DNA from: an uncultured Sunxiuqinia sp.
GTDB taxonomy: Bacteria; Bacteroidota; Bacteroidia; Bacteroidales; Prolixibacteraceae
DNA: 64,000 nucleotides
Assembly: GCF_947495665.1 (NCBI RefSeq)
Contig: NZ_CANLZV010000002.1
Coordinates: forward strand, 186,001 to 250,000
Direction: 5' to 3'
Position numbers and translations under genes: made by a program. Positions 1 through 64,000 of the stretch are shown here, in pieces (position 1 is the stretch's first letter; the number at the start of each line of letters is the position of its first letter). Under the pieces are notes generated by a model. That model made no database searches. It was not told the origin of the DNA and saw nothing but the letters and a program-made list of their open reading frames with translations.

Positions 1-1317
1 TTAGCCGACCGAATGAAAGATACTTCTGACCCGATGAAATTGGTAATTGTTCGGGATATGTGGTTGACTGGATTTGATGCGCCTAGTATGCACACTTTGT
101 ATATCGACAAACCAATGAAAGGTCATAACCTGATGCAAGCAATAGCAAGGGTTAACCGGGTATATAAAGACAAGCCGGGCGGTTTGGTGGTTGATTATTT
201 TGGTATTGCCTCTGATTTAAAAAAGGCACTATCCTTCTATTCTGATAGCGGTGGAAAAGGCGATCCGGCAGAAGCTCAGGAAAAGGCGGTTCAGTTGATG
301 TTGGAAAAGCTGGAAGTTGTTTCTCAAATGTTCTCAGAGAACCCTACGACACAACATGCTGATTATTCAATGGCAGCAGAACCTAAAGTGCCTTACGGTG
401 ATGGCTTTGCTTATGAAAATTATTTTGATGCTCCAATAAAAGAGAAGTTAGAGTTAATAATTTCTGCGGTTGAGCATGTTCTTAGTTTGGATGATGGTAA
501 AAACAGATATGTAAGAGAAGTAACTGCTCTCTCAAAAGCGTTTGCTATTGCCTTACCACATGATGAAGCAATGGATGCCAAAGATGAGATTGCATTCTTT
601 CAGGCAGTCAAAGCCCGAATCCAAAAGCTTGATATGGGTGAAGTTTCAGGTGGCAAAACCGATTACGAAATTGAAACCGCCATTAAGCAAGTAATTGATG
701 AAGCAATAGTTTCGGAACAGGTAGTTGATATTTTTGATGCAGCAGGAATTAAAAAGCCGGAATTATCGGTGTTGGATGATGATTTTCTTGAAGAAATGAA
801 AGACATGAAGCATAAGAACCTTGCTTTGGAAGTACTCAAAAAACTACTTAACGATGAGATTAAAACACGCAGCAAGCACAACCTGGTTCAAAGTCGAACC
901 CTAATGGAGATGCTGGAGTCATCCATTAAGCGCTACCAAAATAACCTGATTACTGCTGCCGAAATCATTCAGGAAATGATTGAACTGGCAAAAGAGATAA
1001 AGGAAGCTGATAAACGTGGCGAAAAAATGGGATTATCAAAAGATGAGCTTGCTTTTTACGATGCCGTATCATCAAACAACAGTGCCAAGGATATGTTGGG
1101 TGATGATGTGCTGCTTAAACTTGCCAGGGTATTGGTTGAGCGTGTTAAAGCCAATGCCACCATCGACTGGACGGTGAAGGAATCGGTAAAAAAGAAGCTG
1201 AAAGTAATCGTTAAGCGCACATTGCGACAGTATGGCTACCCTCCTGATTTGCAAAAACTGGCAACCGATACGGTATTGCAACAAGCCGAGGCCTTAGCTG
1301 AGTTTTGGAATAATTGA
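1..1317 (+). CDS. hsdR: Type I restriction endonuclease, R subunit (HsdR), C-terminal part
   Basis: The reading frame is open from the first base, so the gene begins upstream of the window. What is visible is the end of the translocase and the C-terminal helical part of HsdR, the subunit that pumps and cuts unmodified DNA. Helicase motif V ([12 protein letters not shown]) is followed by motif VI ([23 protein letters not shown]), the usual SF2 order in HsdR. The remaining roughly 370 residues are charged, helix-rich and coiled-coil-like, as in the HsdR C-terminal domain that contacts the modification subunits. The reading frame is intact to its stop. The hsdM and hsdS partners would lie outside the window to the left. 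Only a 190-bp gap separates it from a WYL regulator and a run of defence-like genes. Confidence 0.93.
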
Positions 1318-1472
1318 GGATGAATATTAAAATGGGCATTCTCAGTTATTTCTGGGTTGGGGGAGCCTGCCTTTGAATAAAAGAACGTCTACCAACAAAT
1401 ATTGCTACGTTCGCGATAGCATTAGATTTTTTCGAATGATTTTCACCCTACGCCATCTTATGTCCGAGCTTA

Positions 1473-1503
1473 CTATTAACTTAGTGCTATTAATTAGTAT
1501 TAA
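1473..1503 (+). promoter_or_regulatory. Repeated TATTAA elements before the WYL gene, possible operator
   Basis: Three copies of (C/G)TATTAA lie at 1473-1479, 1487-1493 and 1497-1503, directly before the ATG at 1507. They could be an autoregulatory site for the WYL protein. They could also be plain AT-rich promoter sequence. This is a visual observation only. Confidence 0.3.
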
Positions 1504-1506
1504 ACC

Positions 1507-2406
1507 ATGTCCGACCGCAAAACCGTCCTCCGCTATTTCCATATCCTAAACAGGCTGCGAAAATCACCAGCTTCGTTCAGGGAAATTGATGCATACCTTA
1601 GCCAGCAATCCGAATGGCAGGATGAAAACTTCAACGTTTCCAAGCGGCAATTCACAAGGATACGAAACGACATGAAATCCATTTTTGAGATAGACATTGA
1701 TTACGATTCAAGCCGCGATGTGTATTTCATAAACAAAGAAACCGAATCCGACATCACCCAACGTCGTCTGGAAGCGTTGGATACCTTCCAGGCTCTTAAA
1801 ATGGGGCATAATACCTTGCCCATCATTCATTTTGAGAAACGACAACCACAGGGCACCGAAAATATGTTCGGATTGATCCACGCCATCAAAAATACCCTTC
1901 GCATAACATTCACCTATCAAAAATTCTGGGAAGATAATGCCACCCAGCGATTGGTCGATCCTTATGCCTTGAAAGAATTCAAAAACCGTTGGTATCTGCT
2001 GGCTAAAGACGAAAAGGATGAAAAAATTAAAACCTTTGGCCTGGACCGCCTTTCCAATCTGCAATTAACCAGCTCAAAATTTGCGTCACCCGATGCATTC
2101 AGTATGGAGTCCTACTTTCAAAATTGTTTTGGTATTATCACGCCCAACCAAGGACAACCAGAAAACGTAATTCTGTCCTTCTCCCAATCTCAGGGCAAGT
2201 ATATCAAAACAATGCCCTTACATGAATCACAAAAAGTACTGTTGGATACAAAAAACGAAATAAGAATTCAATTGAAAGTGCATCTAACCTACGATTTCCT
2301 CTTGGAAATCTTGTCGCATGGAGCCGCAGTTAAGGTAATTAGTCCTGAAAAACTGGTTAATCAAATTACAGGATCATATAAAACCGCGCTAAATCAATAC
2401 AAATGA
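1507..2406 (+). CDS. WYL-domain transcriptional regulator
   Basis: A 299-residue predicted DNA-binding regulator. The N-terminal ~75 residues form a winged-helix-like region (KTVLRYFHILNRLRKS...). A WYL domain follows at about 122-190, with the signature RWYLLAKD at 161-168 and the preceding RLVDPYALKEFKN. WYL domains are ligand-sensing modules; regulators of this build (BrxR/CapW type) commonly repress neighbouring phage-defence genes and are thought to respond to nucleic acid or nucleotide signals. Its stop overlaps the next start (ATGA at 2403-2406), so it is the first gene of a coupled cluster, which suggests it regulates that cluster. The family assignment is solid; the defence role is inference from position beside hsdR. 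Confidence 0.88.
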   Translation: MSDRKTVLRYFHILNRLRKSPASFREIDAYLSQQSEWQDENFNVSKRQFTRIRNDMKSIFEIDIDYDSSRDVYFINKETESDITQRRLEALDTFQALKMGHNTLPIIHFEKRQPQGTENMFGLIHAIKNTLRITFTYQKFWEDNATQRLVDPYALKEFKNRWYLLAKDEKDEKIKTFGLDRLSNLQLTSSKFASPDAFSMESYFQNCFGIITPNQGQPENVILSFSQSQGKYIKTMPLHESQKVLLDTKNEIRIQLKVHLTYDFLLEILSHGAAVKVISPEKLVNQITGSYKTALNQYK

Positions 2407-3299
2407 ATAACACAGAACTATTAGAAGAGTACAGCAGAATTGAAAAACGTATCGCTCCAATCGCTGAATTCCTTGAGAAGCACAAGAATGAAAAAGCCTA
2501 TGCAGGACTCTACAAAGGCATAATAACTTTAAATAGTCCCTTGGTTTATCAACCGGAAATATTATTTGTCGGAATTAATGCAGGGGAAGGAGCATACATT
2601 GTAGAAAATCAAAAAAAAGATGCAAACAATGAAACACCTTTGCGAATGCTTGGTGAAGATCAGCGCTGTTTCGAAGAATTAAATTGGTTTGAAGATGGAA
2701 ATGCGCGAGGAGGGCCCGATCACAATCGGAAATGGCACAGTTATAAATGGTATCAACGGAACAAGAAAACCAATAATCCGTTCTCTAAGAACATGATAGA
2801 TATGCTCTATGAGATTGCCAAACTGAAATATCCACTGGAATATCAAGCTCAAAGGTACGATAATGATAAACTACCGTTTTGGTTCGAAGGATTTGGAAAA
2901 TCGATCATGTACACCAACTTATATCCAATTGCCACAAAAGATATAAAACATTTAAAGCAGGTTCACTCAAATCTATCCAGGGAAACAGAGCTGCAAGAAC
3001 ATTGGCTCCAAATCAGGAAAAACGACGAAAAGATCAACGAGTGGACGGTGAGAAGATTCTTTATCAGAAGAGTTTATGAGTTGATCGATTTAGTAAAACC
3101 TAAAATGATCGTTGTCATGGGCTTATCTGCCTACAACGATTTTCTATACAAAACAGACAAAGGGATAATACTCAACACAGAGCTAAAAAGAAATGATGCG
3201 AGAATTCCTGTCATTGCCTTCAATAGAAAGGGAAATTGGAGTGCGCGTATTCCTGATATCGTGGCAAAAATTGCTGAAATAGAATGTCTCACGACATGA
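2403..3299 (+). CDS. Uracil-DNA-glycosylase-fold-like protein, function unknown
   Basis: A 298-residue soluble protein. Residues 51-65 (PEILFVGINAGEGAY) look like the first strand and phosphate-side loop of the UDG superfamily (typically hydrophobic strand, then G-x-x-P/A-G). Near residue 230-245, KPKMIVVMGLSAYNDF resembles the strand in which UDG-like proteins carry their VV-x-L-G-x-x-A motif. The usual C-terminal HPS motif is not visible; the equivalent region reads AFNRKGNWSARIP. Catalytic glycosylase activity is therefore doubtful and it may only share the fold. It is translationally coupled to the WYL gene upstream (ATGA) and to the FtsZ-like gene downstream (ATGA at 3296-3299). A profile search is needed to confirm the fold. 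Confidence 0.55.
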   Translation: MNNTELLEEYSRIEKRIAPIAEFLEKHKNEKAYAGLYKGIITLNSPLVYQPEILFVGINAGEGAYIVENQKKDANNETPLRMLGEDQRCFEELNWFEDGNARGGPDHNRKWHSYKWYQRNKKTNNPFSKNMIDMLYEIAKLKYPLEYQAQRYDNDKLPFWFEGFGKSIMYTNLYPIATKDIKHLKQVHSNLSRETELQEHWLQIRKNDEKINEWTVRRFFIRRVYELIDLVKPKMIVVMGLSAYNDFLYKTDKGIILNTELKRNDARIPVIAFNRKGNWSARIPDIVAKIAEIECLTT

Positions 3300-4270
3300 T
3301 AGAATTCAACATGCCAATAAAAAAGAAAAACACCTTGGTCATGGGGATTGGGAACCATGCCTGCGAGGCTGTTAGCGAGATATATTACGAAAATGAAAAC
3401 CCGGCCATTGATTTCATTACCATAACCAGCAACAGGGAAGTTTTAAGAAGTTTTTTGATTCCGTCTGAAAACAAAATTTATCTGACTTCAGATCGCAAAA
3501 ACAATAAGAAGCACGAAAGTCAATCGAACTCGAAGCACGAACCTGTCGGCGAAGGACTCGTTGCCTTGGAAAAATTACTCACTAAGAATTATCAATTAAT
3601 TTTTATCCTTACAACATTGGATGGAGAAACCGGTACGGCCCTGTCGAAAATGATTGCAGAACGATCTGCACAAACTGATGCCCTCATTATCTCAATTATA
3701 GCTTATCCCTACTACCTAAAAGGCAAGCTGCATCATTTCAACGTAGAAAGTGGATTAAATGCTTTAAGCAACTTTTCGGATACCCTATTCTTATTTTCCA
3801 ACGACAGGTCTTGTCTGTTTCAAGATCTTAAGGAAACTCAGAACATTCCGATCCCCACGCATTCCTTATTCATGCAGCCGGTTGAAGTGATCTTATCTAT
3901 GATCTCATTGGACGGCTCCATCAATATTGACTTCAATGATATGGAAACAGCAATAAAAGGCACCAATAAACCAGCGGCAATACTAAACGGACTTGGGCAA
4001 GGCAAAGAGAGAATTGCCCAAATACTAACAGCAATGTATCAGTCTCCTTATCTGGCAGAAATTGAATGGAGCACCTTGAATACCATCATTATTTGTTTTG
4101 AATCGGGTTATGAAAACGAAATCCAGGTAAATGAAATAGCTCAAGTAATGGATTCTTTTCAAAATAAATTCTCGGCAAATCCGGAATTTATCTGGGGAAA
4201 CTGCACAAACCCGAACTTATCCGGTGCTATACGCGTGAGTGCAGTGCTTACTCAACAACAAGCAGAATAA
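3296..4270 (+). CDS. Divergent FtsZ/tubulin-like GTPase
   Basis: A 324-residue protein that aligns by eye with FtsZ along its whole core. Residues 14-27 (TLVMGIGNHACEAV) match the first strand and glycine-rich T1 loop of FtsZ, with most glycines lost. FITITSNREVL matches FIAINTDAQAL. The tubulin signature GGGTGTG is DGETGTA at 109-115. SIIAYPYYLKGKLHHFNVESGLNAL matches the FtsZ segment after it. The T7 loop reads NIDFND (N210, D212, D215), keeping the N-x-D-x-x-D residues that complete GTP hydrolysis between subunits, and it is followed by a GLGQGKER stretch like FtsZ G-x-x-x-G-E-x-R. I prefer the ATG at 3296 because it overlaps the previous stop (ATGA); an in-frame ATG at 3284 is also open. 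It is not the cell-division FtsZ: the context is accessory and the C-terminal FtsA/MinC-binding tail is absent. Confidence 0.78.
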   Translation: MIEFNMPIKKKNTLVMGIGNHACEAVSEIYYENENPAIDFITITSNREVLRSFLIPSENKIYLTSDRKNNKKHESQSNSKHEPVGEGLVALEKLLTKNYQLIFILTTLDGETGTALSKMIAERSAQTDALIISIIAYPYYLKGKLHHFNVESGLNALSNFSDTLFLFSNDRSCLFQDLKETQNIPIPTHSLFMQPVEVILSMISLDGSINIDFNDMETAIKGTNKPAAILNGLGQGKERIAQILTAMYQSPYLAEIEWSTLNTIIICFESGYENEIQVNEIAQVMDSFQNKFSANPEFIWGNCTNPNLSGAIRVSAVLTQQQAE

Positions 4271-4288
4271 CTTAAAAACAATCTAATC

Positions 4289-4678
4289 GTGAAAAGATTA
4301 ACTGAAGCAGCTGACCAACTGAATGAACTACTCAATGCCAATAAACTGGATAGGCATAAATTAGAAAATATTGCTCGCGAGTTAGATCAAATAATAGGCT
4401 TGCGACTCAAACTCGTTGACTTCGAAAAGTACAACGAAAAAGAATTGGAGAAACTGACTACCGAGAAACAAATACAAATCAAAAAACAAAATTTCGAAGC
4501 TGCTGCCAACGCCCGGGAACAGGAAAAGGAATGCTTTAAATACGCCAATTTTCAAAAGTACTTCCAATTAAAAAACTCCTTCTTCTATCCCGAAGAGGGA
4601 AAGCTGTTTTATTTCCACCTGGGAACAGCAAAAAATGATGTGGCGATCAAAGACTACTTCTTCGGGAAAGAAGCCTAA
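4289..4678 (+). CDS. Small coiled-coil protein with a UVR-like motif
   Basis: A 129-residue charged protein starting 18 bp after the FtsZ-like gene and surely cotranscribed with it. The N-terminal half is helical (heptad-like leucines from residue 2 to 60). Residues ~52-75 (LEKLTTEKQIQIKKQNFEAAANAREQEKEC) read like the UVR motif found at the UvrB C-terminus, UvrC and McsA, a helical hairpin for protein-protein contacts, with the diagnostic F-E-A-A-x-x-A-R core. The last 40 residues are aromatic-rich and unrecognised. A likely role is adaptor or partner of the FtsZ-like filament protein; this is inference. Confidence 0.6.
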   Translation: MKRLTEAADQLNELLNANKLDRHKLENIARELDQIIGLRLKLVDFEKYNEKELEKLTTEKQIQIKKQNFEAAANAREQEKECFKYANFQKYFQLKNSFFYPEEGKLFYFHLGTAKNDVAIKDYFFGKEA

Positions 4679-4828
4679 AAATTTGTGATTTTCTATTGGG
4701 ATAGTTAATAAAAATGCAAAATGATAAGTTTTGTTAACTCGATTCTAAAAGAAAAAACACCATGCCAGGAAGATGGTCAACGCAGAATATTTTGGAACAA
4801 AAATCTAAACTTTAAATATTAATTGATT

Positions 4829-5929
4829 ATGCGAGTATATGCAAGGTATTTTTCAGAAGACAATTTAAATTTCCGAAGAACAACTTTAATTCAATTTGGC
4901 GATAGCTGGGAACTCATAGGCAGTGCTGTGCTGATAAATCCAGGTAGTGCGCATCCAATTTCCAACACACCCATTGATGGTTCAAAGATTCATGAGATTT
5001 CCGCTTTTTTAGGAACTGAGTGTAAAGATGATTGGTATGAGTTCCGGTCAGATCCTACAATGGGTTGGTTAAGGAAAATATTTGAAGGGGATTATGTTTC
5101 AGCAGACAAGAAGAGAAATTTGAAAGGAGTAATCCAGCTATTTAATCTATTCAACCTGAGGAATCAAAACCTGACAGAAGCGCTTAGTTGTTCGCAAGAA
5201 ACTCGCAGTAGTCACCTCTTTTCGGTGGAAGAGGATAAACAATTATTTAGGGAAAAGCCGGTTTATTTGGGCTGGGGTAATACTGGAAAATACGATAGTC
5301 GCCTTAAGATTATAGCAGAAAATATCTTTGAATATGCTCGCTCAAATAATCATTACCTGCAACCAAACTTTGAAGACAACTCATTCTATCATCCTCGCTA
5401 TCTGAACATGCAGTATAAAAAGCCGCGGGCAAGAGCTTTGTTGAACAACTTTTTTGAAAATGATATAACATATCAGCCTGCTGATTTCTTCGATAAGAGT
5501 TTCCCGCATAAAGTTAGAATTTCAAGAGGACAAATAGCTGAAGTCATAAAGGAGATTAGAAAAGATGAGTCTATTTTCAAAAAGTGCACTGATATCGAGT
5601 TGCTTGAAGAAGGAGAGAAAACCATTCGTTTCGAATTTGCTGGTTACGAAAATGACAAGCTTGAATTTACAGTTACAATGAATGAAAACGGATACATTGG
5701 AATACGTGGCAGTAAGCCATCAAATGGAAATGACAGAAACGAAAATCTCTCCTATAAAGAAAAATATGAAGGAGTTCTGAGCGAACTTGATTTTTTGACA
5801 CCGAGAAAAACATGGTTAGGAACCAAGAACATCTCAGATATTGATTTTGAAAATAGGGATCTAGAATCGATAGTTACTTCAATATTCAAAGAACTTGAGA
5901 ATTTTATCAGCTCGATGCAGTCTAACTAA
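4829..5929 (+). CDS. DUF1643-like protein
   Basis: A 366-residue protein. The start chosen is the ATG at 4829; the frame is open from a TTG at 4823. Residues ~28-42 (WELIGSAVLINPGSAHP), DPTMGWLRKIFE, the segment VIQLFNLFNLRNQNLTEAL and VYLGWGNTGK follow the order seen in DUF1643 proteins (LNPS/GxA, DPT, NLFxxR, WG). DUF1643 is a small domain of unknown function, suspected to be distantly UDG-like, and frequent in mobile and defence regions. The C-terminal ~180 residues are unrecognised. A 150-bp AT-rich gap separates it from the UVR gene, so it could have its own promoter. Confidence 0.55.
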   Translation: MRVYARYFSEDNLNFRRTTLIQFGDSWELIGSAVLINPGSAHPISNTPIDGSKIHEISAFLGTECKDDWYEFRSDPTMGWLRKIFEGDYVSADKKRNLKGVIQLFNLFNLRNQNLTEALSCSQETRSSHLFSVEEDKQLFREKPVYLGWGNTGKYDSRLKIIAENIFEYARSNNHYLQPNFEDNSFYHPRYLNMQYKKPRARALLNNFFENDITYQPADFFDKSFPHKVRISRGQIAEVIKEIRKDESIFKKCTDIELLEEGEKTIRFEFAGYENDKLEFTVTMNENGYIGIRGSKPSNGNDRNENLSYKEKYEGVLSELDFLTPRKTWLGTKNISDIDFENRDLESIVTSIFKELENFISSMQSN

Positions 5930-6099
5930 GCTGGAGGAGCTAACTCAACTTTGAATCTGAAACATGAAACTGAAAACTGTGACTTCTTCACGTCCTCTGA
6001 AACTCCTTCCGGCCCTTTGCGTTAAAATAGACGTTTGATTCATTCATAAATCCCCAACCTGAAACTGACAACCGTATACTGATAACTGAACTAAGAAAC

Positions 6100-6876
6100 A
6101 TGGGACAAAAACTAAAACATCTGCTCGCTCAGCAAAATGAAACAGAAATACTTGAGTACGTAGACAAAACCCTTCTTAAAGCCTACAACCAAGGATGGAA
6201 TGATTGTTTATGGGGAGATGATGCTCCAGCCTTGGATGCACAAAGCCTAAACGAAATTTTAAACCGGATTAAGAACGAACCACCGCACAACTCGCAAAAA
6301 AACAAATGGGAAAGAATCGATATGGAGCACACACCAGGCTTCCCTGTGGACCTTCAGAAAATATACCAAAACACAATTAAATTTGCTGGAGAAAAACATG
6401 CAGACCAAAAAATACCCGGCTCTCAGGCAAGCTATATCGTCCACATTTCAAACGTAGCCATGGAAATACTAATGGCCTATCAGGCAACCCCCAACTTTGA
6501 TATCCAATTAGCAGTCCAAATAGCCCTCTTACACGATATCCTGGAGGATACCAACACCTCTTTACAGGAATTAGAAGAACACTTTGGTGCAAAAATAGCG
6601 GAGGCATGTCTTGCCCTATCAAAAAATAAAGCCATCACTGATAAATCAGAACGAATGAACGATAGCCTCAAACGCATTCGTTTATTGGATAAGGAAGTAG
6701 GCATGGTAAAACTCGCCGACCGAATTACAAATCTCCAACCACCCCCAAAACATTGGAGCATGGAAAAAGTACACAATTACAAAAATGAAGCACGTGTGAT
6801 ATTCGAAGCATTGAATCACTGCAATGAATATCTGGCATCCCGGCTAATATCAAGCATCAAAGCATACAACTCCTAA
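6100..6876 (+). CDS. SpoT/MESH1-like HD phosphohydrolase
   Basis: A 258-residue protein with an unrecognised ~80-residue N-terminus followed by an HD domain of the (p)ppGpp hydrolase type. Visible metal-site motifs are H115 in SYIVHISNVA, the HD pair at 145-146 (ALLHDILEDT, with the ED step at 149-150) and VKLADRITNLQPP near 204-215. This order is that of the SpoT and MESH1 hydrolase domains, which remove pyrophosphate from guanosine tetra- and pentaphosphate or act on NADPH. No synthetase domain is present. It is the last gene of the accessory run and ends before a perfect hairpin terminator. Whether it acts on alarmones or another nucleotide cannot be read from sequence. Confidence 0.78.
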   Translation: MGQKLKHLLAQQNETEILEYVDKTLLKAYNQGWNDCLWGDDAPALDAQSLNEILNRIKNEPPHNSQKNKWERIDMEHTPGFPVDLQKIYQNTIKFAGEKHADQKIPGSQASYIVHISNVAMEILMAYQATPNFDIQLAVQIALLHDILEDTNTSLQELEEHFGAKIAEACLALSKNKAITDKSERMNDSLKRIRLLDKEVGMVKLADRITNLQPPPKHWSMEKVHNYKNEARVIFEALNHCNEYLASRLISSIKAYNS

Positions 6877-6918
6877 TAACTAACTGACAACTGTTAACAG
6901 ACAATTCTCAACAAACAA

Positions 6919-6955
6919 AAAGAGGAAAACGTTGAATACGATTTCCTCTTTGGGG
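6919..6955 (+). terminator. Intrinsic terminator after the HD hydrolase
   Basis: A perfect 10-bp stem, AAAGAGGAAA at 6919-6928 with TTTCCTCTTT at 6942-6951 and a 13-nt loop, about 40 bp after the stop of the HD gene. It is A/T-rich at the base, so it could act in both directions. Confidence 0.65.
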
Positions 6956-7138
6956 AATAAATAGGTAAAAATTTCCTGCTCTTTCCTCTTTATACTCAAT
7001 TTCCCGCTCCAGGTTCTAGATATCTTCGATAGAACAAGTAAAAAACTTCACCAATAGAAGCCAAACCTCTCAATTCTAGCGCCAGTTCATTTCTTCACAT
7101 GCCAAGTAAAAATGGCAGCCGCAGTCGTGACGGAGGGG

Positions 7139-8047
7139 TTAATCCTCAGGTGCAACGGGTTCCGATCCGCTGTTTTTTTTCTGTTGGTTAAATAACATCA
7201 AAGACTTTGTCGCTTGCCGTCCGCCTTTCATTTTAGAACTCTGTAGCTTCATTTTATCCCATCTTATTTTTATAGCTTGCAGTTCCTTTTTGATGGCTTC
7301 TATTTGTCGATAGATTTGGTTATCAGGATTCTCATCCGGAATTTCATTGGAGATAAAATGGACAAATTTCCATGCCTCGCGGATTTCACTCACAGGCAGA
7401 TCGTAGGCTTCATAATCCGGGTTCAGAGAAATCATGTGAAGGCTGCCTTTTTCGGTCAATTCATTGCGTACTTTTTTAAATACAATTCCCTCGTTTAGGG
7501 TAAGCACTACATACAGTTCATCATCCTTAATGTCGAACAAATCCTGCACAAATTCACCGGTCACCCAGCTTTTATCGGGTATTGGTAACATTGAATCGCC
7601 ATCAATCTGAAAGGTACGGTATTTCTTCTCGCGGGATAAAAATGGCAGTTGAAACACGGGTAGACCTGCAATAAATTCTGAATCAAAATAACCCACGGTA
7701 TATCCAGCCTTGGCCTTGATCGAAACCAACTCGATGTTGTCCTGATTTTGGGCATCCACCGTAGTAGCCAGCACCCGGATTTCATTGCCCCGTACAAAAA
7801 CGTCTGAACCATGCTCAATCAGATACAATTGGCTTTCGCGTAAGCTCGAAAGATTCACCCGCAACAGGGTATCGACAGACAAATGAAATAAATCTGACAA
7901 GGCTAGTACCACCGGCAATGGAGGCATAGCAATTCCGTTTTCATAATTATTAATGCTCGACCGCTTGGTGTTCAGTGCATCTGCAACGTCCAACTGCGTG
8001 AGTCTGCGTCGCTTGCGCAAAAATTTAAGATTTTCGGATAGGTACAT
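7139..8047 (-). CDS. XRE-S24 (LexA-like) transcriptional repressor
   Basis: A 302-residue regulator. Residues 4-58 form an XRE helix-turn-helix (LTQLDVADALNTKRSSINNYENG). The C-terminal half is an S24/LexA peptidase-type domain with the serine in QIDGDSMLP (S152) and a lysine in IVFKKV (K191 or K192). An Ala-Gly pair at 114-115 is a candidate self-cleavage site. A lysine-rich helical tail of about 60 residues follows. It is divergently transcribed from a Y-family polymerase and a DnaE polymerase, with two similar operators in the 133-bp spacer. That arrangement suggests an SOS-like repressor of the mutagenic cassette, derepressed by RecA-stimulated autocleavage or by another stress signal. 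Confidence 0.85.
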   Translation of the reverse strand: MYLSENLKFLRKRRRLTQLDVADALNTKRSSINNYENGIAMPPLPVVLALSDLFHLSVDTLLRVNLSSLRESQLYLIEHGSDVFVRGNEIRVLATTVDAQNQDNIELVSIKAKAGYTVGYFDSEFIAGLPVFQLPFLSREKKYRTFQIDGDSMLPIPDKSWVTGEFVQDLFDIKDDELYVVLTLNEGIVFKKVRNELTEKGSLHMISLNPDYEAYDLPVSEIREAWKFVHFISNEIPDENPDNQIYRQIEAIKKELQAIKIRWDKMKLQSSKMKGGRQATKSLMLFNQQKKNSGSEPVAPED

Positions 8048-8067
8048 GTTGATTGTATAAAAATAAC

Positions 8068-8106
8068 GACTATTTTATAATCCTTTAGTTTGATTATTTC
8101 GTAGTC
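8068..8106. promoter_or_regulatory. Pair of GAYTA-N5-TARTC operators in the repressor/polymerase spacer
   Basis: Two 15-bp dyads of the same design lie between the divergent genes: GACTA-TTTTA-TAATC at 8068-8082 and GATTA-TTTCG-TAGTC at 8092-8106, 24 bp centre to centre. The second extends to TTTGA...TCAAA (8089-8109). A further perfect dyad, TTCGTA-N8-TACGAA, overlaps at 8098-8117. Same motif twice, spaced by just over two helical turns between a repressor and its likely targets, is what an XRE-S24 operator would look like. Confidence 0.6.
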
Positions 8107-8180
8107 AAATATACGAAGAATGTACGGATTCAGGCAAGATGCTTATTGCATTTTGCGTAAAGTGGTAGGAGAACGATAAA

Positions 8181-9341
8181 ATGCAGTTACAGGACAGAAC
8201 AATTGTACACATGGATCTGGATACTTTTTTTGTGTCTGTGGAGCGGTTGATGGATTCAGCATTGGAGGGGAAGCCTGTTATTATTGGAGGATTGTCTGAC
8301 AGGGGAGTGGTAGCCAGTTGCAGTTATGAAGCGCGGCAATTTGGAGTACACGCGGCCATGCCTATGAAAATGGCACTCAACTTATGCCGTGATGCTGCTG
8401 TCATTCGGGGGGATATGGATTTGTACAGCAAATACTCACGGCTGGTTACTGAGGTAATTGCCGAAAAGGCTCCCTTATATGAAAAGGCTTCCATCGATGA
8501 GCATTACCTGGATATAACCGGGTTAGATCGCTTTTTCGGATCGTACCAGTGGACACACGAACTGCGGGAGCGTATTATCCGCGAAACCGGACTGCCCATC
8601 TCTTTTGGATTATCGGTAAACAAAACCGTCAGCAAGATTGCTACTGGTGAGGCAAAGCCCAACGGAGAAAAATACGTTGAACGCAACGGAGTAAAGCCCT
8701 TTTTAAATCCCTTGTCCATTCGAAAAATTCCGATGGTGGGACCAAAAACATACCAGTTGCTTAGGTCGATGGGCGTTTCCACAATTCAAACACTCAGCGC
8801 TATTCCACAGGAGATGATGATCAGCCTGCTTGGAAAGAATGGTATTGATATCTGGCGAAAGGCTCAGGGGATCGACTTTACCCCGGTTGTCCCTTACAGT
8901 GAAGAAAAATCGATCAGCACTGAACGTACCTTTGAAACTGACAGCATTGATGTGGCTATGCTCGAACAACTGCTTACAGCCATGACCGAGAAGCTATGTT
9001 TTAAACTACGAGAGAAAGAAAAGCTGGCTTCGGTAGTAACTGTAAAAATCCGCTATTCCAATTACGACACGCATACCCTGCAACGAAAAATTACTTACAC
9101 TTCATACGATCATATCTTGATTAAAACTGCCCGTGAGTTATTTCACCGATTATATGAAAGGCGAATGCTTATCCGGTTAATTGGTGTGAAATTAGGAGGG
9201 TTGGTGCATGGGGCGCAGCAACTTAACCTTTTTGATAACAATGAAAAGCAGGTTCGTCTTTACCTGTCAATGGACCAAATCCGACTGCGTTATGGCGCCG
9301 GGGCTATCCAAAGAGCTTCCGGAATCATTTTCAAAGATTAG
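8181..9341 (+). CDS. dinB: Y-family DNA polymerase IV (DinB)
   Basis: A 386-residue translesion polymerase. Motif I is VHMDLDTFFVSVERL near the N-terminus and the second catalytic site is KASIDEHYLDITG near 103-113, so the acidic residues are present although the usual SIDEAYLD alanine is histidine. A GLSVNKTVSKIATGEAKPNG stretch, the helix-hairpin-helix (IPMVGPKTYQLLRSMGV) and a little-finger domain follow. The end, QQLNLFD, is a plausible beta-clamp binding motif (Q-x-x-L-F type). It lies 19 bp before the DnaE gene and is probably cotranscribed with it. A second dinB is present at 44015, so this is the inducible accessory copy. Confidence 0.93.
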   Translation: MQLQDRTIVHMDLDTFFVSVERLMDSALEGKPVIIGGLSDRGVVASCSYEARQFGVHAAMPMKMALNLCRDAAVIRGDMDLYSKYSRLVTEVIAEKAPLYEKASIDEHYLDITGLDRFFGSYQWTHELRERIIRETGLPISFGLSVNKTVSKIATGEAKPNGEKYVERNGVKPFLNPLSIRKIPMVGPKTYQLLRSMGVSTIQTLSAIPQEMMISLLGKNGIDIWRKAQGIDFTPVVPYSEEKSISTERTFETDSIDVAMLEQLLTAMTEKLCFKLREKEKLASVVTVKIRYSNYDTHTLQRKITYTSYDHILIKTARELFHRLYERRMLIRLIGVKLGGLVHGAQQLNLFDNNEKQVRLYLSMDQIRLRYGAGAIQRASGIIFKD

Positions 9342-9360
9342 GACTATTTATCATTTAAGC

Positions 9361-12300
9361 ATGTATCTTAATACCCATAGTTATTACAGTCTGCGTTATG
9401 GTACAATGACCATCGACCAATTGCTTCTTTGGGCTCAAAAATGCCGGGTAGAAGCATTGGCGCTTACCGATATCAACACCTCAATGGGAATCCCCGAGTT
9501 TGTAAAAAAGGCAGAAGAGCGAGGCATAAAACCGCTGGCAGGAATTGAGTTTCGAAACGGGGATGAGCTGCTCTTTACTGGTATTGCAAAAAACAATCGG
9601 GGTTTTAAGGAATTGAATGACTACCTGAGCTGGCACAACCTGAATAAGAGAAAATTCAGCTTGGATGGCTGGATATTTAGCCAGGTGTTGGTTGTGTATC
9701 CCTACGGTCAAAAAAATCCAACAGAGCTGACAGACTATGAGTACACGGGTATCCGCCCTACACAGGTAAACCAGTTGCTGACCTCCCGGTACCGAAAATA
9801 TCAGAATAAGTTGCTGATTTGGCATCCGGTGTCTTTTCAGGACCAATCTGCCTGGTTTCTGCACAAAAGCTTGAGGGCTATCGATCACAATACACTGATC
9901 AGTAAACTTCGGCCGCATCAATTTGCCGGGAAGGATGAGCGAATGGCTCCTGTTTCACGCCTTCGTAAGGTATTCGAAAATTATCCGGGCATAATTCAAA
10001 ATACCGAAAAAGTGATCAGGGAATGTTCCATCAGCTTCAACTACAAATCTGTAAAAAATAAGAAAACTTTCAGTCAATCGCTATATGATGATAAGCTGCT
10101 GCTCCAAAAACTGGCATTCGATGGAATGGAATATCGCTACGGTAAAAACAATCCATTAGCAAAAGAACGGATCTGCCGCGAGTTGGAAATTATTGATAAG
10201 CTCGGCTTTTCAGCCTACTTCCTGATTGCCTGGGACATGATCCGATACAGCCTCTCGCGCGGGTTCTATCATGTTGGACGTGGCAGTGGAGCGAACAGTA
10301 TCGTAGCCTATTGTTTGAAAATCACTGATGTTGATCCCATTGAGCTGAACCTTTATTTCGAACGCTTTTTGAACCCTAAACGTACCAGTCCTCCCGATTT
10401 TGACATTGATTATTCTTGGAAAGACAGGGATGAAGTACAAGACTATATTTTCAAACGCTATGGGAAGGATCATACTGCACTCCTGGGAGCTACGTCAACG
10501 TTTAAAAATAAATCCATTTTCAGGGAATTGGGGAAAGTTTTCGGATTACCGAAGGAAGAGATTGACCTGTTGATTAAAGATCCGGGGAATGCTTTTAACA
10601 AACATGACACGGCCATGCTGATCACAACGCTAGGCAAAAAGATGGTTGATTTTCCCAACCTGCGCACCATTCATGCCGGAGGAATTCTGATCTCCGAAGA
10701 GCCGATAACTTGCTATACTGCGCTTGATCTGCCGCCCAAAGGGTTCCCAACAACCCAGTGGGATATGTATATGGCCGAAGAAATGGGCTTTGAAAAACTT
10801 GATATTCTGAGTCAGCGGGGAATTGGTCATATCAAAGAGGCGGTTGAAATTATTCACGAAAACCGGGGTGATCAAGTGGATGTGCACCGCGTGAATGACT
10901 TCTTGCTGGATGATAAAGTCCGAGAGCAACTGAAGAGGGGAGAAACCAATGGCTGTTTTTATATCGAAAGTCCAGCCATGCGTGGTTTGTTAAAAAAACT
11001 ACGCTGTAACAACTACTTAACGCTGGTAGCCGCCAGCTCCATCATCCGCCCGGGAGTAGCAAAATCGGGCATGATGAGGCAATACATCCAGCGTTTTCAT
11101 CATCCGGAAAAGATCAAATACCTACACCCGGTTATGAAGGAACAGCTGGAAGAAACTTACGGGGTAATGGTTTATCAGGAAGATGTGATCAAGGTAGCTC
11201 ACCACTTTGCCGGGCTCGATCTGGCAGAGGCAGATGTGCTGCGCCGTGCCATGTCGGGTAAATACCGGTCAATTACCGAGTTTAAAAAGATTGAAGAGAG
11301 ATACTTTCAAAATTGCCGGGAGAAAGGCTATGCCGAAGAAGTCAGTCGGGAGGTGTGGCGTCAAATTGAATCGTTTGCAGGTTATTCTTTCTCCAAAGCA
11401 CATTCGGCCTCATATGCTGTAGAAAGCTTTCAAAGCCTTTATCTTAAAGCGCATTATCCGTTGGAGTTTCAAGTAGCAGTGATAAATAACTTCGGTGGTT
11501 TTTATCATTCCTGGGTATATTTTAATGAGGCACAGCGACAGGGCGGAACACTGGAACTGCCCTGTGTAAACCGTAGTCGCTATACTACATGTATTTATGG
11601 GAAAACAATCTTTATGGGCTTTGTTCATGTGCAGAACCTGGAAACGACAACGATTGAATTAATTATTGCGGAGCGTAAATGTAACGGCGAATACCAATCT
11701 TTGATCAACTTCATGGAGCGAGTTCCGATCACCAAAGAACAGTTAGTCCTTTTAATCCGGGTGGGGGCTTTTCGCTTTACCGCCAACCCGAAATCCTCCT
11801 TGCTTTGGGAAGCGCACCTCCATCTGAAACGTCCTGCCGGAAACCATACTGCTCCGACCATATTTCAGGCTCCGACCAAAACCTTTGAACTCCCTGTGCT
11901 GGAACATTCTTTTCTGGAAGATGCTTACGATGAAATTGAACTGCTGGGGTTTCCTGTTAGTGTGAATAATTTTGACATGCTGCAAACTTCCTTTAGGGGT
12001 GAAATACAAGCAAGCGATCTTTTATTGAATTTGGGAAGCAACGTGCGTATGGTGGGGCGACTGGTTACAATTAAATATGTACATACCGTTAAAAAGGAAG
12101 TCATGCACTTCGGAACTTTTATTGATTCAACCGGTGAGTTTTTTGATACTGTCCATTTTCCGGTCTCCCTAAAACAATATCCGTTTCGGGGAAGTGGCAT
12201 TTACTTAATTCTTGGCAAAGTGGTGGAAGAGTTTGGATTTCCTTCACTGGAAGTGGAAAAAATGGCTAAATTGCCCTATCGGCCTAATCCTCGGTCCTGA
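9361..12300 (+). CDS. DnaE-type DNA polymerase III alpha subunit, probably error-prone
   Basis: A 979-residue C-family polymerase. The frame is open from 9208, but the PHP domain begins with MYLNTHSYYSLRYG at the ATG at 9361, just after the dinB stop, which is the start used here. The PHP domain runs to about 200 with several metal ligands apparently lost. The palm contains GRGSGANSIVAYCL and PPDFDIDYSWKDRDEV, including the catalytic aspartates, then HAGGILIS and SFAGYSFSKAHSASYA. Thumb, fingers and an OB-fold end follow. The protein is shorter than replicative DnaE1 (~1150 residues), which fits DnaE2-like mutasome enzymes. Pairing with dinB and a LexA-like repressor supports a damage-tolerance role. 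Confidence 0.88.
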   Translation: MYLNTHSYYSLRYGTMTIDQLLLWAQKCRVEALALTDINTSMGIPEFVKKAEERGIKPLAGIEFRNGDELLFTGIAKNNRGFKELNDYLSWHNLNKRKFSLDGWIFSQVLVVYPYGQKNPTELTDYEYTGIRPTQVNQLLTSRYRKYQNKLLIWHPVSFQDQSAWFLHKSLRAIDHNTLISKLRPHQFAGKDERMAPVSRLRKVFENYPGIIQNTEKVIRECSISFNYKSVKNKKTFSQSLYDDKLLLQKLAFDGMEYRYGKNNPLAKERICRELEIIDKLGFSAYFLIAWDMIRYSLSRGFYHVGRGSGANSIVAYCLKITDVDPIELNLYFERFLNPKRTSPPDFDIDYSWKDRDEVQDYIFKRYGKDHTALLGATSTFKNKSIFRELGKVFGLPKEEIDLLIKDPGNAFNKHDTAMLITTLGKKMVDFPNLRTIHAGGILISEEPITCYTALDLPPKGFPTTQWDMYMAEEMGFEKLDILSQRGIGHIKEAVEIIHENRGDQVDVHRVNDFLLDDKVREQLKRGETNGCFYIESPAMRGLLKKLRCNNYLTLVAASSIIRPGVAKSGMMRQYIQRFHHPEKIKYLHPVMKEQLEETYGVMVYQEDVIKVAHHFAGLDLAEADVLRRAMSGKYRSITEFKKIEERYFQNCREKGYAEEVSREVWRQIESFAGYSFSKAHSASYAVESFQSLYLKAHYPLEFQVAVINNFGGFYHSWVYFNEAQRQGGTLELPCVNRSRYTTCIYGKTIFMGFVHVQNLETTTIELIIAERKCNGEYQSLINFMERVPITKEQLVLLIRVGAFRFTANPKSSLLWEAHLHLKRPAGNHTAPTIFQAPTKTFELPVLEHSFLEDAYDEIELLGFPVSVNNFDMLQTSFRGEIQASDLLLNLGSNVRMVGRLVTIKYVHTVKKEVMHFGTFIDSTGEFFDTVHFPVSLKQYPFRGSGIYLILGKVVEEFGFPSLEVEKMAKLPYRPNPRS

Positions 12301-12615
12301 TTTTAAAACAGAGTCCCTTGTCGGTTTAGAGGGTCTTCTTTCCGTTTATTGCGCGGATCTGCTTCCTTTCGAAAGTGACAGATGAATATGCTGGAAGGGG
12401 AAATCTATTTTAGACTGACGGATTGGGATTGACCACTCCTTTTTTCGTTTCATTAGTTCTAGGGAGATCTGTATTGAGGATTCCTGTTACACTCAAATTT
12501 CTGACAAAGTTCTTAATCACTTCCCGGAAGGCAAAAATTGCCAGTTTGCGCTAGCGGAGGAAAACCAAAGATTATAAATACATAACCCAATTGTCTAACT
12601 ATTCTAACCCAAAAT
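12301..12615. other. Gene-free spacer between convergent genes
   Basis: About 315 bp between the end of the DnaE gene and the terminator of the NO reductase gene. No open frame with recognisable coding content and no repeat was seen. Confidence 0.6.
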
Positions 12616-12643
12616 AAAAGCTACCCCACAAGGAGCAGCTTTT
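12616..12643 (-). terminator. Terminator of the NO reductase gene
   Basis: On the minus strand AAAAGCT (from 12643) and AGCTTTT (to 12616) form the base of an imperfect hairpin, followed by a T-rich tail. It sits 30 bp past the stop of the NO reductase gene. Confidence 0.6.
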
Positions 12644-12673
12644 AAGCGGAAAATCAACAATAGAAAGGAACAA

Positions 12674-14929
12674 TCAGTCCTGCGTTGTATCTTTTTCAAA
12701 TGACCAGCCAAAGGCCAGGCCAAACACATGATAAACCAAAACAAATACCCCGGCAGCAAAAATCGTATCTCCAATCACCCGTAACCATTTCAGCGTTGCC
12801 ATAAAGGGCTGCTGCATAAACTCGGCCGAACGGGCATACCACAAACCAAACTTAACACTGGCCCAGGTTTGTGCCAATCCAACCGGCAGAACACTAATCA
12901 ACACCATCAGCAAAAGGCCAATGTTAATAGCCCAAAAAGCAAACTTAATTGGCTTCTCTTTCCATTCGCTTTTCAGATTCATATCTCGCAACACAAACAA
13001 CATCAAGCCAATTCCAAGAAAGCCATAAACCCCGAATAAAGCAGTATGACCATGAACCGGAGTGGTATTCAAGCCTTGCATGTAGTAAAGAGCAATGGGT
13101 GGATTGATCAAAAATCCAAAAATTCCGGCTCCCAGAAAATTCCAGAACGCAACAGCAATAAAACAATAGATCGGCCACTTGTAAGCTTTTACCCACTCAC
13201 CCGAACGACTCAAAGTCAGGTTATGGTAGGCTTCGAAGCCCATTAATACCAGCGGAACAACTTCAAGCGCGCTGAATGTAGCCCCCAAGGCCAGCACCGC
13301 CGTGGGCGTTCCTGTAAAATATAAGTGATGGAAAGTTCCCAAAATACCTCCACTCAGAAAAATGATGGTGGAAAACAAAACCGTAGTGGTGGCTATCTTC
13401 GAACCAATCAGCTGCATTCGTACAAACAGGTAAGCAATAATCACCGTTGCAAATACTTCGAAGAATCCTTCCACCCAAAGGTGAACCACCCACCAGCGCC
13501 AATATTCGGCAATAGCCAGGTGTGTTTGCCGCCCCCACATCAGTCCGGCGCCATAAAACGAGGCAATGGCGATAGACGCAATCAGGAACATGATGAGCAG
13601 GTTACGGTTTTCTGATCGCTCGCGCAAAGCAGGCAACAGGGCTCGTCCCATCAAAAACAACCAAATAAATAAGCCAATAAACAGAAAGATTTGCCAAAAA
13701 CGCCCCAGCTCAACGTACTCATAGCCTTGGTGTCCGAACCAGAAATTCTCAACCAATCCCAGTTTCTGCATCACCCCCAGCCATTGTCCGGCCAATGATC
13801 CGACAACAATAACCAGCAAGGCAAAAAACAACAGGTCAACTCCCAACTTCTGAAATTTGGGTTCTTTACCGGCAATGGCCGGAGCAAAAAACAAGCCGGT
13901 AGCCAGCCAGGAAGTAGCAATCCAGAAAATACCAATTTGAACATGCCAGGTTCTGGAAATGGAATAAGGCAACCATTGATCCAGCGGAATGCCATAAAAA
14001 GCACTGCCTTCAACCCCATAGTGAGCCGTAATAACTCCGGCAATAATCTGCACCAGCATCAGCAGAGAAACCACCCAAAAATACTTTAAGGTCGCTTTCA
14101 TCGATGGAAACAATTTCATCCCACTAACCGGGTTCACTTCCGGCACGGGCTGATGTTCTTCATCACCTTTGGAAGAAGCATAGTACCACGATAACCATCC
14201 AATACCAGCCAGCAGAATAATTACACTGAAACCCGTCCACAAAATCAAAGCACTGGTCGGTCTATTGCCTACCAGTTCTTCCGGGGGCCAGTTGTTGGTG
14301 TACGATATTTCCTGTCCGGGACGCTCCGTTACCGTAGCCCATGTCGCCCAGAAGAAGAAAGCATTCATTTGATCCATTCGCTTCTGTTCCTTAATGGTAT
14401 TCTCCGGAATAGCATAAGCTTCCCGCAGAGCAGCTTCCTCAGGGCCATCCTGAAACAAACCGGAATAGTGCTTACTAACCTCCCGGATAGCCAAAGCCCG
14501 AAGTTCTGAAATAACCAGATTTCCCGTTGACTCGTCGTAGGTGTTGGTTCGCATTTCCTTTTGAACCCGAGCCTCCAGAGCCGCTTTTTGCTCTTCATTC
14601 AACAGCTCATAAGCCTTTCCAAAATCTTTTTTACCCCAATAGTTCAACAAAAACATGGCCTCCCGGTGAAGCCAGTCTGCTGTCCAGTCTGGGGCCTGGT
14701 AAGCACCATGCCCCCATACCGTTCCTAACTGGTGTCCACCAATTGATTGCCATACATTCTGACCATCCTTAATGTCTTGCCCATTAAAAACAGTCTTCCC
14801 GGAACTTGTCACCACTTGATCAGGCATTGGCGGCGCTTGCCGGTAAATTTCGTAACCATAAAACAAAAGTACCGCGAAAGACAGCACCATTACTGCGGTA
14901 AATCCATACCATAACTTCTTCGTACTCAT
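12674..14929 (-). CDS. norZ: Quinol-dependent nitric oxide reductase (qNor)
   Basis: A 751-residue inner-membrane enzyme reducing two NO to N2O with electrons from quinol. The N-terminal membrane anchor is followed by a periplasmic cytochrome-c-like but heme-free region (VFNGQDIKDGQNVWQSIGGHQLGTVWGHGAY), then about 12 hydrophobic helices. Conserved heme/FeB histidine segments are visible: RTWHVQIGIFWIATSWL, EYWRWWVVHLWVEGFFEVFATV, TFHHLYFTG and TPVHGHTALFG. The fusion of NorC-like and NorB-like parts in one chain identifies the quinol type. It is divergent from ric and the rrf2 regulator. The -7 element TATATTTG lies at 14982-14975 with a GATCAATGGA motif just downstream, pointing to NO-responsive repression. 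Confidence 0.95.
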   Translation of the reverse strand: MSTKKLWYGFTAVMVLSFAVLLFYGYEIYRQAPPMPDQVVTSSGKTVFNGQDIKDGQNVWQSIGGHQLGTVWGHGAYQAPDWTADWLHREAMFLLNYWGKKDFGKAYELLNEEQKAALEARVQKEMRTNTYDESTGNLVISELRALAIREVSKHYSGLFQDGPEEAALREAYAIPENTIKEQKRMDQMNAFFFWATWATVTERPGQEISYTNNWPPEELVGNRPTSALILWTGFSVIILLAGIGWLSWYYASSKGDEEHQPVPEVNPVSGMKLFPSMKATLKYFWVVSLLMLVQIIAGVITAHYGVEGSAFYGIPLDQWLPYSISRTWHVQIGIFWIATSWLATGLFFAPAIAGKEPKFQKLGVDLLFFALLVIVVGSLAGQWLGVMQKLGLVENFWFGHQGYEYVELGRFWQIFLFIGLFIWLFLMGRALLPALRERSENRNLLIMFLIASIAIASFYGAGLMWGRQTHLAIAEYWRWWVVHLWVEGFFEVFATVIIAYLFVRMQLIGSKIATTTVLFSTIIFLSGGILGTFHHLYFTGTPTAVLALGATFSALEVVPLVLMGFEAYHNLTLSRSGEWVKAYKWPIYCFIAVAFWNFLGAGIFGFLINPPIALYYMQGLNTTPVHGHTALFGVYGFLGIGLMLFVLRDMNLKSEWKEKPIKFAFWAINIGLLLMVLISVLPVGLAQTWASVKFGLWYARSAEFMQQPFMATLKWLRVIGDTIFAAGVFVLVYHVFGLAFGWSFEKDTTQD

Positions 14930-14956
14930 AAAATTTTAGTTTAGTAGATATTAATC

Positions 14957-15014
14957 TCCATTGATCTTCTATTGCAAATATAAAAAGATTGCGTTAGATT
15001 TGTAGATCAATGGA
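14957..15014. promoter_or_regulatory. Divergent norZ/ric promoters with a shared 10-bp motif at each start site
   Basis: TATATTTG on the minus strand (14982-14975) and TAGATTTG on the plus strand (14995-15002) both fit the Bacteroidota -7 consensus TAnnTTTG. Each is followed by the same sequence, GATCAATGGA, in the direction of transcription (14966-14957 on minus, 15005-15014 on plus). Together the two copies make a perfect inverted repeat. The position over the expected transcription start suggests a repressor site, most simply for the NsrR-like Rrf2 protein encoded after ric. Confidence 0.6.
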
Positions 15015-15068
15015 TGTATTTATCCACATTTATTTTTTCAAAGTCTTTATCCCTAAAAATTAAACGTC

Positions 15069-15794
15069 ATGATTAGCTTAGAAACACCCGTTGGCGAAAT
15101 TGCCAAAAACCATTTTCAAACCGTTAAAGTGTTTGATGATTACCAGATTGACTTTTGCTGTGGAGGAAAAGAAAGTCTGGAAAGAGTCTGTCAAGAAAAA
15201 TCGCTCAATTCTGGCGAGGTGATTAGCCGACTGGAAGAAGCCATTCAGCAACCGACCAATGCCCCTAACTTTGATTCGATGGAACTGGTCGACTTGATTC
15301 AGTACATTATTAATACCCATCATAGTTTTGTCCGGGAGACCATCCCGCTGCTTTCCCGGATGCTGGATAAAATCGAAGAAGTACATGGTGAACGCCATCC
15401 TGAGATTATTGAGGTAAATGCCCATTTCAAAGAGTCGGCAGGGCAATTGACGATGCATATGCAAAAAGAAGAAATTGTTTTGTTTCCTTTAATTGAGAAG
15501 TTAAGCCAGTTGAAGCGAGAAAACAAAACCATCACGATTTCCAACAATGCGTCGGTAAACAACCCCATCAATGCCATGATGCAGGAACATGAAAATGAAG
15601 GAGCCCGTTTCGAAGAAATAGCCAGTTTAACACAAAATTACACCATCCCACAGGATGCGTGCAATACTTATCGGGCAGCTTATGAAACCCTGCACTCTTT
15701 CGAAAAAGACCTGCACCGACATATACACCTGGAAAACAACATTCTTTTTCCAAAGGCAGCGCTACTCGAGCAAGAAGTTGTGAAAAAAAACTAA
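15069..15794 (+). CDS. ric: RIC (ScdA/YtfE) iron-sulfur cluster repair di-iron protein
   Basis: A 241-residue cytosolic protein that restores iron-sulfur clusters damaged by nitric oxide or peroxide. The N-terminal DUF542 (ScdA_N) domain carries DFCCGGKESLERVC. A hemerythrin-like four-helix bundle follows, with the iron ligands visible in THHSFVRE, HMQKEE, QEHENEG and HRHIHLENNILFP. The length is normal for the family. It is divergent from norZ and 22 bp upstream of an Rrf2 regulator, which makes an NO-stress module. Confidence 0.95.
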   Translation: MISLETPVGEIAKNHFQTVKVFDDYQIDFCCGGKESLERVCQEKSLNSGEVISRLEEAIQQPTNAPNFDSMELVDLIQYIINTHHSFVRETIPLLSRMLDKIEEVHGERHPEIIEVNAHFKESAGQLTMHMQKEEIVLFPLIEKLSQLKRENKTITISNNASVNNPINAMMQEHENEGARFEEIASLTQNYTIPQDACNTYRAAYETLHSFEKDLHRHIHLENNILFPKAALLEQEVVKKN

Positions 15795-15816
15795 ATTTGC
15801 GTTCAAACAAAAAAAC

Positions 15817-16257
15817 ATGCTTTCAAAATCTGCAGAATATGCTATTCGTGCACTGGTTTACATCCAAATGCAAAATTGGGAAGGGAAACGTCCGGGCTAC
15901 CGGCAAGTTGCCCGGGAGATTGATTCTCCGGAACATTTTACAGCAAAGATTCTACAGATCATGACTCGTTTCAGTTTGATTTACAGCTTAAAAGGTCGCA
16001 ATGGCGGTTTTGCCTTTGATGAGCAGGATGGCCCGTTAAAACTGTATCGGGTTATTGTCGCCATTGACGGTGAAAAAACCTTTACACGCTGTAGTTTTGG
16101 ATTTAAAAATTGCGATGCGACCAACAAATGTCCGTTGCACGATGAATTTTCCAAAATCAGAGACAACTTTGCAGAGATGGTAAACCAAGAAACCATCCAA
16201 TCGCTGGCCCAGCGCATCAAAGCCGGCGAAGCTGTTTTAACACAAAAAATTCATTAA
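15817..16257 (+). CDS. Rrf2-family (NsrR-like) regulator
   Basis: A 146-residue winged-helix protein. MLSKSAEYAIRALVYI and SPEHFTAKILQIM...LIYSLKGRNGGF match the Rrf2 DNA-binding fold. Cysteines in CSFGFKNCDATNKCP have the spacing of a cluster-binding loop as in NsrR and IscR, so it probably holds an iron-sulfur cluster that NO destroys. It is cotranscribed with ric and most likely controls itself, ric and norZ. Assignment to NsrR rather than another Rrf2 type rests on the gene context. Confidence 0.85.
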   Translation: MLSKSAEYAIRALVYIQMQNWEGKRPGYRQVAREIDSPEHFTAKILQIMTRFSLIYSLKGRNGGFAFDEQDGPLKLYRVIVAIDGEKTFTRCSFGFKNCDATNKCPLHDEFSKIRDNFAEMVNQETIQSLAQRIKAGEAVLTQKIH

Positions 16258-16265
16258 AATAGAGT

Positions 16266-16300
16266 AGGAGGGAAATTAAATAGGTTTTCCTCCTTTTTTA
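16266..16300 (+). terminator. Terminator of the ric-rrf2 operon
   Basis: AGGAGGGAAA (16266-16275) pairs with TTTTCCTCCT (16285-16294) with one G-U pair, followed by a T run. It begins 9 bp after the rrf2 stop. Confidence 0.8.
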
Positions 16301-16580
16301 TTTCCTCTGGCTAGTGCTATTCGTTAGCGAGGCCCAGCTGTATTAAGCTTAAATTCTCTTATAAAAGTTCTTCTGGCTTTTTATATAATACTCAGGTGTA
16401 ATTTAAGGCAATCATACCTTTACTTTCTGTCTGTTCAAATGTAGCAACTTCATAAATGGTGATGCCACCGTAAATGCCACCCGCATGAGAATAAATAAAT
16501 GCCGGAAGCCCGATCGCTTCGACATAGTTGGTTGATGGTTTAAGGCGAAACCGCATACTGATAAGGTCAGGCTATTGATG
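16301..16580. other. Gene-free stretch
   Basis: About 280 bp with no convincing frame. A 67-codon minus-strand frame at 16412-16615 has no family features and runs through a terminator hairpin, so I do not call it. Confidence 0.5.
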
Positions 16581-16619
16581 AAGCAGCCGCGTCTGTTACC
16601 ATGGCTGCTTTTCATTTTT
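16581..16619 (+). terminator. Isolated terminator hairpin
   Basis: AAGCAGCC (16581-16588) pairs perfectly with GGCTGCTT (16603-16610) and a T-rich tail follows. No gene directly precedes it on this strand, so it may mark a lost gene or an unannotated small transcript. Confidence 0.55.
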
Positions 16620-16679
16620 GCTTGTCATTCTGCTTTTTTTCGTAAATTGCTTTACTGTTAAACCACTAAATAAAAACTT

Positions 16680-17135
16680 ATGAAAAAATCGTTTGCCTTT
16701 GTTTTGCTAGTGATAGCATTGTTTGGGTGCAAAACTCTTGACATTAATATGATTCCCCGAACTGAACAATTTTCAGGAATTGACTTTCGTCCCTACACCC
16801 AAAAAGGATTTCTGATTACTCCTGAGAAATACCAAGGGGAATATGAATCAATAGGAATCGTCAGCTATCTAATTTTTCCAGAGTCTACGCGAGAAGGTAT
16901 TAAAGAAGAAGGAACGATGCCTTACCAGCACGCAACGATTCGTTTCAAGTGGAACACAGAAGAAATTAATGTACAAAATGCGCTTGAAGGAATGTATAAA
17001 GAATGTTTGAATATGGGGGCAGATGCATTGGTCAATTTCGATGTAGCTTTGGAAGAAGAGCTGATTTCGTCGGTAAGTCCGCCAGTTATGCGTAAGGGCT
17101 ACCGAGTCACTGGCTTTGCCATTCGAAGAAAATAA
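16680..17135 (+). CDS. Putative lipoprotein, YbjQ-like fold suspected
   Basis: A 151-residue protein with a lipoprotein signal (MKKSFAFVLLVIALFGC, lipidation cysteine at 17). The C-terminal part, NALEGMYKECLNMGADALVNFDVA followed by GYRVTGFAIRRK, resembles the pattern of YbjQ-type and related small envelope domains, in which an ALxxLxxxAxxxGADALV helix precedes a final strand. Function unknown. It is 18 bp upstream of another small envelope gene and likely cotranscribed with it. Confidence 0.7.
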   Translation: MKKSFAFVLLVIALFGCKTLDINMIPRTEQFSGIDFRPYTQKGFLITPEKYQGEYESIGIVSYLIFPESTREGIKEEGTMPYQHATIRFKWNTEEINVQNALEGMYKECLNMGADALVNFDVALEEELISSVSPPVMRKGYRVTGFAIRRK

Positions 17136-17153
17136 TCAAAAACTTAGATAATC

Positions 17154-17726
17154 ATGAGAACTCTTTTCATTTCACTAGTCCTATTACTGCCACTTTTTAG
17201 TGTAGCACAATCCCGCATTATAACGAATGAATCAGACACGATTTTGATAAAGAACTATACGGTCTGGGGAGAAGAGTTGAGCTATTTAAATATTAACACA
17301 GACAGGCAGGAATCCATTCAGATAGTAAATATCCAACAGTTTGATGGAGATCTTTTCAGAAGACAACAGAAGATTTTTAAAAAGGTCAACCCTGATCTTA
17401 AGATTAACGAAGGCCTAATGGATTTAGAGATGCACCGAATTAAGAAGTTTGATACCATGTATTCAGCAGGAGACCATTTGATGAAAGCTGGAAAATCATA
17501 CCAAACAGCAACAGCTTTATATATACTTGGGGGAGGGACAGTTTTGTCTGGTGCTTTATTAGAGAATAATGGATTAGGGATTGCCGGTGGTGGTTTATGC
17601 TTAACTGGTTTGGTATTCCAGATTATAGGACATTCACATTTGGTAAAATCAGGCTATAAGTTGAACAAGCAAGGCTTGACACTTAAGGCCGCCGAGTCAG
17701 GAACTGGATTAGCTTTAGTTTTCTAG
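17154..17726 (+). CDS. Exported protein of unknown function with a glycine-rich hydrophobic segment
   Basis: 190 residues with a cleavable signal peptide (MRTLFISLVLLLPLFSVAQS). Residues ~120-155 (TALYILGGGTVLSGALLENNGLGIAGGGLCLTGLVFQIIG) form a glycine-rich hydrophobic hairpin that could be two membrane segments. The rest is soluble and unrecognised. Similar signal-plus-hydrophobic-hairpin proteins are common in Bacteroidota and are unassigned. Confidence 0.65.
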   Translation: MRTLFISLVLLLPLFSVAQSRIITNESDTILIKNYTVWGEELSYLNINTDRQESIQIVNIQQFDGDLFRRQQKIFKKVNPDLKINEGLMDLEMHRIKKFDTMYSAGDHLMKAGKSYQTATALYILGGGTVLSGALLENNGLGIAGGGLCLTGLVFQIIGHSHLVKSGYKLNKQGLTLKAAESGTGLALVF

Positions 17727-17760
17727 TTACAAAAGATCAGGACACCTGTACAAACCAAAA

Positions 17761-17976
17761 TTACTTACTTGCCTGACCGGTATTCAGGGTGCCACAATTG
17801 ATAACAGTGCTGCTTACATTAAAAGCTGGATCGGGAAATTTAAGGAGGATAAAAAGATGTTGCTTACAGCTTCGTCAATGGCTCAGAAAGCAGTGGATTA
17901 CATTCTGGATCATCGGACTGCTCCGGACGGACTGGCAAGTTTGCAAAGGTTTGGAGAATTAGCGAAGGCCGATTAG
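17761..17976 (+). pseudogene. C-terminal remnant of an ArdC-type antirestriction protein
   Basis: A 71-codon open stretch without a proper start. It reads TGIQGATIDNSAAYIKSW, then KEDKKMLLTASSMAQKAVDYIL. This matches the C-terminal helix region of ArdC-like zincin proteins (DUF1738 group), where NxAAYIxSW and AAxxAQKAxDYI are characteristic. The catalytic HExxH part is missing. ArdC proteins are carried by conjugative and integrative elements, so this is a scar of a mobile element, next to an integrase and a tRNA gene. Confidence 0.72.
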
Positions 17977-17990
17977 CCTTCGGCTTTTTA
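17963..17990 (+). terminator. Terminator at the end of the ardC remnant
   Basis: CGAAGGC (17963-17969) pairs with GCCTTCG (17976-17982), followed by GC and a T run. It overlaps the stop of the remnant frame. Confidence 0.65.
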
Positions 17991-18014
17991 CTTTAGAAAT
18001 TAAAGGAATGGCAA

Positions 18015-19244
18015 TTAATCTTTGGGAGGACTGGTCTGGACTTGATTCAATTTCGATTCTAATAATTCCATATCCTCTGCTATTTTCTTATCCAATACTT
18101 TGGCATATATCTGAGTTGTTTTTAGCGAAGAGTGCCCCAGTAACTTTGATACGGTTTCAATAGGAACACCATTGCTGAGGGTGACTGTCGTTGCGAAAGT
18201 ATGTCTGGCAATGTGCATGGTAATATTCTTATTGATATTGCAGATATCACCTAATTCTTTGAGGTAGCTGTTCATTTTCTGGTTCGTCAAAACCGGAAGG
18301 AGAATTGCTTTGCCGGATATTTTCGGATAATCTTCGTATTTCTTTAATATCTCCTTTGCTTTGGGGAGCAATGGTATCCGACACCGGTTATTTGTTTTCT
18401 TTCGGTCGATAATAATCCATTCCCTGCCATCATTTTTTTGTTGAATGTGAAAAGCACTGAGTTTGGCTATATCTGAGAATGAAAGTCCCGTATAGCAGGC
18501 GAAAACGAAAATATCACGAACAACAGCCAACCGTTCAATCTGGATTTGCTTTCCTTCAATCCTCTTCAACTCATCGCTTGACAGAATCTCGCGATGAGTT
18601 TCATCCAAGCGAACTTTAAATTTTGAATAGGGATTTTTATCGATGTAATCCAAAGAGATTGCCAGGTTTAAAACCCGTCTGAGGTGTTTGTGATAATTCC
18701 ATGCCGTATTTTGGGAATTGTTGAAGTTCTTTTTGATGAAAACATCAAAGGCATTAAGGAATTTATAATCAATGGATAAAGCTGAGATGTCTGAACGTCT
18801 TAATTTCTTGGTAATAAACTCAGACAACCTTTTTCTGGACGATTTGTAATGTTTGTAGGTTTCCATTGAATAGCCCTTGTTTAGCTTTGCAAGGATGCTA
18901 TCCAAATAATAATTAAAGACGTCCAAAATACCTTTGGAATCCTGAATTTTCAATAGTTTCTGCTTGATGGTATTTACATCAAACTCCTCATTAGAGGATC
19001 TGAGCTGGTTGAAAATATCTAGGATCTCAATTTTAATCCGGTCAAGGTTTTCATTCAGAATCTTTGATCCTTTGACTTTGCTATTAATCTTTTGCCTGGA
19101 AACATCCCAATGCTCCGGTAAAGCATATATGCCAGTTGAGAGTTCGGTTCGACTACCTCGGTATGTGTACCTTACACAGATTGATGATCGGCCATCTTCT
19201 GATTTTCTGCTTTTTCGTAATAAAAAGTTGATACTAATCTTCAT
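18015..19244 (-). CDS. Tyrosine recombinase/integrase, IntDOT-like
   Basis: 409 residues with the Bacteroidota integrase layout: an arm-binding domain (MKISINFLLRKSRKSEDGRSSICVRYTYRGSRTELSTGI), a SAM-like core-binding domain, and a catalytic domain. The box II motif HIARHTFAT (H-x-x-R), GHSSLKTTQIYAKV (H and the tyrosine nucleophile) and the lysine region are intact. The usual first arginine (TGLR) is serine here (CYTGLSFSDI), as reported for the CTnDOT integrase. The gene lies on the 3' side of tRNA-Leu and faces away from it, the standard arrangement for integration into a tRNA 3' end. Confidence 0.93.
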   Translation of the reverse strand: MKISINFLLRKSRKSEDGRSSICVRYTYRGSRTELSTGIYALPEHWDVSRQKINSKVKGSKILNENLDRIKIEILDIFNQLRSSNEEFDVNTIKQKLLKIQDSKGILDVFNYYLDSILAKLNKGYSMETYKHYKSSRKRLSEFITKKLRRSDISALSIDYKFLNAFDVFIKKNFNNSQNTAWNYHKHLRRVLNLAISLDYIDKNPYSKFKVRLDETHREILSSDELKRIEGKQIQIERLAVVRDIFVFACYTGLSFSDIAKLSAFHIQQKNDGREWIIIDRKKTNNRCRIPLLPKAKEILKKYEDYPKISGKAILLPVLTNQKMNSYLKELGDICNINKNITMHIARHTFATTVTLSNGVPIETVSKLLGHSSLKTTQIYAKVLDKKIAEDMELLESKLNQVQTSPPKD

Positions 19245-19318
19245 GGTGCAACAATAAAAAAATCAAAAATTAAGTCCATTGGACTAATTAAAATACCTCA
19301 TTTTGACTTTTTTAAAAA

Positions 19319-19449
19319 GCGGCAAAATGAGTCAATGTGAATCAAATAAAATGTTTTGAATCAATTTGTTGCGTGATTTGCCGCGACCAGAAGTTTTTTT
19401 GGGTGGCTTGGTCTCGATTTTGTCGCGTTTTATTTGTTTTCCGCGACCA
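19319..19449. repeat. Cluster of inverted and direct repeats between integrase and tRNA-Leu
   Basis: GCGGCAAA (19319-19326) is inverted at 19377-19384. GAATCAA occurs at 19338-19344 and 19358-19364. CCGCGACCA occurs at 19381-19389 and again at 19441-19449, with the inverse elements TGGTC and TGTCGCG in between. Such dense short repeats next to an integrase and a tRNA are typical of attachment-site arm and core binding sequences. No second copy of the tRNA end was found in the window, so the element boundary stays undefined. Confidence 0.5.
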
Positions 19450-19466
19450 ATTTTTGATTTGGTCCC

Positions 19467-19514
19467 TTAAAACAAAAGCGCTTAAATCGTTGAATTTAAG
19501 CGCTTTTGTTTTAA
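19467..19514. terminator. 21-bp perfect hairpin, bidirectional terminator
   Basis: The left arm 19467-19487 and right arm 19494-19514 are perfect inverted copies (core AACAAAAGCGCTTAAA) around a 6-nt loop. It lies 16 bp past the 3' end of tRNA-Leu and can terminate that transcript on the minus strand. Confidence 0.7.
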
Positions 19515-19530
19515 TTTGAATTTTTAAGTG

Positions 19531-19616
19531 TGCCCAGAACAAGACTCGAACTTGCACGACCAAAAGCGGTCACCAGCCCCTCAAGCTGGCGTGTCTACCA
19601 ATTTCACCATCTGGGC
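19531..19616 (-). tRNA. tRNA-Leu (GAG)
   Basis: On the minus strand the 86-nt sequence folds as a class II tRNA. The acceptor stem GCCCAGA pairs with TCTGGGC, with A as discriminator base. The anticodon stem CCAGC/GCTGG encloses the loop TTGAGGG (anticodon GAG). A long variable arm and a T arm CAAG-TTCGAGT-CTTG follow. CCA is not encoded. The integrase gene lies just downstream of its 3' end. Confidence 0.95.
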
Positions 19617-19908
19617 AATAAATTCTGTACTCGAACCAATTTTTTGATTGCTTACAATAAACTATTTGCTGATTCGGCTTTTCGTTAAAAGCGATGCAAA
19701 TATAAAAAAATTGTCTTTGTTTTGTCTGCTTTTAAGAGGAATTATTCGACTTACAGAGGCGAAAATTTGTCAATAGTTAAATTCGCATCATAGCTGGAGG
19801 CTATAAAGCGATGATATCAAAAGGGATATCGTTTGTTTATAAATTGATCTCTATTTTTGTTTAGCAGGCGATTATTTATAAGTTTTGCTGTTCAGAGTGA
19901 AAAATTCC
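19617..19908. other. Gene-free stretch
   Basis: About 290 bp between tRNA-Leu and the Nudix regulator leader. It should hold the tRNA promoter on the minus strand and the Nudix promoter on the plus strand. No frame or repeat was recognised. Confidence 0.5.
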
Positions 19909-19950
19909 AAAAGATCCTGCACAAACAGGAAAATGTGTGCGGGATCTTTT
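19909..19950 (+). promoter_or_regulatory. Strong hairpin just upstream of the Nudix regulator gene
   Basis: AAAAGATCCTGCACA (19909-19923) is inverted at 19934-19950 with one G-U pair and ends in TTTT, only 16 bp before the ATG at 19967. It looks like a terminator, but no plus-strand gene precedes it. It could be a premature terminator (attenuator) or the autoregulatory operator of the NrtR-like protein. Confidence 0.5.
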
Positions 19951-19966
19951 ATAGTTTTGAATCATT

Positions 19967-20674
19967 ATGAAGTTGCCAGATAAATTTTTACCAGAAACGT
20001 ATCAGGAACATCCCAGACATTACGTGGCTGTGGACTGTGTCATCTTTGGTTATGATAAGGGAGAATTGAAACTGCTTTTATATCCGCGTAGTTTTGAACC
20101 ATCAAAAGGGGATTGGTCACTTCCGGGTGGTTTTATTCAGGAAAATGAATCGTCTGACCAGGCGGCTGAGCGTATTTTAAAGAAAACAACCGGCTTGGAT
20201 AATATCTTTATGGAGCAGGTTGCGGCTTTTACAAATCCCGACAGGGAAAAGGCAGCCAGAGTGATTAGCTTGGCTTATTATGCGCTTGTACAACTTGATC
20301 GGTACGATGAAAGCCGGCTGAAAGAGTATGGTGCGGCTTGGTATTCGTTGTCTGAAATGCCAAAACTGATTTTTGATCATTCCGAAATGGTGGAACAAGC
20401 TTTGAGCAAATTGCAGGTTAAGGCAGGGGCTCATTTGGTGGGGGCTGCGCTGTTGCCAGAGATGTTTACGCTTACTCAGTTGCGTCATTTATATGAAGCC
20501 ATTTTTCAGCGTGAATTGGATCCGGGGAATTTCAGAAAGAAGATATTGTCGCTTGGAATCTTAAAACGATCGAATACGAAAGACACCAGTGAATCGAAAA
20601 AAGGAGCTTATTTGTATACCTGCCTGGAAAAAAGCAGCCAGGAAATGGCTATTGGACGCATTGTAAAGCTCTGA
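19967..20674 (+). CDS. NrtR-like Nudix/winged-helix regulator
   Basis: 235 residues: a Nudix-like domain at ~18-150 and a winged helix at ~155-220. GDWSLPGGFIQENESSDQAAERILKKTTGL occupies the Nudix box position, but the catalytic REUXEE core is degraded (AERILKKTTGL), as in ligand-sensing rather than hydrolytic members. This architecture is that of NrtR and the Bacteroidota AraR-type regulators, which bind ADP-ribose-like or sugar ligands. No neighbouring target operon is obvious; the strong inverted repeat just upstream may be its own operator. Confidence 0.82.
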   Translation: MKLPDKFLPETYQEHPRHYVAVDCVIFGYDKGELKLLLYPRSFEPSKGDWSLPGGFIQENESSDQAAERILKKTTGLDNIFMEQVAAFTNPDREKAARVISLAYYALVQLDRYDESRLKEYGAAWYSLSEMPKLIFDHSEMVEQALSKLQVKAGAHLVGAALLPEMFTLTQLRHLYEAIFQRELDPGNFRKKILSLGILKRSNTKDTSESKKGAYLYTCLEKSSQEMAIGRIVKL

Positions 20675-20707
20675 TGACAGGAAAAGAAGGATAAGTTTAC
20701 ATCAAAA

Positions 20708-20745
20708 TAAAAAGCGGGAGTTTTTAAAACAGACTCCCGTTTTTA
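20708..20745. terminator. Terminator hairpin shared by convergent genes
   Basis: CGGGAGT (20715-20721) pairs with ACTCCCG (20733-20739) with T runs on both strands. The stop codon of the convergent DUF72 gene lies inside its loop (20724-20726), so the structure overlaps that gene's 3' end. Confidence 0.75.
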
Positions 20746-21617
20746 TTTGGCACTAGAGGAGGTTTTAAATTGGTTCCCAGCCGCTCGTTTAGCTTATGGA
20801 TAAAGTAAGCAGAAAGCGTTGGCGATTCTTTTTCCAGGTTTTGATGCACAAAAAAGTAAATGTTTTGAAGTCCCTGGTCCACCCATTCTCCAAGCCGTGA
20901 TACCCAGTCCTCCAATCGCTTGTATTCGCTGGCGGGATGATTGGCACCAACATAGCGCACAAAGGCGGTAGGAGTGGTTAATCGCATGTGCAGCAGATCG
21001 CGGCGGCCAGCCGTATCAACCAGAATATTGGTAACACCGTGTTTTTCCAATAAAGAAAAATAGTCATTGGCAATTTGGGGATTGCCAAACCATTCCGGAT
21101 GGCGAACTTCTGTAGCCAAAGGAATCGCTTTGGGAAATTTTTCGAGGAAGGCTTGAAGCCTGTCAAAATTTTTGTACCCAAAGTTATTGTGCAACTGCAG
21201 AAAAACCATGCCGAGCTTTTCCTCTAACTGAATGATATTATCGCAATATTCTTCCGTCAGTTGTTCCACCTTGTTTAAGCGTCGCATGTGACTTATGGAC
21301 TGCGTTACTTTCGGGAAAAACTTGAAATGAGGAGGTGTTTTGGCATACCAGGTTCTCATTTGGTCGGCTCCAAACATACGGTAGAAAGTGGCGTTCAGTT
21401 CAATGGAATTAAACTGGGTTGCATAGTAAGCCAGTTCATCTTTGGTTCCGCGCGGATAAAATTTCTTTAGATCCTGCCGGTTCCACTTGGCACAACCAAC
21501 ATAAATTTGCAGGTTTTTATTTCCCTTTTCCTTCTTCAGGGTGACGTGGGTATCCGGGTGATCTTGGGGAAGGGTGAAATCTACCTCATCGGGTTGGTCA
21601 ACTTGTCCAAATTTCAT
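20724..21617 (-). CDS. DUF72 family protein
   Basis: A 297-residue TIM-barrel-like protein of the widespread DUF72 (YecE-like) family. Typical segments are IYVGCAKWNRQDLKKFYPRGTKDELAYYATQFNSIELNATFYR near the start, PPHFKFFPKVTQSISHMRRL, GMVFLQLHNNFG and LATEVRHPEWF. The biochemical function of DUF72 is unknown. It is 47 bp downstream of pdxH on the same strand and may be cotranscribed with it. Confidence 0.9.
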   Translation of the reverse strand: MKFGQVDQPDEVDFTLPQDHPDTHVTLKKEKGNKNLQIYVGCAKWNRQDLKKFYPRGTKDELAYYATQFNSIELNATFYRMFGADQMRTWYAKTPPHFKFFPKVTQSISHMRRLNKVEQLTEEYCDNIIQLEEKLGMVFLQLHNNFGYKNFDRLQAFLEKFPKAIPLATEVRHPEWFGNPQIANDYFSLLEKHGVTNILVDTAGRRDLLHMRLTTPTAFVRYVGANHPASEYKRLEDWVSRLGEWVDQGLQNIYFFVHQNLEKESPTLSAYFIHKLNERLGTNLKPPLVPNKNGSLF

Positions 21618-21664
21618 TTTACGGTATGATGATTTTTGTTAGAAATTGAAAGTATCATTTGTTT

Positions 21665-22297
21665 TCAGGGAGACAGTCGTTTGAACTCCCATTGTCCTTG
21701 CTGCTGGCTGTAGTAGCGAATACGATCATGAAGTCTTCCGGGGCGTCCCTGCCAAAATTCAATTTCCCGGGCTTCAACCTGAAAGCCGCCCCAATGTTTG
21801 GGCTTGGGGATGACTTTCCCTTCAAACTGTGTTTCCAGCTTGTGGAAGTTTTGCTCCAACTCTTTGCGTCCGTTTACTGGTTGGCTTTGTGCTGATGCCC
21901 AGGCTCCCAACTGGCTCTCGCGTGGCCTGGATTGAAAATATGCTTCAGAAAGCGCTTCATCTACTTTGGAAACGACTCCTTTTACACGCACTTGTCGTTC
22001 CAGTTCGGGCCAAAAAAAGTTGAGGGCCACCTGAGGATTGGCCTTCATTTGGAGGGATTTGGAACTGCTGTAGTTGGTGAAGAAAATAAAGCGGTCGTCC
22101 AGCACTTCTTTTAGCAAAACAATGCGGGAATCTGGCATTCCGTCGGATACGGTGGATAAAGTCATAGCTGTCGGCTCATCAACCTCGCTCCTGATCGCCT
22201 CCTCCAGCCAACGCTTGAACAGCTCAAAGGGCTGGGCTGGCAAGTCGGTTTCCTCCAGTTTGTGTTTTTGATAATTATTGCGGATATCTCGTAGCAT
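21665..22297 (-). CDS. pdxH: Pyridoxine/pyridoxamine 5'-phosphate oxidase
   Basis: 210 residues, the normal length for PdxH, the FMN enzyme that oxidises PNP or PMP to the cofactor pyridoxal 5'-phosphate. Conserved segments include AMTLSTVSDGMPDSRIVLLKEV, FFTNYSSSKSLQMKANPQVALNFFWPELERQVRVKG and the C-terminal FWQGRPGRLHDRIRY with the substrate-binding arginine and histidine. Divergent from the thiol protein gene. Confidence 0.96.
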   Translation of the reverse strand: MLRDIRNNYQKHKLEETDLPAQPFELFKRWLEEAIRSEVDEPTAMTLSTVSDGMPDSRIVLLKEVLDDRFIFFTNYSSSKSLQMKANPQVALNFFWPELERQVRVKGVVSKVDEALSEAYFQSRPRESQLGAWASAQSQPVNGRKELEQNFHKLETQFEGKVIPKPKHWGGFQVEAREIEFWQGRPGRLHDRIRYYSQQQGQWEFKRLSP

Positions 22298-22375
22298 TTA
22301 CATTTGTTTAAGCATATTTACAAACAAGTTGGAAAAAGGTTTTGTTATTCTTTCATAACCAATACAATTGTAGAT

Positions 22376-22978
22376 ATGAAAACCTTATTTTCGTTTATTT
22401 TGATTTTGTCGGGTTTTCTGGCTTTAGCAGGAGACTCCAAGTTACAGGTTGGCGATCGTGCCGAGCACACCTCCGTAAAGATGTTGGATGTGTCAGGCGA
22501 AAAACTATCGCTTGACGATGTCAGGGATGCCAATGGCCTGGTGGTTATTTTTTCGTCCAATACCTGTCCGTTTGTTAAAAAATGGGAAGGACGATACAAT
22601 GGCTTAAAGCAATGGGCTGATGACCACGATGTGGGTTTAGTGGTCTTAAACTCCAATTACAACAATCGCAATGGGGTAGACTCCTATGAAGCGATGCAGC
22701 AACATGCCAAGGAACAAGCATACAATTTTCCTTACCTGGTTGATAAAAACAGTTTGCTGGCCAATGCCTTTGGAGGTCAAACCACGCCTCATGTTTTCCT
22801 ATTTGATAAAGATTACAAATTGGTTTACAAAGGAGCCATTGATGATAACTACGATGATGCTTCGAGGGTTAAAAAGGCTTATCTGAAAGCAGCGATTCAT
22901 AGTTTGGTTGCGGGGGAGGCGATTGCAGAATCAGAAACCAAGCCGGTTGGCTGCAGCATCAAACGAAAACTGGATTAA
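22376..22978 (+). CDS. Exported thioredoxin-like (AhpC/TSA-type) protein
   Basis: 200 residues from the ATG at 22376; the frame is open 24 codons further upstream but the signal peptide MKTLFSFILILSGFLALAGDS starts here. The fold is thioredoxin/peroxiredoxin-like: a cysteine in VVIFSSNTCPFVKKWEGRY, then GLVVLNSNYNN, and a cis-proline region TTPHVFLFDKDYKLVYKGAIDD. Only one cysteine is present at the active site, with another at the C-terminal end (VGCSIKRK). Substrate unknown. Confidence 0.85.
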   Translation: MKTLFSFILILSGFLALAGDSKLQVGDRAEHTSVKMLDVSGEKLSLDDVRDANGLVVIFSSNTCPFVKKWEGRYNGLKQWADDHDVGLVVLNSNYNNRNGVDSYEAMQQHAKEQAYNFPYLVDKNSLLANAFGGQTTPHVFLFDKDYKLVYKGAIDDNYDDASRVKKAYLKAAIHSLVAGEAIAESETKPVGCSIKRKLD

Positions 22979-23154
22979 ATACTGAAACCGGAGTAGCTTC
23001 TTTGGTTTTTTTATTGAATAAAAATTGAAGTCTTAAGAAAAGGAATGGATGGATGAGAAGGTAAGTTCGTTCTGTTGGGGAAGGGCAGAAGATGTTCCAG
23101 AATAGAACTTGGTGTGATACTCCGTTTTTTTGCTTATTTTTCAAAAAAAAGTTA

Positions 23155-23550
23155 ATGGCTATGACCAGTATGAACGCTGATTTGTCCGGTAAAACGATTC
23201 TTGTTGTTGAAGATAATGAGGTTAGCGCCAGTTATTTCAAGGCAGCCTTACGCAAGCAAGGGGCTTTATCCATCATGGCCCGGAATGGGGAAGAGGCCAT
23301 TCAGCTGTTTCGTGAAAACAAACAAATTGACTTGGTACTGATGGATTTGAATATGCCTGAGATGAATGGCTTTGAAGCAACTAAAATGATCAAATCGATT
23401 CGCCCCGAAGTGCCGGTTATTGCGCAAAGTGCCTACATTTTATCCGGAGAAGATTCCCGGAGCAAAGAAGCCGGCTGTGATGAGTTTTTGGCCAAACCAA
23501 TTCGGTTGACGGCCTTGGTCGAGGTGCTGGAGCGCTACTTGGCAAAATGA
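23155..23550 (+). CDS. Stand-alone CheY-like response regulator
   Basis: 131 residues from the ATG at 23155 (nearby ATGs at 23161 and 23170 are also possible). It is a single receiver domain with acidic residues in LVVEDNEVS, the phosphorylated aspartate in LVLMDLNMPEMNGFE, an SAY segment at the switch threonine position and the lysine in EFLAKPI. No output domain, so it acts by protein-protein contact or within a phosphorelay; the kinase is not nearby. Confidence 0.92.
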   Translation: MAMTSMNADLSGKTILVVEDNEVSASYFKAALRKQGALSIMARNGEEAIQLFRENKQIDLVLMDLNMPEMNGFEATKMIKSIRPEVPVIAQSAYILSGEDSRSKEAGCDEFLAKPIRLTALVEVLERYLAK

Positions 23551-23581
23551 TATTTCTACTGTACGTATTTGCTCCCTCTTT

Positions 23582-24802
23582 TTAATCAAGTAGGAGGTAG
23601 GCTCCAAATTTACTGTCATCCCCGGGCGAACTGAGTGACACAAAGCCTTTTTGAAGACGAAGATCTGCCATTAGTGGCGGATTTTTTTTTGCCTGTTCTT
23701 CCACGAATTTTTTATAACTGATTTTAGGATGGAAATAGGTTTGATACATGCCCTGGCTTTCGGGATGAAGCTTTTGAGAAATTTTTTGACTTAGGATTCC
23801 CATATTGAATCGCGGATTAATTTCAAGACAGGCCTGCAATTTTATTTTACCTTCCGTTTCATAGATCAGCGCATCGATGCCTAGAAATCCTTGATATTGC
23901 TTATAAAAGTTGCTTTTTTTGAGCTGGTTCTTCAGCAGCTGAGCAACATCTGCAAAGGTTTCTTTTGAAAAATAACGATTGCTGATGCTGGACGAAGGAT
24001 TGATATGATGACCCTGGTACTGCCCATTGCTATTGGTTTCAAAATAGCTGATACCGTGATAGACCAATTCACCGGAAGCTTTCAATTTAAATTGAAACGA
24101 TAAGTCTGTTTTCTTCTGAAATAAAGGTTCGGCAACCAGGTAACCCTGCTGATCAAGCATGGTTTTTATCCAGCGTTTGTTGGATTCATTCAACTGTTGT
24201 TTCCGAATCACTTGCAGACCACGTCCACTCGAGCTTAGTGGCGTTTTAAGTACAATCTGTTTATGCTGATTCAGAAATACTTCAATCGCAGGTAAATCCT
24301 GAATTAGTCTTGGGCGCTTTTCTTCTTCCGGAAATATATCAAGAGGATGTTCTGCCATTAGTTCATGACAAAAACTAACCGCATGCTTACGCTCAAAAAG
24401 ATTGCTATTGGCAAGATGGTGGGTCAGATCATCGCGTTCGGCCGGCTGTGTGTAAGCGGATAAATAGTTGCTTTCGGCCGGACTCCAGCCCCAAGGATGG
24501 AGGAGGACTGGTTCGTGCTGTACAATTTCCAACGATTCTTTCCGGGACACAATCGAGTTGGCAGGAAGTCCGAGTAAGTTCAGTTGGTTTTTAAAGTCTT
24601 CTGAAATCGGGTTTTCTTTCAACACATGGTCATTGGCTGTGGCAAAAAAAAGCATGATGGGAGCAAGCTCTTCCTCAAACTGGCGCAGCAAAGCCGGCGC
24701 CTGGTAATAGGGTGAGCCATTGACCAAAGCCAGTTCACAGGTCGGGTTGAAATGGAATATCTTTCGTAAGGTACTCAAAACGGTTTTTATTTTAGATGTC
24801 AA
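23582..24802 (-). CDS. ATP-grasp-like protein of unknown function
   Basis: 406 residues. The central part (QIVLKTPLSSSGRGLQVIRK) looks like the ATP-grasp lysine and glycine-rich loop. Later, LGIDALIYETEGKIKLQACLEINPRFNMG matches the metal-binding E-x-N-x-R region of the fold. The N-terminus HFNPTCELALVNGSPYYQAP is conserved in related Bacteroidota proteins as far as I recall. The ligase substrate is unknown. A short dyad ATGTC...GACAT overlaps the start region. Confidence 0.65.
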   Translation of the reverse strand: MTSKIKTVLSTLRKIFHFNPTCELALVNGSPYYQAPALLRQFEEELAPIMLFFATANDHVLKENPISEDFKNQLNLLGLPANSIVSRKESLEIVQHEPVLLHPWGWSPAESNYLSAYTQPAERDDLTHHLANSNLFERKHAVSFCHELMAEHPLDIFPEEEKRPRLIQDLPAIEVFLNQHKQIVLKTPLSSSGRGLQVIRKQQLNESNKRWIKTMLDQQGYLVAEPLFQKKTDLSFQFKLKASGELVYHGISYFETNSNGQYQGHHINPSSSISNRYFSKETFADVAQLLKNQLKKSNFYKQYQGFLGIDALIYETEGKIKLQACLEINPRFNMGILSQKISQKLHPESQGMYQTYFHPKISYKKFVEEQAKKNPPLMADLRLQKGFVSLSSPGDDSKFGAYLLLD

Positions 24803-25017
24803 AAATAGACATATTCTGTCGTTTTAAACTTACTATTTGAGGATAGCTTTTTGATTGGTTGGGCAAACATTTGTTAAACTGATTTTTCGGTTTCAGTTTA
24901 AATTCCTCCAGGATTAATGGTATCTTCACCAATGTTTTGTGAAATAAAACTCTAAAAAGGCAGGCTGGTCGAGTTGCTTGCGATTCAGAACAACCGGTTA
25001 TTAATTAACTTTTTGGT

Positions 25018-26955
25018 ATGAAACTACTCAGCACAATCATGGCGCTGTTGCTGGCTTTAGGGCTGCAGGGACAGCAACTTTCAACAAGCAGCAAGAAAGC
25101 AAAAAAATATTTTGAGAGTGCCACCACCGCTTATCATCAGCAGGATAATCAGCAAGCTGTTGAAGAGCTGGAAAAAGCCTTGCATGCTGATGCCCAGTTT
25201 GTAGAGGCCCTGCTGCTTATGGCTGATATTTATGGCGAATTGAAGCAAGACAGTATGCAGGTTGTTGCCTTGGAAAGAGCACTTGTACTTGACTCCGACC
25301 AATCGGCTAAAATCAATTATGTGCTTGGAAATACCTGTTACCGGATGGGAAAATACCAACGGGCGCTGGAGGCTTTTCAGGCCTTTTTGTCGGAAGAATC
25401 TACTGACCATCCGTTTTATGCCAAAGCTTCGGAAAAAATACCGCTTTGTCGGTTTGCCCTCGACATGCGTGCCCAGGCGATTGAGATGGATGCGGTGAAC
25501 CTTGGAGATAAAGTCAATTCGGAATACAATGACTATTGGCCCAGCCTTACTGTTGACGGCAAGACGATGGTATTTACGCGACTGATGCCGCCTCAAGGAG
25601 CCTCAGCAGCAAGCCGCCATTATCAGGAAGATTTTTACCTGTCGCATTTGAAGGAGGGAGAATGGCAGGAAGCCAAGCCAATGACCACAATCAATACCCG
25701 CAATAATGAAGGGGCACAAAGTATTTCTGCCGATGGAAAACTGTTGTTTTTTACGGCTTGTACACGAAATGATGGCTATGGAAGTTGCGATATTTATTAT
25801 TCCAGAAACCATGGGGGAAGCTGGTCTGTTCCTCAAAATGCGGGCGAGCCGGTAAGCTCCGGAGCCTGGGAGTCGCAACCCTCAATTACAGCGAATGGCG
25901 AGTACTTGTACTTTGCCAGCAACCGCAAAGGAGGAAAAGGAGGGATGGATATCTGGCGATGCCGTTTAAACGGATTCAGTCCGACGGGGAGACCGCGCTG
26001 GAGTGAGGCTGAAAACCTGGGCGACTCCATTAACACATCGGGCAATGAAACTTCGCCTTTTATTCATGCGGATGGAAAAACCCTTTATTTTGCCTCAGAT
26101 ACGCATTTGGGCTTGGGAGGTTCCGATATTTTCTACGCCACCTTTGATGGAGATTCGGTGTGGCAAAAGCCGGAAAACCTGGGCTATCCAATCAACACCA
26201 ACAAAGATGAGCAGGGACTGATTGTAAATGCAGCTGGAGAATATGCTTATTTTTCGTCTGACCGGCCCGGTTCTGCAGGGCTGGATATTTACCAGTTTGT
26301 GTTGCCGCCCAATATTCGTCCAACAGCGGTTTCCTATGTGCAGGGATTGGTGTATGATTCGTTTAGCCATCAGCCTTTGTGCGCCCAAATTGAGCTGATT
26401 GATGTGGATGCCAACCGGGTTGTTTCAACCACCGAATCGTGTTGGGAGAAAGGCGAGTTCTTGATGTGCCTGCCTTTGGGAAAAACCTATGCCTTTAATG
26501 TTTCCAAACCGGGCTATTTGTTCCATTCTGAGAATTTTGCCTTGAAACAAGTCCGTCAGGTTTCAGACCCGATCTTGCTGGATATTCCTTTGCAAGCCAT
26601 TGAAATCGGAAATGTTACGGTGCTTCGAAATATCTTTTTTGAAACCGGAAAATACACCTTGTTGAGTCAGTCGAAAGCTGAACTGAATCAGTTAGCTGCT
26701 TTTTTGATCAATAATCCGAAAGTAAAGATTGAAATCGGCGGACATACGGATTCGGTTGGTGGAGAGAAGATGAATCAGGAACTGTCGGAAAACCGGGCTA
26801 AGGCGGTTTATAATTACTTGCTTGAGAACGGAGTGGAAAGTACTCGTTTAACTTATCGAGGCTATGGTTTTTCGGTACCGGTTGGCAGTAATGAAACAGA
26901 AGAAGGGCGGGCGAAAAACCGCCGGACTGAATTTAAGATTGTAGCGACGGAGTAA
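25018..26955 (+). CDS. PorE-like OmpA-family protein (TPR, beta-propeller, CRD, OmpA)
   Basis: 645 residues with a signal peptide. Order of parts: TPR repeats (~25-150), PD40/WD40-like beta-propeller blades (~155-425; repeated DGKTLYFASD and ANGEYLYFASNRKGGKGGMDIW units), a carboxypeptidase-regulatory-like domain (~435-530) and an OmpA C-terminal peptidoglycan-binding domain (~540-645; GHTDSVGGEKMNQELSENRAKAVYNYL). This domain order is that described for PorE, a periplasmic part of the type IX secretion machine. A T9SS cargo protein is encoded at 34439. Other TPR-PD40-OmpA proteins share the build, so the PorE role is probable rather than certain. Confidence 0.82.
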   Translation: MKLLSTIMALLLALGLQGQQLSTSSKKAKKYFESATTAYHQQDNQQAVEELEKALHADAQFVEALLLMADIYGELKQDSMQVVALERALVLDSDQSAKINYVLGNTCYRMGKYQRALEAFQAFLSEESTDHPFYAKASEKIPLCRFALDMRAQAIEMDAVNLGDKVNSEYNDYWPSLTVDGKTMVFTRLMPPQGASAASRHYQEDFYLSHLKEGEWQEAKPMTTINTRNNEGAQSISADGKLLFFTACTRNDGYGSCDIYYSRNHGGSWSVPQNAGEPVSSGAWESQPSITANGEYLYFASNRKGGKGGMDIWRCRLNGFSPTGRPRWSEAENLGDSINTSGNETSPFIHADGKTLYFASDTHLGLGGSDIFYATFDGDSVWQKPENLGYPINTNKDEQGLIVNAAGEYAYFSSDRPGSAGLDIYQFVLPPNIRPTAVSYVQGLVYDSFSHQPLCAQIELIDVDANRVVSTTESCWEKGEFLMCLPLGKTYAFNVSKPGYLFHSENFALKQVRQVSDPILLDIPLQAIEIGNVTVLRNIFFETGKYTLLSQSKAELNQLAAFLINNPKVKIEIGGHTDSVGGEKMNQELSENRAKAVYNYLLENGVESTRLTYRGYGFSVPVGSNETEEGRAKNRRTEFKIVATE

Positions 26956-27071
26956 AATTATTCAGGTCAGACAAAATGTAACTTTAGCCGGTTGCAGAAC
27001 CGTGAAGAAAAGTCAATTGTATCTGACCTGAAGAACAATTTCAGGTGCTTTCCCTGAGAGGAAGTGCTTGA

Positions 27072-27728
27072 CTAAAGCGATTTCAGGATGGCCTGAATAA
27101 TATTGTCAGCCCCATCAGCAATTTGATCGATGGTGGAATCCAGCATGTAGCAGGGGGTGCTGTAAACCTTGTATTTTGAATCGAAGATCACTTCACCATG
27201 GGTTGCGTTGGCATGTGTTCCGCCCATACGTTCGATGGCGCCAGCGGTACCCGAGTCATTTCCGATGGTTACTTTTACATCTTTTAGAATTCGGGCGATT
27301 ACTGCCGGAGCAATGCACAGTGCTCCTATGGGTTTTCCGGCCTGAACAGTTTGCTCCACAGCTTTCTGAACATCCGGATTTACTTGGCAGTCCGGGCCTT
27401 CGAAAGCAAAAGTGCTGAGGTTTTTGGCCGCACCAAAGCCACCGGGAAATACCAGTGCGTCAAACGCATTGGCTTGGTAAGTACTTAAATCAGCTATTTT
27501 TCCACGTGCTATGCGGGCAGATTCAACCAAGACATTGCGGGTTTCGGGCATTTCCTCTCCCGTAAGGTGATTGATCACATGAGCCTGCTCAATATTGGGA
27601 GCAAAGATTTCGTAGCTGGCTCCCTGGCGGGCAATGGCCAGCATGGTTAAGGTTGCTTCATGAATTTCTGCTCCATCATAAACGCCGCTTCCGGAGAGAA
27701 CGACGGCTATTTTTTTCTTTTCGGACAT
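27072..27728 (-). CDS. elbB: ElbB, isoprenoid-associated glyoxalase of the DJ-1/PfpI superfamily
   Basis: 218 residues, the usual length. AVVLSGSGVYDGAEIHEATLTMLAI, FAPNIEQAHVINHLTGE, RIARGKIADL, DALVFPGGFGAAKNLSTFAFEG, and the nucleophile-elbow cysteine in GALCIAPAVIA identify ElbB (SCRP-27A/ES1 type). E. coli ElbB has weak glyoxalase activity; its physiological role is unclear. Same strand as the methionine operon but probably a separate unit. Confidence 0.95.
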   Translation of the reverse strand: MSEKKKIAVVLSGSGVYDGAEIHEATLTMLAIARQGASYEIFAPNIEQAHVINHLTGEEMPETRNVLVESARIARGKIADLSTYQANAFDALVFPGGFGAAKNLSTFAFEGPDCQVNPDVQKAVEQTVQAGKPIGALCIAPAVIARILKDVKVTIGNDSGTAGAIERMGGTHANATHGEVIFDSKYKVYSTPCYMLDSTIDQIADGADNIIQAILKSL

Positions 27729-27797
27729 CGTATTTCATTTTTTAATTCGTTTAAAAATAATGAAATTTTAAGAACGATGAAAGGAGCGAAAAGTGCC

Positions 27798-28715
27798 TTA
27801 GCCAATATCGTCCAGGTTATAAGGCGTTTCCTGATAAACGTAATAGTTCAGCCAATTGGTGAACAGCAGGTTTGCTGCCGAGCGCCACTTCATTGATGGT
27901 TTTTCCGAGGGATCATCACCTGGAAAATAATTCTTTGGCACTTCGATCGGTAGATTTTTTTCGAGGTCGCGAAGGTACTCATTGCGCAAGGTGTTTCGCG
28001 AATATTCCGAGTGCCCGGTGATGAAAAACTGCCGGCCGTTTTTGGCCATAAGCATGTTGATCCCGGATTCTTCGGAAGAAGAAATAATTTCAAGTTCAGA
28101 TACCCGGTCAATATCTTCTTTGCGGATTTCAGTATGTCGGGAATGGGGTACGTAATACTCATCATCAAAGCCCCTGAAGATAGGCAGTTTGTTATCTGAC
28201 ACCCGATGCTTGAAGACTCCAAACATTTTTTTATCCAGATCGTATTTCGGAATGCCATAAAAATGATAAAGACTGGCTTGTGAGCCCCAACAAATAAACA
28301 TGGACGAAGTGACGTGATGCACGGACCAGTCCATGATTTCTTTCATTTCTTCCCAGTAAGTCACCTCTTCAAAGGGAATTTGTTCAACCGGAGCACCGGT
28401 AATAATCATGCCATCGTACTTGTTATTCCTGATCTTATCGAAGGTGGTATAAAACGTCTTCATGTGCTTGGCTGACGTATTTTTATGCTTGTGCCCTTTG
28501 ATCTTCAGGAAATCAATTTCAACCTGAAGTGGGGTGTTTGAAAGCAAACGCAGCAAGTCGGTTTCCGTAGAAATTTTTAAGGGCATCAGATTTAAAATGA
28601 CAATCTTCAACGGACGGATATCCTGATGAGAAGCTCTTGTTTTATCAATCACGAAAATGTTTTCTTCGCGAAGCAGCTCAATCGCGGGCAGTTGATCTGG
28701 AATATTTAATGGCAT
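27798..28715 (-). CDS. metA: Homoserine O-acetyltransferase (MetA family, acetyl-CoA type)
   Basis: 305 residues. The catalytic cysteine is C142 in [17 protein letters not shown], and [10 protein letters not shown] supplies the histidine-glutamate pair. Residue 111 is glutamate (GAPVE), the residue known to select acetyl-CoA over succinyl-CoA in this family. It therefore makes O-acetylhomoserine, which fits the O-acetylhomoserine sulfhydrylase encoded just upstream. It is third in the operon aspartokinase-like, metY, metA. Confidence 0.95.
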
Positions 28716-28772
28716 CTTTTCAAGTTATATAACTTCCCGGATGCGCTTGAAGCACCCGGGAAAGTGTTCATT

Positions 28773-31441
<2,669 letters not shown>

Positions 31442-31495
31442 AATTTGAGTGTTAAGTTAAACGAAAAATAAAAGTAAATGAGTTAGAAAAATCGG

Positions 31496-31539
31496 GGGTC
31501 GCCTTCACGCAGTATACATACAATACCAGATGAAGGCTA
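31496..31539 (-). promoter_or_regulatory. Candidate attenuator hairpins after the Met-rich leader
   Basis: On the minus strand GCCTTCA (31537-31531) pairs with TGAAGGC (31507-31501), enclosing a GTAT/ATAC inner stem, and an ATTTTT tract follows about 10 nt later: a terminator-like structure. A competing hairpin is possible between the end of the leader ORF (CAATA-G-CC, ending 31535) and GGTATTG just downstream. The two share the GCC, so only one can form at a time. Confidence 0.5.
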
Positions 31540-31632
31540 TTGCATACACATAGACATGGATGGCATAGACATGACAGCAGCGCTTAGGAAAAGCGTAGAA
31601 GAATTGTGCTGATATGTTACTTGAATGTCCAT
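31537..31632 (-). CDS. Methionine-rich leader peptide of the met operon
   Basis: A 31-codon frame that is too short for usual gene calling. It starts with ATG 15-20 nt after the expected transcription start and ends with VMSMPSMSMCMQ and TAG, so five Met codons and one Cys codon fall within the last eleven residues. It lies 95 bp upstream of the aspartokinase-like gene and its stop codon overlaps the attenuator hairpin. Met clustering next to a hairpin, in front of a methionine operon, is the design of ribosome-mediated attenuation. No upstream SAM riboswitch was recognised. Confidence 0.72.
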   Translation of the reverse strand: MDIQVTYQHNSSTLFLSAAVMSMPSMSMCMQ

Positions 31633-31653
31633 TTGTTGCCTTTAATGTTGATG

Positions 31654-31683
31654 CAAACCTAGATATTTTTTCTAAAAAACAAA
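31654..31683 (-). promoter_or_regulatory. Promoter of the methionine operon
   Basis: On the minus strand TTTG (31683-31680) and TAGGTTTG (31661-31654) are separated by 18 bp, fitting the Bacteroidota -33/-7 consensus TTTG and TAnnTTTG. It is placed correctly for the leader peptide start at 31632. Confidence 0.75.
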
Positions 31684-31767
31684 AGTAGTTTCCGAAAAGT
31701 TTAAGTCAGGCAACAATTAATTTTATGCACGAACAGCTACTGAAATGGCCGTGGCTTAGATGTTGTG

Positions 31768-32487
31768 TTATTGTACTTGCTTGAAAGTCATCTCGATTTG
31801 CAGATCATCTACAGGCAAAAGCAACTTGATGAAACTGGCGCTGGGCAAGGCCTTAAAAAATACTTTCCCGTGCATGGAATAATTACTTTCAAGCGTGGTG
31901 CGTCGAATGGTGCTTGAGGCCCACTCTTCACGCAGCACATTTAAATTATCGGTTTCAATGGCGTTTTCAACCGCACCGGCTTGAACGGCCCCATACATAT
32001 CGGTACGTAAATAGTCGTTGTGGGGATTATCATCACTGAGGGCAGCCACCCCGGTAGCAATATCTATACCGGCTGCGAGAATACTAATGCCCAGGTGATT
32101 CTTGGCGCGGGCCTTGTTGGAAGATAACTCCTGATCAATGACTAGCAATTCTTCTTCGGGATCAATGGCTTGCACCGGATTTGGTGTTTTAACGTTTAGT
32201 AACGAGTCGTAAGCCATGTAGGCAAAGTTTACCGGATCAATCAGGATTGGCATATTGGATCGATTGGTTATGTGGAAATCGAACCAGTATTGGTCATTAA
32301 TAGTCCGGTTAAAACCTACTTCGTAGATTATTCCATAAAGCGAATCGACCACAAATGATTGACCAAAAAGCCATTTTACTTCTTCTCGCTCTGGTTGCAG
32401 TTTAATGATTGCTTGAGGAGTGGAGCAAGACTGGAAAAAGATAAGTGCGATAAATGCAATAGAGCTAAAGGCCAGTTTTGTTTTCAT
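31768..32487 (-). CDS. Putative lipoprotein of unknown function
   Basis: 239 residues from the in-frame ATG at 32487, where a lipoprotein-type signal begins (MKTKLAFSSIAFIALIFFQSC). The frame is open 16 codons further upstream. A beta-rich region (YWFDFHITNRSNMPILIDPVNFAYMAYDS) is followed by a short hydrophobic glycine/alanine stretch (LGISILAAGIDIATGVAAL) and another beta-rich end. No family recognised. It starts 51 bp after the tcdA stop on the same strand. Confidence 0.65.
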   Translation of the reverse strand: MKTKLAFSSIAFIALIFFQSCSTPQAIIKLQPEREEVKWLFGQSFVVDSLYGIIYEVGFNRTINDQYWFDFHITNRSNMPILIDPVNFAYMAYDSLLNVKTPNPVQAIDPEEELLVIDQELSSNKARAKNHLGISILAAGIDIATGVAALSDDNPHNDYLRTDMYGAVQAGAVENAIETDNLNVLREEWASSTIRRTTLESNYSMHGKVFFKALPSASFIKLLLPVDDLQIEMTFKQVQ

Positions 32488-32537
32488 GACGGATGGTGTT
32501 TTTTGTGGCCTTCCCCCAAAACCAATGCCAAACACGT

Positions 32538-33254
32538 CTATTTTTCCAACAAATCACGAACAACAACGGAAGCGCAAAAACACCCAAATAAAGGGGGCAT
32601 GTACGATATGGTACCCACCGCAGATTTTTTATTTTGTCCTTCTTCGGCCCGAACGCGTTTGGGATCAACTTCTTCCGGAGAAAAAATGACTTTAATTCCT
32701 TTGTGTACACCCAGTTTGTGAAGTCGTTTGCGGATAACCTTAGCCAACTTACAGTTGTAGCTTTTGGAGATATCGCTTTGCTGCACCATGGCCGGATCAA
32801 ATTTTCCGCCGGCACCCATCGAGCTGACAATCGAATAGCCAGCTTTCACGCTGTGATAAATCAGAAATACCTTAGGTGACAGGGTGTCAATGGCATCTAC
32901 CACGTAGTCATAGTCTGCTTCGTTCAAAAGCTCAATCATGCGTTCGTCTTTCAGGTATTCATTGACAATACGCAGCTTAATGTCGGGATTGATGTCTCTG
33001 AATCGTTCCCCCAGAATTTCTGCTTTGGGTTTTCCTTCATTGCTGATAAGGGCGGGAAGCTGACGGTTTCGGTTGGTTTGTTCTACCACGTCGCCATCAA
33101 CAATGGTCATTTGCCCAATACCAGCCCGGCAAAGTTGCTCAGCTGCATAAGCACCAACTCCACCAAGTCCTACCACCAACACATGGAAGTTTTGCAGTTT
33201 CTCCAGGTTTTCATCACCCACCATCAATGCCGTACGTTCTTGCCATTTAGTCAT
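32538..33254 (-). CDS. tcdA: tRNA threonylcarbamoyladenosine dehydratase
   Basis: 238 residues, E1-like ThiF fold. It cyclises the t6A modification at position 37 of tRNAs to ct6A using ATP. The nucleotide-binding loop is VVGLGGVGAYAAEQLCRAGIG, followed by DGDVVEQTNRNRQLPAL, DAIDTLSPKVFLI and SSMGAGGKFDP. Its start overlaps the end of the TatD-like gene upstream by 8 bp, and the neighbouring ThrRS-editing-domain gene makes a small tRNA-quality cluster. Confidence 0.93.
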   Translation of the reverse strand: MTKWQERTALMVGDENLEKLQNFHVLVVGLGGVGAYAAEQLCRAGIGQMTIVDGDVVEQTNRNRQLPALISNEGKPKAEILGERFRDINPDIKLRIVNEYLKDERMIELLNEADYDYVVDAIDTLSPKVFLIYHSVKAGYSIVSSMGAGGKFDPAMVQQSDISKSYNCKLAKVIRKRLHKLGVHKGIKVIFSPEEVDPKRVRAEEGQNKKSAVGTISYMPPLFGCFCASVVVRDLLEK

Positions 33255-33903
33255 TTCCGAAAATTCTTTGATAATTATTGAATACCAATTCTTGCAGCGC
33301 AGTGACTGTCAAACCAAGAATTTGGGCTGCAAAAATATAAATTGTTTCAATTTTTTCGGTGCTGTCGTCGGTTTCAAAGAAAAGTTTTTCCAAGGGGATC
33401 TGTCTGAGTGAGTTCTGCAGCTTTTGGGGCTTTCTCAGTAATTGGGTTCCAAATGAAAAGTAAAAATCGTGGGCTAGAAGTTGTTGAGTCGTTTGCTGAT
33501 TGCCCTGATAAGCATGAAGAATCCATGGAATGGAGCTCTTCCGGCTTTTTTTGATGCGGATAATGTCGGGGTAGGATTTTACTACATGCAGAATTAAAGG
33601 TTTTTGATAGCGCTCGGCCAGTTCCACCTGTTGAATGAACAGTTCTTCCTGCAGCTGAAGTGGTGTTTCAATTGTTCGGTCCAAGCCACATTCGCCAATT
33701 GCCATGATTTGATTTTGAGCCGCCAGCAACTCGAGCTTTTCAAGCAGGGCATTGCTATCTGTGTCCCGAATATGCCAGGGATGCAAGCCGGATGAATAGC
33801 TTGCATCCGAATGCTCCGGAAAAGCATGTTGGAGCAGATGGTTGATCAGCTGGATGCTACCGCCGGGCTGCTGGTGGTGGGTATGTATATTGACCAATGG
33901 CAT
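33247..33903 (-). CDS. TatD-family metal-dependent hydrolase
   Basis: 218 residues of the TatD amidohydrolase family. Visible metal-site motifs are NIHTHHQ at the start, AIGECGLDR, PLILHVVKSYPDI and, at the end, LFFETDDSTEKIETIY. It is shorter than typical TatD (~260), with a trimmed C-terminal half but all metal-site motifs. Family members act as 3'-5' DNA/RNA exonucleases or D-aminoacyl-tRNA deacylases. Between the ThrRS-editing-like gene (3 bp gap) and tcdA (8 bp overlap), so one operon. Confidence 0.88.
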   Translation of the reverse strand: MPLVNIHTHHQQPGGSIQLINHLLQHAFPEHSDASYSSGLHPWHIRDTDSNALLEKLELLAAQNQIMAIGECGLDRTIETPLQLQEELFIQQVELAERYQKPLILHVVKSYPDIIRIKKSRKSSIPWILHAYQGNQQTTQQLLAHDFYFSFGTQLLRKPQKLQNSLRQIPLEKLFFETDDSTEKIETIYIFAAQILGLTVTALQELVFNNYQRIFGND

Positions 33904-33906
33904 AAG

Positions 33907-34320
33907 CTAAAGGGTGGCCCATATGCGTGCGAGGGAATAACCCGGCGCATCAATTTTTAGATCCAGAAAATAGCCAAAGGGGGTTTGTGTGGTCTCAAAA
34001 TCCGCATTCTGTAAGCGTATTTCAGCCTGATCAAAAAGGGCTTTGGTAAAGCCAACACTTGCTTTTGACTCAGAAAGATGTGCAAAGGAATGCAGAATGA
34101 CCCGTTTGCAATTGTTTTTTCGGGCTGTCCACTTTAGGTGGTTGACCAACTTTTTTTCACGGCTTTTTACATCTTTTTCTTCATCTTCCTGCTCTACCTG
34201 CACAAAGGCCAGAATCGCATCAGTTATGGTATCTCCATGGTTGATGGTTTCTGCTTCCTCCAGGTTCTTTTCTGCAGGCTTATAACTGAACTCATGGACA
34301 TACATCACTAAAACCTTCAT
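33907..34320 (-). CDS. Free-standing threonyl-tRNA synthetase editing domain-like protein
   Basis: 137 residues resembling the archaeal-type ThrRS editing domain (a D-aminoacyl-tRNA deacylase fold) without any synthetase. The start MKVLVMYVHEFSYKP has the MRLLLxHSDxFxYE pattern. CKRVILHSFAHLSESKA matches the conserved VxPxAHLSSxLA segment and TPFGYFLDLKIDAPGYSLAR matches the PFGWxKxFxxxxKGHPLSxL end. In archaea this domain removes serine from tRNA-Thr. The lone bacterial version may deacylate mischarged tRNA. It leads the operon with a TatD-like hydrolase and tcdA. Confidence 0.78.
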   Translation of the reverse strand: MKVLVMYVHEFSYKPAEKNLEEAETINHGDTITDAILAFVQVEQEDEEKDVKSREKKLVNHLKWTARKNNCKRVILHSFAHLSESKASVGFTKALFDQAEIRLQNADFETTQTPFGYFLDLKIDAPGYSLARIWATL

Positions 34321-34414
34321 TCGAATTTGTTTTTAGAATTAAACATTCGATGGTCAAAATTATCATCTTTCAGGTTAAAACCTTTAAATTAGAACAAGTG
34401 TTATTATATTTTCC

Positions 34415-34422
34415 TAATTTTG
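34415..34422 (+). promoter_or_regulatory. -7 promoter element of the secreted protease gene
   Basis: TAATTTTG fits TAnnTTTG and lies 17 bp before the ATG at 34439. The matching -33 element is not clear. Confidence 0.45.
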
Positions 34423-34438
34423 ACTGAATTTGAACTAC

Positions 34439-36637
34439 ATGGCTGGTTATCGACTGATATTTTTTGCACTGCTGATATGGATTGCCAATTCCGCTCAAGG
34501 ACAACTGTCGGATGGCGGAATGCCTTTGGATGTATCCTTTCCCACTTCACTGAAAAGTAGTTCAGTCGTTGCTTTACCGCTGCAGAACAACAACTTGCTT
34601 CTAAAAAACAGCCTGGCCCAGGCTGATTCGAACCAGTTAAAACCTTTTCGTTTTGCCGTGCCACTGCCGGTTTCTTTAAATCCTGAAAACTCGGGGCGTT
34701 GGATTGAGATGGAGGACTATCGTATTTGGCAGTTGGTTTTGGTGTCACCGGAGGCCAAGTCGTTAAACCTTTTGTTTGACCGTTATCACCTGCCTGATGG
34801 TGCTCGTTTGTTTTTATTTTCGGCCGATCAATCTGATTTACTCGGCGCTTTTACATCAAAAAACAATCAGCCGCATGGCGGTTTTGCCAGCTCGCCGGTA
34901 CTTGGCGACCGGTTGGTGGTTCAGTATGAAGAACCGGTGAATGCTACTTTTCGGGGAGAATTGTCGATCAGCCAGGTGAATCATGATTTTGTTGGTGTGA
35001 AAGCCTTGAAGTATGGGCGGCGTCCGTTGGGACACATGGCCGGATCGTGCAACATTAACGTGAACTGCGATTGGGTAAATGCTTACCAAGATGAAAAAAA
35101 TGCCATATGTCGGATTATTGTGAGTGGCATCGATCTTTGTACCGGAGCTTTGGTCAACAATACTCAAAATGACGGAACTCCTTATGTCTATACGGCAGGA
35201 CATTGCATTTCCACTAACAAAGAAGCCAATGAGTCGGTTTTCCTGTTCAACTACGAATCGCCCTACTGCGGTGAGATCGATGGTGATGCAAGCCACTCGC
35301 TCAGTGGGAGTGCTTTGCGGGCTATGTCTGATAGCCTTGACTTTAGTCTGGTTGAATTAGGAACAAAGCCACCAGCCGAGTATCGTCCTTATTATTTAGG
35401 GTGGGAGCGAAGCCTGCAAGTGCCAGACTCCAGTGCTACGATTCATCATCCTCAGGGCGATGTGAAAAAGATTTCAATTGACCAACATGCTCCGAGCATC
35501 AGAACCTACAGTTATGACTACATTAAGGATGCCTTTTTTTACATTGGAAACTGGGAAGAAGGCACTACAGAAGGAGGATCGTCCGGTGCTCCGCTGCTGA
35601 ATCCGGATAAATTATTGATTGGCTCTCTGACCGGTGGGGCAGCAACCTGTGAACGCCCTTATGGAGACTATTTTGCCCGGCTGGCAATTGCCTGGGATTA
35701 CTTTCCGTTGGAAAGTAAACAGCTTAAACGGTGGCTGGACCCAACCAATATCAATGTGCCATCGATAACCGGTTTTACACCTTACGAACACGAATTGCAG
35801 TGTGGGGCTTATACCAATTTTCGGGATGAAGATTCGCATGCCAAGCTTGAAATTGTAGAGGGAGGCGTTTCAAAAGGTTATTGGAGTGGGAATAATACTT
35901 ATGGCTATATGGAGTTTGCCGAACGATTTGAAAAAACGGCCAGCTCTGAAATCATTGGCGTATCGATGGGCGTTGGCGAACTGTCTTTGGGACGACTAAA
36001 TTCTGATGGCATGATTACGGTTAAGGTTTATTCGGGAGAATGGCTCCCGGACACCTTGTTGTACGCGCAGGACTTTAGCCTGCAAAACTTGGATGAAGGG
36101 GTAATGAATTATCTTGCCTTTGATCAGAAAGTGAAAACCAAAGGGCCATTTTATATCGCTTACTCGCTGGAGTTGCTTGAAGAGGAGGATGTGTTTTCCG
36201 TCTTTTTGGCTGATCGGAAAATGGATCCATTGAATTCCTTTCTAATAAAAGACGAGAGTGAATGGTATACCTATCCGGAAAAAACTGCAAGTAGAGGAGG
36301 TTCTGCTTTATTGATGGAAGTGGTTCTTTGCAACATTGATGCTTTACCGTCCGAGGATGACCTGAAAAATACAGAGTTGGATTTTGACGTTTTTCCTAAT
36401 CCATTTCGTAGCGGACAAGATTTGTTTTTTAAGTTTCAGCAAACCATCGATCCTCACTTGGTTCAGGTGGTGGACCTCATGGGGCGCCAGGTGAGTGTGT
36501 CATATCGCAAGTTGGGAGATAATTGGCTTCGTTTTGATTTTGCCGGTTTGGTGCCTGGCAACTACATTATCAATATTCTGGAGGCCGATCCGAAGAGGCG
36601 TTACACGAGTAAAGTAATCTACTTGGGGGATTACTAG
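34439..36637 (+). CDS. Secreted trypsin-like serine protease with T9SS sorting domain
   Basis: 732 residues from the ATG at 34439 (a TTG at 34430 is also in frame). Signal peptide, a ~170-residue N-terminal region, then a trypsin-fold domain similar to lysyl endopeptidases. The triad is visible as YVYTAGHC (~255), SLDFSLVELG (~300) and GGSSGAPLL (~381), with paired cysteines. The middle region is unassigned. The last ~85 residues (FDVFPNPFRSGQDLFF...LVPGNYIINIL...SKVIYL) are a type A T9SS C-terminal domain, so it is exported across the outer membrane by the Por system. Confidence 0.92.
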   Translation: MAGYRLIFFALLIWIANSAQGQLSDGGMPLDVSFPTSLKSSSVVALPLQNNNLLLKNSLAQADSNQLKPFRFAVPLPVSLNPENSGRWIEMEDYRIWQLVLVSPEAKSLNLLFDRYHLPDGARLFLFSADQSDLLGAFTSKNNQPHGGFASSPVLGDRLVVQYEEPVNATFRGELSISQVNHDFVGVKALKYGRRPLGHMAGSCNINVNCDWVNAYQDEKNAICRIIVSGIDLCTGALVNNTQNDGTPYVYTAGHCISTNKEANESVFLFNYESPYCGEIDGDASHSLSGSALRAMSDSLDFSLVELGTKPPAEYRPYYLGWERSLQVPDSSATIHHPQGDVKKISIDQHAPSIRTYSYDYIKDAFFYIGNWEEGTTEGGSSGAPLLNPDKLLIGSLTGGAATCERPYGDYFARLAIAWDYFPLESKQLKRWLDPTNINVPSITGFTPYEHELQCGAYTNFRDEDSHAKLEIVEGGVSKGYWSGNNTYGYMEFAERFEKTASSEIIGVSMGVGELSLGRLNSDGMITVKVYSGEWLPDTLLYAQDFSLQNLDEGVMNYLAFDQKVKTKGPFYIAYSLELLEEEDVFSVFLADRKMDPLNSFLIKDESEWYTYPEKTASRGGSALLMEVVLCNIDALPSEDDLKNTELDFDVFPNPFRSGQDLFFKFQQTIDPHLVQVVDLMGRQVSVSYRKLGDNWLRFDFAGLVPGNYIINILEADPKRRYTSKVIYLGDY

Positions 36638-36685
36638 CTTACCTTGTTTTTAGCCACTTTTATGTTGTTGCTGCCGGTTCGACGG

Positions 36686-38107
36686 CTATGGCGTATTCAG
36701 CAACTGTTTCAAAATTATTTTTAAAGTTTCCACTGTTAGCTTTTTGGCGACGATTTTTTTATCCCGGTCCAGCAGGTAAATCATGGGTGTGGTTCGAATG
36801 TTGTAATTAACCTGCATGTTGCTTAACCGATCAGGATCCCATAAATTCAACCAGCCATTAAGCTCATGTTCTGCGATGAAATGTTGCCATTCTTCCTGAT
36901 TATCCTGCGTGTAAATGGCCAAGATAGCTAGCTTTGAAGGATCTGTCTGGAGGAAAACTTCCTCGAACAGTGCCGGGATTTGTTGCTTGCAATGGCCGCA
37001 CTCGGGTTCCCAGAAGACAACAACCGTAAAGGCGGTGCTTTGCTGATGTAAACTATGGTATTGCCCTTCTTCGTCGGGCAGAAACAGTTCGGCAGCGGTG
37101 CTTCCCACCAGGTTGTTTTTCCGGAAGTACACTTCGCGGCGAATGGTTTCCAGTGTTTTGGTACTGGCCCAGAACGCTTGCCCACTCAGATAGTATCTTT
37201 CGGCCAAAGCCACAAACACATTTTCCATTCCCAGGTATTCAGACTGCACGCTGTTATTCAGAAGAAAAGAAACAAGGTTTTGAAAGATTTCCGGCTGTGT
37301 TTTGCTGGCTTCAATCATCTCAACAGCTACCGGTAACACCGAATCCGGATGCTGAATCAATACCTTGTTGAAGTAGTTTTCCAGTTTGGAATGAATGGTT
37401 GGTGTGCGCCACATTCGGGTGTCCAGCCAGTCAAAATAATCCCAATAGTGGTTTTTATTGAATTGATAAGAGTACACGAACATCAAGCTATCGTTGGCTT
37501 GCACTTCTGCGGGAAAATCCGCTTTGTTGAGGACTTTTTGGCGGTTAGCAGCCATAAATTTGCCGTAAAACAAACCGGCTCCTTTTTCGGCTTCGCTTTG
37601 CCATTTTTGCTGCATCTCTGCATCCAGTTGGACCAAGCGCTTTCTGATTGGTTCCTGCAACTCCGTTTGCTCTCCGGATTCGGCTAGCTGCTGGCGCAGG
37701 CGTGAAGCTTCCTGCTGCTTTGTCTTCAGAAAAGTAACATAAGCCTGAAACCACTCGCTTTCACTTGCACCTTCGAGTTTGGTGTGCCCATGTTGCTGGC
37801 TGATTTGCAAATGTTGATCCTCGCCAAGCAGCAAATCGACTTGTTGTTTCTGCCCCAAAATAAGGGTGTAAATTCCCTGTGGATACGACTTACTCTTCAG
37901 CAAGCTGGCCTGCCCGTGCTGATCCAGCTGCAGACTGTCGTTGGCATAAAGCTTTCCGTTGTAATAATGGGCTAACACCACAGTGTCGTTGGGCTGATCC
38001 GGGAAACTGAGCTGAAGGGAGAAGGGCTGGCTGTAGCCAGCTGTAGCCAGGCCAAGGAGAACAAATAAACTAAATAAGTGCGTAAATTTTTTGAGCATTC
38101 TTTTCAT
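36686..38107 (-). CDS. TlpA-like thiol-disulfide protein with N-terminal DUF4369-type domain
   Basis: 473 residues from the ATG at 38107, where the signal peptide starts (MKRMLKKFTHLFSLFVLLGLATAGYSQ). The N-terminal ~100 residues are a DUF4369-like beta domain, a helical middle follows, and the C-terminal thioredoxin fold has the CGHC redox motif in VVVFWEPECGHCKQQIPALFEEV and a cis-proline in RTTPMIYLLD. It probably reduces or exchanges disulfides in the periplasm. Its start overlaps the glycosyltransferase end by 38 bp. Confidence 0.87.
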   Translation of the reverse strand: MKRMLKKFTHLFSLFVLLGLATAGYSQPFSLQLSFPDQPNDTVVLAHYYNGKLYANDSLQLDQHGQASLLKSKSYPQGIYTLILGQKQQVDLLLGEDQHLQISQQHGHTKLEGASESEWFQAYVTFLKTKQQEASRLRQQLAESGEQTELQEPIRKRLVQLDAEMQQKWQSEAEKGAGLFYGKFMAANRQKVLNKADFPAEVQANDSLMFVYSYQFNKNHYWDYFDWLDTRMWRTPTIHSKLENYFNKVLIQHPDSVLPVAVEMIEASKTQPEIFQNLVSFLLNNSVQSEYLGMENVFVALAERYYLSGQAFWASTKTLETIRREVYFRKNNLVGSTAAELFLPDEEGQYHSLHQQSTAFTVVVFWEPECGHCKQQIPALFEEVFLQTDPSKLAILAIYTQDNQEEWQHFIAEHELNGWLNLWDPDRLSNMQVNYNIRTTPMIYLLDRDKKIVAKKLTVETLKIILKQLLNTP

Positions 38108-39182
38108 TCGAAAATTGGTTTTCCAGAACTTCTTTGCGTTGGTTAATCTCTTCGGTGGTGATTTCTTCTTCAAACTTTTGTTGAATTAACTGAATCATAT
38201 CCACAATATTGTCTGCAAGATAGCAAAGATGACTTAATCCGGTGTTTGAAACCATGGGGGAGTTGGTGATACAGTGTCGCCCAAGAAACAGCGAGGCCAA
38301 CAATTTCAGTTTTAAGCCTGTTGACTGAAAGGTTGGAATCAGGTTGATTTGGGCATGCTGAATGAGGTGATTCATCACTTCCATGTCGGGGTTGCTGATA
38401 AGCGTGACGTGTGGAATCTCCGCAGCCTTTTGGATTAACCATTCTGGTGGGTTCTTTCCGGCAATCATCACCGGCAAGGTAATTTCTGTAAAAATCCGGT
38501 CGAGCAAATAACGCACAGCCTGTTGGTTTTCATTGACACTCAAATTCCCGTGAAAAAGAATGTACTCACCCAGGCCTTTTCGGGTTTCTACCTTGTCGAA
38601 AGGGTGAAATGCCGGAATGAAATCGCCCATCTGATAGTGAGTTTTAAAGTAGCGGGTATCATCAGGCGAAATACTCAGAATGGCGGAGGCTCTTTTTAAT
38701 CGCTTTTCAAAGCAGCGTAATTTGAGCGCCTCCTGCTTGTAATAGTATTTGTAAAACAGATTTTGTTCTGAAAGAGCCAAATGATGGTAATAATCGTGTT
38801 CGACGTTATGGGTGCGCACAATTTTTTTGAACGCGCCCAGCAGGGGATGATTGAGGTAATAACAGGTATGGAGCCCTTCAAACAGAATGGGAACAATTTC
38901 TTGCTGTAAATTTTCGAGCAACTGCTTTGATCGCCTTGTATTCACGATGTAGGGAGAGGTGGAAAGCAGGTAGAGAAGTCCTTTCTTGCGTGGATAGTAA
39001 TGCACCTGATGGCATAGTTTTTCCAGTTCCGAAGAAGTGTCTCTTCCGTACTGAAAGCAATGCAGGATGATGTCGATATTGGCTTGTGCCAGCGATCTGA
39101 TTTTATAATACACATCAATAATGCCGCCATAATTGGGAGGGTCGGGGACATTAAAACTAACTATGTGCAATTTTTTCGTCAT
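38070..39182 (-). CDS. Glycosyltransferase, GT4-like
   Basis: 370 residues from the ATG at 39182. The N-terminal lobe starts KLHIVSFNVPDPPNYGGIIDVYYKIRSLAQ, typical of GT-B enzymes with the glycine-rich acceptor loop. The C-terminal lobe has GEYILFHGNLSVNENQQAVRYLL, the nucleotide-sugar side, and HLIQHAQINLIPTFQSTGLKLKLLASLFLGRHCITN, matching the GT4 E-x7-E region in weakened form. Sugar donor and acceptor unknown. No polysaccharide cluster nearby. Confidence 0.85.
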   Translation of the reverse strand: MTKKLHIVSFNVPDPPNYGGIIDVYYKIRSLAQANIDIILHCFQYGRDTSSELEKLCHQVHYYPRKKGLLYLLSTSPYIVNTRRSKQLLENLQQEIVPILFEGLHTCYYLNHPLLGAFKKIVRTHNVEHDYYHHLALSEQNLFYKYYYKQEALKLRCFEKRLKRASAILSISPDDTRYFKTHYQMGDFIPAFHPFDKVETRKGLGEYILFHGNLSVNENQQAVRYLLDRIFTEITLPVMIAGKNPPEWLIQKAAEIPHVTLISNPDMEVMNHLIQHAQINLIPTFQSTGLKLKLLASLFLGRHCITNSPMVSNTGLSHLCYLADNIVDMIQLIQQKFEEEITTEEINQRKEVLENQFSNEKNAQKIYALI

Positions 39183-39252
39183 GTGAAGAATAAAAGTAAA
39201 AAAAAACCGCAAGTTTTAAACTTACGGTCATTTATTTTGTGCTTCAAAAGGC

Positions 39253-40284
39253 TTAATAAAGCTTTATTCCTCCGTAGCGGCTTTTAATCTGTACTCTTTT
39301 GCTGGTTTGTTCGCCAATGGTGCCTTGCACATAAAAGCTGTGGTTTTTTTCTTCGCGGTTGCCCACAAATTCATCTTCCGGATATTTCACATCACAATAG
39401 TCGCAAGACACGTCAATAGCGTAATCCTGGTCGTCAAGGCCAATTTCCAGACCGCCGTAGCTGTTGATAATTTCAATGCTTTCAAAGTCGTTTGAAACTT
39501 CATTAATTCGCACAGAGCCATACTGCGTATCCAGTACAACCAGTTGTTTGAGTTCCTCGATATCGTAGTTGGTATATTTGGAGTTGGCCTGAAGACTGCC
39601 AAGTTCTTCAACATTGATCCCATCGTATTTTGATTCCAGAACCAGTTGCCCTAATTCTTCGACATTCAAACCCGAATATTTCGAATCAGCACGGATGGAC
39701 TGAGCCTGCCCAATGAATAATTTGGAATAGCGAAGTTCAGTTTGCAGGTTATTAACCGATTCAATATCGGCTTTACCATAAGCTAGTTCAAGGCTGACCG
39801 GACTGTTTTCCGGGGCTTCTAAATAGCCGGCTGTCATATTGCCGTAACTGATGTTGAATACCCCTTTAGCCGATAGGTTGTTAAGAATAAGATTGCCAAA
39901 TTTATTGGTCACCTCCAGGTCCCGGTCGGCCGGAATATTGATCGTGTAGTCGATGGAGAAATTTCCTTTGGTTTTAAAGTCATCCTTGATGAGGGTTTCC
40001 AGAGTTAAAACCTGTCCTACGCGGCGCATGCTAATCTCAATTTGATCGAGCAGGTAGTTTGCTTTTTTCTCATTGGCGTTTTCCACAGTAATCAGCACAT
40101 CAACCACTACCGAGTCACCGCCAAAATCGTTGATGGTAATGGAGCCAAACTTGTTGGTCACATCCAGCGCCTGAATTTGTGATCTCAGGTAGGAGGTATG
40201 TTCTTGCTTGGTGTAATCTGCTGCCTGAGCAGCCATCATTCCAAATGCCACAAGCAGCATCAGGAGGTTAAATTTGAGTTTCAT
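39253..40284 (-). CDS. Exported DUF4097-like repeat protein
   Basis: 343 residues with a signal peptide (MKLKFNLLMLLVAFGMMAAQA). The body is a beta-solenoid-like sequence with repeated short units, TNKFGSITINDF, TNKFGNLILNNL, SKYSGLNVEELGQL, SKYDGINVEELGSL, SKYTNYDIEELKQL. This resembles DUF4097 and head-GIN adhesin-like domains. It is the third gene of an operon with an ECF sigma factor and a membrane anti-sigma-like protein, overlapping the latter by 17 bp. It probably senses or reinforces the envelope. Confidence 0.8.
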   Translation of the reverse strand: MKLKFNLLMLLVAFGMMAAQAADYTKQEHTSYLRSQIQALDVTNKFGSITINDFGGDSVVVDVLITVENANEKKANYLLDQIEISMRRVGQVLTLETLIKDDFKTKGNFSIDYTINIPADRDLEVTNKFGNLILNNLSAKGVFNISYGNMTAGYLEAPENSPVSLELAYGKADIESVNNLQTELRYSKLFIGQAQSIRADSKYSGLNVEELGQLVLESKYDGINVEELGSLQANSKYTNYDIEELKQLVVLDTQYGSVRINEVSNDFESIEIINSYGGLEIGLDDQDYAIDVSCDYCDVKYPEDEFVGNREEKNHSFYVQGTIGEQTSKRVQIKSRYGGIKLY

Positions 40285-40822
40285 TATGTGTCAATTTTTG
40301 TTGTTTTACTTCTTTTAACTTGTCAATAATCAGGGTAATCACACTGAGTTTTGCCTGGTAATATTCCAGCATGGCATTAATCACCCGTTCGTCATCAGGA
40401 TTGGCTTCCAACTCTTTTTGAAGCTGGGCCTGCATCTGGTCAAACTCTTCCATTTCTCGTGTCATCATCCGTTGGTCTGCTTCGCTGATGAACCCGTCTT
40501 TGCTGAGTTGCTCCCATTCTTTCAGCCCCTGATTGATGGATGAGGTAAAATAATACTCCACCTCACCATATTCTTCCGACACCGATGCCAGTGTAACAGG
40601 TTCTGCCTGATTGCTGGCTAAGTGCATGCGTACCTGGTTGCCGAGCAATAAGACAAAAAGCAGGGAGGCTGCCAGTTGCAGGTAGAACTTGCGGTTGAAG
40701 CGGCTGCGATGCTTAAACTCTTTGTCCAGTTTCTGTTCAAAACGCTCAAAGTGTCCCTGGGGCGCGTCCTCTTCAAAGGCATCTTTGTTTTCCCGAATTA
40801 TCTTCTCCAATAAATCATTCAT
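40268..40822 (-). CDS. Probable membrane anti-sigma factor
   Basis: 184 residues: a cytoplasmic N-terminus (~55 residues, acidic and helical), one transmembrane helix (FYLQLAASLLFVLLLGNQV, ~46-64) and a periplasmic coiled-coil domain. It is 11 bp after an ECF sigma gene, the usual place for its anti-sigma factor, though no zinc-binding HxxxCxxC motif is present. The call rests on topology and context. Confidence 0.65.
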   Translation of the reverse strand: MNDLLEKIIRENKDAFEEDAPQGHFERFEQKLDKEFKHRSRFNRKFYLQLAASLLFVLLLGNQVRMHLASNQAEPVTLASVSEEYGEVEYYFTSSINQGLKEWEQLSKDGFISEADQRMMTREMEEFDQMQAQLQKELEANPDDERVINAMLEYYQAKLSVITLIIDKLKEVKQQKLTHNETQI

Positions 40823-40833
40823 AGCATCCGGTA

Positions 40834-41391
40834 TTAGTTAATTGAAAAAACTTCATCTTTTAATAAATACTCTCTAAGCTTCTTTTTGGCCCTTAGCAGT
40901 TGTGACCGCGATGAGGAATTGCTAATGTTTAGTATTTCCGAAATTTCATCATGGTCGTAACCCTCCAGCAAGTAGAGGCTAAGTACCACCCGGTAGCCTT
41001 CCGGTAGCTTAAAAATGGCTTTTTTAATTTTTTGCACATCCACCCCCTGGGGCTCCATCATTGGCGCTTCCGTTTCGTCAGCCAGGCGTTCATCCAGTTC
41101 TTCAAACTGCACTCTGCGCTTTTTTAAGTAATCCAATGAACGGTTCACCACTATTTTTTTGAGCCAGGCTCCAAAACTTACTTGGCCAGCGTAAGTTTCT
41201 ATTTTCTTGAATGCACTTAAAAAAGCTTCCTGCATCACATCTTCAGCCTCTGTTGAATTGCCAACAATGCGCAAGCTGGTGTTGTACATCGACTGATAAT
41301 AGATTTTGTACAACTGAAACTGAGCCTCGCGTTCTCCCGCCCGACAGCGGTCAATCACATCTTGATGAATATTTTTATAAAGTGCTTCCAA
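40834..41391 (-). CDS. ECF-type RNA polymerase sigma factor
   Basis: 185 residues with sigma region 2 (QLYKIYYQSMYNTSLRIVGNSTEAEDVMQEAFLSAFKKIETYAG) and region 4 (LPEGYRVVLSLYLLEGYDHDEISEILNISNSSSRSQLLRAKKKLREYL). No upstream ATG exists before an in-frame stop, so translation seems to start at a TTG at 41391. It leads an operon with the anti-sigma-like and DUF4097-like genes, a typical Bacteroidota envelope-stress unit. Confidence 0.93.
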   Translation of the reverse strand: MEALYKNIHQDVIDRCRAGEREAQFQLYKIYYQSMYNTSLRIVGNSTEAEDVMQEAFLSAFKKIETYAGQVSFGAWLKKIVVNRSLDYLKKRRVQFEELDERLADETEAPMMEPQGVDVQKIKKAIFKLPEGYRVVLSLYLLEGYDHDEISEILNISNSSSRSQLLRAKKKLREYLLKDEVFSIN

Positions 41392-41549
41392 GAGTGTTGG
41401 TGTTTCTGATTGAAAGACGATTGGTGCTTTTAAATTGTTGCATCAGTTGATCCTGTTTCTGATAAAATTTATGATTTGAAGACGGATTTCAATGATAATG
41501 ATTTGACACCCTTGCTTTTATTGCTTTTTTGTGTTGGTTGAAAAAGGAC

Positions 41550-41589
41550 AAAAATACAGCCTGCATCGCACAAAGACAATGCAGGCTGT
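41550..41589 (-). terminator. Terminator after the 231-residue exported protein gene
   Basis: ACAGCCTGCAT (41556-41566) pairs perfectly with ATGCAGGCTGT (41579-41589); on the minus strand it is followed by TATTTTTG. It lies 20 bp after the stop at 41609. Confidence 0.85.
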
Positions 41590-41608
41590 ACTTTTCAGGC
41601 TGTTTTTC

Positions 41609-42304
41609 CTAAAGCGTGTTCACATAAGCGATCACTTTTTGAAGGTCATCTTCCCTTTTTACATTCATTTTGTGTTGATCAATATAGGATTCTAAAGCTT
41701 CCTTTTGGGATTTCAGGGCCTTCAGCAAATCTTTTTCCTTACTAATTTGGATAAGCTCTCCATTCGAGAGGGAAAGATAAAAATTGGCTGGGCGGGCTTT
41801 GAAACTAGCCGGTTTTGGATCGCTGAAGGGTTTGGCTGGCTGAGATTCCAGAAGGCTAATGCTTTCTTTTTTGAGCAGGTTCACGGTTCCTTCCTCCAGC
41901 AGTTGAAAAAATCCTTGTTCTTCAGACTTGCTTCCCGGAGCTTTCCGATAGATGTAGGTTTTGTCCTGAAGAATAAATTTCTGGTACTGCTCCGGATTGG
42001 TCACGTACAGCACCAGATCCGACTTAGACAAAAACTCCATCCGGTCATCAAAGGCATTGTATCGTAAAGGAACTCCCTCATAGGAAGTGCTATCTTTTTG
42101 TATACTCCCTTTCACAAATTCTTCCGTAAGATAAGGAGAGCCATCAATAGCATCGTAAGTTTGTTCATTATGCTTGGAGGCATCTGGCATGCCAATTTCA
42201 TTGTAGAAATCAAATAAATCACGGGTGTAAAATTTCTGGCCAAAGGCGAAGTCACATGTTAAGCTTAGGGGGATAAGAAAAAGAAGAATGGCTGATTTTT
42301 TCAT
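41609..42304 (-). CDS. Exported protein of unknown function
   Basis: 231 residues with a signal peptide (MKKSAILLFLIPLSLTCDFAFGQ). The body is mixed alpha/beta: LVLYVTNPEQYQKFILQDKTYIYRK, then FYLSLSNGELIQISKEKDLLKALKSQKEALESYIDQHK near the end. Related Bacteroidota proteins are hypothetical to my knowledge. Single-gene unit with its own terminator, divergent from the CDF transporter gene. Confidence 0.7.
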   Translation of the reverse strand: MKKSAILLFLIPLSLTCDFAFGQKFYTRDLFDFYNEIGMPDASKHNEQTYDAIDGSPYLTEEFVKGSIQKDSTSYEGVPLRYNAFDDRMEFLSKSDLVLYVTNPEQYQKFILQDKTYIYRKAPGSKSEEQGFFQLLEEGTVNLLKKESISLLESQPAKPFSDPKPASFKARPANFYLSLSNGELIQISKEKDLLKALKSQKEALESYIDQHKMNVKREDDLQKVIAYVNTL

Positions 42305-42361
42305 TTTTTAGTTTTTATTCAGGTGTTACTGTTAATCAAATATAAGAAAATAAACTTTCCT

Positions 42362-43270
42362 ATGAGCGATTTGTTAGGGAGCAATATGGAACATCAACAG
42401 GCACATAACCGTTTGGGTATAACCATTGTCCTGAATGTGGTGATTACGCTGGCCCAGGTTGTTGGTGGATTAATTTCCGGTAGTCTGGCTTTAATTTCAG
42501 ATGCGCTGCATAACCTTAGTGACAGCCTGGCTGTGGTGCTGGCCTACGTGGCCAACCGACTAACCTCTCGTGAAAAAACGGTGAAAAGCACCTTTGGCTT
42601 TCAGCGGGCTGAAATTCTTGCCGCTTTTATCAACGCGTTGGTGCTGGTCGGAATCTCCTTTTACCTGATGATTGAAGCGGTTCAGCGCTACTTTAATCCG
42701 GCGATTGTCGATTTCCGATGGATGTTGTGGTTGGGCTTGCTGGGCATTGTTGCCAATGGCTTTTCGGTCTTTCTGCTTCACGAACACAAGCATCAGAACC
42801 TGAACATAAAAGCTGCCTACTTGCACCTGATGGGCGATGCGCTGACTTCGGTCGCCGTGGTGCTGGGAGCAGTGTGCATCTGGTTGTGGGACTGGTACTG
42901 GATTGACCCCACGGTGACCTTGCTGATTAGCATTTACCTGTTGTTTCATACCTATAAACTGTTAAAGGAATCGACAGAAATTTTGATGCAGTTTGCGCCG
43001 GATCACCTCTTGCCTGAAGAGATTGCTGCCCGGCTTGCCGAGCTGGAGCAGGTAGAGCGGGCCTACCACATTCATATATGGCGCCTGACTGATAAAACCA
43101 TTCATTTTGAAGGGCATGTGGTGATTAATCGCGACCTGAAGTTGTCGGAAACCGAATCCATCAATCAGGAGCTTACCCACATCCTGAAAGATGAATTTGG
43201 AATTCAGCACATCACCTTGCAGCTTGAATGCAACGACACACAAGGTCATTCAGGGCCGGTGAGCCATTAG
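42362..43270 (+). CDS. Cation diffusion facilitator (CzcD/ZitB-like) metal exporter
   Basis: 302 residues from the ATG at 42362, with six membrane helices and a cytoplasmic C-terminal domain. The metal site is built from HNLSD in LISDALHNLSDSLAV (helix 2) and HLMGD (helix 5), the H-x-x-x-D pattern of zinc/cadmium exporters. The loop EHKHQNLNIK contributes histidines. The C-terminus has the YHIHIWRLTDKTIHFEGHVV fold. It probably exports Zn2+ by proton antiport. A terminator follows at 43304. Confidence 0.94.
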   Translation: MSDLLGSNMEHQQAHNRLGITIVLNVVITLAQVVGGLISGSLALISDALHNLSDSLAVVLAYVANRLTSREKTVKSTFGFQRAEILAAFINALVLVGISFYLMIEAVQRYFNPAIVDFRWMLWLGLLGIVANGFSVFLLHEHKHQNLNIKAAYLHLMGDALTSVAVVLGAVCIWLWDWYWIDPTVTLLISIYLLFHTYKLLKESTEILMQFAPDHLLPEEIAARLAELEQVERAYHIHIWRLTDKTIHFEGHVVINRDLKLSETESINQELTHILKDEFGIQHITLQLECNDTQGHSGPVSH

Positions 43271-43303
43271 TAGATAACTATGCTATCTATGATTTACTGT
43301 ATA

Positions 43304-43331
43304 AAAAGACCGGCTTTTGACCGGTCTTTTG
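43304..43331 (+). terminator. Terminator of the CDF transporter gene
   Basis: AAAAGACCGG (43304-43313) pairs with CCGGTCTTTT (43321-43330). Confidence 0.85.
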
Positions 43332-43436
43332 CGGGTTGATCAAATACTTTCGCTGTTGTCCAGCCTCTGCTGTCCCCATCGCCCGCGAGGTGTTGACCTC
43401 AGATTTATCCGAAAGTATTGACTTCAAAATATCCCT

Positions 43437-43538
43437 GTTGAAAGTCTTGCTTGTTTTACATCAAACCACAACCTTACAAGAACCCACAAAAAGACTTTTT
43501 TGGTTGAAAGTCTTACTTGTTTTACATCAAACCACAAC
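43437..43538 (-). CRISPR. Orphan mini CRISPR array, two 36-bp type II-C-like repeats
   Basis: Two 36-bp repeats (43437-43472 and 43503-43538) differ at one base, begin GTTGAAAGTCTT and end CAAACCACAAC, and flank a 30-nt spacer (43473-43502). Read on the minus strand the repeat starts GTTGTGGTTTGATGTAAAAC, the look of Bacteroidota type II-C repeats. A 29-nt spacer-sized segment (43539-43567) then separates the second repeat from the tracrRNA anti-repeat. No cas9, cas1 or cas2 lies in the window. Confidence 0.85.
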
Positions 43539-43567
43539 AAGTAGCTTCAAGTATTACCAACGTAACA

Positions 43568-43658
43568 GTTGAAAGTCTTACTTGTTTTACATCTTATCAC
43601 AATAAGGCTATATGCCGAAGGAAAACATTCCTATACTCCCGCTTCGGTGGGAGTTTTT
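43568..43658 (+). ncRNA. tracrRNA of a type II-C CRISPR system
   Basis: Positions 43568-43603 are a changed copy of the repeat: the first 26 bases are identical, then TTATCACAAT replaces AAACCACAAC. As the opposite strand of the crRNA repeat this gives a lower stem, a two-by-two mismatch bulge and a long upper stem, the crRNA:tracrRNA duplex shape. It is followed by AATAAGGCTATATGCC (nexus hairpin GGC/GCC) and the terminator hairpin ACTCCC-GCTTCGGT-GGGAGT with a T run (43635-43658). This fits a tracrRNA much better than a decayed terminal repeat. Confidence 0.85.
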
Positions 43659-44014
43659 ATTTACAGCCTCTTTAAAGTTTCGGTAAACTATTGTGCGCAA
43701 AGCAATTCCTGACAATTGTTTGAATTGCCCTGATACTTGTTTTTGACCATACAAATGCAGAGGGAATGGATAAGAAGTCGCACGCATTATTTTCATTCGA
43801 AGCAAAGGTTAAGGAGTTGATCTGATGAATTTAGCATATCGTAATCGAACTTCCCAGCAAACCTATGATTATTTCATGAACGAACCATTTTAAGCCCTAA
43901 ACAGCTGCTCTGGCTACATGAACGAACATTTTGGTTTAATGCAAAAGGGGTATTTTAGGCCTTCGGGCGGTATTTTTTCTACTTTTGCTGGCAGCAATTG
44001 AGCGGCTTGTAAGG
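43659..44014. other. Gene-free stretch with a short direct repeat
   Basis: About 355 bp between the tracrRNA and dinB. CATGAACGAACCATTTT (43875-43891) recurs with one base less at 43917-43932. A 22-codon frame over this part is not convincing. The dinB promoter must lie at the right end. Confidence 0.5.
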
Positions 44015-45088
44015 ATGAACACACCACTACGCAAAATAATACATGTTGATATGGATGCCTTTTTTGCATCGGTTGAGCAGCGCGATGATCCGAACCTGCG
44101 TGGTAAGCCGGTGGCTGTTGGCGGAGATCATACGCGTGGGGTAGTGGCTGCAGCCAGTTACGAAGCCCGTCGCTATGGCGTCCGGTCGGCTATGCCCTCG
44201 GTAGTGGCCAAGCGTAAATGTCCGGATTTAATTTTTGTGCGGGGCAACTTTGAAAAGTACAAGGCCGTGAGCCAGCAAATTCGAGAGATCTTTTTTGAGT
44301 ACACCGACCTGGTGGAACCGCTTTCGCTGGACGAGGCCTTTCTGGATGTGACCTTTGCCCGTAAAGGGAAGCCTTCGGCCACGCTAATTGCCCGCGAGAT
44401 TAAGCAACGGATAAAAGAGACCACGGGATTAACTGCTTCGGCAGGTGTTTCGTACTGCAAGTTTCTGGCTAAAATTGCTTCGGATGAGAAAAAGCCCGAT
44501 GGCTTGTTTGTGATAACCCCGGAGGAGGCTCAGGCTTTTATTGAGCGGCTGGAGGTGCGCAAATTTTTTGGAATCGGGAAAGTTACCGCAGAAAAACTCA
44601 ACAAGCAGGGCATTTACTTTGGAGCTGATTTGAAGCAAATGGGGCAGCAGGAACTGATTCGTCAGTTTGGGAAGTCGGGCCAATATTACTACAACATTGT
44701 GCGGGGAGTGGATGAACGCCCCGTGGTGCCATCGCGCGAACGCAAATCGCTGGGGGCTGAGCATACCTTTGGAACGGATTATTATTTACTGGCTGACCTC
44801 AAGGAGCAGATGCAGAAAATTGAGGAGGAACTTTGGCAGCGCTTGCAACGGGCGCAAAAGTTTGGACGCACCCTGACTTTAAAAGTAAAATTTGCCGACT
44901 TTGAGCAAATTACCCGTAGCAAAACCTTGTTGCATAAAATTGAATCGGCACAGGTATTGCACCAAACGGCGCTGCAGCTGCTTCAGGCCGAGGAACCTTA
45001 TGTGAAGGGCGTGCGTCTGTTGGGTTTAACGGTCTCCAATTTTGATGATCCGCGCCTGGAAGCCGTGCAGTTAACCCTCGATTTTTGA
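44015..45088 (+). CDS. dinB: DNA polymerase IV (DinB), second copy
   Basis: 357 residues from the ATG at 44015; the frame is open ten codons upstream. All Pol IV motifs are canonical: IIHVDMDAFFASVEQRD, GDHTRGVVAAASYEARRYGVRSAMP, EPLSLDEAFLDVT, SAGVSYCKFLAKIASDEKKPDGL and FFGIGKVTAEKLNKQGI. It ends AVQLTLDF, a beta-clamp-binding type tail. Its sequence is clearly different from the copy at 8181 and closer to the standard housekeeping DinB. No LexA-like neighbour. Confidence 0.95.
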   Translation: MNTPLRKIIHVDMDAFFASVEQRDDPNLRGKPVAVGGDHTRGVVAAASYEARRYGVRSAMPSVVAKRKCPDLIFVRGNFEKYKAVSQQIREIFFEYTDLVEPLSLDEAFLDVTFARKGKPSATLIAREIKQRIKETTGLTASAGVSYCKFLAKIASDEKKPDGLFVITPEEAQAFIERLEVRKFFGIGKVTAEKLNKQGIYFGADLKQMGQQELIRQFGKSGQYYYNIVRGVDERPVVPSRERKSLGAEHTFGTDYYLLADLKEQMQKIEEELWQRLQRAQKFGRTLTLKVKFADFEQITRSKTLLHKIESAQVLHQTALQLLQAEEPYVKGVRLLGLTVSNFDDPRLEAVQLTLDF

Positions 45089-45155
45089 ACCACCCGGTTA
45101 GTTGATTTCTTCAGTCTTATGACTCCTGCACATTATAACCTGCCTCTTCCTGTAA

Positions 45156-45209
45156 CCGGATGGATGAAAGAGATCATATAAACTGGAGATATCCTGTTCA
45201 TCCATCCGG
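45156..45209. repeat. 13-bp perfect inverted repeat between convergent genes
   Basis: CCGGATGGATGAA (45156-45168) is exactly inverted at 45197-45209 around a 28-nt loop, with no T run. It lies between the convergent dinB and TolC-like genes and could be a bidirectional transcription stop or an extragenic repeat. Confidence 0.5.
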
Positions 45210-45255
45210 AGTTTGATTCAGCCTGGTAGGCTGCCTATTTGATGCGAATCTGAAT

Positions 45256-46428
45256 TTAGAGCTGAAAGGCTTGCAAACGCGCCATGGTTTGGTAATAGCT
45301 TTTTTCTATTTCCAAATAAGCATCCATGGTTTCGTAATAAAAAGCCAATTCATTGAAATACTCAATCACGGACATTTGTCCCAGAGCAAGTGCTTTGTCC
45401 AGGAAACCAACATTGGCAGATTCTTTCAGCGTTTGCTGGTATTCATCGCGTATGGTGGCATATTCCTTCACCTGCTGATACAAGTTGGTGGTTTCGTTCA
45501 GAATGGCCGCAATTCTCGCATTGTAGCGGTTGGTTTCATACAGTGCTTGGGCTTTGGCATGCTGCACCTTGTTTTTATCCTTCCACAGAGGGATGGCCAC
45601 TCCGGCTTTCAATCCGCGATAGGTTCCGTCCGGGGCACGCTCGCCTTCATAGGATATTTCAAGGTTGGGCAGCCAGTTGTTTCTGGCCAGTTTAACATTC
45701 ATATCCGCTATCTTTTGGGCTTGTTTCAGGTAGCGAAGCTCCGGTTGTTGGCCCTGAATTTCGTCCAGTATATTGCCCAGCGGCGGAAGTTCTTGGTCGT
45801 CCAGCAAAGGCAACTCTTGTGGTGTCAGTTCTTTGCCGGCCAATAGTTCCAGCTCCTTAAGCGTGCTTTCAATGGATTGCAGCAGCAACTGGTAATTGCT
45901 TTTGATCATTAAATTCTGAATGCGGGCCTTATTGACATCCAGCACCGAAGTATTTCCCTGGTCAAACCGGGCCTGATACGACTGGTAAATTCGGGTAGAA
46001 TGCTCCAAGCGATTTTCATACTCTGCCTTTTGCTTCAATAAAAAGGCATAGTCGTAGAATTTGAGCTTGGCTTCCAAAAGTTTATCCTGACGGAAGACCT
46101 GATACTCCATATCGCTGAGTTCGCCGCGATTGTTTGCCAGTTTTTTGCGAATGCCGTAAACCGTCGGGAAATCAAACGACTGGCTGATGCCATAAATGGT
46201 TTTTGTGCCCATGGCATCGTTGCTTCCCGGAAACCGACCATATTCTACGGTCGGGTTATCGGGGGTGAGCTCGGTCTGAAATCCAGCTTTTTCGGCCTCC
46301 GACAGTTTTCGTGCAGCCTGCAATTCCTGGTTATTTTCTTCCACTAACTGCAAAAAATTGTCCAGCCCGGGTTGGGCCGAAGCAGCCAGTGTAATGAAAC
46401 TTAATAGTAATAGGATGAGGGTCTTCAT
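45256..46428 (-). CDS. TolC-family outer-membrane efflux protein (CzcC-like)
   Basis: 390 residues with a signal peptide (MKTLILLLLSFITLAASAQ) and two outer-membrane-efflux repeats made of long helices (LLEAKLKFYDYAFLLKQKAEYENRLEHSTRIYQSYQARFDQGNTSVLDVNKARIQ...). It forms the outer-membrane channel of a tripartite metal pump. Its ATG overlaps the stop of the RND pump gene (46425-46428), so the two are translationally coupled. Confidence 0.92.
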   Translation of the reverse strand: MKTLILLLLSFITLAASAQPGLDNFLQLVEENNQELQAARKLSEAEKAGFQTELTPDNPTVEYGRFPGSNDAMGTKTIYGISQSFDFPTVYGIRKKLANNRGELSDMEYQVFRQDKLLEAKLKFYDYAFLLKQKAEYENRLEHSTRIYQSYQARFDQGNTSVLDVNKARIQNLMIKSNYQLLLQSIESTLKELELLAGKELTPQELPLLDDQELPPLGNILDEIQGQQPELRYLKQAQKIADMNVKLARNNWLPNLEISYEGERAPDGTYRGLKAGVAIPLWKDKNKVQHAKAQALYETNRYNARIAAILNETTNLYQQVKEYATIRDEYQQTLKESANVGFLDKALALGQMSVIEYFNELAFYYETMDAYLEIEKSYYQTMARLQAFQL

Positions 46429-49400
46429 GATTCTGATTTTACGTCCTGTTTTTTCTGAAATAAGTAATAAATAATGGGCACGATGTAGCTATTCAACAAG
46501 GTTGAACTTAACAAGCCACCCAGAATAACAATGGCCATAGGGCTTTGAATCTCATTGCCCGGTTTATCTCCGGCAAGGGCCAGGGGAATTAATGCCAGGG
46601 CTGCAGTTAAAGCCGTCATCAAAATCGGATTGAGCCGGTCGGCCGATCCTTCAATGATGCGCTCTTTCAGACTTACAAGCTGGCCGGAAAGCGACTGGTA
46701 GCGCGAAATCAGCAAGATGCCGTTTCGGGTGGCAATTCCAAACAGGGTAATAAAACCGATGATGGATGGAATGCTGATCACGCCGGAAGTAAACCAGATG
46801 GCTATCACCCCTCCAATCAAGGCAAGCGGGAGGTTAATCAGAATAATCAGAGCCAGCTGTGTATTTTTAAATTCCACATAAAGTAAGATGAAAATAATCA
46901 GCAAGGCTCCGAGCGAGGCAATAAGCAAAATACGGGATGCCGAAGCTTCACTTTCAAACTGACCACCATATTCAATGTGGTAATTCTCCGGTAGGGCAAT
47001 GTTTGCATCAACACGATCCTGAATGTCGTTCACTACGCTGCGTACATCACGATTGGCGACATTGACGGCAACCACAATTTTGCGCATCACATTTTCGCGG
47101 CCAATGGTGTTGGGCCCAAAAGTCGATTGAATGTCGGCTACATACGAAAGGGGCACTTTTTGTCCATTAGGAGTGTCGATTAAACCATTCTGAATGGCTT
47201 CAATCTGGTCGCGGTATTCATCATCAAAGCGAAGGACAAGATTGAACGCTTTTTCATTCTCAAAAACATCCGATATCTTTTTTCCGGCGTAGGCGTAGTC
47301 CACAAACTCCAAAAGCTCATTGACCGAGATGCCGTAGCGCGCCAGCATTTCCCGGCGGGGCTTTATTTGCAACTGCGGAATTTCAATCTGTTGCTCCACG
47401 CTCAAGTCTCCAATGCCTTCGATGTCTTGAATCTCATCGCGAATTTGATTGGCCAGGCGAAACAGATCATTCAGGTCCGTTCCGAAAAGCTTGATGGCAA
47501 TGTTGGTTTTTGAGCCCGAAAGCATCGCATCAATCCGGTGACTGATGGGCTGGCCAACTTCAATGGAGATGCCATCGATGCTGTTGAGTTTTTCCCGAAC
47601 TTCGTGAAGAAATTCTTCGCGCGAGCGGTCTTCCAGTTGGTAAGGAGCATCAATCTCTGAAACATTTACCCCAAATGAATGTTCGGCCATTTCGGCCCGC
47701 CCGGTACGCCGGGCAACGCTGCTAATCTCCGGAATAGTGAGCAGAAGTTTTTCGGCCTGAGTGCCTATTTTATTGCTTTCTTCCAGGTTAATGCCGGGCA
47801 TGGTGGTTGTGTTAATGGTTAACGATCCTTCGTTAAACGGAGGAAGGAAGCTTCGTCCAAAACCGGTAAGCAGCAACATCGTAAGTACAAAGGCCGCGAT
47901 GGAAACACCCAGTACCGTTTTGCGGTAGCGCAAGGCTTTGTCCAGCGTGGAGGTATAATGGTGTCTCAAAAAACGCTCAACACGGCTGCCCCGGGCTTGC
48001 TTTTGCAAACGTTTTTCATCGGTGAGCAAATAGCTGGAGAGCACAGGAATCACCGTCAGTGCCACAAAAAGCGAGGCAAAAAGCGAAACAATGTAGGCGA
48101 TTCCCAGCGGTTTAAGCATGCGTCCTTCCATGCCTGACAGGAAAAACAAAGGAACAAAAGCGACAATGATAATGAGAGTGGCATTGAGAATCGAGGCACG
48201 GATTTCAACGGAAGCCTTGTAAATTACCTTAAACACGGAGTGCTGATCTGCCTTAGGGAGCAAACTGTTTTCGCGCAAGCGTTTAAAGACGTTTTCCACA
48301 TCAATGATGGCATCGTCTACCAGCGATCCGATGGCAATGGTCATTCCACCCAAAGTCATGGTATTGATGGAAATTCCCATCCATTTCATGGCCAGAATGG
48401 CAACCAGCAAGGACAGGGGAATGGCCAGTACCGAAATAAGCGTGGTCCGGAAGTTCATCAGGAAAACAAACAGAATAATGACCACAAAGATACCGCCTTC
48501 GATGAGGGCTTTCTGAACATTGTTGACCGATGTTTGAATGAACTTGGCCTGTTCGAAAATGTCGGTGTGAATGCCAACATCAGCCGGAAGCGTTTTTTGC
48601 AAGTCGCTCAATGACTCATGGATTTTCTCGGTTAGCTCCAGCGTATTGACATTGGGTTGCTTGGTGATGGTCATAATGATGGCATCTTCAGCTCGATAGG
48701 CGCCATCACCAATTTTAGGTGCTGCTCCGATTTTAACGGTCGCCACATCGCTGACTTTCACCGGCATTCCATCATTCATTTTTACGAGGTTGTTCCCAAT
48801 CTCATCGGTGCTGTTGCTGCGTGCAATGCCCCGAACGAGGTATTCCTGGCCGTGCTCATTCAAAAAACCACCGGAAACATTTTCGTTGGAAAACTGGCAG
48901 GCTTCAATCAGTTCTGAAAAAGATACTTTATGGAAAGCCATTTTTAACGGATCGGCCAGCACTTGAAACTCTTTCAGTTCGCCGCCAATAATGGCCACCT
49001 GAGCCACTCCTCCTACCGAAAGCAGGCGTGGACGAATATTCCATTCGGCCAGGGTACGTAAGTCCATGGGAGAGGTTTCGTCGGCCGTAAGGGCAATCAT
49101 CATGATTTCACCCATGATGGAAGACTGGGGTGCCAGGGTGGGGGAACCCACACCGGTTGGCATTTGGTCGGCAATGGTAGCCAACTTTTCGCTTACAATT
49201 TGACGGGCATTGTAAATGTCCATGTTCCAGTCAAATTCAACCCAAACAATGGAGAAACCCATGGCTGAGGAGCTCCTGACACGACGTATGTTGGTTGCGC
49301 CGTTCACCGCCGTTTCAATCGGGAAGGTTACCAGGCGTTCTACTTCTTCGGGGGCCATGCCATTGGCTTCGGTTAGCACCACAACCGTTGGGGCATTCAA

Positions 49401-49523
49401 GTCCGGAAAGACATCGACCTCCATTTCGGTGCTCACAAAAATTCCAGCGCCAAGAATAAGGGTGGTCATAATCAGCACGACCAACCTGTTCTTCAGCGAA
49501 TAGTCTATAATTTTATTCAGCAT
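46425..49523 (-). CDS. CzcA/CusA-family RND heavy-metal efflux pump
   Basis: 1032 residues, 12 membrane helices in the RND pattern (helix 1, large periplasmic domain, helices 2-7, second periplasmic domain, helices 8-12). Helix 4 carries the proton-relay acidic residues in GSLVDDAIIDVENVFKRLREN, the D-D-A-x-x-x-x-E signature of heavy-metal RND pumps. It exports divalent or monovalent metal ions from periplasm or cytoplasm. The substrate (Co/Zn/Cd versus Cu/Ag) cannot be fixed; the histidine-rich partner points to Zn, Co, Ni or Cu. Confidence 0.94.
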   Translation of the reverse strand: MLNKIIDYSLKNRLVVLIMTTLILGAGIFVSTEMEVDVFPDLNAPTVVVLTEANGMAPEEVERLVTFPIETAVNGATNIRRVRSSSAMGFSIVWVEFDWNMDIYNARQIVSEKLATIADQMPTGVGSPTLAPQSSIMGEIMMIALTADETSPMDLRTLAEWNIRPRLLSVGGVAQVAIIGGELKEFQVLADPLKMAFHKVSFSELIEACQFSNENVSGGFLNEHGQEYLVRGIARSNSTDEIGNNLVKMNDGMPVKVSDVATVKIGAAPKIGDGAYRAEDAIIMTITKQPNVNTLELTEKIHESLSDLQKTLPADVGIHTDIFEQAKFIQTSVNNVQKALIEGGIFVVIILFVFLMNFRTTLISVLAIPLSLLVAILAMKWMGISINTMTLGGMTIAIGSLVDDAIIDVENVFKRLRENSLLPKADQHSVFKVIYKASVEIRASILNATLIIIVAFVPLFFLSGMEGRMLKPLGIAYIVSLFASLFVALTVIPVLSSYLLTDEKRLQKQARGSRVERFLRHHYTSTLDKALRYRKTVLGVSIAAFVLTMLLLTGFGRSFLPPFNEGSLTINTTTMPGINLEESNKIGTQAEKLLLTIPEISSVARRTGRAEMAEHSFGVNVSEIDAPYQLEDRSREEFLHEVREKLNSIDGISIEVGQPISHRIDAMLSGSKTNIAIKLFGTDLNDLFRLANQIRDEIQDIEGIGDLSVEQQIEIPQLQIKPRREMLARYGISVNELLEFVDYAYAGKKISDVFENEKAFNLVLRFDDEYRDQIEAIQNGLIDTPNGQKVPLSYVADIQSTFGPNTIGRENVMRKIVVAVNVANRDVRSVVNDIQDRVDANIALPENYHIEYGGQFESEASASRILLIASLGALLIIFILLYVEFKNTQLALIILINLPLALIGGVIAIWFTSGVISIPSIIGFITLFGIATRNGILLISRYQSLSGQLVSLKERIIEGSADRLNPILMTALTAALALIPLALAGDKPGNEIQSPMAIVILGGLLSSTLLNSYIVPIIYYLFQKKQDVKSES

Positions 49524-49540
49524 AATTAATCAGTTGAATG

Positions 49541-50797
49541 TTAGTGTTGGTGACTGTGTGCCGGCAGCGCATTCGACATGGATGCCAGTTTGATCTGGTA
49601 AGGGTTTTTGGTGGCCACATGATCGCCAACTTCCAGCCCGTCTACAATGTGATAGTTTTCGCCGTCGTTACAGTCGATGGTCAGGTAATGTTTCTGGAAC
49701 TCTTCACCTTCTTCGGCAAAAACATAATACCTACCGGCTTCTTCCAGCAGAGCAGACTTGGGAATGACAATCGCATTGGGGATTGCCGCTGTCTTCAAAT
49801 AGATTTCTACAAAGGAGCCGGCCAGCAAATTACCCACATTGTCAACTTCAAAATAGACGGGAGTAAACAGGGAGTTATCACCGGTTGTTTTGCCGTAGGA
49901 AATCAGTTTGCCGTTCAACGCTTCGGTTTTATGCAATTGCTGGTCGTAGACAGTAATGAAGTTGGCTGATTGAATTTGGGGCAGCATGCTGAAATAGCGC
50001 TGCGGAACATCAGCTTGAATCACCAGCCGTTTGTTTTTGGTGATTTTGACCAAGGCTTGCCCTCTGCTTACGTATTGTCCTTCGGTAACCAGGATGTCTT
50101 TTATAAAACCGCTGGTTGAGGCTGTTATGTTTTGACCAGCTGCCGTGTAGTTTTTACGTACAATGTCGTAATTATTTTGGGCTATTTCATAGGTCATTTT
50201 GATGTCAGCTAACTCTTTATCCGAAGTAATTTTGTCTTCATTCAGCGCTTGTGCCCGTTCATAATTGGCTTTAGCTGTTTCGTAGCTGGTTTTCAATTCA
50301 ATGAAGGTGGTTTCAATGTTGTCATTGATCATGCCTTTGCCCGAGATGGTAACCAGCTTTTGCCCGCTACGCACAGCCTTGCCCGGAAACAGTGCTTTGT
50401 CTCCAAAAACGACGATGCCATCGTGGGTGGCTGTCAGGGTAATTTCATCGCCTTGTGCAGCCATAATTTTACCACTGCAGTGAATCACCTCCTGAAAGTC
50501 CTGCGGCTTAATTTCAATGATTCCGTAGGCATCGTCATCTTCATGAGCATGGGCCTCTTCACTGTGGTCATGTGCATGATCTCCTTCACAGTCGCTGTGA
50601 TCATGTTCCTCGGCTTCATGGTCATGTCCTTCATGCTCATCTGCCGGGCTTTCATGGTCGTGATCATGCCCCTCATGATCTGCATGGTCATGTGCTGTTG
50701 ATTCTTCCTGGTGATTGTGTCCTTCGGTGTTATGGGTGCACGCTGACGCCCAAAGTAAATAACCCATTATTAATAAGGGGAATACTAATTTCTTCAT
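49541..50797 (-). CDS. RND periplasmic adaptor (CzcB-like) with histidine-rich N-terminus
   Basis: 418 residues. The signal MKKLVFPLLIMGYLLWASAC suggests a lipoprotein. Residues ~21-90 hold dozens of His, Asp and Glu residues (HNTEGHNHQEESTAHDHADH and onward), a metal-binding tail. The membrane-fusion body follows with the lipoyl halves, a coiled-coil hairpin (TTFIELKTSYETAKANYERAQALNEDKITSDKELADIKMTYEIAQ) and a beta-barrel. It links the RND pump to the TolC-like channel and probably also captures metal in the periplasm. It is 17 bp upstream of the pump gene. Confidence 0.93.
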   Translation of the reverse strand: MKKLVFPLLIMGYLLWASACTHNTEGHNHQEESTAHDHADHEGHDHDHESPADEHEGHDHEAEEHDHSDCEGDHAHDHSEEAHAHEDDDAYGIIEIKPQDFQEVIHCSGKIMAAQGDEITLTATHDGIVVFGDKALFPGKAVRSGQKLVTISGKGMINDNIETTFIELKTSYETAKANYERAQALNEDKITSDKELADIKMTYEIAQNNYDIVRKNYTAAGQNITASTSGFIKDILVTEGQYVSRGQALVKITKNKRLVIQADVPQRYFSMLPQIQSANFITVYDQQLHKTEALNGKLISYGKTTGDNSLFTPVYFEVDNVGNLLAGSFVEIYLKTAAIPNAIVIPKSALLEEAGRYYVFAEEGEEFQKHYLTIDCNDGENYHIVDGLEVGDHVATKNPYQIKLASMSNALPAHSHQH

Positions 50798-50876
50798 GAT
50801 TAGGATATTAAATCGTTTTTTCAGTTACTTACTGAAAAATGAATTGGATGTAAATAAAATTGATGTAGGGGTGGAG

Positions 50877-51296
50877 TTATCCTAACATGGGAGGACCACG
50901 GGAAGCTGCGCGGGAAAGAAAACAGTATGAATAGTGGTTCGACCACGAATCATAGTGGGTAAGCTGGTCTTGCGGAAAAAGGTAAATACGCAGGATCGAA
51001 CTGACCAGGTAGCTGTAGTTCAGTACCAATTTGGAAATGGATGTCGTTGCAACAGTAGTGAAGTTACAACCTTGGCAATCTTCATGTTGATGCTCTGCCT
51101 GGCATAAGCTTAATGCCAGCGAATGATCCACAAACAGGGCTTTATTACCCGAAGGAACCTTAGGGCTGTGGCTGCATTCCTGCTCACAACTAAGCTCCTC
51201 GGCATGATGATGGTGCGGAATGACGCTATGCCCGATGATTACCAGCATCGCCATCCACATAAACAAGGCTCCTATATGTCTGTTTTTCTGAACCAT
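50877..51296 (-). CDS. Small histidine/cysteine-rich membrane protein of the metal-efflux operon
   Basis: 139 residues with one N-terminal membrane segment (HIGALFMWMAMLVIIGHSVIP) followed by PHHHHAEELSCEQECSHSP, then CQAEHQHEDCQGC. The cysteine and histidine clusters look metal-binding. Such small proteins often head heavy-metal RND operons in Bacteroidota and may sense or buffer metal. It starts the operon, 79 bp before the adaptor gene. Confidence 0.75.
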   Translation of the reverse strand: MVQKNRHIGALFMWMAMLVIIGHSVIPHHHHAEELSCEQECSHSPKVPSGNKALFVDHSLALSLCQAEHQHEDCQGCNFTTVATTSISKLVLNYSYLVSSILRIYLFPQDQLTHYDSWSNHYSYCFLSRAASRGPPMLG

Positions 51297-51574
51297 TTAC
51301 TTAAACTGCTTCACAAAAATACATTTTTCATTTAAATAGAAAAGGATTTTGCCGGTTTCCTCAAGAAGGGGTGCCAACGTGTTCATCCATTTTTGTCCGG
51401 TCGTTTCAGTTTGAGAACACGAAAGCAAGGCGGAGATTTTAAAATGTAACGTTAGCGCTGTGTTAATTTTTAAATTGACATGCAAAAAGGTTGATGTCTA
51501 GTGTTTTGTGAGTTTGTTTTCAATTTTATTGAGAAAAATACTTGCAAATCTTTTATTTTTAAAAAACATGTAAC

Positions 51575-51582
51575 TACTTTTG
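51575..51582 (+). promoter_or_regulatory. -7 promoter element of the sulfite reduction operon
   Basis: TACTTTTG fits TAnnTTTG and lies 29 bp before the leader-peptide ATG at 51612. The -33 region is AT-rich without a clear TTTG at the ideal distance. Confidence 0.6.
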
Positions 51583-51611
51583 AACCGAATTAGAACGCAA
51601 GAATAGCGCAA

Positions 51612-51713
51612 ATGAAATTCCAGACTTCTGTATATAAAATGATGATGACAGCATGTGCCATGATGATGTGTATGTATTGCAATCTTTTTATGCAGAAGGG
51701 GGAAAAGATATGA
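51612..51713 (+). CDS. Met/Cys-rich leader peptide of the sulfite reductase operon
   Basis: A 33-residue frame, too short for usual gene calling: after MKFQTSVYK it reads MMMTACAMMMCMYCNLFM and ends QKGEKI with TGA. Nine of 33 codons are Met and three are Cys, an extreme bias. It sits in the untranslated leader of a sulfite-reduction operon, 94 bp before the first gene and just upstream of a strong terminator. The codons for Q28-K29-G30 contain the sequence that can pair with the terminator. This is the architecture of a trp/his-type attenuation leader, tuned to Met and Cys tRNA charging. Confidence 0.85.
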   Translation: MKFQTSVYKMMMTACAMMMCMYCNLFMQKGEKI

Positions 51714-51781
51714 TTTGACTATACGTTAAAATAACAATCGTAGGAAAGGCCCTTCTGTACAAACAGAAGGGCCTTTTTTTA
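51693..51781 (+). promoter_or_regulatory. Attenuator: antiterminator and terminator of the sulfite reductase operon
   Basis: The terminator is GGCCCTTCTGT (51748-51758), loop ACAA, ACAGAAGGGCC (51763-51773) and a run of T. An earlier copy of the 3' arm, CAGAAGGG (51693-51700), lies inside the leader ORF just after its last Met codon and is perfectly complementary to CCCTTCTG (51750-51757). A ribosome stalled on the Met/Cys codons leaves CAGAAGGG free to capture that arm and prevent termination; a ribosome reaching the stop at 51711 covers it and lets the terminator form. Confidence 0.8.
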
Positions 51782-51806
51782 TGTTCAAAATTAACATCCA
51801 AGGAGT

Positions 51807-52037
51807 ATGAGAGAGAAAGCTTATCGCAGTGTGGTTAAGACGATTTCATGGAGAACGGTGGGGACCATTGACACCATCCTGATAGCCTGGCTGGTGATCG
51901 GGCGGCTGGAATTTGCCGTGACTATTGGCGGAATTGAATTGTTTACCAAAATGGTGTTGTACTATTTCCACGAACGAACCTGGAACAAAATCAAGTTTGG
52001 ACGGCTGGATGATTCAGACATCGAATACCAAATCTAA
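51807..52037 (+). CDS. DUF2061 small membrane protein
   Basis: 76 residues with two membrane segments: REKAYRSVVKTISWRTVGTIDTILIAWLVIG and AVTIGGIELFTKMVLYYFHERTWNKI, the DUF2061 signature (SxxKxxxWRxxgtxdT, ...YYxHERxW). This family is often found next to sulfate assimilation genes; its role is unknown. First structural gene behind the attenuator and 6 bp before the siroheme gene. Confidence 0.93.
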   Translation: MREKAYRSVVKTISWRTVGTIDTILIAWLVIGRLEFAVTIGGIELFTKMVLYYFHERTWNKIKFGRLDDSDIEYQI

Positions 52038-52043
52038 GAAACC

Positions 52044-52517
52044 ATGGAAAAGAACTTTTTACCCATCGCACTGAATATTTCTGGAGAGAAGATCTTAATC
52101 ATCGGAGGAGGGCAGTCGGCCTGGAGCAAGATTCAGATTCTGCAACGCTTTGATGCTGATCTGGAAGTTGTAGCCCTGCAGGTTTGCCCGGAAATCCAAA
52201 ACAGTGGCATCCCTTTCAAGATTAAGGCCTACGAGAAGGCTGACCTGGATGGTTATTTGATGTTTTATTCGTGCACCAACAATCCCGAACTGGACGCCCG
52301 GATTGCTCAGGATGGCAAGGAAGCCGGAGTGTTGGTTAATATTCACGATAATCCGGCTCTTTGCCAGTTTGTTTCGCCCGCAATCTATCAAAACGAGAGC
52401 GTGCGTGTGGCTGTCAGCTCCAATGCCAAAGATGTTTATGCGTCTATTCGTGTTCGCAATGAAATAAAAGAATTTTTAGAATCCCAAACAGATAAAGACC
52501 AGAACAATGAGTATTAA
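52044..52517 (+). CDS. Siroheme synthase N-terminal-like protein (precorrin-2 dehydrogenase)
   Basis: 157 residues: the NAD-binding Rossmann part of CysG/Met8 (FLPIALNISGEKILIIGGGQSAWSKIQILQRF), then a shortened dimerisation part. It should oxidise precorrin-2 to sirohydrochlorin and, as in Met8, may also insert iron, since no separate ferrochelatase is seen in the operon. It is shorter than typical (~200) and overlaps the next gene by 11 bp. Confidence 0.9.
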   Translation: MEKNFLPIALNISGEKILIIGGGQSAWSKIQILQRFDADLEVVALQVCPEIQNSGIPFKIKAYEKADLDGYLMFYSCTNNPELDARIAQDGKEAGVLVNIHDNPALCQFVSPAIYQNESVRVAVSSNAKDVYASIRVRNEIKEFLESQTDKDQNNEY

Positions 52518-54300
52518 ATTATCCCCATTAAACGATGTTCAACTGAAAGCACTGGAGCAGCTCACCCAAGGAATTCAGCCTGAACAGGCCATTTGGCTGA
52601 ATGGCTATTTTCAGGGATTGGCCGGAGGCTTAACTACGGCAAAATCGGCGGTTCAACTTCCGCAGGATGATGAGGCCACCGGCACTGTTGAGAAACTTCC
52701 CCTGACCATTTTGTATGGCACGCACACCGGACGAAGCGAGGCATTGGCCAAGGCTCTTTGTGAGCAGGCCCGTGCACAAAATATAACTTGCCTTTTAAAA
52801 CCGATGGACGATTATAAACCCAAGCAACTGAAGGAAGAGAAAAACCTGCTGGTGATTGTAAGCACCCACGGCGAGGGCGAACCTCCTGAAATGGCGGAAG
52901 ACTTTTACGAGTTTATTACCGGTAAGCGGGTGCCTAAACTGGATGGGTTGAATTATGCCGTATTGGCTTTGGGCGATAAGAGCTACAAGCTGTTTTGCCA
53001 AACCGGGATTGAAATAGACCAGGCCCTGCAAAAAGCCGGTGCCCGGACGTTGGTGCCTCTGGTAAAATGCGATGTTGATTATGAATCGGATGCTGCCCGA
53101 TGGACTCAGGATGTACTAGCTGAATTGGGCAAATTGCAGCCTCAGGCACCGGTTGTCGCAGCAGTACCGGCAACAGCTAAAGGGGGAGAGGAGTATTCTA
53201 AAAAGAACCCGTTTAAGGCATCCGTGTTGGATAAAGTGCGTATTACCGGTCGCGATTCGGATAAGGAAGTTTATCATTTGGAATTTGGGCTGGAAGGTTC
53301 CGGCATTACCTACGAACCGGGTGATGCGCTTGGAGTGATTGCTCAAAACCCACCTCAGCTGGTGAAGGAAATTATCAAAAGCCTGGGGGTAATTGATACG
53401 GAAGTGGTTGAAACCCGCATTGGAAAGCTGCCTTTTAAGGAGGCCTTGGAACACCATTATGAAATCACCTTGTTAACGCGTGATCTTATTCAGAAATATG
53501 CTGAAAAGACCAAAGACAAAAAGGTGAAAGCCATTGCGGAATCTGACGAAAAGCTGGATCAGTACCTATACGGACATGATGTGCTCGACCTCCTTCAGGA
53601 GTTTCCGGCCAGGCTGACCGCTACCGAATTTTTGGAGCTGCTGCGTCCGCTGCCACCACGCCTGTACAGCATTTCGTCGAGCCAAATGGCCGTGGAAGAT
53701 GAAGTACACATCACGGTGTCACGTGTTCGTTACGAAAACAAAGGGCGTCAGCGTTACGGCGCTTGTTCCACCTTCCTGGCTGATCGGCTGGAAGTGGATG
53801 ACCAGGTGCTCATCTACATCGATAAGAATCCGAATTTCCGCCTGGCTGAAAATGGGAAGCCAATTATCATGGTTGGTGCCGGAACAGGCATTGCTCCTTA
53901 CCGGGCTTTCTTGCAGGAACGCGAATCGGGCAACCAGAAAGGAAAAAGCTGGCTGTTTTTTGGAGAACGACGTTTCTCGTCCGACTTTCTGTATCAGCTT
54001 GAATGGCAAAAATACCTGCAAAAGGGTTACCTCGAAAAAATTGATTTGGCTTTCTCGCGCGATCAGAAGGAGAAGGTTTACGTTCAGCATAAGCTAAAAG
54101 AACAGCAAGAGGAATTGTTTCGCTGGCTGGAAGATGGTGCTAGTTTTTACTTGTGTGGCGACATGAAATACATGGCTAAAGATGTGCAGATTACGCTGTT
54201 GGATATCATCAAAACACAAGGAGGGATGACCGATAAGAAGGCCCGTGCCTATTTCAAAAAACTGAAGAAGGAAAAGCGATTTATGGCCGATGTGTATTAA
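52507..54300 (+). CDS. cysJ: Assimilatory sulfite reductase flavoprotein (CysJ-like)
   Basis: 597 residues: a short N-terminal helix region, a flavodoxin domain (~60-205; LTILYGTHTGRSEALAKALCEQA, STHGEGEPPEMAEDFYEFI), an FAD domain with RLYSISSSQ and RQRYGACSTFLADRL, and an NADPH domain with GAGTGIAPYRAFLQER and the C-terminal Y of VY. It passes electrons from NADPH through FAD and FMN to the hemoprotein encoded next. Confidence 0.95.
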   Translation: MSIKLSPLNDVQLKALEQLTQGIQPEQAIWLNGYFQGLAGGLTTAKSAVQLPQDDEATGTVEKLPLTILYGTHTGRSEALAKALCEQARAQNITCLLKPMDDYKPKQLKEEKNLLVIVSTHGEGEPPEMAEDFYEFITGKRVPKLDGLNYAVLALGDKSYKLFCQTGIEIDQALQKAGARTLVPLVKCDVDYESDAARWTQDVLAELGKLQPQAPVVAAVPATAKGGEEYSKKNPFKASVLDKVRITGRDSDKEVYHLEFGLEGSGITYEPGDALGVIAQNPPQLVKEIIKSLGVIDTEVVETRIGKLPFKEALEHHYEITLLTRDLIQKYAEKTKDKKVKAIAESDEKLDQYLYGHDVLDLLQEFPARLTATEFLELLRPLPPRLYSISSSQMAVEDEVHITVSRVRYENKGRQRYGACSTFLADRLEVDDQVLIYIDKNPNFRLAENGKPIIMVGAGTGIAPYRAFLQERESGNQKGKSWLFFGERRFSSDFLYQLEWQKYLQKGYLEKIDLAFSRDQKEKVYVQHKLKEQQEELFRWLEDGASFYLCGDMKYMAKDVQITLLDIIKTQGGMTDKKARAYFKKLKKEKRFMADVY

Positions 54301-54379
54301 GAAGACGAACCCCATCAACGAAGTTTACTGAAACAGAATCAGGACGAAAGCATAAACACAAAACTAAAGACAGACGATT

Positions 54380-56077
54380 ATGAGCGATACTATAGATTGG
54401 AGCAAACTGGCAGAAGTGGAACGCATAAAATACGAGAGCAACTACCTTAGAGGAACTTTGGAGGAGAGTTTGGCCGACGAAGTTACCGGCGCTATTGCGG
54501 CCGATGATACGCAGTTGTCGAAATTCCACGGCATTTATCAGCAACACGACCGTGATTTGGAAAAGGAACGTAAACGCCAAAAACTGGAGCCGGCCTTTTC
54601 ATTTTTGATTCGGGTGCGCTTGCCGGGAGGCGTGGCCAGCCCTGCGCAGTGGTTACAAATGGATCAGTTGGCAGATACCCACGCCAACGGAACATTGAAA
54701 CTGACGACCCGTCAGGCTTTTCAATTGCACGGGGTGATCAAGAAAAATCTGAAACCAACCATCCGTGGAATTAATGAGGCCTTGATGGACACCATTGCCG
54801 CTTGTGGCGATGTGAATCGAAATGTGATGTCGCATGCTAACCCCGCTGAATCGGAATTGCACGCGGCTGTTTATAAACTGGCTGGCGATATTTCTGCTCA
54901 CCTGACCCCTCAAACGTCAGCTTATCACGAAATTTGGCTGGATAAGCAGAAAGTAGCCGACAGCAAAACCGAAGTGGAGCCCATTTATGGCAATCGCTAT
55001 TTGCCACGAAAATTTAAGATTGGTGTCGCCATTCCTCCCTACAACGATGTGGATATTTTCTCGCAGGATTTGGGCTTTATAGCCATTGAAGAGGATGGGA
55101 AACTGCTTGGTTACAATGTTACTGCCGGTGGTGGGTTGGGCTCAACCTTTGGAATTCCCGAAGCTTATCCGCGGCTGGCCGATGTTATTGGTTTTTGCAC
55201 GCCCGAGCAGGCGGTAGATTTAGCCGAGAAAATCGTGCTGGTGCAAAAAGACCATGGAGACCGAACCAACCGCAAGCAGGCTCGCTTGAAATACACCATC
55301 GACCGCAAAGGGCTTAATTGGTTTAAAGCAGAAGTGAACAAGTACTTAGGCTATGAACTGCAGCCGGCCAAACCGTTCAAATTCATCCGCAATGGCGATC
55401 GTTACGGTTGGAAGCAAGGTGCCGATGGAAAATGGAGTTTGAACCTGTTTGTTGAGGGCGGCCGGGTAAAAGATACCGACACGCTTCAGTTGAAGACAGC
55501 TCTGCGCGAAGTGGCTGAACAAGTGAAAGATGCCCAGTTTATTCTTACCGGAAACCAAAACCTGATCATTGCCGGAACCAGCGATAAAGACGCAGTGAAC
55601 CGGATTATGAGCAAGTATGGGGTTTGGCCCATGCCTTTGTCTGGTCTTCGCCAAAACACCATTGCCTGTGTGGCTCTGAATACCTGTGGACTGGCTTTTG
55701 CCGAAGCCGAGCGCTACCTGCCAAGCCTGGTTGGAAAGATTGAAACCATTTTGGAAGAATACGATTTGCTGAAACAGGAAATTGTGATTCGCATGACGGG
55801 TTGCCCCAATGGCTGCGGACGTCCATACCTGGCCGAGATTGGTTTCATTGGGAAATCACTGGGGCATTACAACCTCTATTTGGGAGGGAATTTCAACGGT
55901 ACACGCTTGAATACCCTCTACAAGGAAACTCTTTCCGAAGAAGAAATATTGGCTGAGCTACGGCCCATTATTGCCGATTATGCCACCAGCAGAGAAGAAG
56001 GCGAAAGCTTTGGTGATTTTGTAATTCGAAAGGGATACGTCAAGGAAACCAAACAAGGAAAAGATTTTAAACATTGA
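54380..56077 (+). CDS. cysI: Assimilatory sulfite reductase hemoprotein
   Basis: 565 residues, the usual length. The siroheme/4Fe-4S cysteines are visible as [21 protein letters not shown] (C-x5-C) and [16 protein letters not shown] (C-x3-C). Substrate-binding arginine/lysine segments [21 protein letters not shown] and [16 protein letters not shown] are present. It reduces sulfite to sulfide with six electrons from CysJ, feeding MetY and cysteine synthesis. 79 bp after cysJ. Confidence 0.96.
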
Positions 56078-56090
56078 AACGGAGGGAATC

Positions 56091-56831
56091 ATGGAATTAC
56101 CGGCAATATTTATAGGTAGAAAATTATCAGCATTGACCCGAAAATGGCTGGTCAGCGAGCAGATTCGCTTTATTGAGCAGCCGCTGATTCGGATTACATA
56201 TCGTAAACCGGATGTCGCCTTATTTAACTCCTGGCAAGGCAGCAGTAAAAAATGGGTGGTAACCAGTTCGTATGCGGCCCACTGGCTGTTGCGCTTTGCG
56301 GATCGTATTGGCTTTGAAAAAGGAGAGCAGGTGTATTGCCTTTCAGAAAAGCAGGAAGGAATTTTAACCCGCTGTGGGGTGAAGGTCCTACGGCCTGCAT
56401 CGCCCAATGCCTATGCTTTGGCCGAGCTGCTGCTGAAGGAGGATAAGCATAAAAAGATTGTTTACCTGCGCGGAAATAAATCGCTTAATCCTTTGGAGGA
56501 AATGTTGGATCAATACCAGCAGGATTGGCAGGCTGTTGAAGTCTACAAAAATACCTCCATCGAAATTTTGATGAATGAGGTGTTTGACGGCTACCTGTTT
56601 TTTAGCGAGAGCGCCATTAAAAGCTACAAGGCGTCGGGTAATTTCCCGCCACCCAAGGCGCCGGTTTTAGCCAATGGCAACCGGACGGCGCAGGCTGCCT
56701 GGGCCGAATTCCCTAACTTAGTTCTCGAATCGCATGAGCAGGAAGAGCTTTCGTTTGTTAAATATGCGATTCGGCGGATTACCGAGAAATTGAATGAGCC
56801 GGAACCCAAGCACCGAATCATCATTGAATAA
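56091..56831 (+). CDS. hemD: Uroporphyrinogen-III synthase (HemD-like)
   Basis: 246 residues. Divergent in sequence like all HemD proteins, but KKWVVTSSYAAHWLLRFA, KIVYLRGNKSLNPLEEML, VYKNTSIE and GYLFFSESAIKSY occupy the expected places of the two-domain fold. It makes uroporphyrinogen III, the substrate of the methyltransferase at 57751, so the operon carries its own supply for siroheme. 13 bp after cysI. Confidence 0.85.
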   Translation: MELPAIFIGRKLSALTRKWLVSEQIRFIEQPLIRITYRKPDVALFNSWQGSSKKWVVTSSYAAHWLLRFADRIGFEKGEQVYCLSEKQEGILTRCGVKVLRPASPNAYALAELLLKEDKHKKIVYLRGNKSLNPLEEMLDQYQQDWQAVEVYKNTSIEILMNEVFDGYLFFSESAIKSYKASGNFPPPKAPVLANGNRTAQAAWAEFPNLVLESHEQEELSFVKYAIRRITEKLNEPEPKHRIIIE

Positions 56832-56893
56832 AGGTGTCACAGGCTGTTTGCCGGAAACTAGAAAGAAATAAATGGTTTAAAAGAAAGGTAATA

Positions 56894-57697
56894 ATGAAAC
56901 GAATTTCCATATTAGGTTGTGGCTGGCTGGGCTTTCCCCTGGCCGGGCAATTGCTTGCCAAGGGTTTTGAGGTAAAAGGGTCGGTGACCAGCCGATCGAA
57001 GTTGAAAACGCTGAAGGCCGCCGGAATAAAGCCCTACCGCCTGGTGCTTGACGTCGATAAAGTTCAGCTGAAAGATCAGTCGTTTTTTGATACGGACTTG
57101 GTTATTGTGGCTATTCCTCCCAAACGCGATACGTATATCGAAACCATTTTTCCGGAGCAAATCAAGCAGTTGGTGAAGTTGCTGGAAAAATTTCAGGTGC
57201 CACGGGTACTGTTTATCTCCTCCACCTCGGTTTACAATGAGCTGGACGGAGTGGTTCGCGAGGACGATGTTTTGCTGCCCGAAAAATCATCGGGGAAAGC
57301 GCTGGTGCTGGCGGAATACCTGTTGACCAGTAATTCGCATTTTAAAACAACCGTGCTTCGCTTTGGCGGTTTGATTGGAGCCGACCGGAATCCGGCGCGC
57401 TTTCTGAGTCGTAAAACAACAGCCATCAGTGGCTCCAAGCCGGTGAATCTGATTCATTTGGAGGATTGCCTGCAGATTATTCAACGCATCATCGACAAGC
57501 AGCTTTGGGGCGAAACCCTGAATGCCTGCTGTCCGGCTCATCCATCGCGTCAGGAGTTTTACGAGAAAGCCGCAGCGGTTTCCGGTGTGCCGGCACCTGC
57601 CTTTCATGATGAACCAGAGCCTTACAAATTGGTGGACAGCAGCAAGCTGATGCATCTGCTCGATTACCAGTTCATTTATCCAAGTCCGATAGATTAA
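56894..57697 (+). CDS. NAD(P)-binding epimerase-like protein (YeeZ-type SDR)
   Basis: 267 residues from the ATG at 56894 (the frame is open from 56834). The Rossmann loop is RISILGCGWLGFPLAGQLLAKGFEVKGSV. LVIVAIPPK and VLFISSTSVYNELDGVVREDD follow, similar to E. coli YeeZ. Enzymatic reaction unknown. It sits in the middle of the siroheme genes, so it may serve the operon's metabolism, but there is no direct evidence. Confidence 0.82.
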   Translation: MKRISILGCGWLGFPLAGQLLAKGFEVKGSVTSRSKLKTLKAAGIKPYRLVLDVDKVQLKDQSFFDTDLVIVAIPPKRDTYIETIFPEQIKQLVKLLEKFQVPRVLFISSTSVYNELDGVVREDDVLLPEKSSGKALVLAEYLLTSNSHFKTTVLRFGGLIGADRNPARFLSRKTTAISGSKPVNLIHLEDCLQIIQRIIDKQLWGETLNACCPAHPSRQEFYEKAAAVSGVPAPAFHDEPEPYKLVDSSKLMHLLDYQFIYPSPID

Positions 57698-57750
57698 CTG
57701 GAACAAGTTGTGCGTAGCGAGTAGAAAGTAGTTAGGAGGAAAAAGTATCC

Positions 57751-58548
57751 ATGTCAAGAACTAAAACAGAGCACTCAAACGAGGAGGCACGAAGCCCAAA
57801 GAACCACTTGATTTCCATTGTGGGCGCAGGGCCGGGAGATCCGGAATTGCTTACCATTCGGGCTCTTCGCCGGCTGGAACAGGCGGATGTGATCCTGTAC
57901 GATGCCTTGCATGGCACCGGGATTTTGGAGCTGGCAAAACCGTCAGCCCTGAAAATTTATGCCGGCAAACATTACCAGGATGGTCAGCACCAAACCGAGC
58001 GGCAGGACAACATACACCGCCAGTTGAAACAATTTGCTGGGGAAGGCAAGCGGGTGGTGCGCTTGAAAGCAGGCGATCCCTTTATTTTTGGGCGGGGCGC
58101 CGAAGAACTGGCCTTTTGTTTTCAGGAAAAACTAAATGTGGAAGTCGTGCCGGGCATTACAGCCGGACTGGCTGCGGCCAGCTGTTTTCACATTCCGGTA
58201 ACGCTGAGAAATGTCAATAGCATGGCCCTGTTTTATACGGGGCATAAACGCAACGGCGGTTTTGAAAACATGGATGAAGTAGCTGCGGTAATCAAAGCCA
58301 AAGCTCCGGTTATGGTTTACATGGGCCTGAAAAACCTGCAGCTGCTGGCCAGCGAATTGCAGCGCCGGGAAGTTTCGGGCGATGTACCGCTCCAAATCGT
58401 TAGTCGGGTAGGGCACCCCGATCAGCAGTTGTTCACCTCTTCCCTGGCACAAATTGAATCGGATTTAACTCGAATCGATCCTCCGATGCCATCGGTTATC
58501 CTCATTGGTAGCCATGCCCATCAGGTTACCGCAACCACCGTAGTTTAA
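57751..58548 (+). CDS. cobA: Uroporphyrinogen-III C-methyltransferase (SUMT)
   Basis: 265 residues. ISIVGAGPGDPELLTIRALRRLEQADVILYDAL, RVVRLKAGDPFIFGRGAEELAF, VEVVPGITAGLAAASCFHIPVTLR and APVMVYMGLKNL are the standard SUMT motifs. It methylates uroporphyrinogen III twice with SAM, giving precorrin-2, the substrate of the 52044 gene product. Last gene of the sulfite/siroheme operon. Confidence 0.95.
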   Translation: MSRTKTEHSNEEARSPKNHLISIVGAGPGDPELLTIRALRRLEQADVILYDALHGTGILELAKPSALKIYAGKHYQDGQHQTERQDNIHRQLKQFAGEGKRVVRLKAGDPFIFGRGAEELAFCFQEKLNVEVVPGITAGLAAASCFHIPVTLRNVNSMALFYTGHKRNGGFENMDEVAAVIKAKAPVMVYMGLKNLQLLASELQRREVSGDVPLQIVSRVGHPDQQLFTSSLAQIESDLTRIDPPMPSVILIGSHAHQVTATTVV

Positions 58549-58690
58549 TCCAGCTTAAACACTTTAAGAGTCAACTTTATTCTTCTCCTTAGGAGAATTA
58601 CTTCCCAATAAGGATGAAATGGTCTTAATTTCGAAACATTAAAAATGTTTTCAAGGTATATTCTTGTAAACGTTTTTAAATCTTAAAGTT

Positions 58691-59236
58691 ATGCGAAAGT
58701 TTACTGTGTTTCTTTTTGTTCTTGGGCTTCTGATTACAACATCTTGTGAAAGAGCAGATTTTCAGGATGGTTTTTCAGAGGAAGTCGCGTTAAAAAGTGC
58801 TGAAATGAAAATGACCCGGAATTTCAGGGCTCATCTCTCTTCCGATCAGGAGGTCGCTGCTGTTCCGGTAGAATCCATGGCTACGGGGCAGGCAATTTTC
58901 CAGCTAAGCAAAGATGGAATGAGTTTGCACTATAAGTTGATTGTTGCAAATCTGGAAGATGTTTTGATGGCGCATATCCACATGGCACCTGCCGGTGCTA
59001 ATGGAGGTGTTGTGGCCTGGCTGTATCCATCAGGTCCTCCTCCGGCGCTTCTGGCTGGAACAACAAACGGAATACTGGCTGAAGGAACGATTATGGCAGA
59101 CCATTTGGTTGGCGACTTAGCCGGAATGACACTGCATGATTTGGTTAAGGAGATGAAGAAGGGTGGAACTTATGTCAATGTGCATACCAGCGCGTATCCT
59201 GCGGGTGAAATACGGGGCCAAATTAGTGGAGAGTAA
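58691..59236 (+). CDS. CHRD-domain lipoprotein
   Basis: 181 residues. Lipoprotein signal MRKFTVFLFVLGLLITTSC, then a ~120-residue CHRD domain (FRAHLSSDQEVAAVPVESMATGQAIFQLSKDGMSLHYKLIVANLEDVLMAHIHMAPAGANGGVVAWLYP ... YVNVHTSAYPAGEIRGQI). The CHRD domain is named after chordin and is common in secreted bacterial proteins; its function is not known. Single-gene unit with a terminator. Confidence 0.93.
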   Translation: MRKFTVFLFVLGLLITTSCERADFQDGFSEEVALKSAEMKMTRNFRAHLSSDQEVAAVPVESMATGQAIFQLSKDGMSLHYKLIVANLEDVLMAHIHMAPAGANGGVVAWLYPSGPPPALLAGTTNGILAEGTIMADHLVGDLAGMTLHDLVKEMKKGGTYVNVHTSAYPAGEIRGQISGE

Positions 59237-59257
59237 GATTTGTTTTATGTTTTTTTT

Positions 59258-59290
59258 AAGCCTCTCACGCGCGTTGAGGGGCTTTTGTTT
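59258..59290 (+). terminator. Terminator of the CHRD gene
   Basis: AAGCCTCTCA (59258-59267) pairs with TGAGGGGCTT (59275-59284) with one G-U pair, followed by TTGTTTTTTTG. Confidence 0.85.
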
Positions 59291-59420
59291 TTTTGTTTTC
59301 AGCCACATAGCCTGTCCGAATAAAAACACGGGAGGATTTAATCGTTATTTACTTGCATTTTTTGGTGAACTGTTACTTTATTTAAGCTGTTTAAGTGCTG
59401 GAAGATTTTAAAAAATAACC

Positions 59421-62192
59421 ATGGATTCAGTATTTATTCAAGTACAACAAGCCTTGGGAAAACCGTATAGAGATCTGAATTTTTTGCTGAAGTGCTTTGC
59501 CGAAGTTTTAACGGAAAGCAACAAGCAGGAATTAGTGACTTATATTCCCTGGATCAGCCCTTCAGTAGAACCCCCTCAGCATTTATTACTTAGCAACGAC
59601 TATATTCACATGCAATCCATGTGTTTTCAGCTACTCAACCTGGTGGAAGTGAATGGAGCCGTGCAAAGCCGGCGAACCAAAGAGGAGGAGGACATGAGTC
59701 ATGTGAATGGCTTGTGGGCCATCAACTTCAAAATGCTGAAGGAGAAAGGGATTACCGAGCAGCAAATTCTGGAGGTTTTGCCTCAGGTGTTGGTTGAGCC
59801 CGTGCTTACCGCGCATCCTACCGAAGCCAAGCGCTCGGTGGTGCTGCAGGAGTATCGCAAATTGTATTTGCTGCTGCTTAAGCGCGAAAACCAGATGTAT
59901 ACCCGGATTGAGCAGGACGATATCCGGGACGAGATTAAGCAAATTCTTCACCGCCTGTGGAATATTGGTGAAATATATATTGAAAAGCCCCGGCTGGAGT
60001 CGGAGCTGGACAACATTCTGCATTACCTTACCGAGGTGTTTCCGGATGTGGTTGTTTTACTGGACAAGCGCCTGAGGCAAGCCTGGAAAGAGTCTGACTT
60101 TGACCTTTCGCTGCTGAACGACTGCGATTTGTTTCCGGGGCTGGCCTTTGGAAACTGGGTGGGCGGCGACCGCGACGGACATCCGCTGGTAAGTCCGGAG
60201 ATTACCCGCATGACCTTGACCAAGCTTCGGACGCATGCGTTTATCATTGTGAAAAAAGAGTTGCTGGCCCTGGCGCAAAAACTAAGCATTTACCTCGATA
60301 TTGAGGAGGTAAGCGATGCCTTTGCCTGGCGTGTTCGGCAATTGGCCGAGGAGCTGGAAGGCCCCGGACAAAAGATTCTTCAGGAACATAACAAGGAAAT
60401 TTTTAAGGCTTATGTGATGCTTTTGCTTCACAAAATACCGATTGATTTAAGCCAGGAATACAACATGAAGCTGGATGACCGGCCCAACAGTTACCAAAAT
60501 TCCGACCAGCTGATTGAAGACCTGAATGAGTTGGGCAGGGAAATGGTGCACTACGGCATTCCGGAAGTGGCTCAGGTGGATGTGGGGCGCTGCAAACGCT
60601 TGCTGAAAGTGTTTGGCTTTCATTTGGCGCAGCTGGATATCCGTCAGAACAGCCAGTACCACGAAAAAGCCCTTTCGCAGCTGGTGGTGGCTTCGCTGGG
60701 CGAAAACAAAGACAGCCGGATGGGCGCGTCACTTGAGGGAAAGCGGGCCTTTCTGGACACCGAACTGAAAACCAACCGGCCGTTTCTGGTGAACCATACC
60801 GACATTGGAGCGGAAGCCCGCAATGTGATTGAAAGTTTGCAGGTGGTGAGTGACCACGTCAACAAATACAGCTCCCGGTCCATCGGGAAGCTCATTATCA
60901 GCATGACCCGGAACACCGAAGATTTGCTGACCGTTTACCTCTTTATGCGCGAAGTTGGTTTGGCTTTGAAACACGGGCAATGGCTGGCGGCCAAGCTGCC
61001 GGTGGTTCCGCTGTTTGAAACCATTGAGGATTTACAGGCCAGTCCGGCCATTCTGGACGATTTCCTGAGTCATCCGGTGGTGAAAAACAGCCTGAAGTAC
61101 CAGCAGGAACTGCGTCAATCCGAGCAGCTTTACCAGGATGTGATGATTGGGTACAGCGACAGCAATAAAGACGGCGGAATTCTGGCGAGCAGCTGGTTTT
61201 TGCACGAAGCGCAGCAGCAATTGACTGAGGTAGGCCGGAAACATGGCGTCATCATCCGGTTTTTCCATGGTACCGGTGGAAGCATCAGCCGTGGATCGGG
61301 GCCTTCGCACTGGTTCATTAAAACCCTGCCGCTGGGCTCCATCAACGGAAACCTGCGGGTTACCGAACAGGGCGAAACCATCGAACGCAAATATGCGCAC
61401 AAGGTGAATGCGGCCTATAACCTGGAGCTGATGCTGGCCAGCGTGACGGCCCAGTCGCTCTTGCACAAGCACTTTCCGGAGGAAAATGAAGAGGTGGCGG
61501 GCTTGTTTCATCAGCTGGGCGAACGGGGACGCACTTTTTACCGCGAACTGATTGGCGATCCCGACTTCATTCGGTTTTTTGCCGAGGCCACGCCCATCGA
61601 TGTCATTGAGTCGAGCAAAATTGGCTCGCGGCCTGCCCGGCGAACGGGTAAACGCTCGATGGACGATTTGCGGGCCATTCCGTGGGTGTTTAGCTGGTCG
61701 CAGTCGCGCTTCAACATTACGAGTTGGTACGGCGTGGGTTCGACCCTGAAAGAACTTCAAACCCAAAAATCAGAAGAATACGACAAACTGTGCCGGCTGG
61801 TGGCCTATGATCCGTTTGTGCGCTACGTCATTACCAACCTCGATTCGAGCCTGGCATCGACCGACGAAAAAATTATGGATAAGTATGCCAGTTTGGTTGA
61901 AGATGCCGCCATTCGCGAACGCCTGATGGGACGCATCAAGCAGGAATTGAGCTTAACGCGCGAAATGTTGAGTGATTTACTGCAAAAACCAATTTACGAA
62001 AGACGAAAAAATCATTATTTTTCAACCCTGTTGCGGGCCGAAGCTCTAAATAATTTGCATGAAGCCCAAATCCAACTGCTCCGCAAGTGGCGGACAAGCA
62101 GAAGCAAGCAATTACCAGAGGAAAAAGATCATCTTTTTGCTTTGCTCCAATGTGTGAATGCGATTGCCAACGCACTGGGTTCAACCGGATAA
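59421..62192 (+). CDS. ppc: Phosphoenolpyruvate carboxylase
   Basis: 923 residues, normal length. It makes oxaloacetate from PEP and bicarbonate. Active-site motifs: VLTAHPTEAKR, GNWVGGDRDGHPLV, MIGYSDSNKDGG, RPARRTGKRSMDDLRAIPWVFSWSQ. The FHGRGG loop reads FHGTGGSISRGSGPSH, so the conserved arginine is threonine. The C-terminus ends ALGSTG where most enzymes end with QNTG. Only 12 bp lie between its stop and a carbonic-anhydrase-like gene, suggesting coupled bicarbonate supply. Confidence 0.95.
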   Translation: MDSVFIQVQQALGKPYRDLNFLLKCFAEVLTESNKQELVTYIPWISPSVEPPQHLLLSNDYIHMQSMCFQLLNLVEVNGAVQSRRTKEEEDMSHVNGLWAINFKMLKEKGITEQQILEVLPQVLVEPVLTAHPTEAKRSVVLQEYRKLYLLLLKRENQMYTRIEQDDIRDEIKQILHRLWNIGEIYIEKPRLESELDNILHYLTEVFPDVVVLLDKRLRQAWKESDFDLSLLNDCDLFPGLAFGNWVGGDRDGHPLVSPEITRMTLTKLRTHAFIIVKKELLALAQKLSIYLDIEEVSDAFAWRVRQLAEELEGPGQKILQEHNKEIFKAYVMLLLHKIPIDLSQEYNMKLDDRPNSYQNSDQLIEDLNELGREMVHYGIPEVAQVDVGRCKRLLKVFGFHLAQLDIRQNSQYHEKALSQLVVASLGENKDSRMGASLEGKRAFLDTELKTNRPFLVNHTDIGAEARNVIESLQVVSDHVNKYSSRSIGKLIISMTRNTEDLLTVYLFMREVGLALKHGQWLAAKLPVVPLFETIEDLQASPAILDDFLSHPVVKNSLKYQQELRQSEQLYQDVMIGYSDSNKDGGILASSWFLHEAQQQLTEVGRKHGVIIRFFHGTGGSISRGSGPSHWFIKTLPLGSINGNLRVTEQGETIERKYAHKVNAAYNLELMLASVTAQSLLHKHFPEENEEVAGLFHQLGERGRTFYRELIGDPDFIRFFAEATPIDVIESSKIGSRPARRTGKRSMDDLRAIPWVFSWSQSRFNITSWYGVGSTLKELQTQKSEEYDKLCRLVAYDPFVRYVITNLDSSLASTDEKIMDKYASLVEDAAIRERLMGRIKQELSLTREMLSDLLQKPIYERRKNHYFSTLLRAEALNNLHEAQIQLLRKWRTSRSKQLPEEKDHLFALLQCVNAIANALGSTG

Positions 62193-62204
62193 AAACGATT
62201 GAGA

Positions 62205-62900
62205 ATGAATAGTACGATTGACAAGCGCATCAAAGCGCTTTTCCCGAATGCCTTGCCGCATGAGCAGGTAATTAATGAATATTACTACCGGATGATTACG
62301 GAATTTGGCATGGAAATGGATAAAACCATTGCCGCCGTTTCGCTTTGTCCCGACGAGCTGAACAACGTAGTCATTGAAAAAATTCGAAGTTATTTTGGCA
62401 ATGTGTTTCACCTGGGAGGCCTGGCCGGCTATCCGTTTTCGGGCGAAACCGGTTTTAACGCTTTCGGCGATCACATTCCCGACAATGGAACTGCCTTTAT
62501 CTTTTTCGGACCGCACCTGGCCATCGATGAAAAAAGCCTCGGCTTTGTGCACCGCATCGGGCAGGCGCGTGGCACCCTTTCCTGCGGCGCGGCCTTTGGA
62601 GCTTACCGCATGTTGCTGGAGCAACCCGGCGAGCCGGTGGTTTTAAACCCCGACGATTATCAGCAAGGCCGCATCCGGCAAATGCTGGCGCCCAAGCTCG
62701 ATCTTATTCCCACGCTGCAGCCCGAACCCAAGGTGATGGATATTCTGTTTGACGAAAGCCATGAGTTTATTGTCCGCCAATCGCAACGCATCAAGGAACG
62801 CTTTAAAGCCGAAAAGGTGGTATTGATGGGCGCTTTTGTGGTAAACACCCCCTTGCACATGCCCGACTACCTGCAGGTGAAATACTTCGAACAACTGTAG
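62205..62900 (+). CDS. LCIB-type carbonic anhydrase-like protein
   Basis: 231 residues from the ATG at 62205 (a TTG at 62199 is also in frame). The sequence follows the LCIB carbonic anhydrase family, first known from algal limiting-CO2-inducible proteins: VSLCPDELN (zinc cysteine C48), HLGGLAGYPFSGETGFNAFGDHIPDNG, FFGPHLAID (histidine H104) and RIGQARGTLSCGAAFGAY (cysteine C127). The Cys-His-Cys set fits the beta-type zinc site of that fold. Directly after ppc, whose substrate is bicarbonate. I rate the family likely but activity untested. Confidence 0.72.
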   Translation: MNSTIDKRIKALFPNALPHEQVINEYYYRMITEFGMEMDKTIAAVSLCPDELNNVVIEKIRSYFGNVFHLGGLAGYPFSGETGFNAFGDHIPDNGTAFIFFGPHLAIDEKSLGFVHRIGQARGTLSCGAAFGAYRMLLEQPGEPVVLNPDDYQQGRIRQMLAPKLDLIPTLQPEPKVMDILFDESHEFIVRQSQRIKERFKAEKVVLMGAFVVNTPLHMPDYLQVKYFEQL

Positions 62901-62956
62901 ATTGTTTGTATCATACTGCTGATCGGATGACTCGAAGTTCATCCGGTCAGTCAATA

Positions 62957-62980
62957 ACAGCGGCAAGAGATGTCGCTGTT
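62957..62980 (+). terminator. Hairpin after the LCIB-like gene
   Basis: AACAGCG pairs with CGCTGTT around a short loop. A second hairpin (GATCGGATGA with TCATCCGGTC) precedes it at about 62923-62949. T runs are weak, so termination is only probable. Confidence 0.45.
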
Positions 62981-62993
62981 CCGTGCGTGTCGG

Positions 62994-63201
62994 TTTAGTC
63001 ACGGCCTCCCCAATCAAAAAGTGAATGCATGACGATTTAGTCACGGCTTCTCCAACCAAAAAGTGAATGCATGACGATTTAGTCATGGGCTCCCCAGCCG
63101 AAAAGGAATGCGTGACGGTTTAGTCATAGGCTCCCCAGCCGAAAAGGAATGCGTGACGGTTTAGTTACGACCTCCCCAATTAAAAAGTAAGAGCATGTTG
63201 G
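62994..63201. repeat. Five-copy tandem repeat, 41-42 bp unit
   Basis: Units begin TTTAGT at 62994, 63036, 63078, 63119 and 63160. Each carries a CTCCCCA-like block, an AAAAAGT/AAAAGG block and GCATGACG or GCGTGACG. Copies 1-2 and copies 3-4 are most alike, suggesting stepwise duplication. On the minus strand the repeat is read through by a spurious frame. It lies in a 535-bp gap between the LCIB-like and DUF6261 genes; 63202-63435 holds nothing recognised. Confidence 0.85.
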
Positions 63202-63435
63202 TTTTCTTATTTGCTTAGCAAAAATCATTCAGACAGATGTTTAACTCATGCCGTTTCAAAACAAAGCCTGGAGATGAATTCGCCGATTAATATGTTGAAG
63301 AAAACATTTTGGCAGTAAAATAATTAAACTATTTTATTGTAAATGGTTGTACAATTAATTAATCAGTCGCTTTTTTATTTGATTTTTAGCTTGATTAAGA
63401 GACTGATAATCATACATCACTTAAAAGAAACGAAT

Positions 63436-64000
63436 ATGATTCCAAAAGTAATTACAGTTAGTCGCGCTACCGAAATTAATGATGTTGGATCACGTATCGT
63501 TGATGCCTATAATAATACCAGCTTAAGCAGCGATGCCTATTTGGCCGGTCTGATGACCGAGCTGGGGAATATGTTGGCTTTATTAATTGCGGCCATCAAG
63601 CGAATTAAAATCGCGTCGGAACTGGAAGAACAAGATGAGTTGAGAGATGATGCCATGCGGGCGCTGTACTACCTGATCCTGGGTTTTTTACACCATCCTG
63701 ACACAGCAGTCAAACAGGCTGCCGAACGCGTGTTTAAAGTTATTGAGCATTATGGTTTATCGATGGTCGATGAAAGCTATAGCTCCGAGTCCTCACTGAT
63801 TGATTCCCTGCTTCTGGATTTGGAAGGACCTAATTTACAGGCTGACATTGCCGCTTTGTCGGGCTGTGCCGAACTGATTGCCGCCCTGAAAACCGCCGAA
63901 GACAATTTTGAAGCCACTCGTTTGGCCTACGAAGAAGGCAAAGCAGCGGAAGCCACCCTGCAAAATGCCACCGCCCTGAAGCGGAAGGTGGCAGGGGTAA
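63436..64000 (+). CDS. DUF6261-like protein, N-terminal part
   Basis: Starts at the ATG at 63436 and stays open to the window edge (188 codons seen). It reads MIPKVITVSRATEINDVGSR, followed by LMTELGNMLALLIAAIKRIKIASELEEQDELRDDAMRAL, and is all-helical and acidic. This resembles DUF6261 proteins, a Bacteroidota-specific family of unknown function that often occurs in several copies per genome and next to repeats. Truncated by the window end. Confidence 0.72.
   Translation, partial: MIPKVITVSRATEINDVGSRIVDAYNNTSLSSDAYLAGLMTELGNMLALLIAAIKRIKIASELEEQDELRDDAMRALYYLILGFLHHPDTAVKQAAERVFKVIEHYGLSMVDESYSSESSLIDSLLLDLEGPNLQADIAALSGCAELIAALKTAEDNFEATRLAYEEGKAAEATLQNATALKRKVAGV

Follow-up and report, generated by a model that had tools for sequence, protein, structure and literature searches.

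A cysteine-coded leader peptide with a four-segment hairpin switch, a probable transcription attenuator, heads sulfite reductase operons in Prolixibacteraceae

The window analysed here, a 64,000-nucleotide stretch of DNA from an uncultured Sunxiuqinia sp. (Bacteroidota, Prolixibacteraceae), carries a run of genes whose role is sulfite reduction and provision of its siroheme cofactor, and which thereby yield sulfide for cysteine (Table 1). These genes are preceded by a compact leader region composed of a promoter box, a short open reading frame (ORF) and an intrinsic terminator. An earlier, sequence-only reading of this DNA had described an ORF of 33 codons, nine of them Met and three Cys, followed by a perfect terminator that could pair with a segment inside the ORF, and all of this was confirmed base for base. 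Divergent from the operon, on the minus strand, lies a gene set for an RND metal-efflux pump (46425-50797). The adaptor of this pump is very rich in His (DHADHEGHDHDHE), and a small protein containing Cys and His is also encoded within 46425-51296. A metY-like gene for O-acetylhomoserine sulfhydrylase (28788-30053, minus strand, L134), followed by a metA-like gene, has neither a leader peptide nor a match to an Rfam riboswitch.

Table 1. Features of the leader and operon in the window, with the cysK leader located elsewhere in that genome
Feature	Position	Strand	Remarks
-7 promoter box TACTTTTG (TAnnTTTG), Bacteroidota-type	51575-51582	+	29 nt 5' of the leader ATG
Leader peptide ORF MKFQTSVYKMMMTACAMMMCMYCNLFMQKGEKI	51612-51713	+	Frame kept in 51/51 homologous leaders
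Segment 1 (CTTCTGTATA)	51625-51634	+	Predicted to pair with segment 2 in ribosome-free RNA (MFE fold, conserved in homologs)
Cys codon 15	51654-51656	+	
Control codons C20-M21-Y22-C23	51669-51680	+	Conserved; consensus C-M-C-C over 50 homologous leaders
Segment 2 (TGCAGAAGGG)	51691-51700	+	Partner is segment 1 or 3; codons read Met-Gln-Lys-Gly
Leader stop codon	51711-51713	+	
Segment 3, terminator 5' arm (GGCCCTTCTG)	51748-51757	+	51750-51759 pairs with segment 2
Segment 4, 3' arm CAGAAGGGCC (51764-51773) and T7 (51774-51780)	51764-51780	+	Intrinsic terminator
DUF2061 membrane protein, first operon gene	51807-52037	+	Pfam PF09834, E 3.6e-22
sirC-like siroheme synthase (NAD_binding_7)	52044-52517	+	PF13241
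cysJ, sulfite reductase flavoprotein	52507-54300	+	PF00258, PF00667, PF00175
cysI, sulfite reductase hemoprotein	54380-56077	+	PF01077, PF03460
hemD, uroporphyrinogen-III synthase	56091-56831	+	PF02602
Small NAD-binding protein			Between hemD and the uroporphyrinogen methylase gene, same operon region
Tetrapyrrole (uroporphyrinogen) methylase, cobA/SUMT-like	57751-58548	+	PF00590
cysK leader	Contig C1 of the window's genome, ~283,000-283,160 (L034)	-	Pattern search

The composition of the leader ORF is exceptional, wherein at least 11 Cys or Met residues among 32 would be expected with P ~2e-10 given the frequencies in the window's own long genes (Cys 0.72%, Met 1.79%), which provide the background used here. 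The terminator stem (51748-51773) is a perfect helix of 10 base pairs, closed by the loop TACAAA and followed by the run of seven T residues, and this is the single instance of such an ORF-plus-terminator arrangement within the 64 kb window. Within the ORF, CAGAAGGG (51693-51700) reproduces a stretch of the terminator 3' arm, and its letters complement those of the 5' arm. The sequence-only reading had called the attenuator complete, and its parts and their order are real; it had missed segment 1, which is located inside codons 5-8 of the ORF, as well as the TAnnTTTG box and a second leader elsewhere in the genome. Because segment 1 is predicted to pair with segment 2, the layout comprises four segments rather than three parts, with pairings 1:2, 2:3 and 3:4 as in classical attenuators. 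The fold of the 191-nt leader as a whole surpasses those of its dinucleotide shuffles by 5.6 s.d., and none of 200 shuffles equalled it.

By combining a DUF2061 family search with a pattern scan that covered 84,980 species, each represented by a single genome, we obtained 51 distinct leaders that reside before sirC-cysJI operons, almost all from Prolixibacteraceae. Named carriers belong to the genera Sunxiuqinia, Draconibacterium, Maribellus, Mangrovibacterium, Mariniphaga, Tangfeifania and Thermophagus. The window's genome falls with Sunxiuqinia, whose named contigs supply the loci of its own genus. All 23 Bacteroidota matches of the pattern scan precede sirC-cysJI operons. Two matches from Firmicutes (L095, L096) are unrelated sequences found at about the chance expectation, and three one-mismatch matches (L035-L037) were likewise dismissed as chance. 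Distant paralogs of DUF2061 (L073-L077) carry no leader. A perfect TAnnTTTG box is present no more than 110 nt upstream of 46 of the 51 leaders, typically 29-46 nt from the ATG, for a background expectation of 0.03 per 110 nt; among the 24 cysK leaders described below, one is preceded by a perfect box. Another locus in the window's genome, matching the region upstream of the leader (L002), was considered as another leader and rejected, since it shares a promoter before a TetR-like gene and nothing more.

The association of the leader is with the sulfur operon and not with DUF2061. It is retained at the 5' end of operons whose first gene is DUF2061, hemA, sirC, cysD or part of a sulfur-carrier operon, and where DUF2061 has no leader, the leader precedes the new first gene, as was predicted before the upstream DNA was retrieved. 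(Loci L069 and L070, in which the operon start falls outside the contig or the gene order shown, were left out of this tally.) In genus g18, the leader MRNFTSNMNMCMCSMMMCMCRAIRMRKWTSG precedes cysD (L200, ~8162-8258; L201, ~7474-7570) and heads a cysD-cysN-DUF2061-sirC operon, an arrangement that would place the sulfate-assimilation pathway under one attenuator. The sulfur-carrier operon is headed by the leader MIKSLSNSIMCMCCCMLFKRVEGGVMLC and a terminator (L202, ~4393-4553; L203, ~1032-1119, in reverse complement coordinates). Judged by eye, its genes encode ThiS-like sulfur carrier, ThiF/MoeB-like, DsrE/TusA-like and JAMM-type proteins, together with an O-acetylhomoserine sulfhydrylase-like protein and a sulfite reductase, and possibly constitute a protein-thiocarboxylate route to homocysteine. 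In Thermophagus xiamenensis (L099), the sirC-cysJI cluster behind the leader includes a further sirC-like gene of greater length (422 aa), approximately 3.5 kb downstream of the leader.

The same genome carries another leader of this type, consisting of MNFSFPNMCMCCCYRVTRGRYV and a GGCCTTCC/GGAAGGCC terminator, directly 5' of cysK. This leader is kept in approximately 27 of 30 cysK loci of the family (L141-L170), from which we collected 24 distinct relatives, and its consensus reads M-[CY]-M-C-C-C with an almost invariant CCC. Segments 1-3 are spelled differently from those of the cysJI leaders (CCTTCCC, GGGGAAGG and GCCTTCC), yet pairings 1:2, 2:3 and 3:4 are all present; every one of the 51 and 24 leaders combines a short ORF, Cys codons and these alternative pairings. 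Further leaders in the window's genome were sought by pattern and family searches, and none of this kind was found in the retrieved flanks of cysD, cysH and three metY-like genes. In other Bacteroidota families, sirC/cysJI genes are preceded by poly-Cys leaders (GLCCCMCSFCCCSS, LCCCMCSPFNCCCS, GCCSCCCC, DCCMCC..CCC) that hold few Met residues at most, and the forms before sirC operons include GLCCCMCSFCCCSSR, LCCCMCSPFNCCCSRK, GCCSCCCCS and DCCMCCYEPRCCCK. A phylum-wide sample of cysK upstream regions gave CCCCCKTC, NNSCCCTP, FCLCCCCG and others. In this sample, poly-Cys ORFs precede cysK in other families and classes (L175, L176, L183, L187, L188, L189, L193, L195), two of them with clear terminators. 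This distribution suggests that control by Cys-coded leaders may be phylum-wide in Bacteroidota.

Several characteristics bear on whether the ORF is translated. Eight values occur for the distance between the Ser codon of segment 1 and the Gln codon of segment 2, and in all 51 cysJI leaders this distance is a multiple of three, whereas the next distance, which is non-coding, takes 12 values that fall into all three residue classes. Such a pattern of evolution argues strongly that the frame is translated. Cys makes up 12.1% and 15.1% of residues in the two leader sets, compared to the background of 0.72%. In the control-codon core, the consensus residues C, M, C and C occur in 48, 50, 46 and 32 of 50 homologous leaders, respectively, and the middle position occupied by Tyr (TAT) in the window's leader is Cys in most homologs.

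Because ORF length is variable, the pairings were tested block by block in preference to a covariance model. For the 2:3 helix, the pair between position 5 of segment 2 and position 9 of segment 3 is GC in 19 leaders, GU in 13, UG in 10, UA in 7 and a non-pair in two, revealing compensatory changes. Pairing drops from 73.1% to at most 57.3% if the register is slid by 1 to 3, and it also falls when segment 3 is swapped between species, wherein none of 2000 swaps matched the observed value; with one leader per cluster (13 representatives), approximately 1% of swaps reached it. Since segments 2 and 3 are strongly conserved, much of this support derives from few changes, mainly between one genus and the rest. 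A 3:4 helix of at least 7 base pairs followed by a T-run occurs in 51/51 and 24/24 leaders, which were partly selected on that feature. The 1:2 helix is predicted by folding in all leaders, with 68.0% pairing versus at most 60.8% when the register is slid, and one of its pairs exhibits UA to CG changes. However, its swap test (10.20 of 15 observed versus 9.92 swapped) is not significant with cluster representatives. Covariation is weak here, and we therefore regard 1:2 as a predicted anti-antiterminator that covariation leaves unproven. The sequence-only reading had proposed alignment and covariation as a check on its model, and the outcome favors the antiterminator pairing and the Cys codons but is weak for 1:2.

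The geometry of the leaders was evaluated by assuming, from general knowledge, that a ribosome covers 12 nt beyond its A site. When the A site holds a Cys codon, at least 6 base pairs of 2:3 are retained in 51/51 and 24/24 leaders. The last Cys codon is separated from segment 2 by a median of 14 nt (7-17), a ribosome's width, and the end of segment 2 from the stop codon by a median of 7 nt. For the window's leader, the full 10 base pairs of 2:3 remain available until Cys23 and are gone at Met27. Together with the compensatory changes and the swap test, this geometry supports 2:3 as a mutually exclusive antiterminator, whose segment 2 would be covered by a ribosome that has reached the stop codon but left exposed by one stalled at the control codons. 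The proposal that a segment within the ORF is alternately hidden by the ribosome or paired with the terminator 5' arm is thus supported by the homologs. These were inspected for loss of the codon enrichment or of the pairing, a comparison that the proposal survived.

We consider it highly probable that the leader functions as a ribosome-mediated transcription attenuator that senses cysteine supply first of all. Because the leader and its hairpin switch are conserved, also before cysK, ribosome stalling at Cys codons very probably decides operon expression. Transcription would begin just downstream of the TAnnTTTG box, and a ribosome would load onto the leader ORF. When Cys-tRNA(Cys) is plentiful, this ribosome is expected to reach the stop codon and cover segment 2, such that the 3:4 hairpin forms and RNA polymerase halts at the T-run. 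When Cys-tRNA is short, the ribosome would stall at Cys codon 15, 20 or 23, where it would reside between segments 1 and 2, blocking 1:2, with its leading edge just short of segment 2. The free segment 2 could then pair with newly made segment 3, the terminator would be blocked, and the sirC-cysJI operon would be transcribed. If no ribosome loads, 1:2 and 3:4 would both form and transcription would end. Comparative sequence data are the basis on which we infer a stall at uncharged tRNA(Cys), the termination event itself and read-through.

As judged from codon content, the amino acid sensed is cysteine first of all. We name the element for cysteine and treat Met as a possible additional signal, because Cys is common to all leaders and Met enrichment is lineage-limited. 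The combined Met/Cys sensor originally envisioned therefore stands with regard to Cys, whereas its bivalence is unproven. Strong Met enrichment marks the cysJI leaders of Prolixibacteraceae and of one member of Marinilabiliaceae (Thermophagus) and no others, with Met at 16.4% of residues compared to 1.8% in the background. At least three Met within eight residues occur in 48/51 cysJI but 6/24 cysK leaders (Fisher p ~1e-9, for sequences that are not independent). In this lineage, Met codons may provide a second signal. As a special case of the cysteine attenuator, shortages of Met-tRNA and of Cys-tRNA might both relieve termination. This would be biologically sensible because sulfide from the operon is a precursor of both amino acids, and the thrL and ilvL leaders respond to their several amino acids. 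The core Met is invariant (50/50), the folded 2:3 helix would also survive a ribosome halted on Met10-12, 17-19 or 21, and a relative's leader, LCMCMCSCML, heads the operon for sulfur carrier, O-acetylhomoserine sulfhydrylase-like protein and sulfite reductase. On the other hand, cysJI/sirC leaders of other families are poor in Met, slippage can create ATGTGT repeats, constraint at the RNA level can also keep the single-codon Met invariant, and the metY-like genes of the window's genome have no Met leader. We therefore hold dual sensing to be a tentative idea with the odds somewhat against it. Rather doubtful, too, is the broader scheme for the Prolixibacteraceae/Thermophagus lineage of a hierarchical, leader-peptide-based sulfur regulon, wherein the cysJI leader senses both amino acids and its cysK counterpart in that cell responds to Cys alone. 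In one branch of genus g2 (L041, L044, L050, L047), the core reads M-C-M-W, with Trp replacing the second core Cys and few Cys remaining, which reflects either decay of the sensor or an altered signal.

Explanations that dispense with stalling fare considerably worse. Perhaps the ORF encodes a functional Met/Cys-rich microprotein, for example one that binds Cu or Zn, with the terminator doing no more than setting it apart from the operon. Its Met/Cys-rich sequence and the divergent RND metal-efflux system with a His-rich adaptor would agree with this role, but apart from the Cys/Met core and the codons spelling segments 1 and 2, the peptide varies greatly, and the part of segment 2 that pairs with segment 3 is retained as CAG-AAG. 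We dropped this metal-peptide idea, which now seems very improbable, because in every lineage the leader accompanies the sulfur operon instead of a metal gene. We assign a similarly small chance to a ligand riboswitch or protein-binding leader that switches the terminator while the ORF is incidental. A structured RNA with terminator and antiterminator is what such a device would exhibit; however, the frame is strictly conserved, Cys is written as TGT (168 codons) or TGC (29 codons), and unrelated leaders are enriched in Cys as well. Furthermore, no Rfam family reaches its gathering score, and no conserved aptamer-like unpaired core exists outside the codons. Rfam matches at a lax threshold (PyrR, rli40, Thr_leader) lie below the gathering score and were discarded as chance hits driven by the GC-rich hairpin. 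Strong terminators are common, and so a constitutive terminator next to a chance ORF might be imagined, although 75 homologous leaders with coupled features before two operon classes make this exceedingly unlikely, and a terminator of that kind, placed behind a conserved promoter, would shut the operon off.

The cysteine attenuator that we favor has relatives among known systems. The enterobacterial trpL, hisL, thrL and ilvL leaders combine a leader ORF and control codons with segments 1-4 that form pairings 1:2, 2:3 and 3:4. The leaders described here differ from them in amino acid and phylum, and in that the main control codons follow segment 1 and precede segment 2, instead of falling within segment 1. 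The uORFC-8-2 motif upstream of cysS in Rhodobacterales, as portrayed in the passage devoted to it (PMC8632094), likewise has an intrinsic terminator downstream of a short ORF that carries tandem Cys codons, and ribosome-mediated attenuation was proposed for it from comparative data. That motif belongs to another phylum and controls cysteinyl-tRNA synthetase, whereas sirC-cysJI or cysK lies downstream here; the set of 1:2, 2:3 and 3:4 pairings with Cys codons in the 1:2 loop is absent from that passage. Actinobacterial Cys leader peptides (Seliverstov et al., 2005, PMC1262725) are also Cys-codon ORFs before cysteine biosynthesis genes, but without the conserved terminator hairpin that is present here. 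The same gene context holds for the mycobacterial polycysteine uORFs (Canestrari et al., 2020), which, according to the papers that cite this work (PMC13236596, PMC9094748), respond to cysteine; a citing paper ascribes this to translational attenuation, and these accounts report no Met enrichment. Within Bacteroidota, leader-peptide attenuation has been inferred, as it is here, for amino-acid operons of Flavobacterium psychrophilum (PMC9723704), where the main text refers to operons for amino-acid biosynthesis in general, lists pheA and hisG as structured elements and mentions no leader for cysteine or sulfite reductase. In the literature searched, we came across no account of cysJI or cysK being controlled by a Cys attenuator in Bacteroidota.

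As a Cys-coded attenuator, the element would possess the full set of four segments together with an intrinsic terminator, unlike the Cys leaders of Actinobacteria. To our knowledge, little is known about the control of sulfur assimilation in Bacteroidota, and these leaders offer a specific cis-acting control that is testable in culturable strains such as Draconibacterium orientale, Sunxiuqinia and Mangrovibacterium. Short Cys-coded ORFs can also flag cysteine-regulated operons of unknown genes, including DUF2061 and the sulfur-carrier operon of relatives. Moreover, the Met-rich cysJI leader and the Met-poor cysK leader in the same cell provide a natural test of whether one leader integrates two amino acids. 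If this proved true, the supplier at the branch point would read both products, and the committed enzyme just its own.
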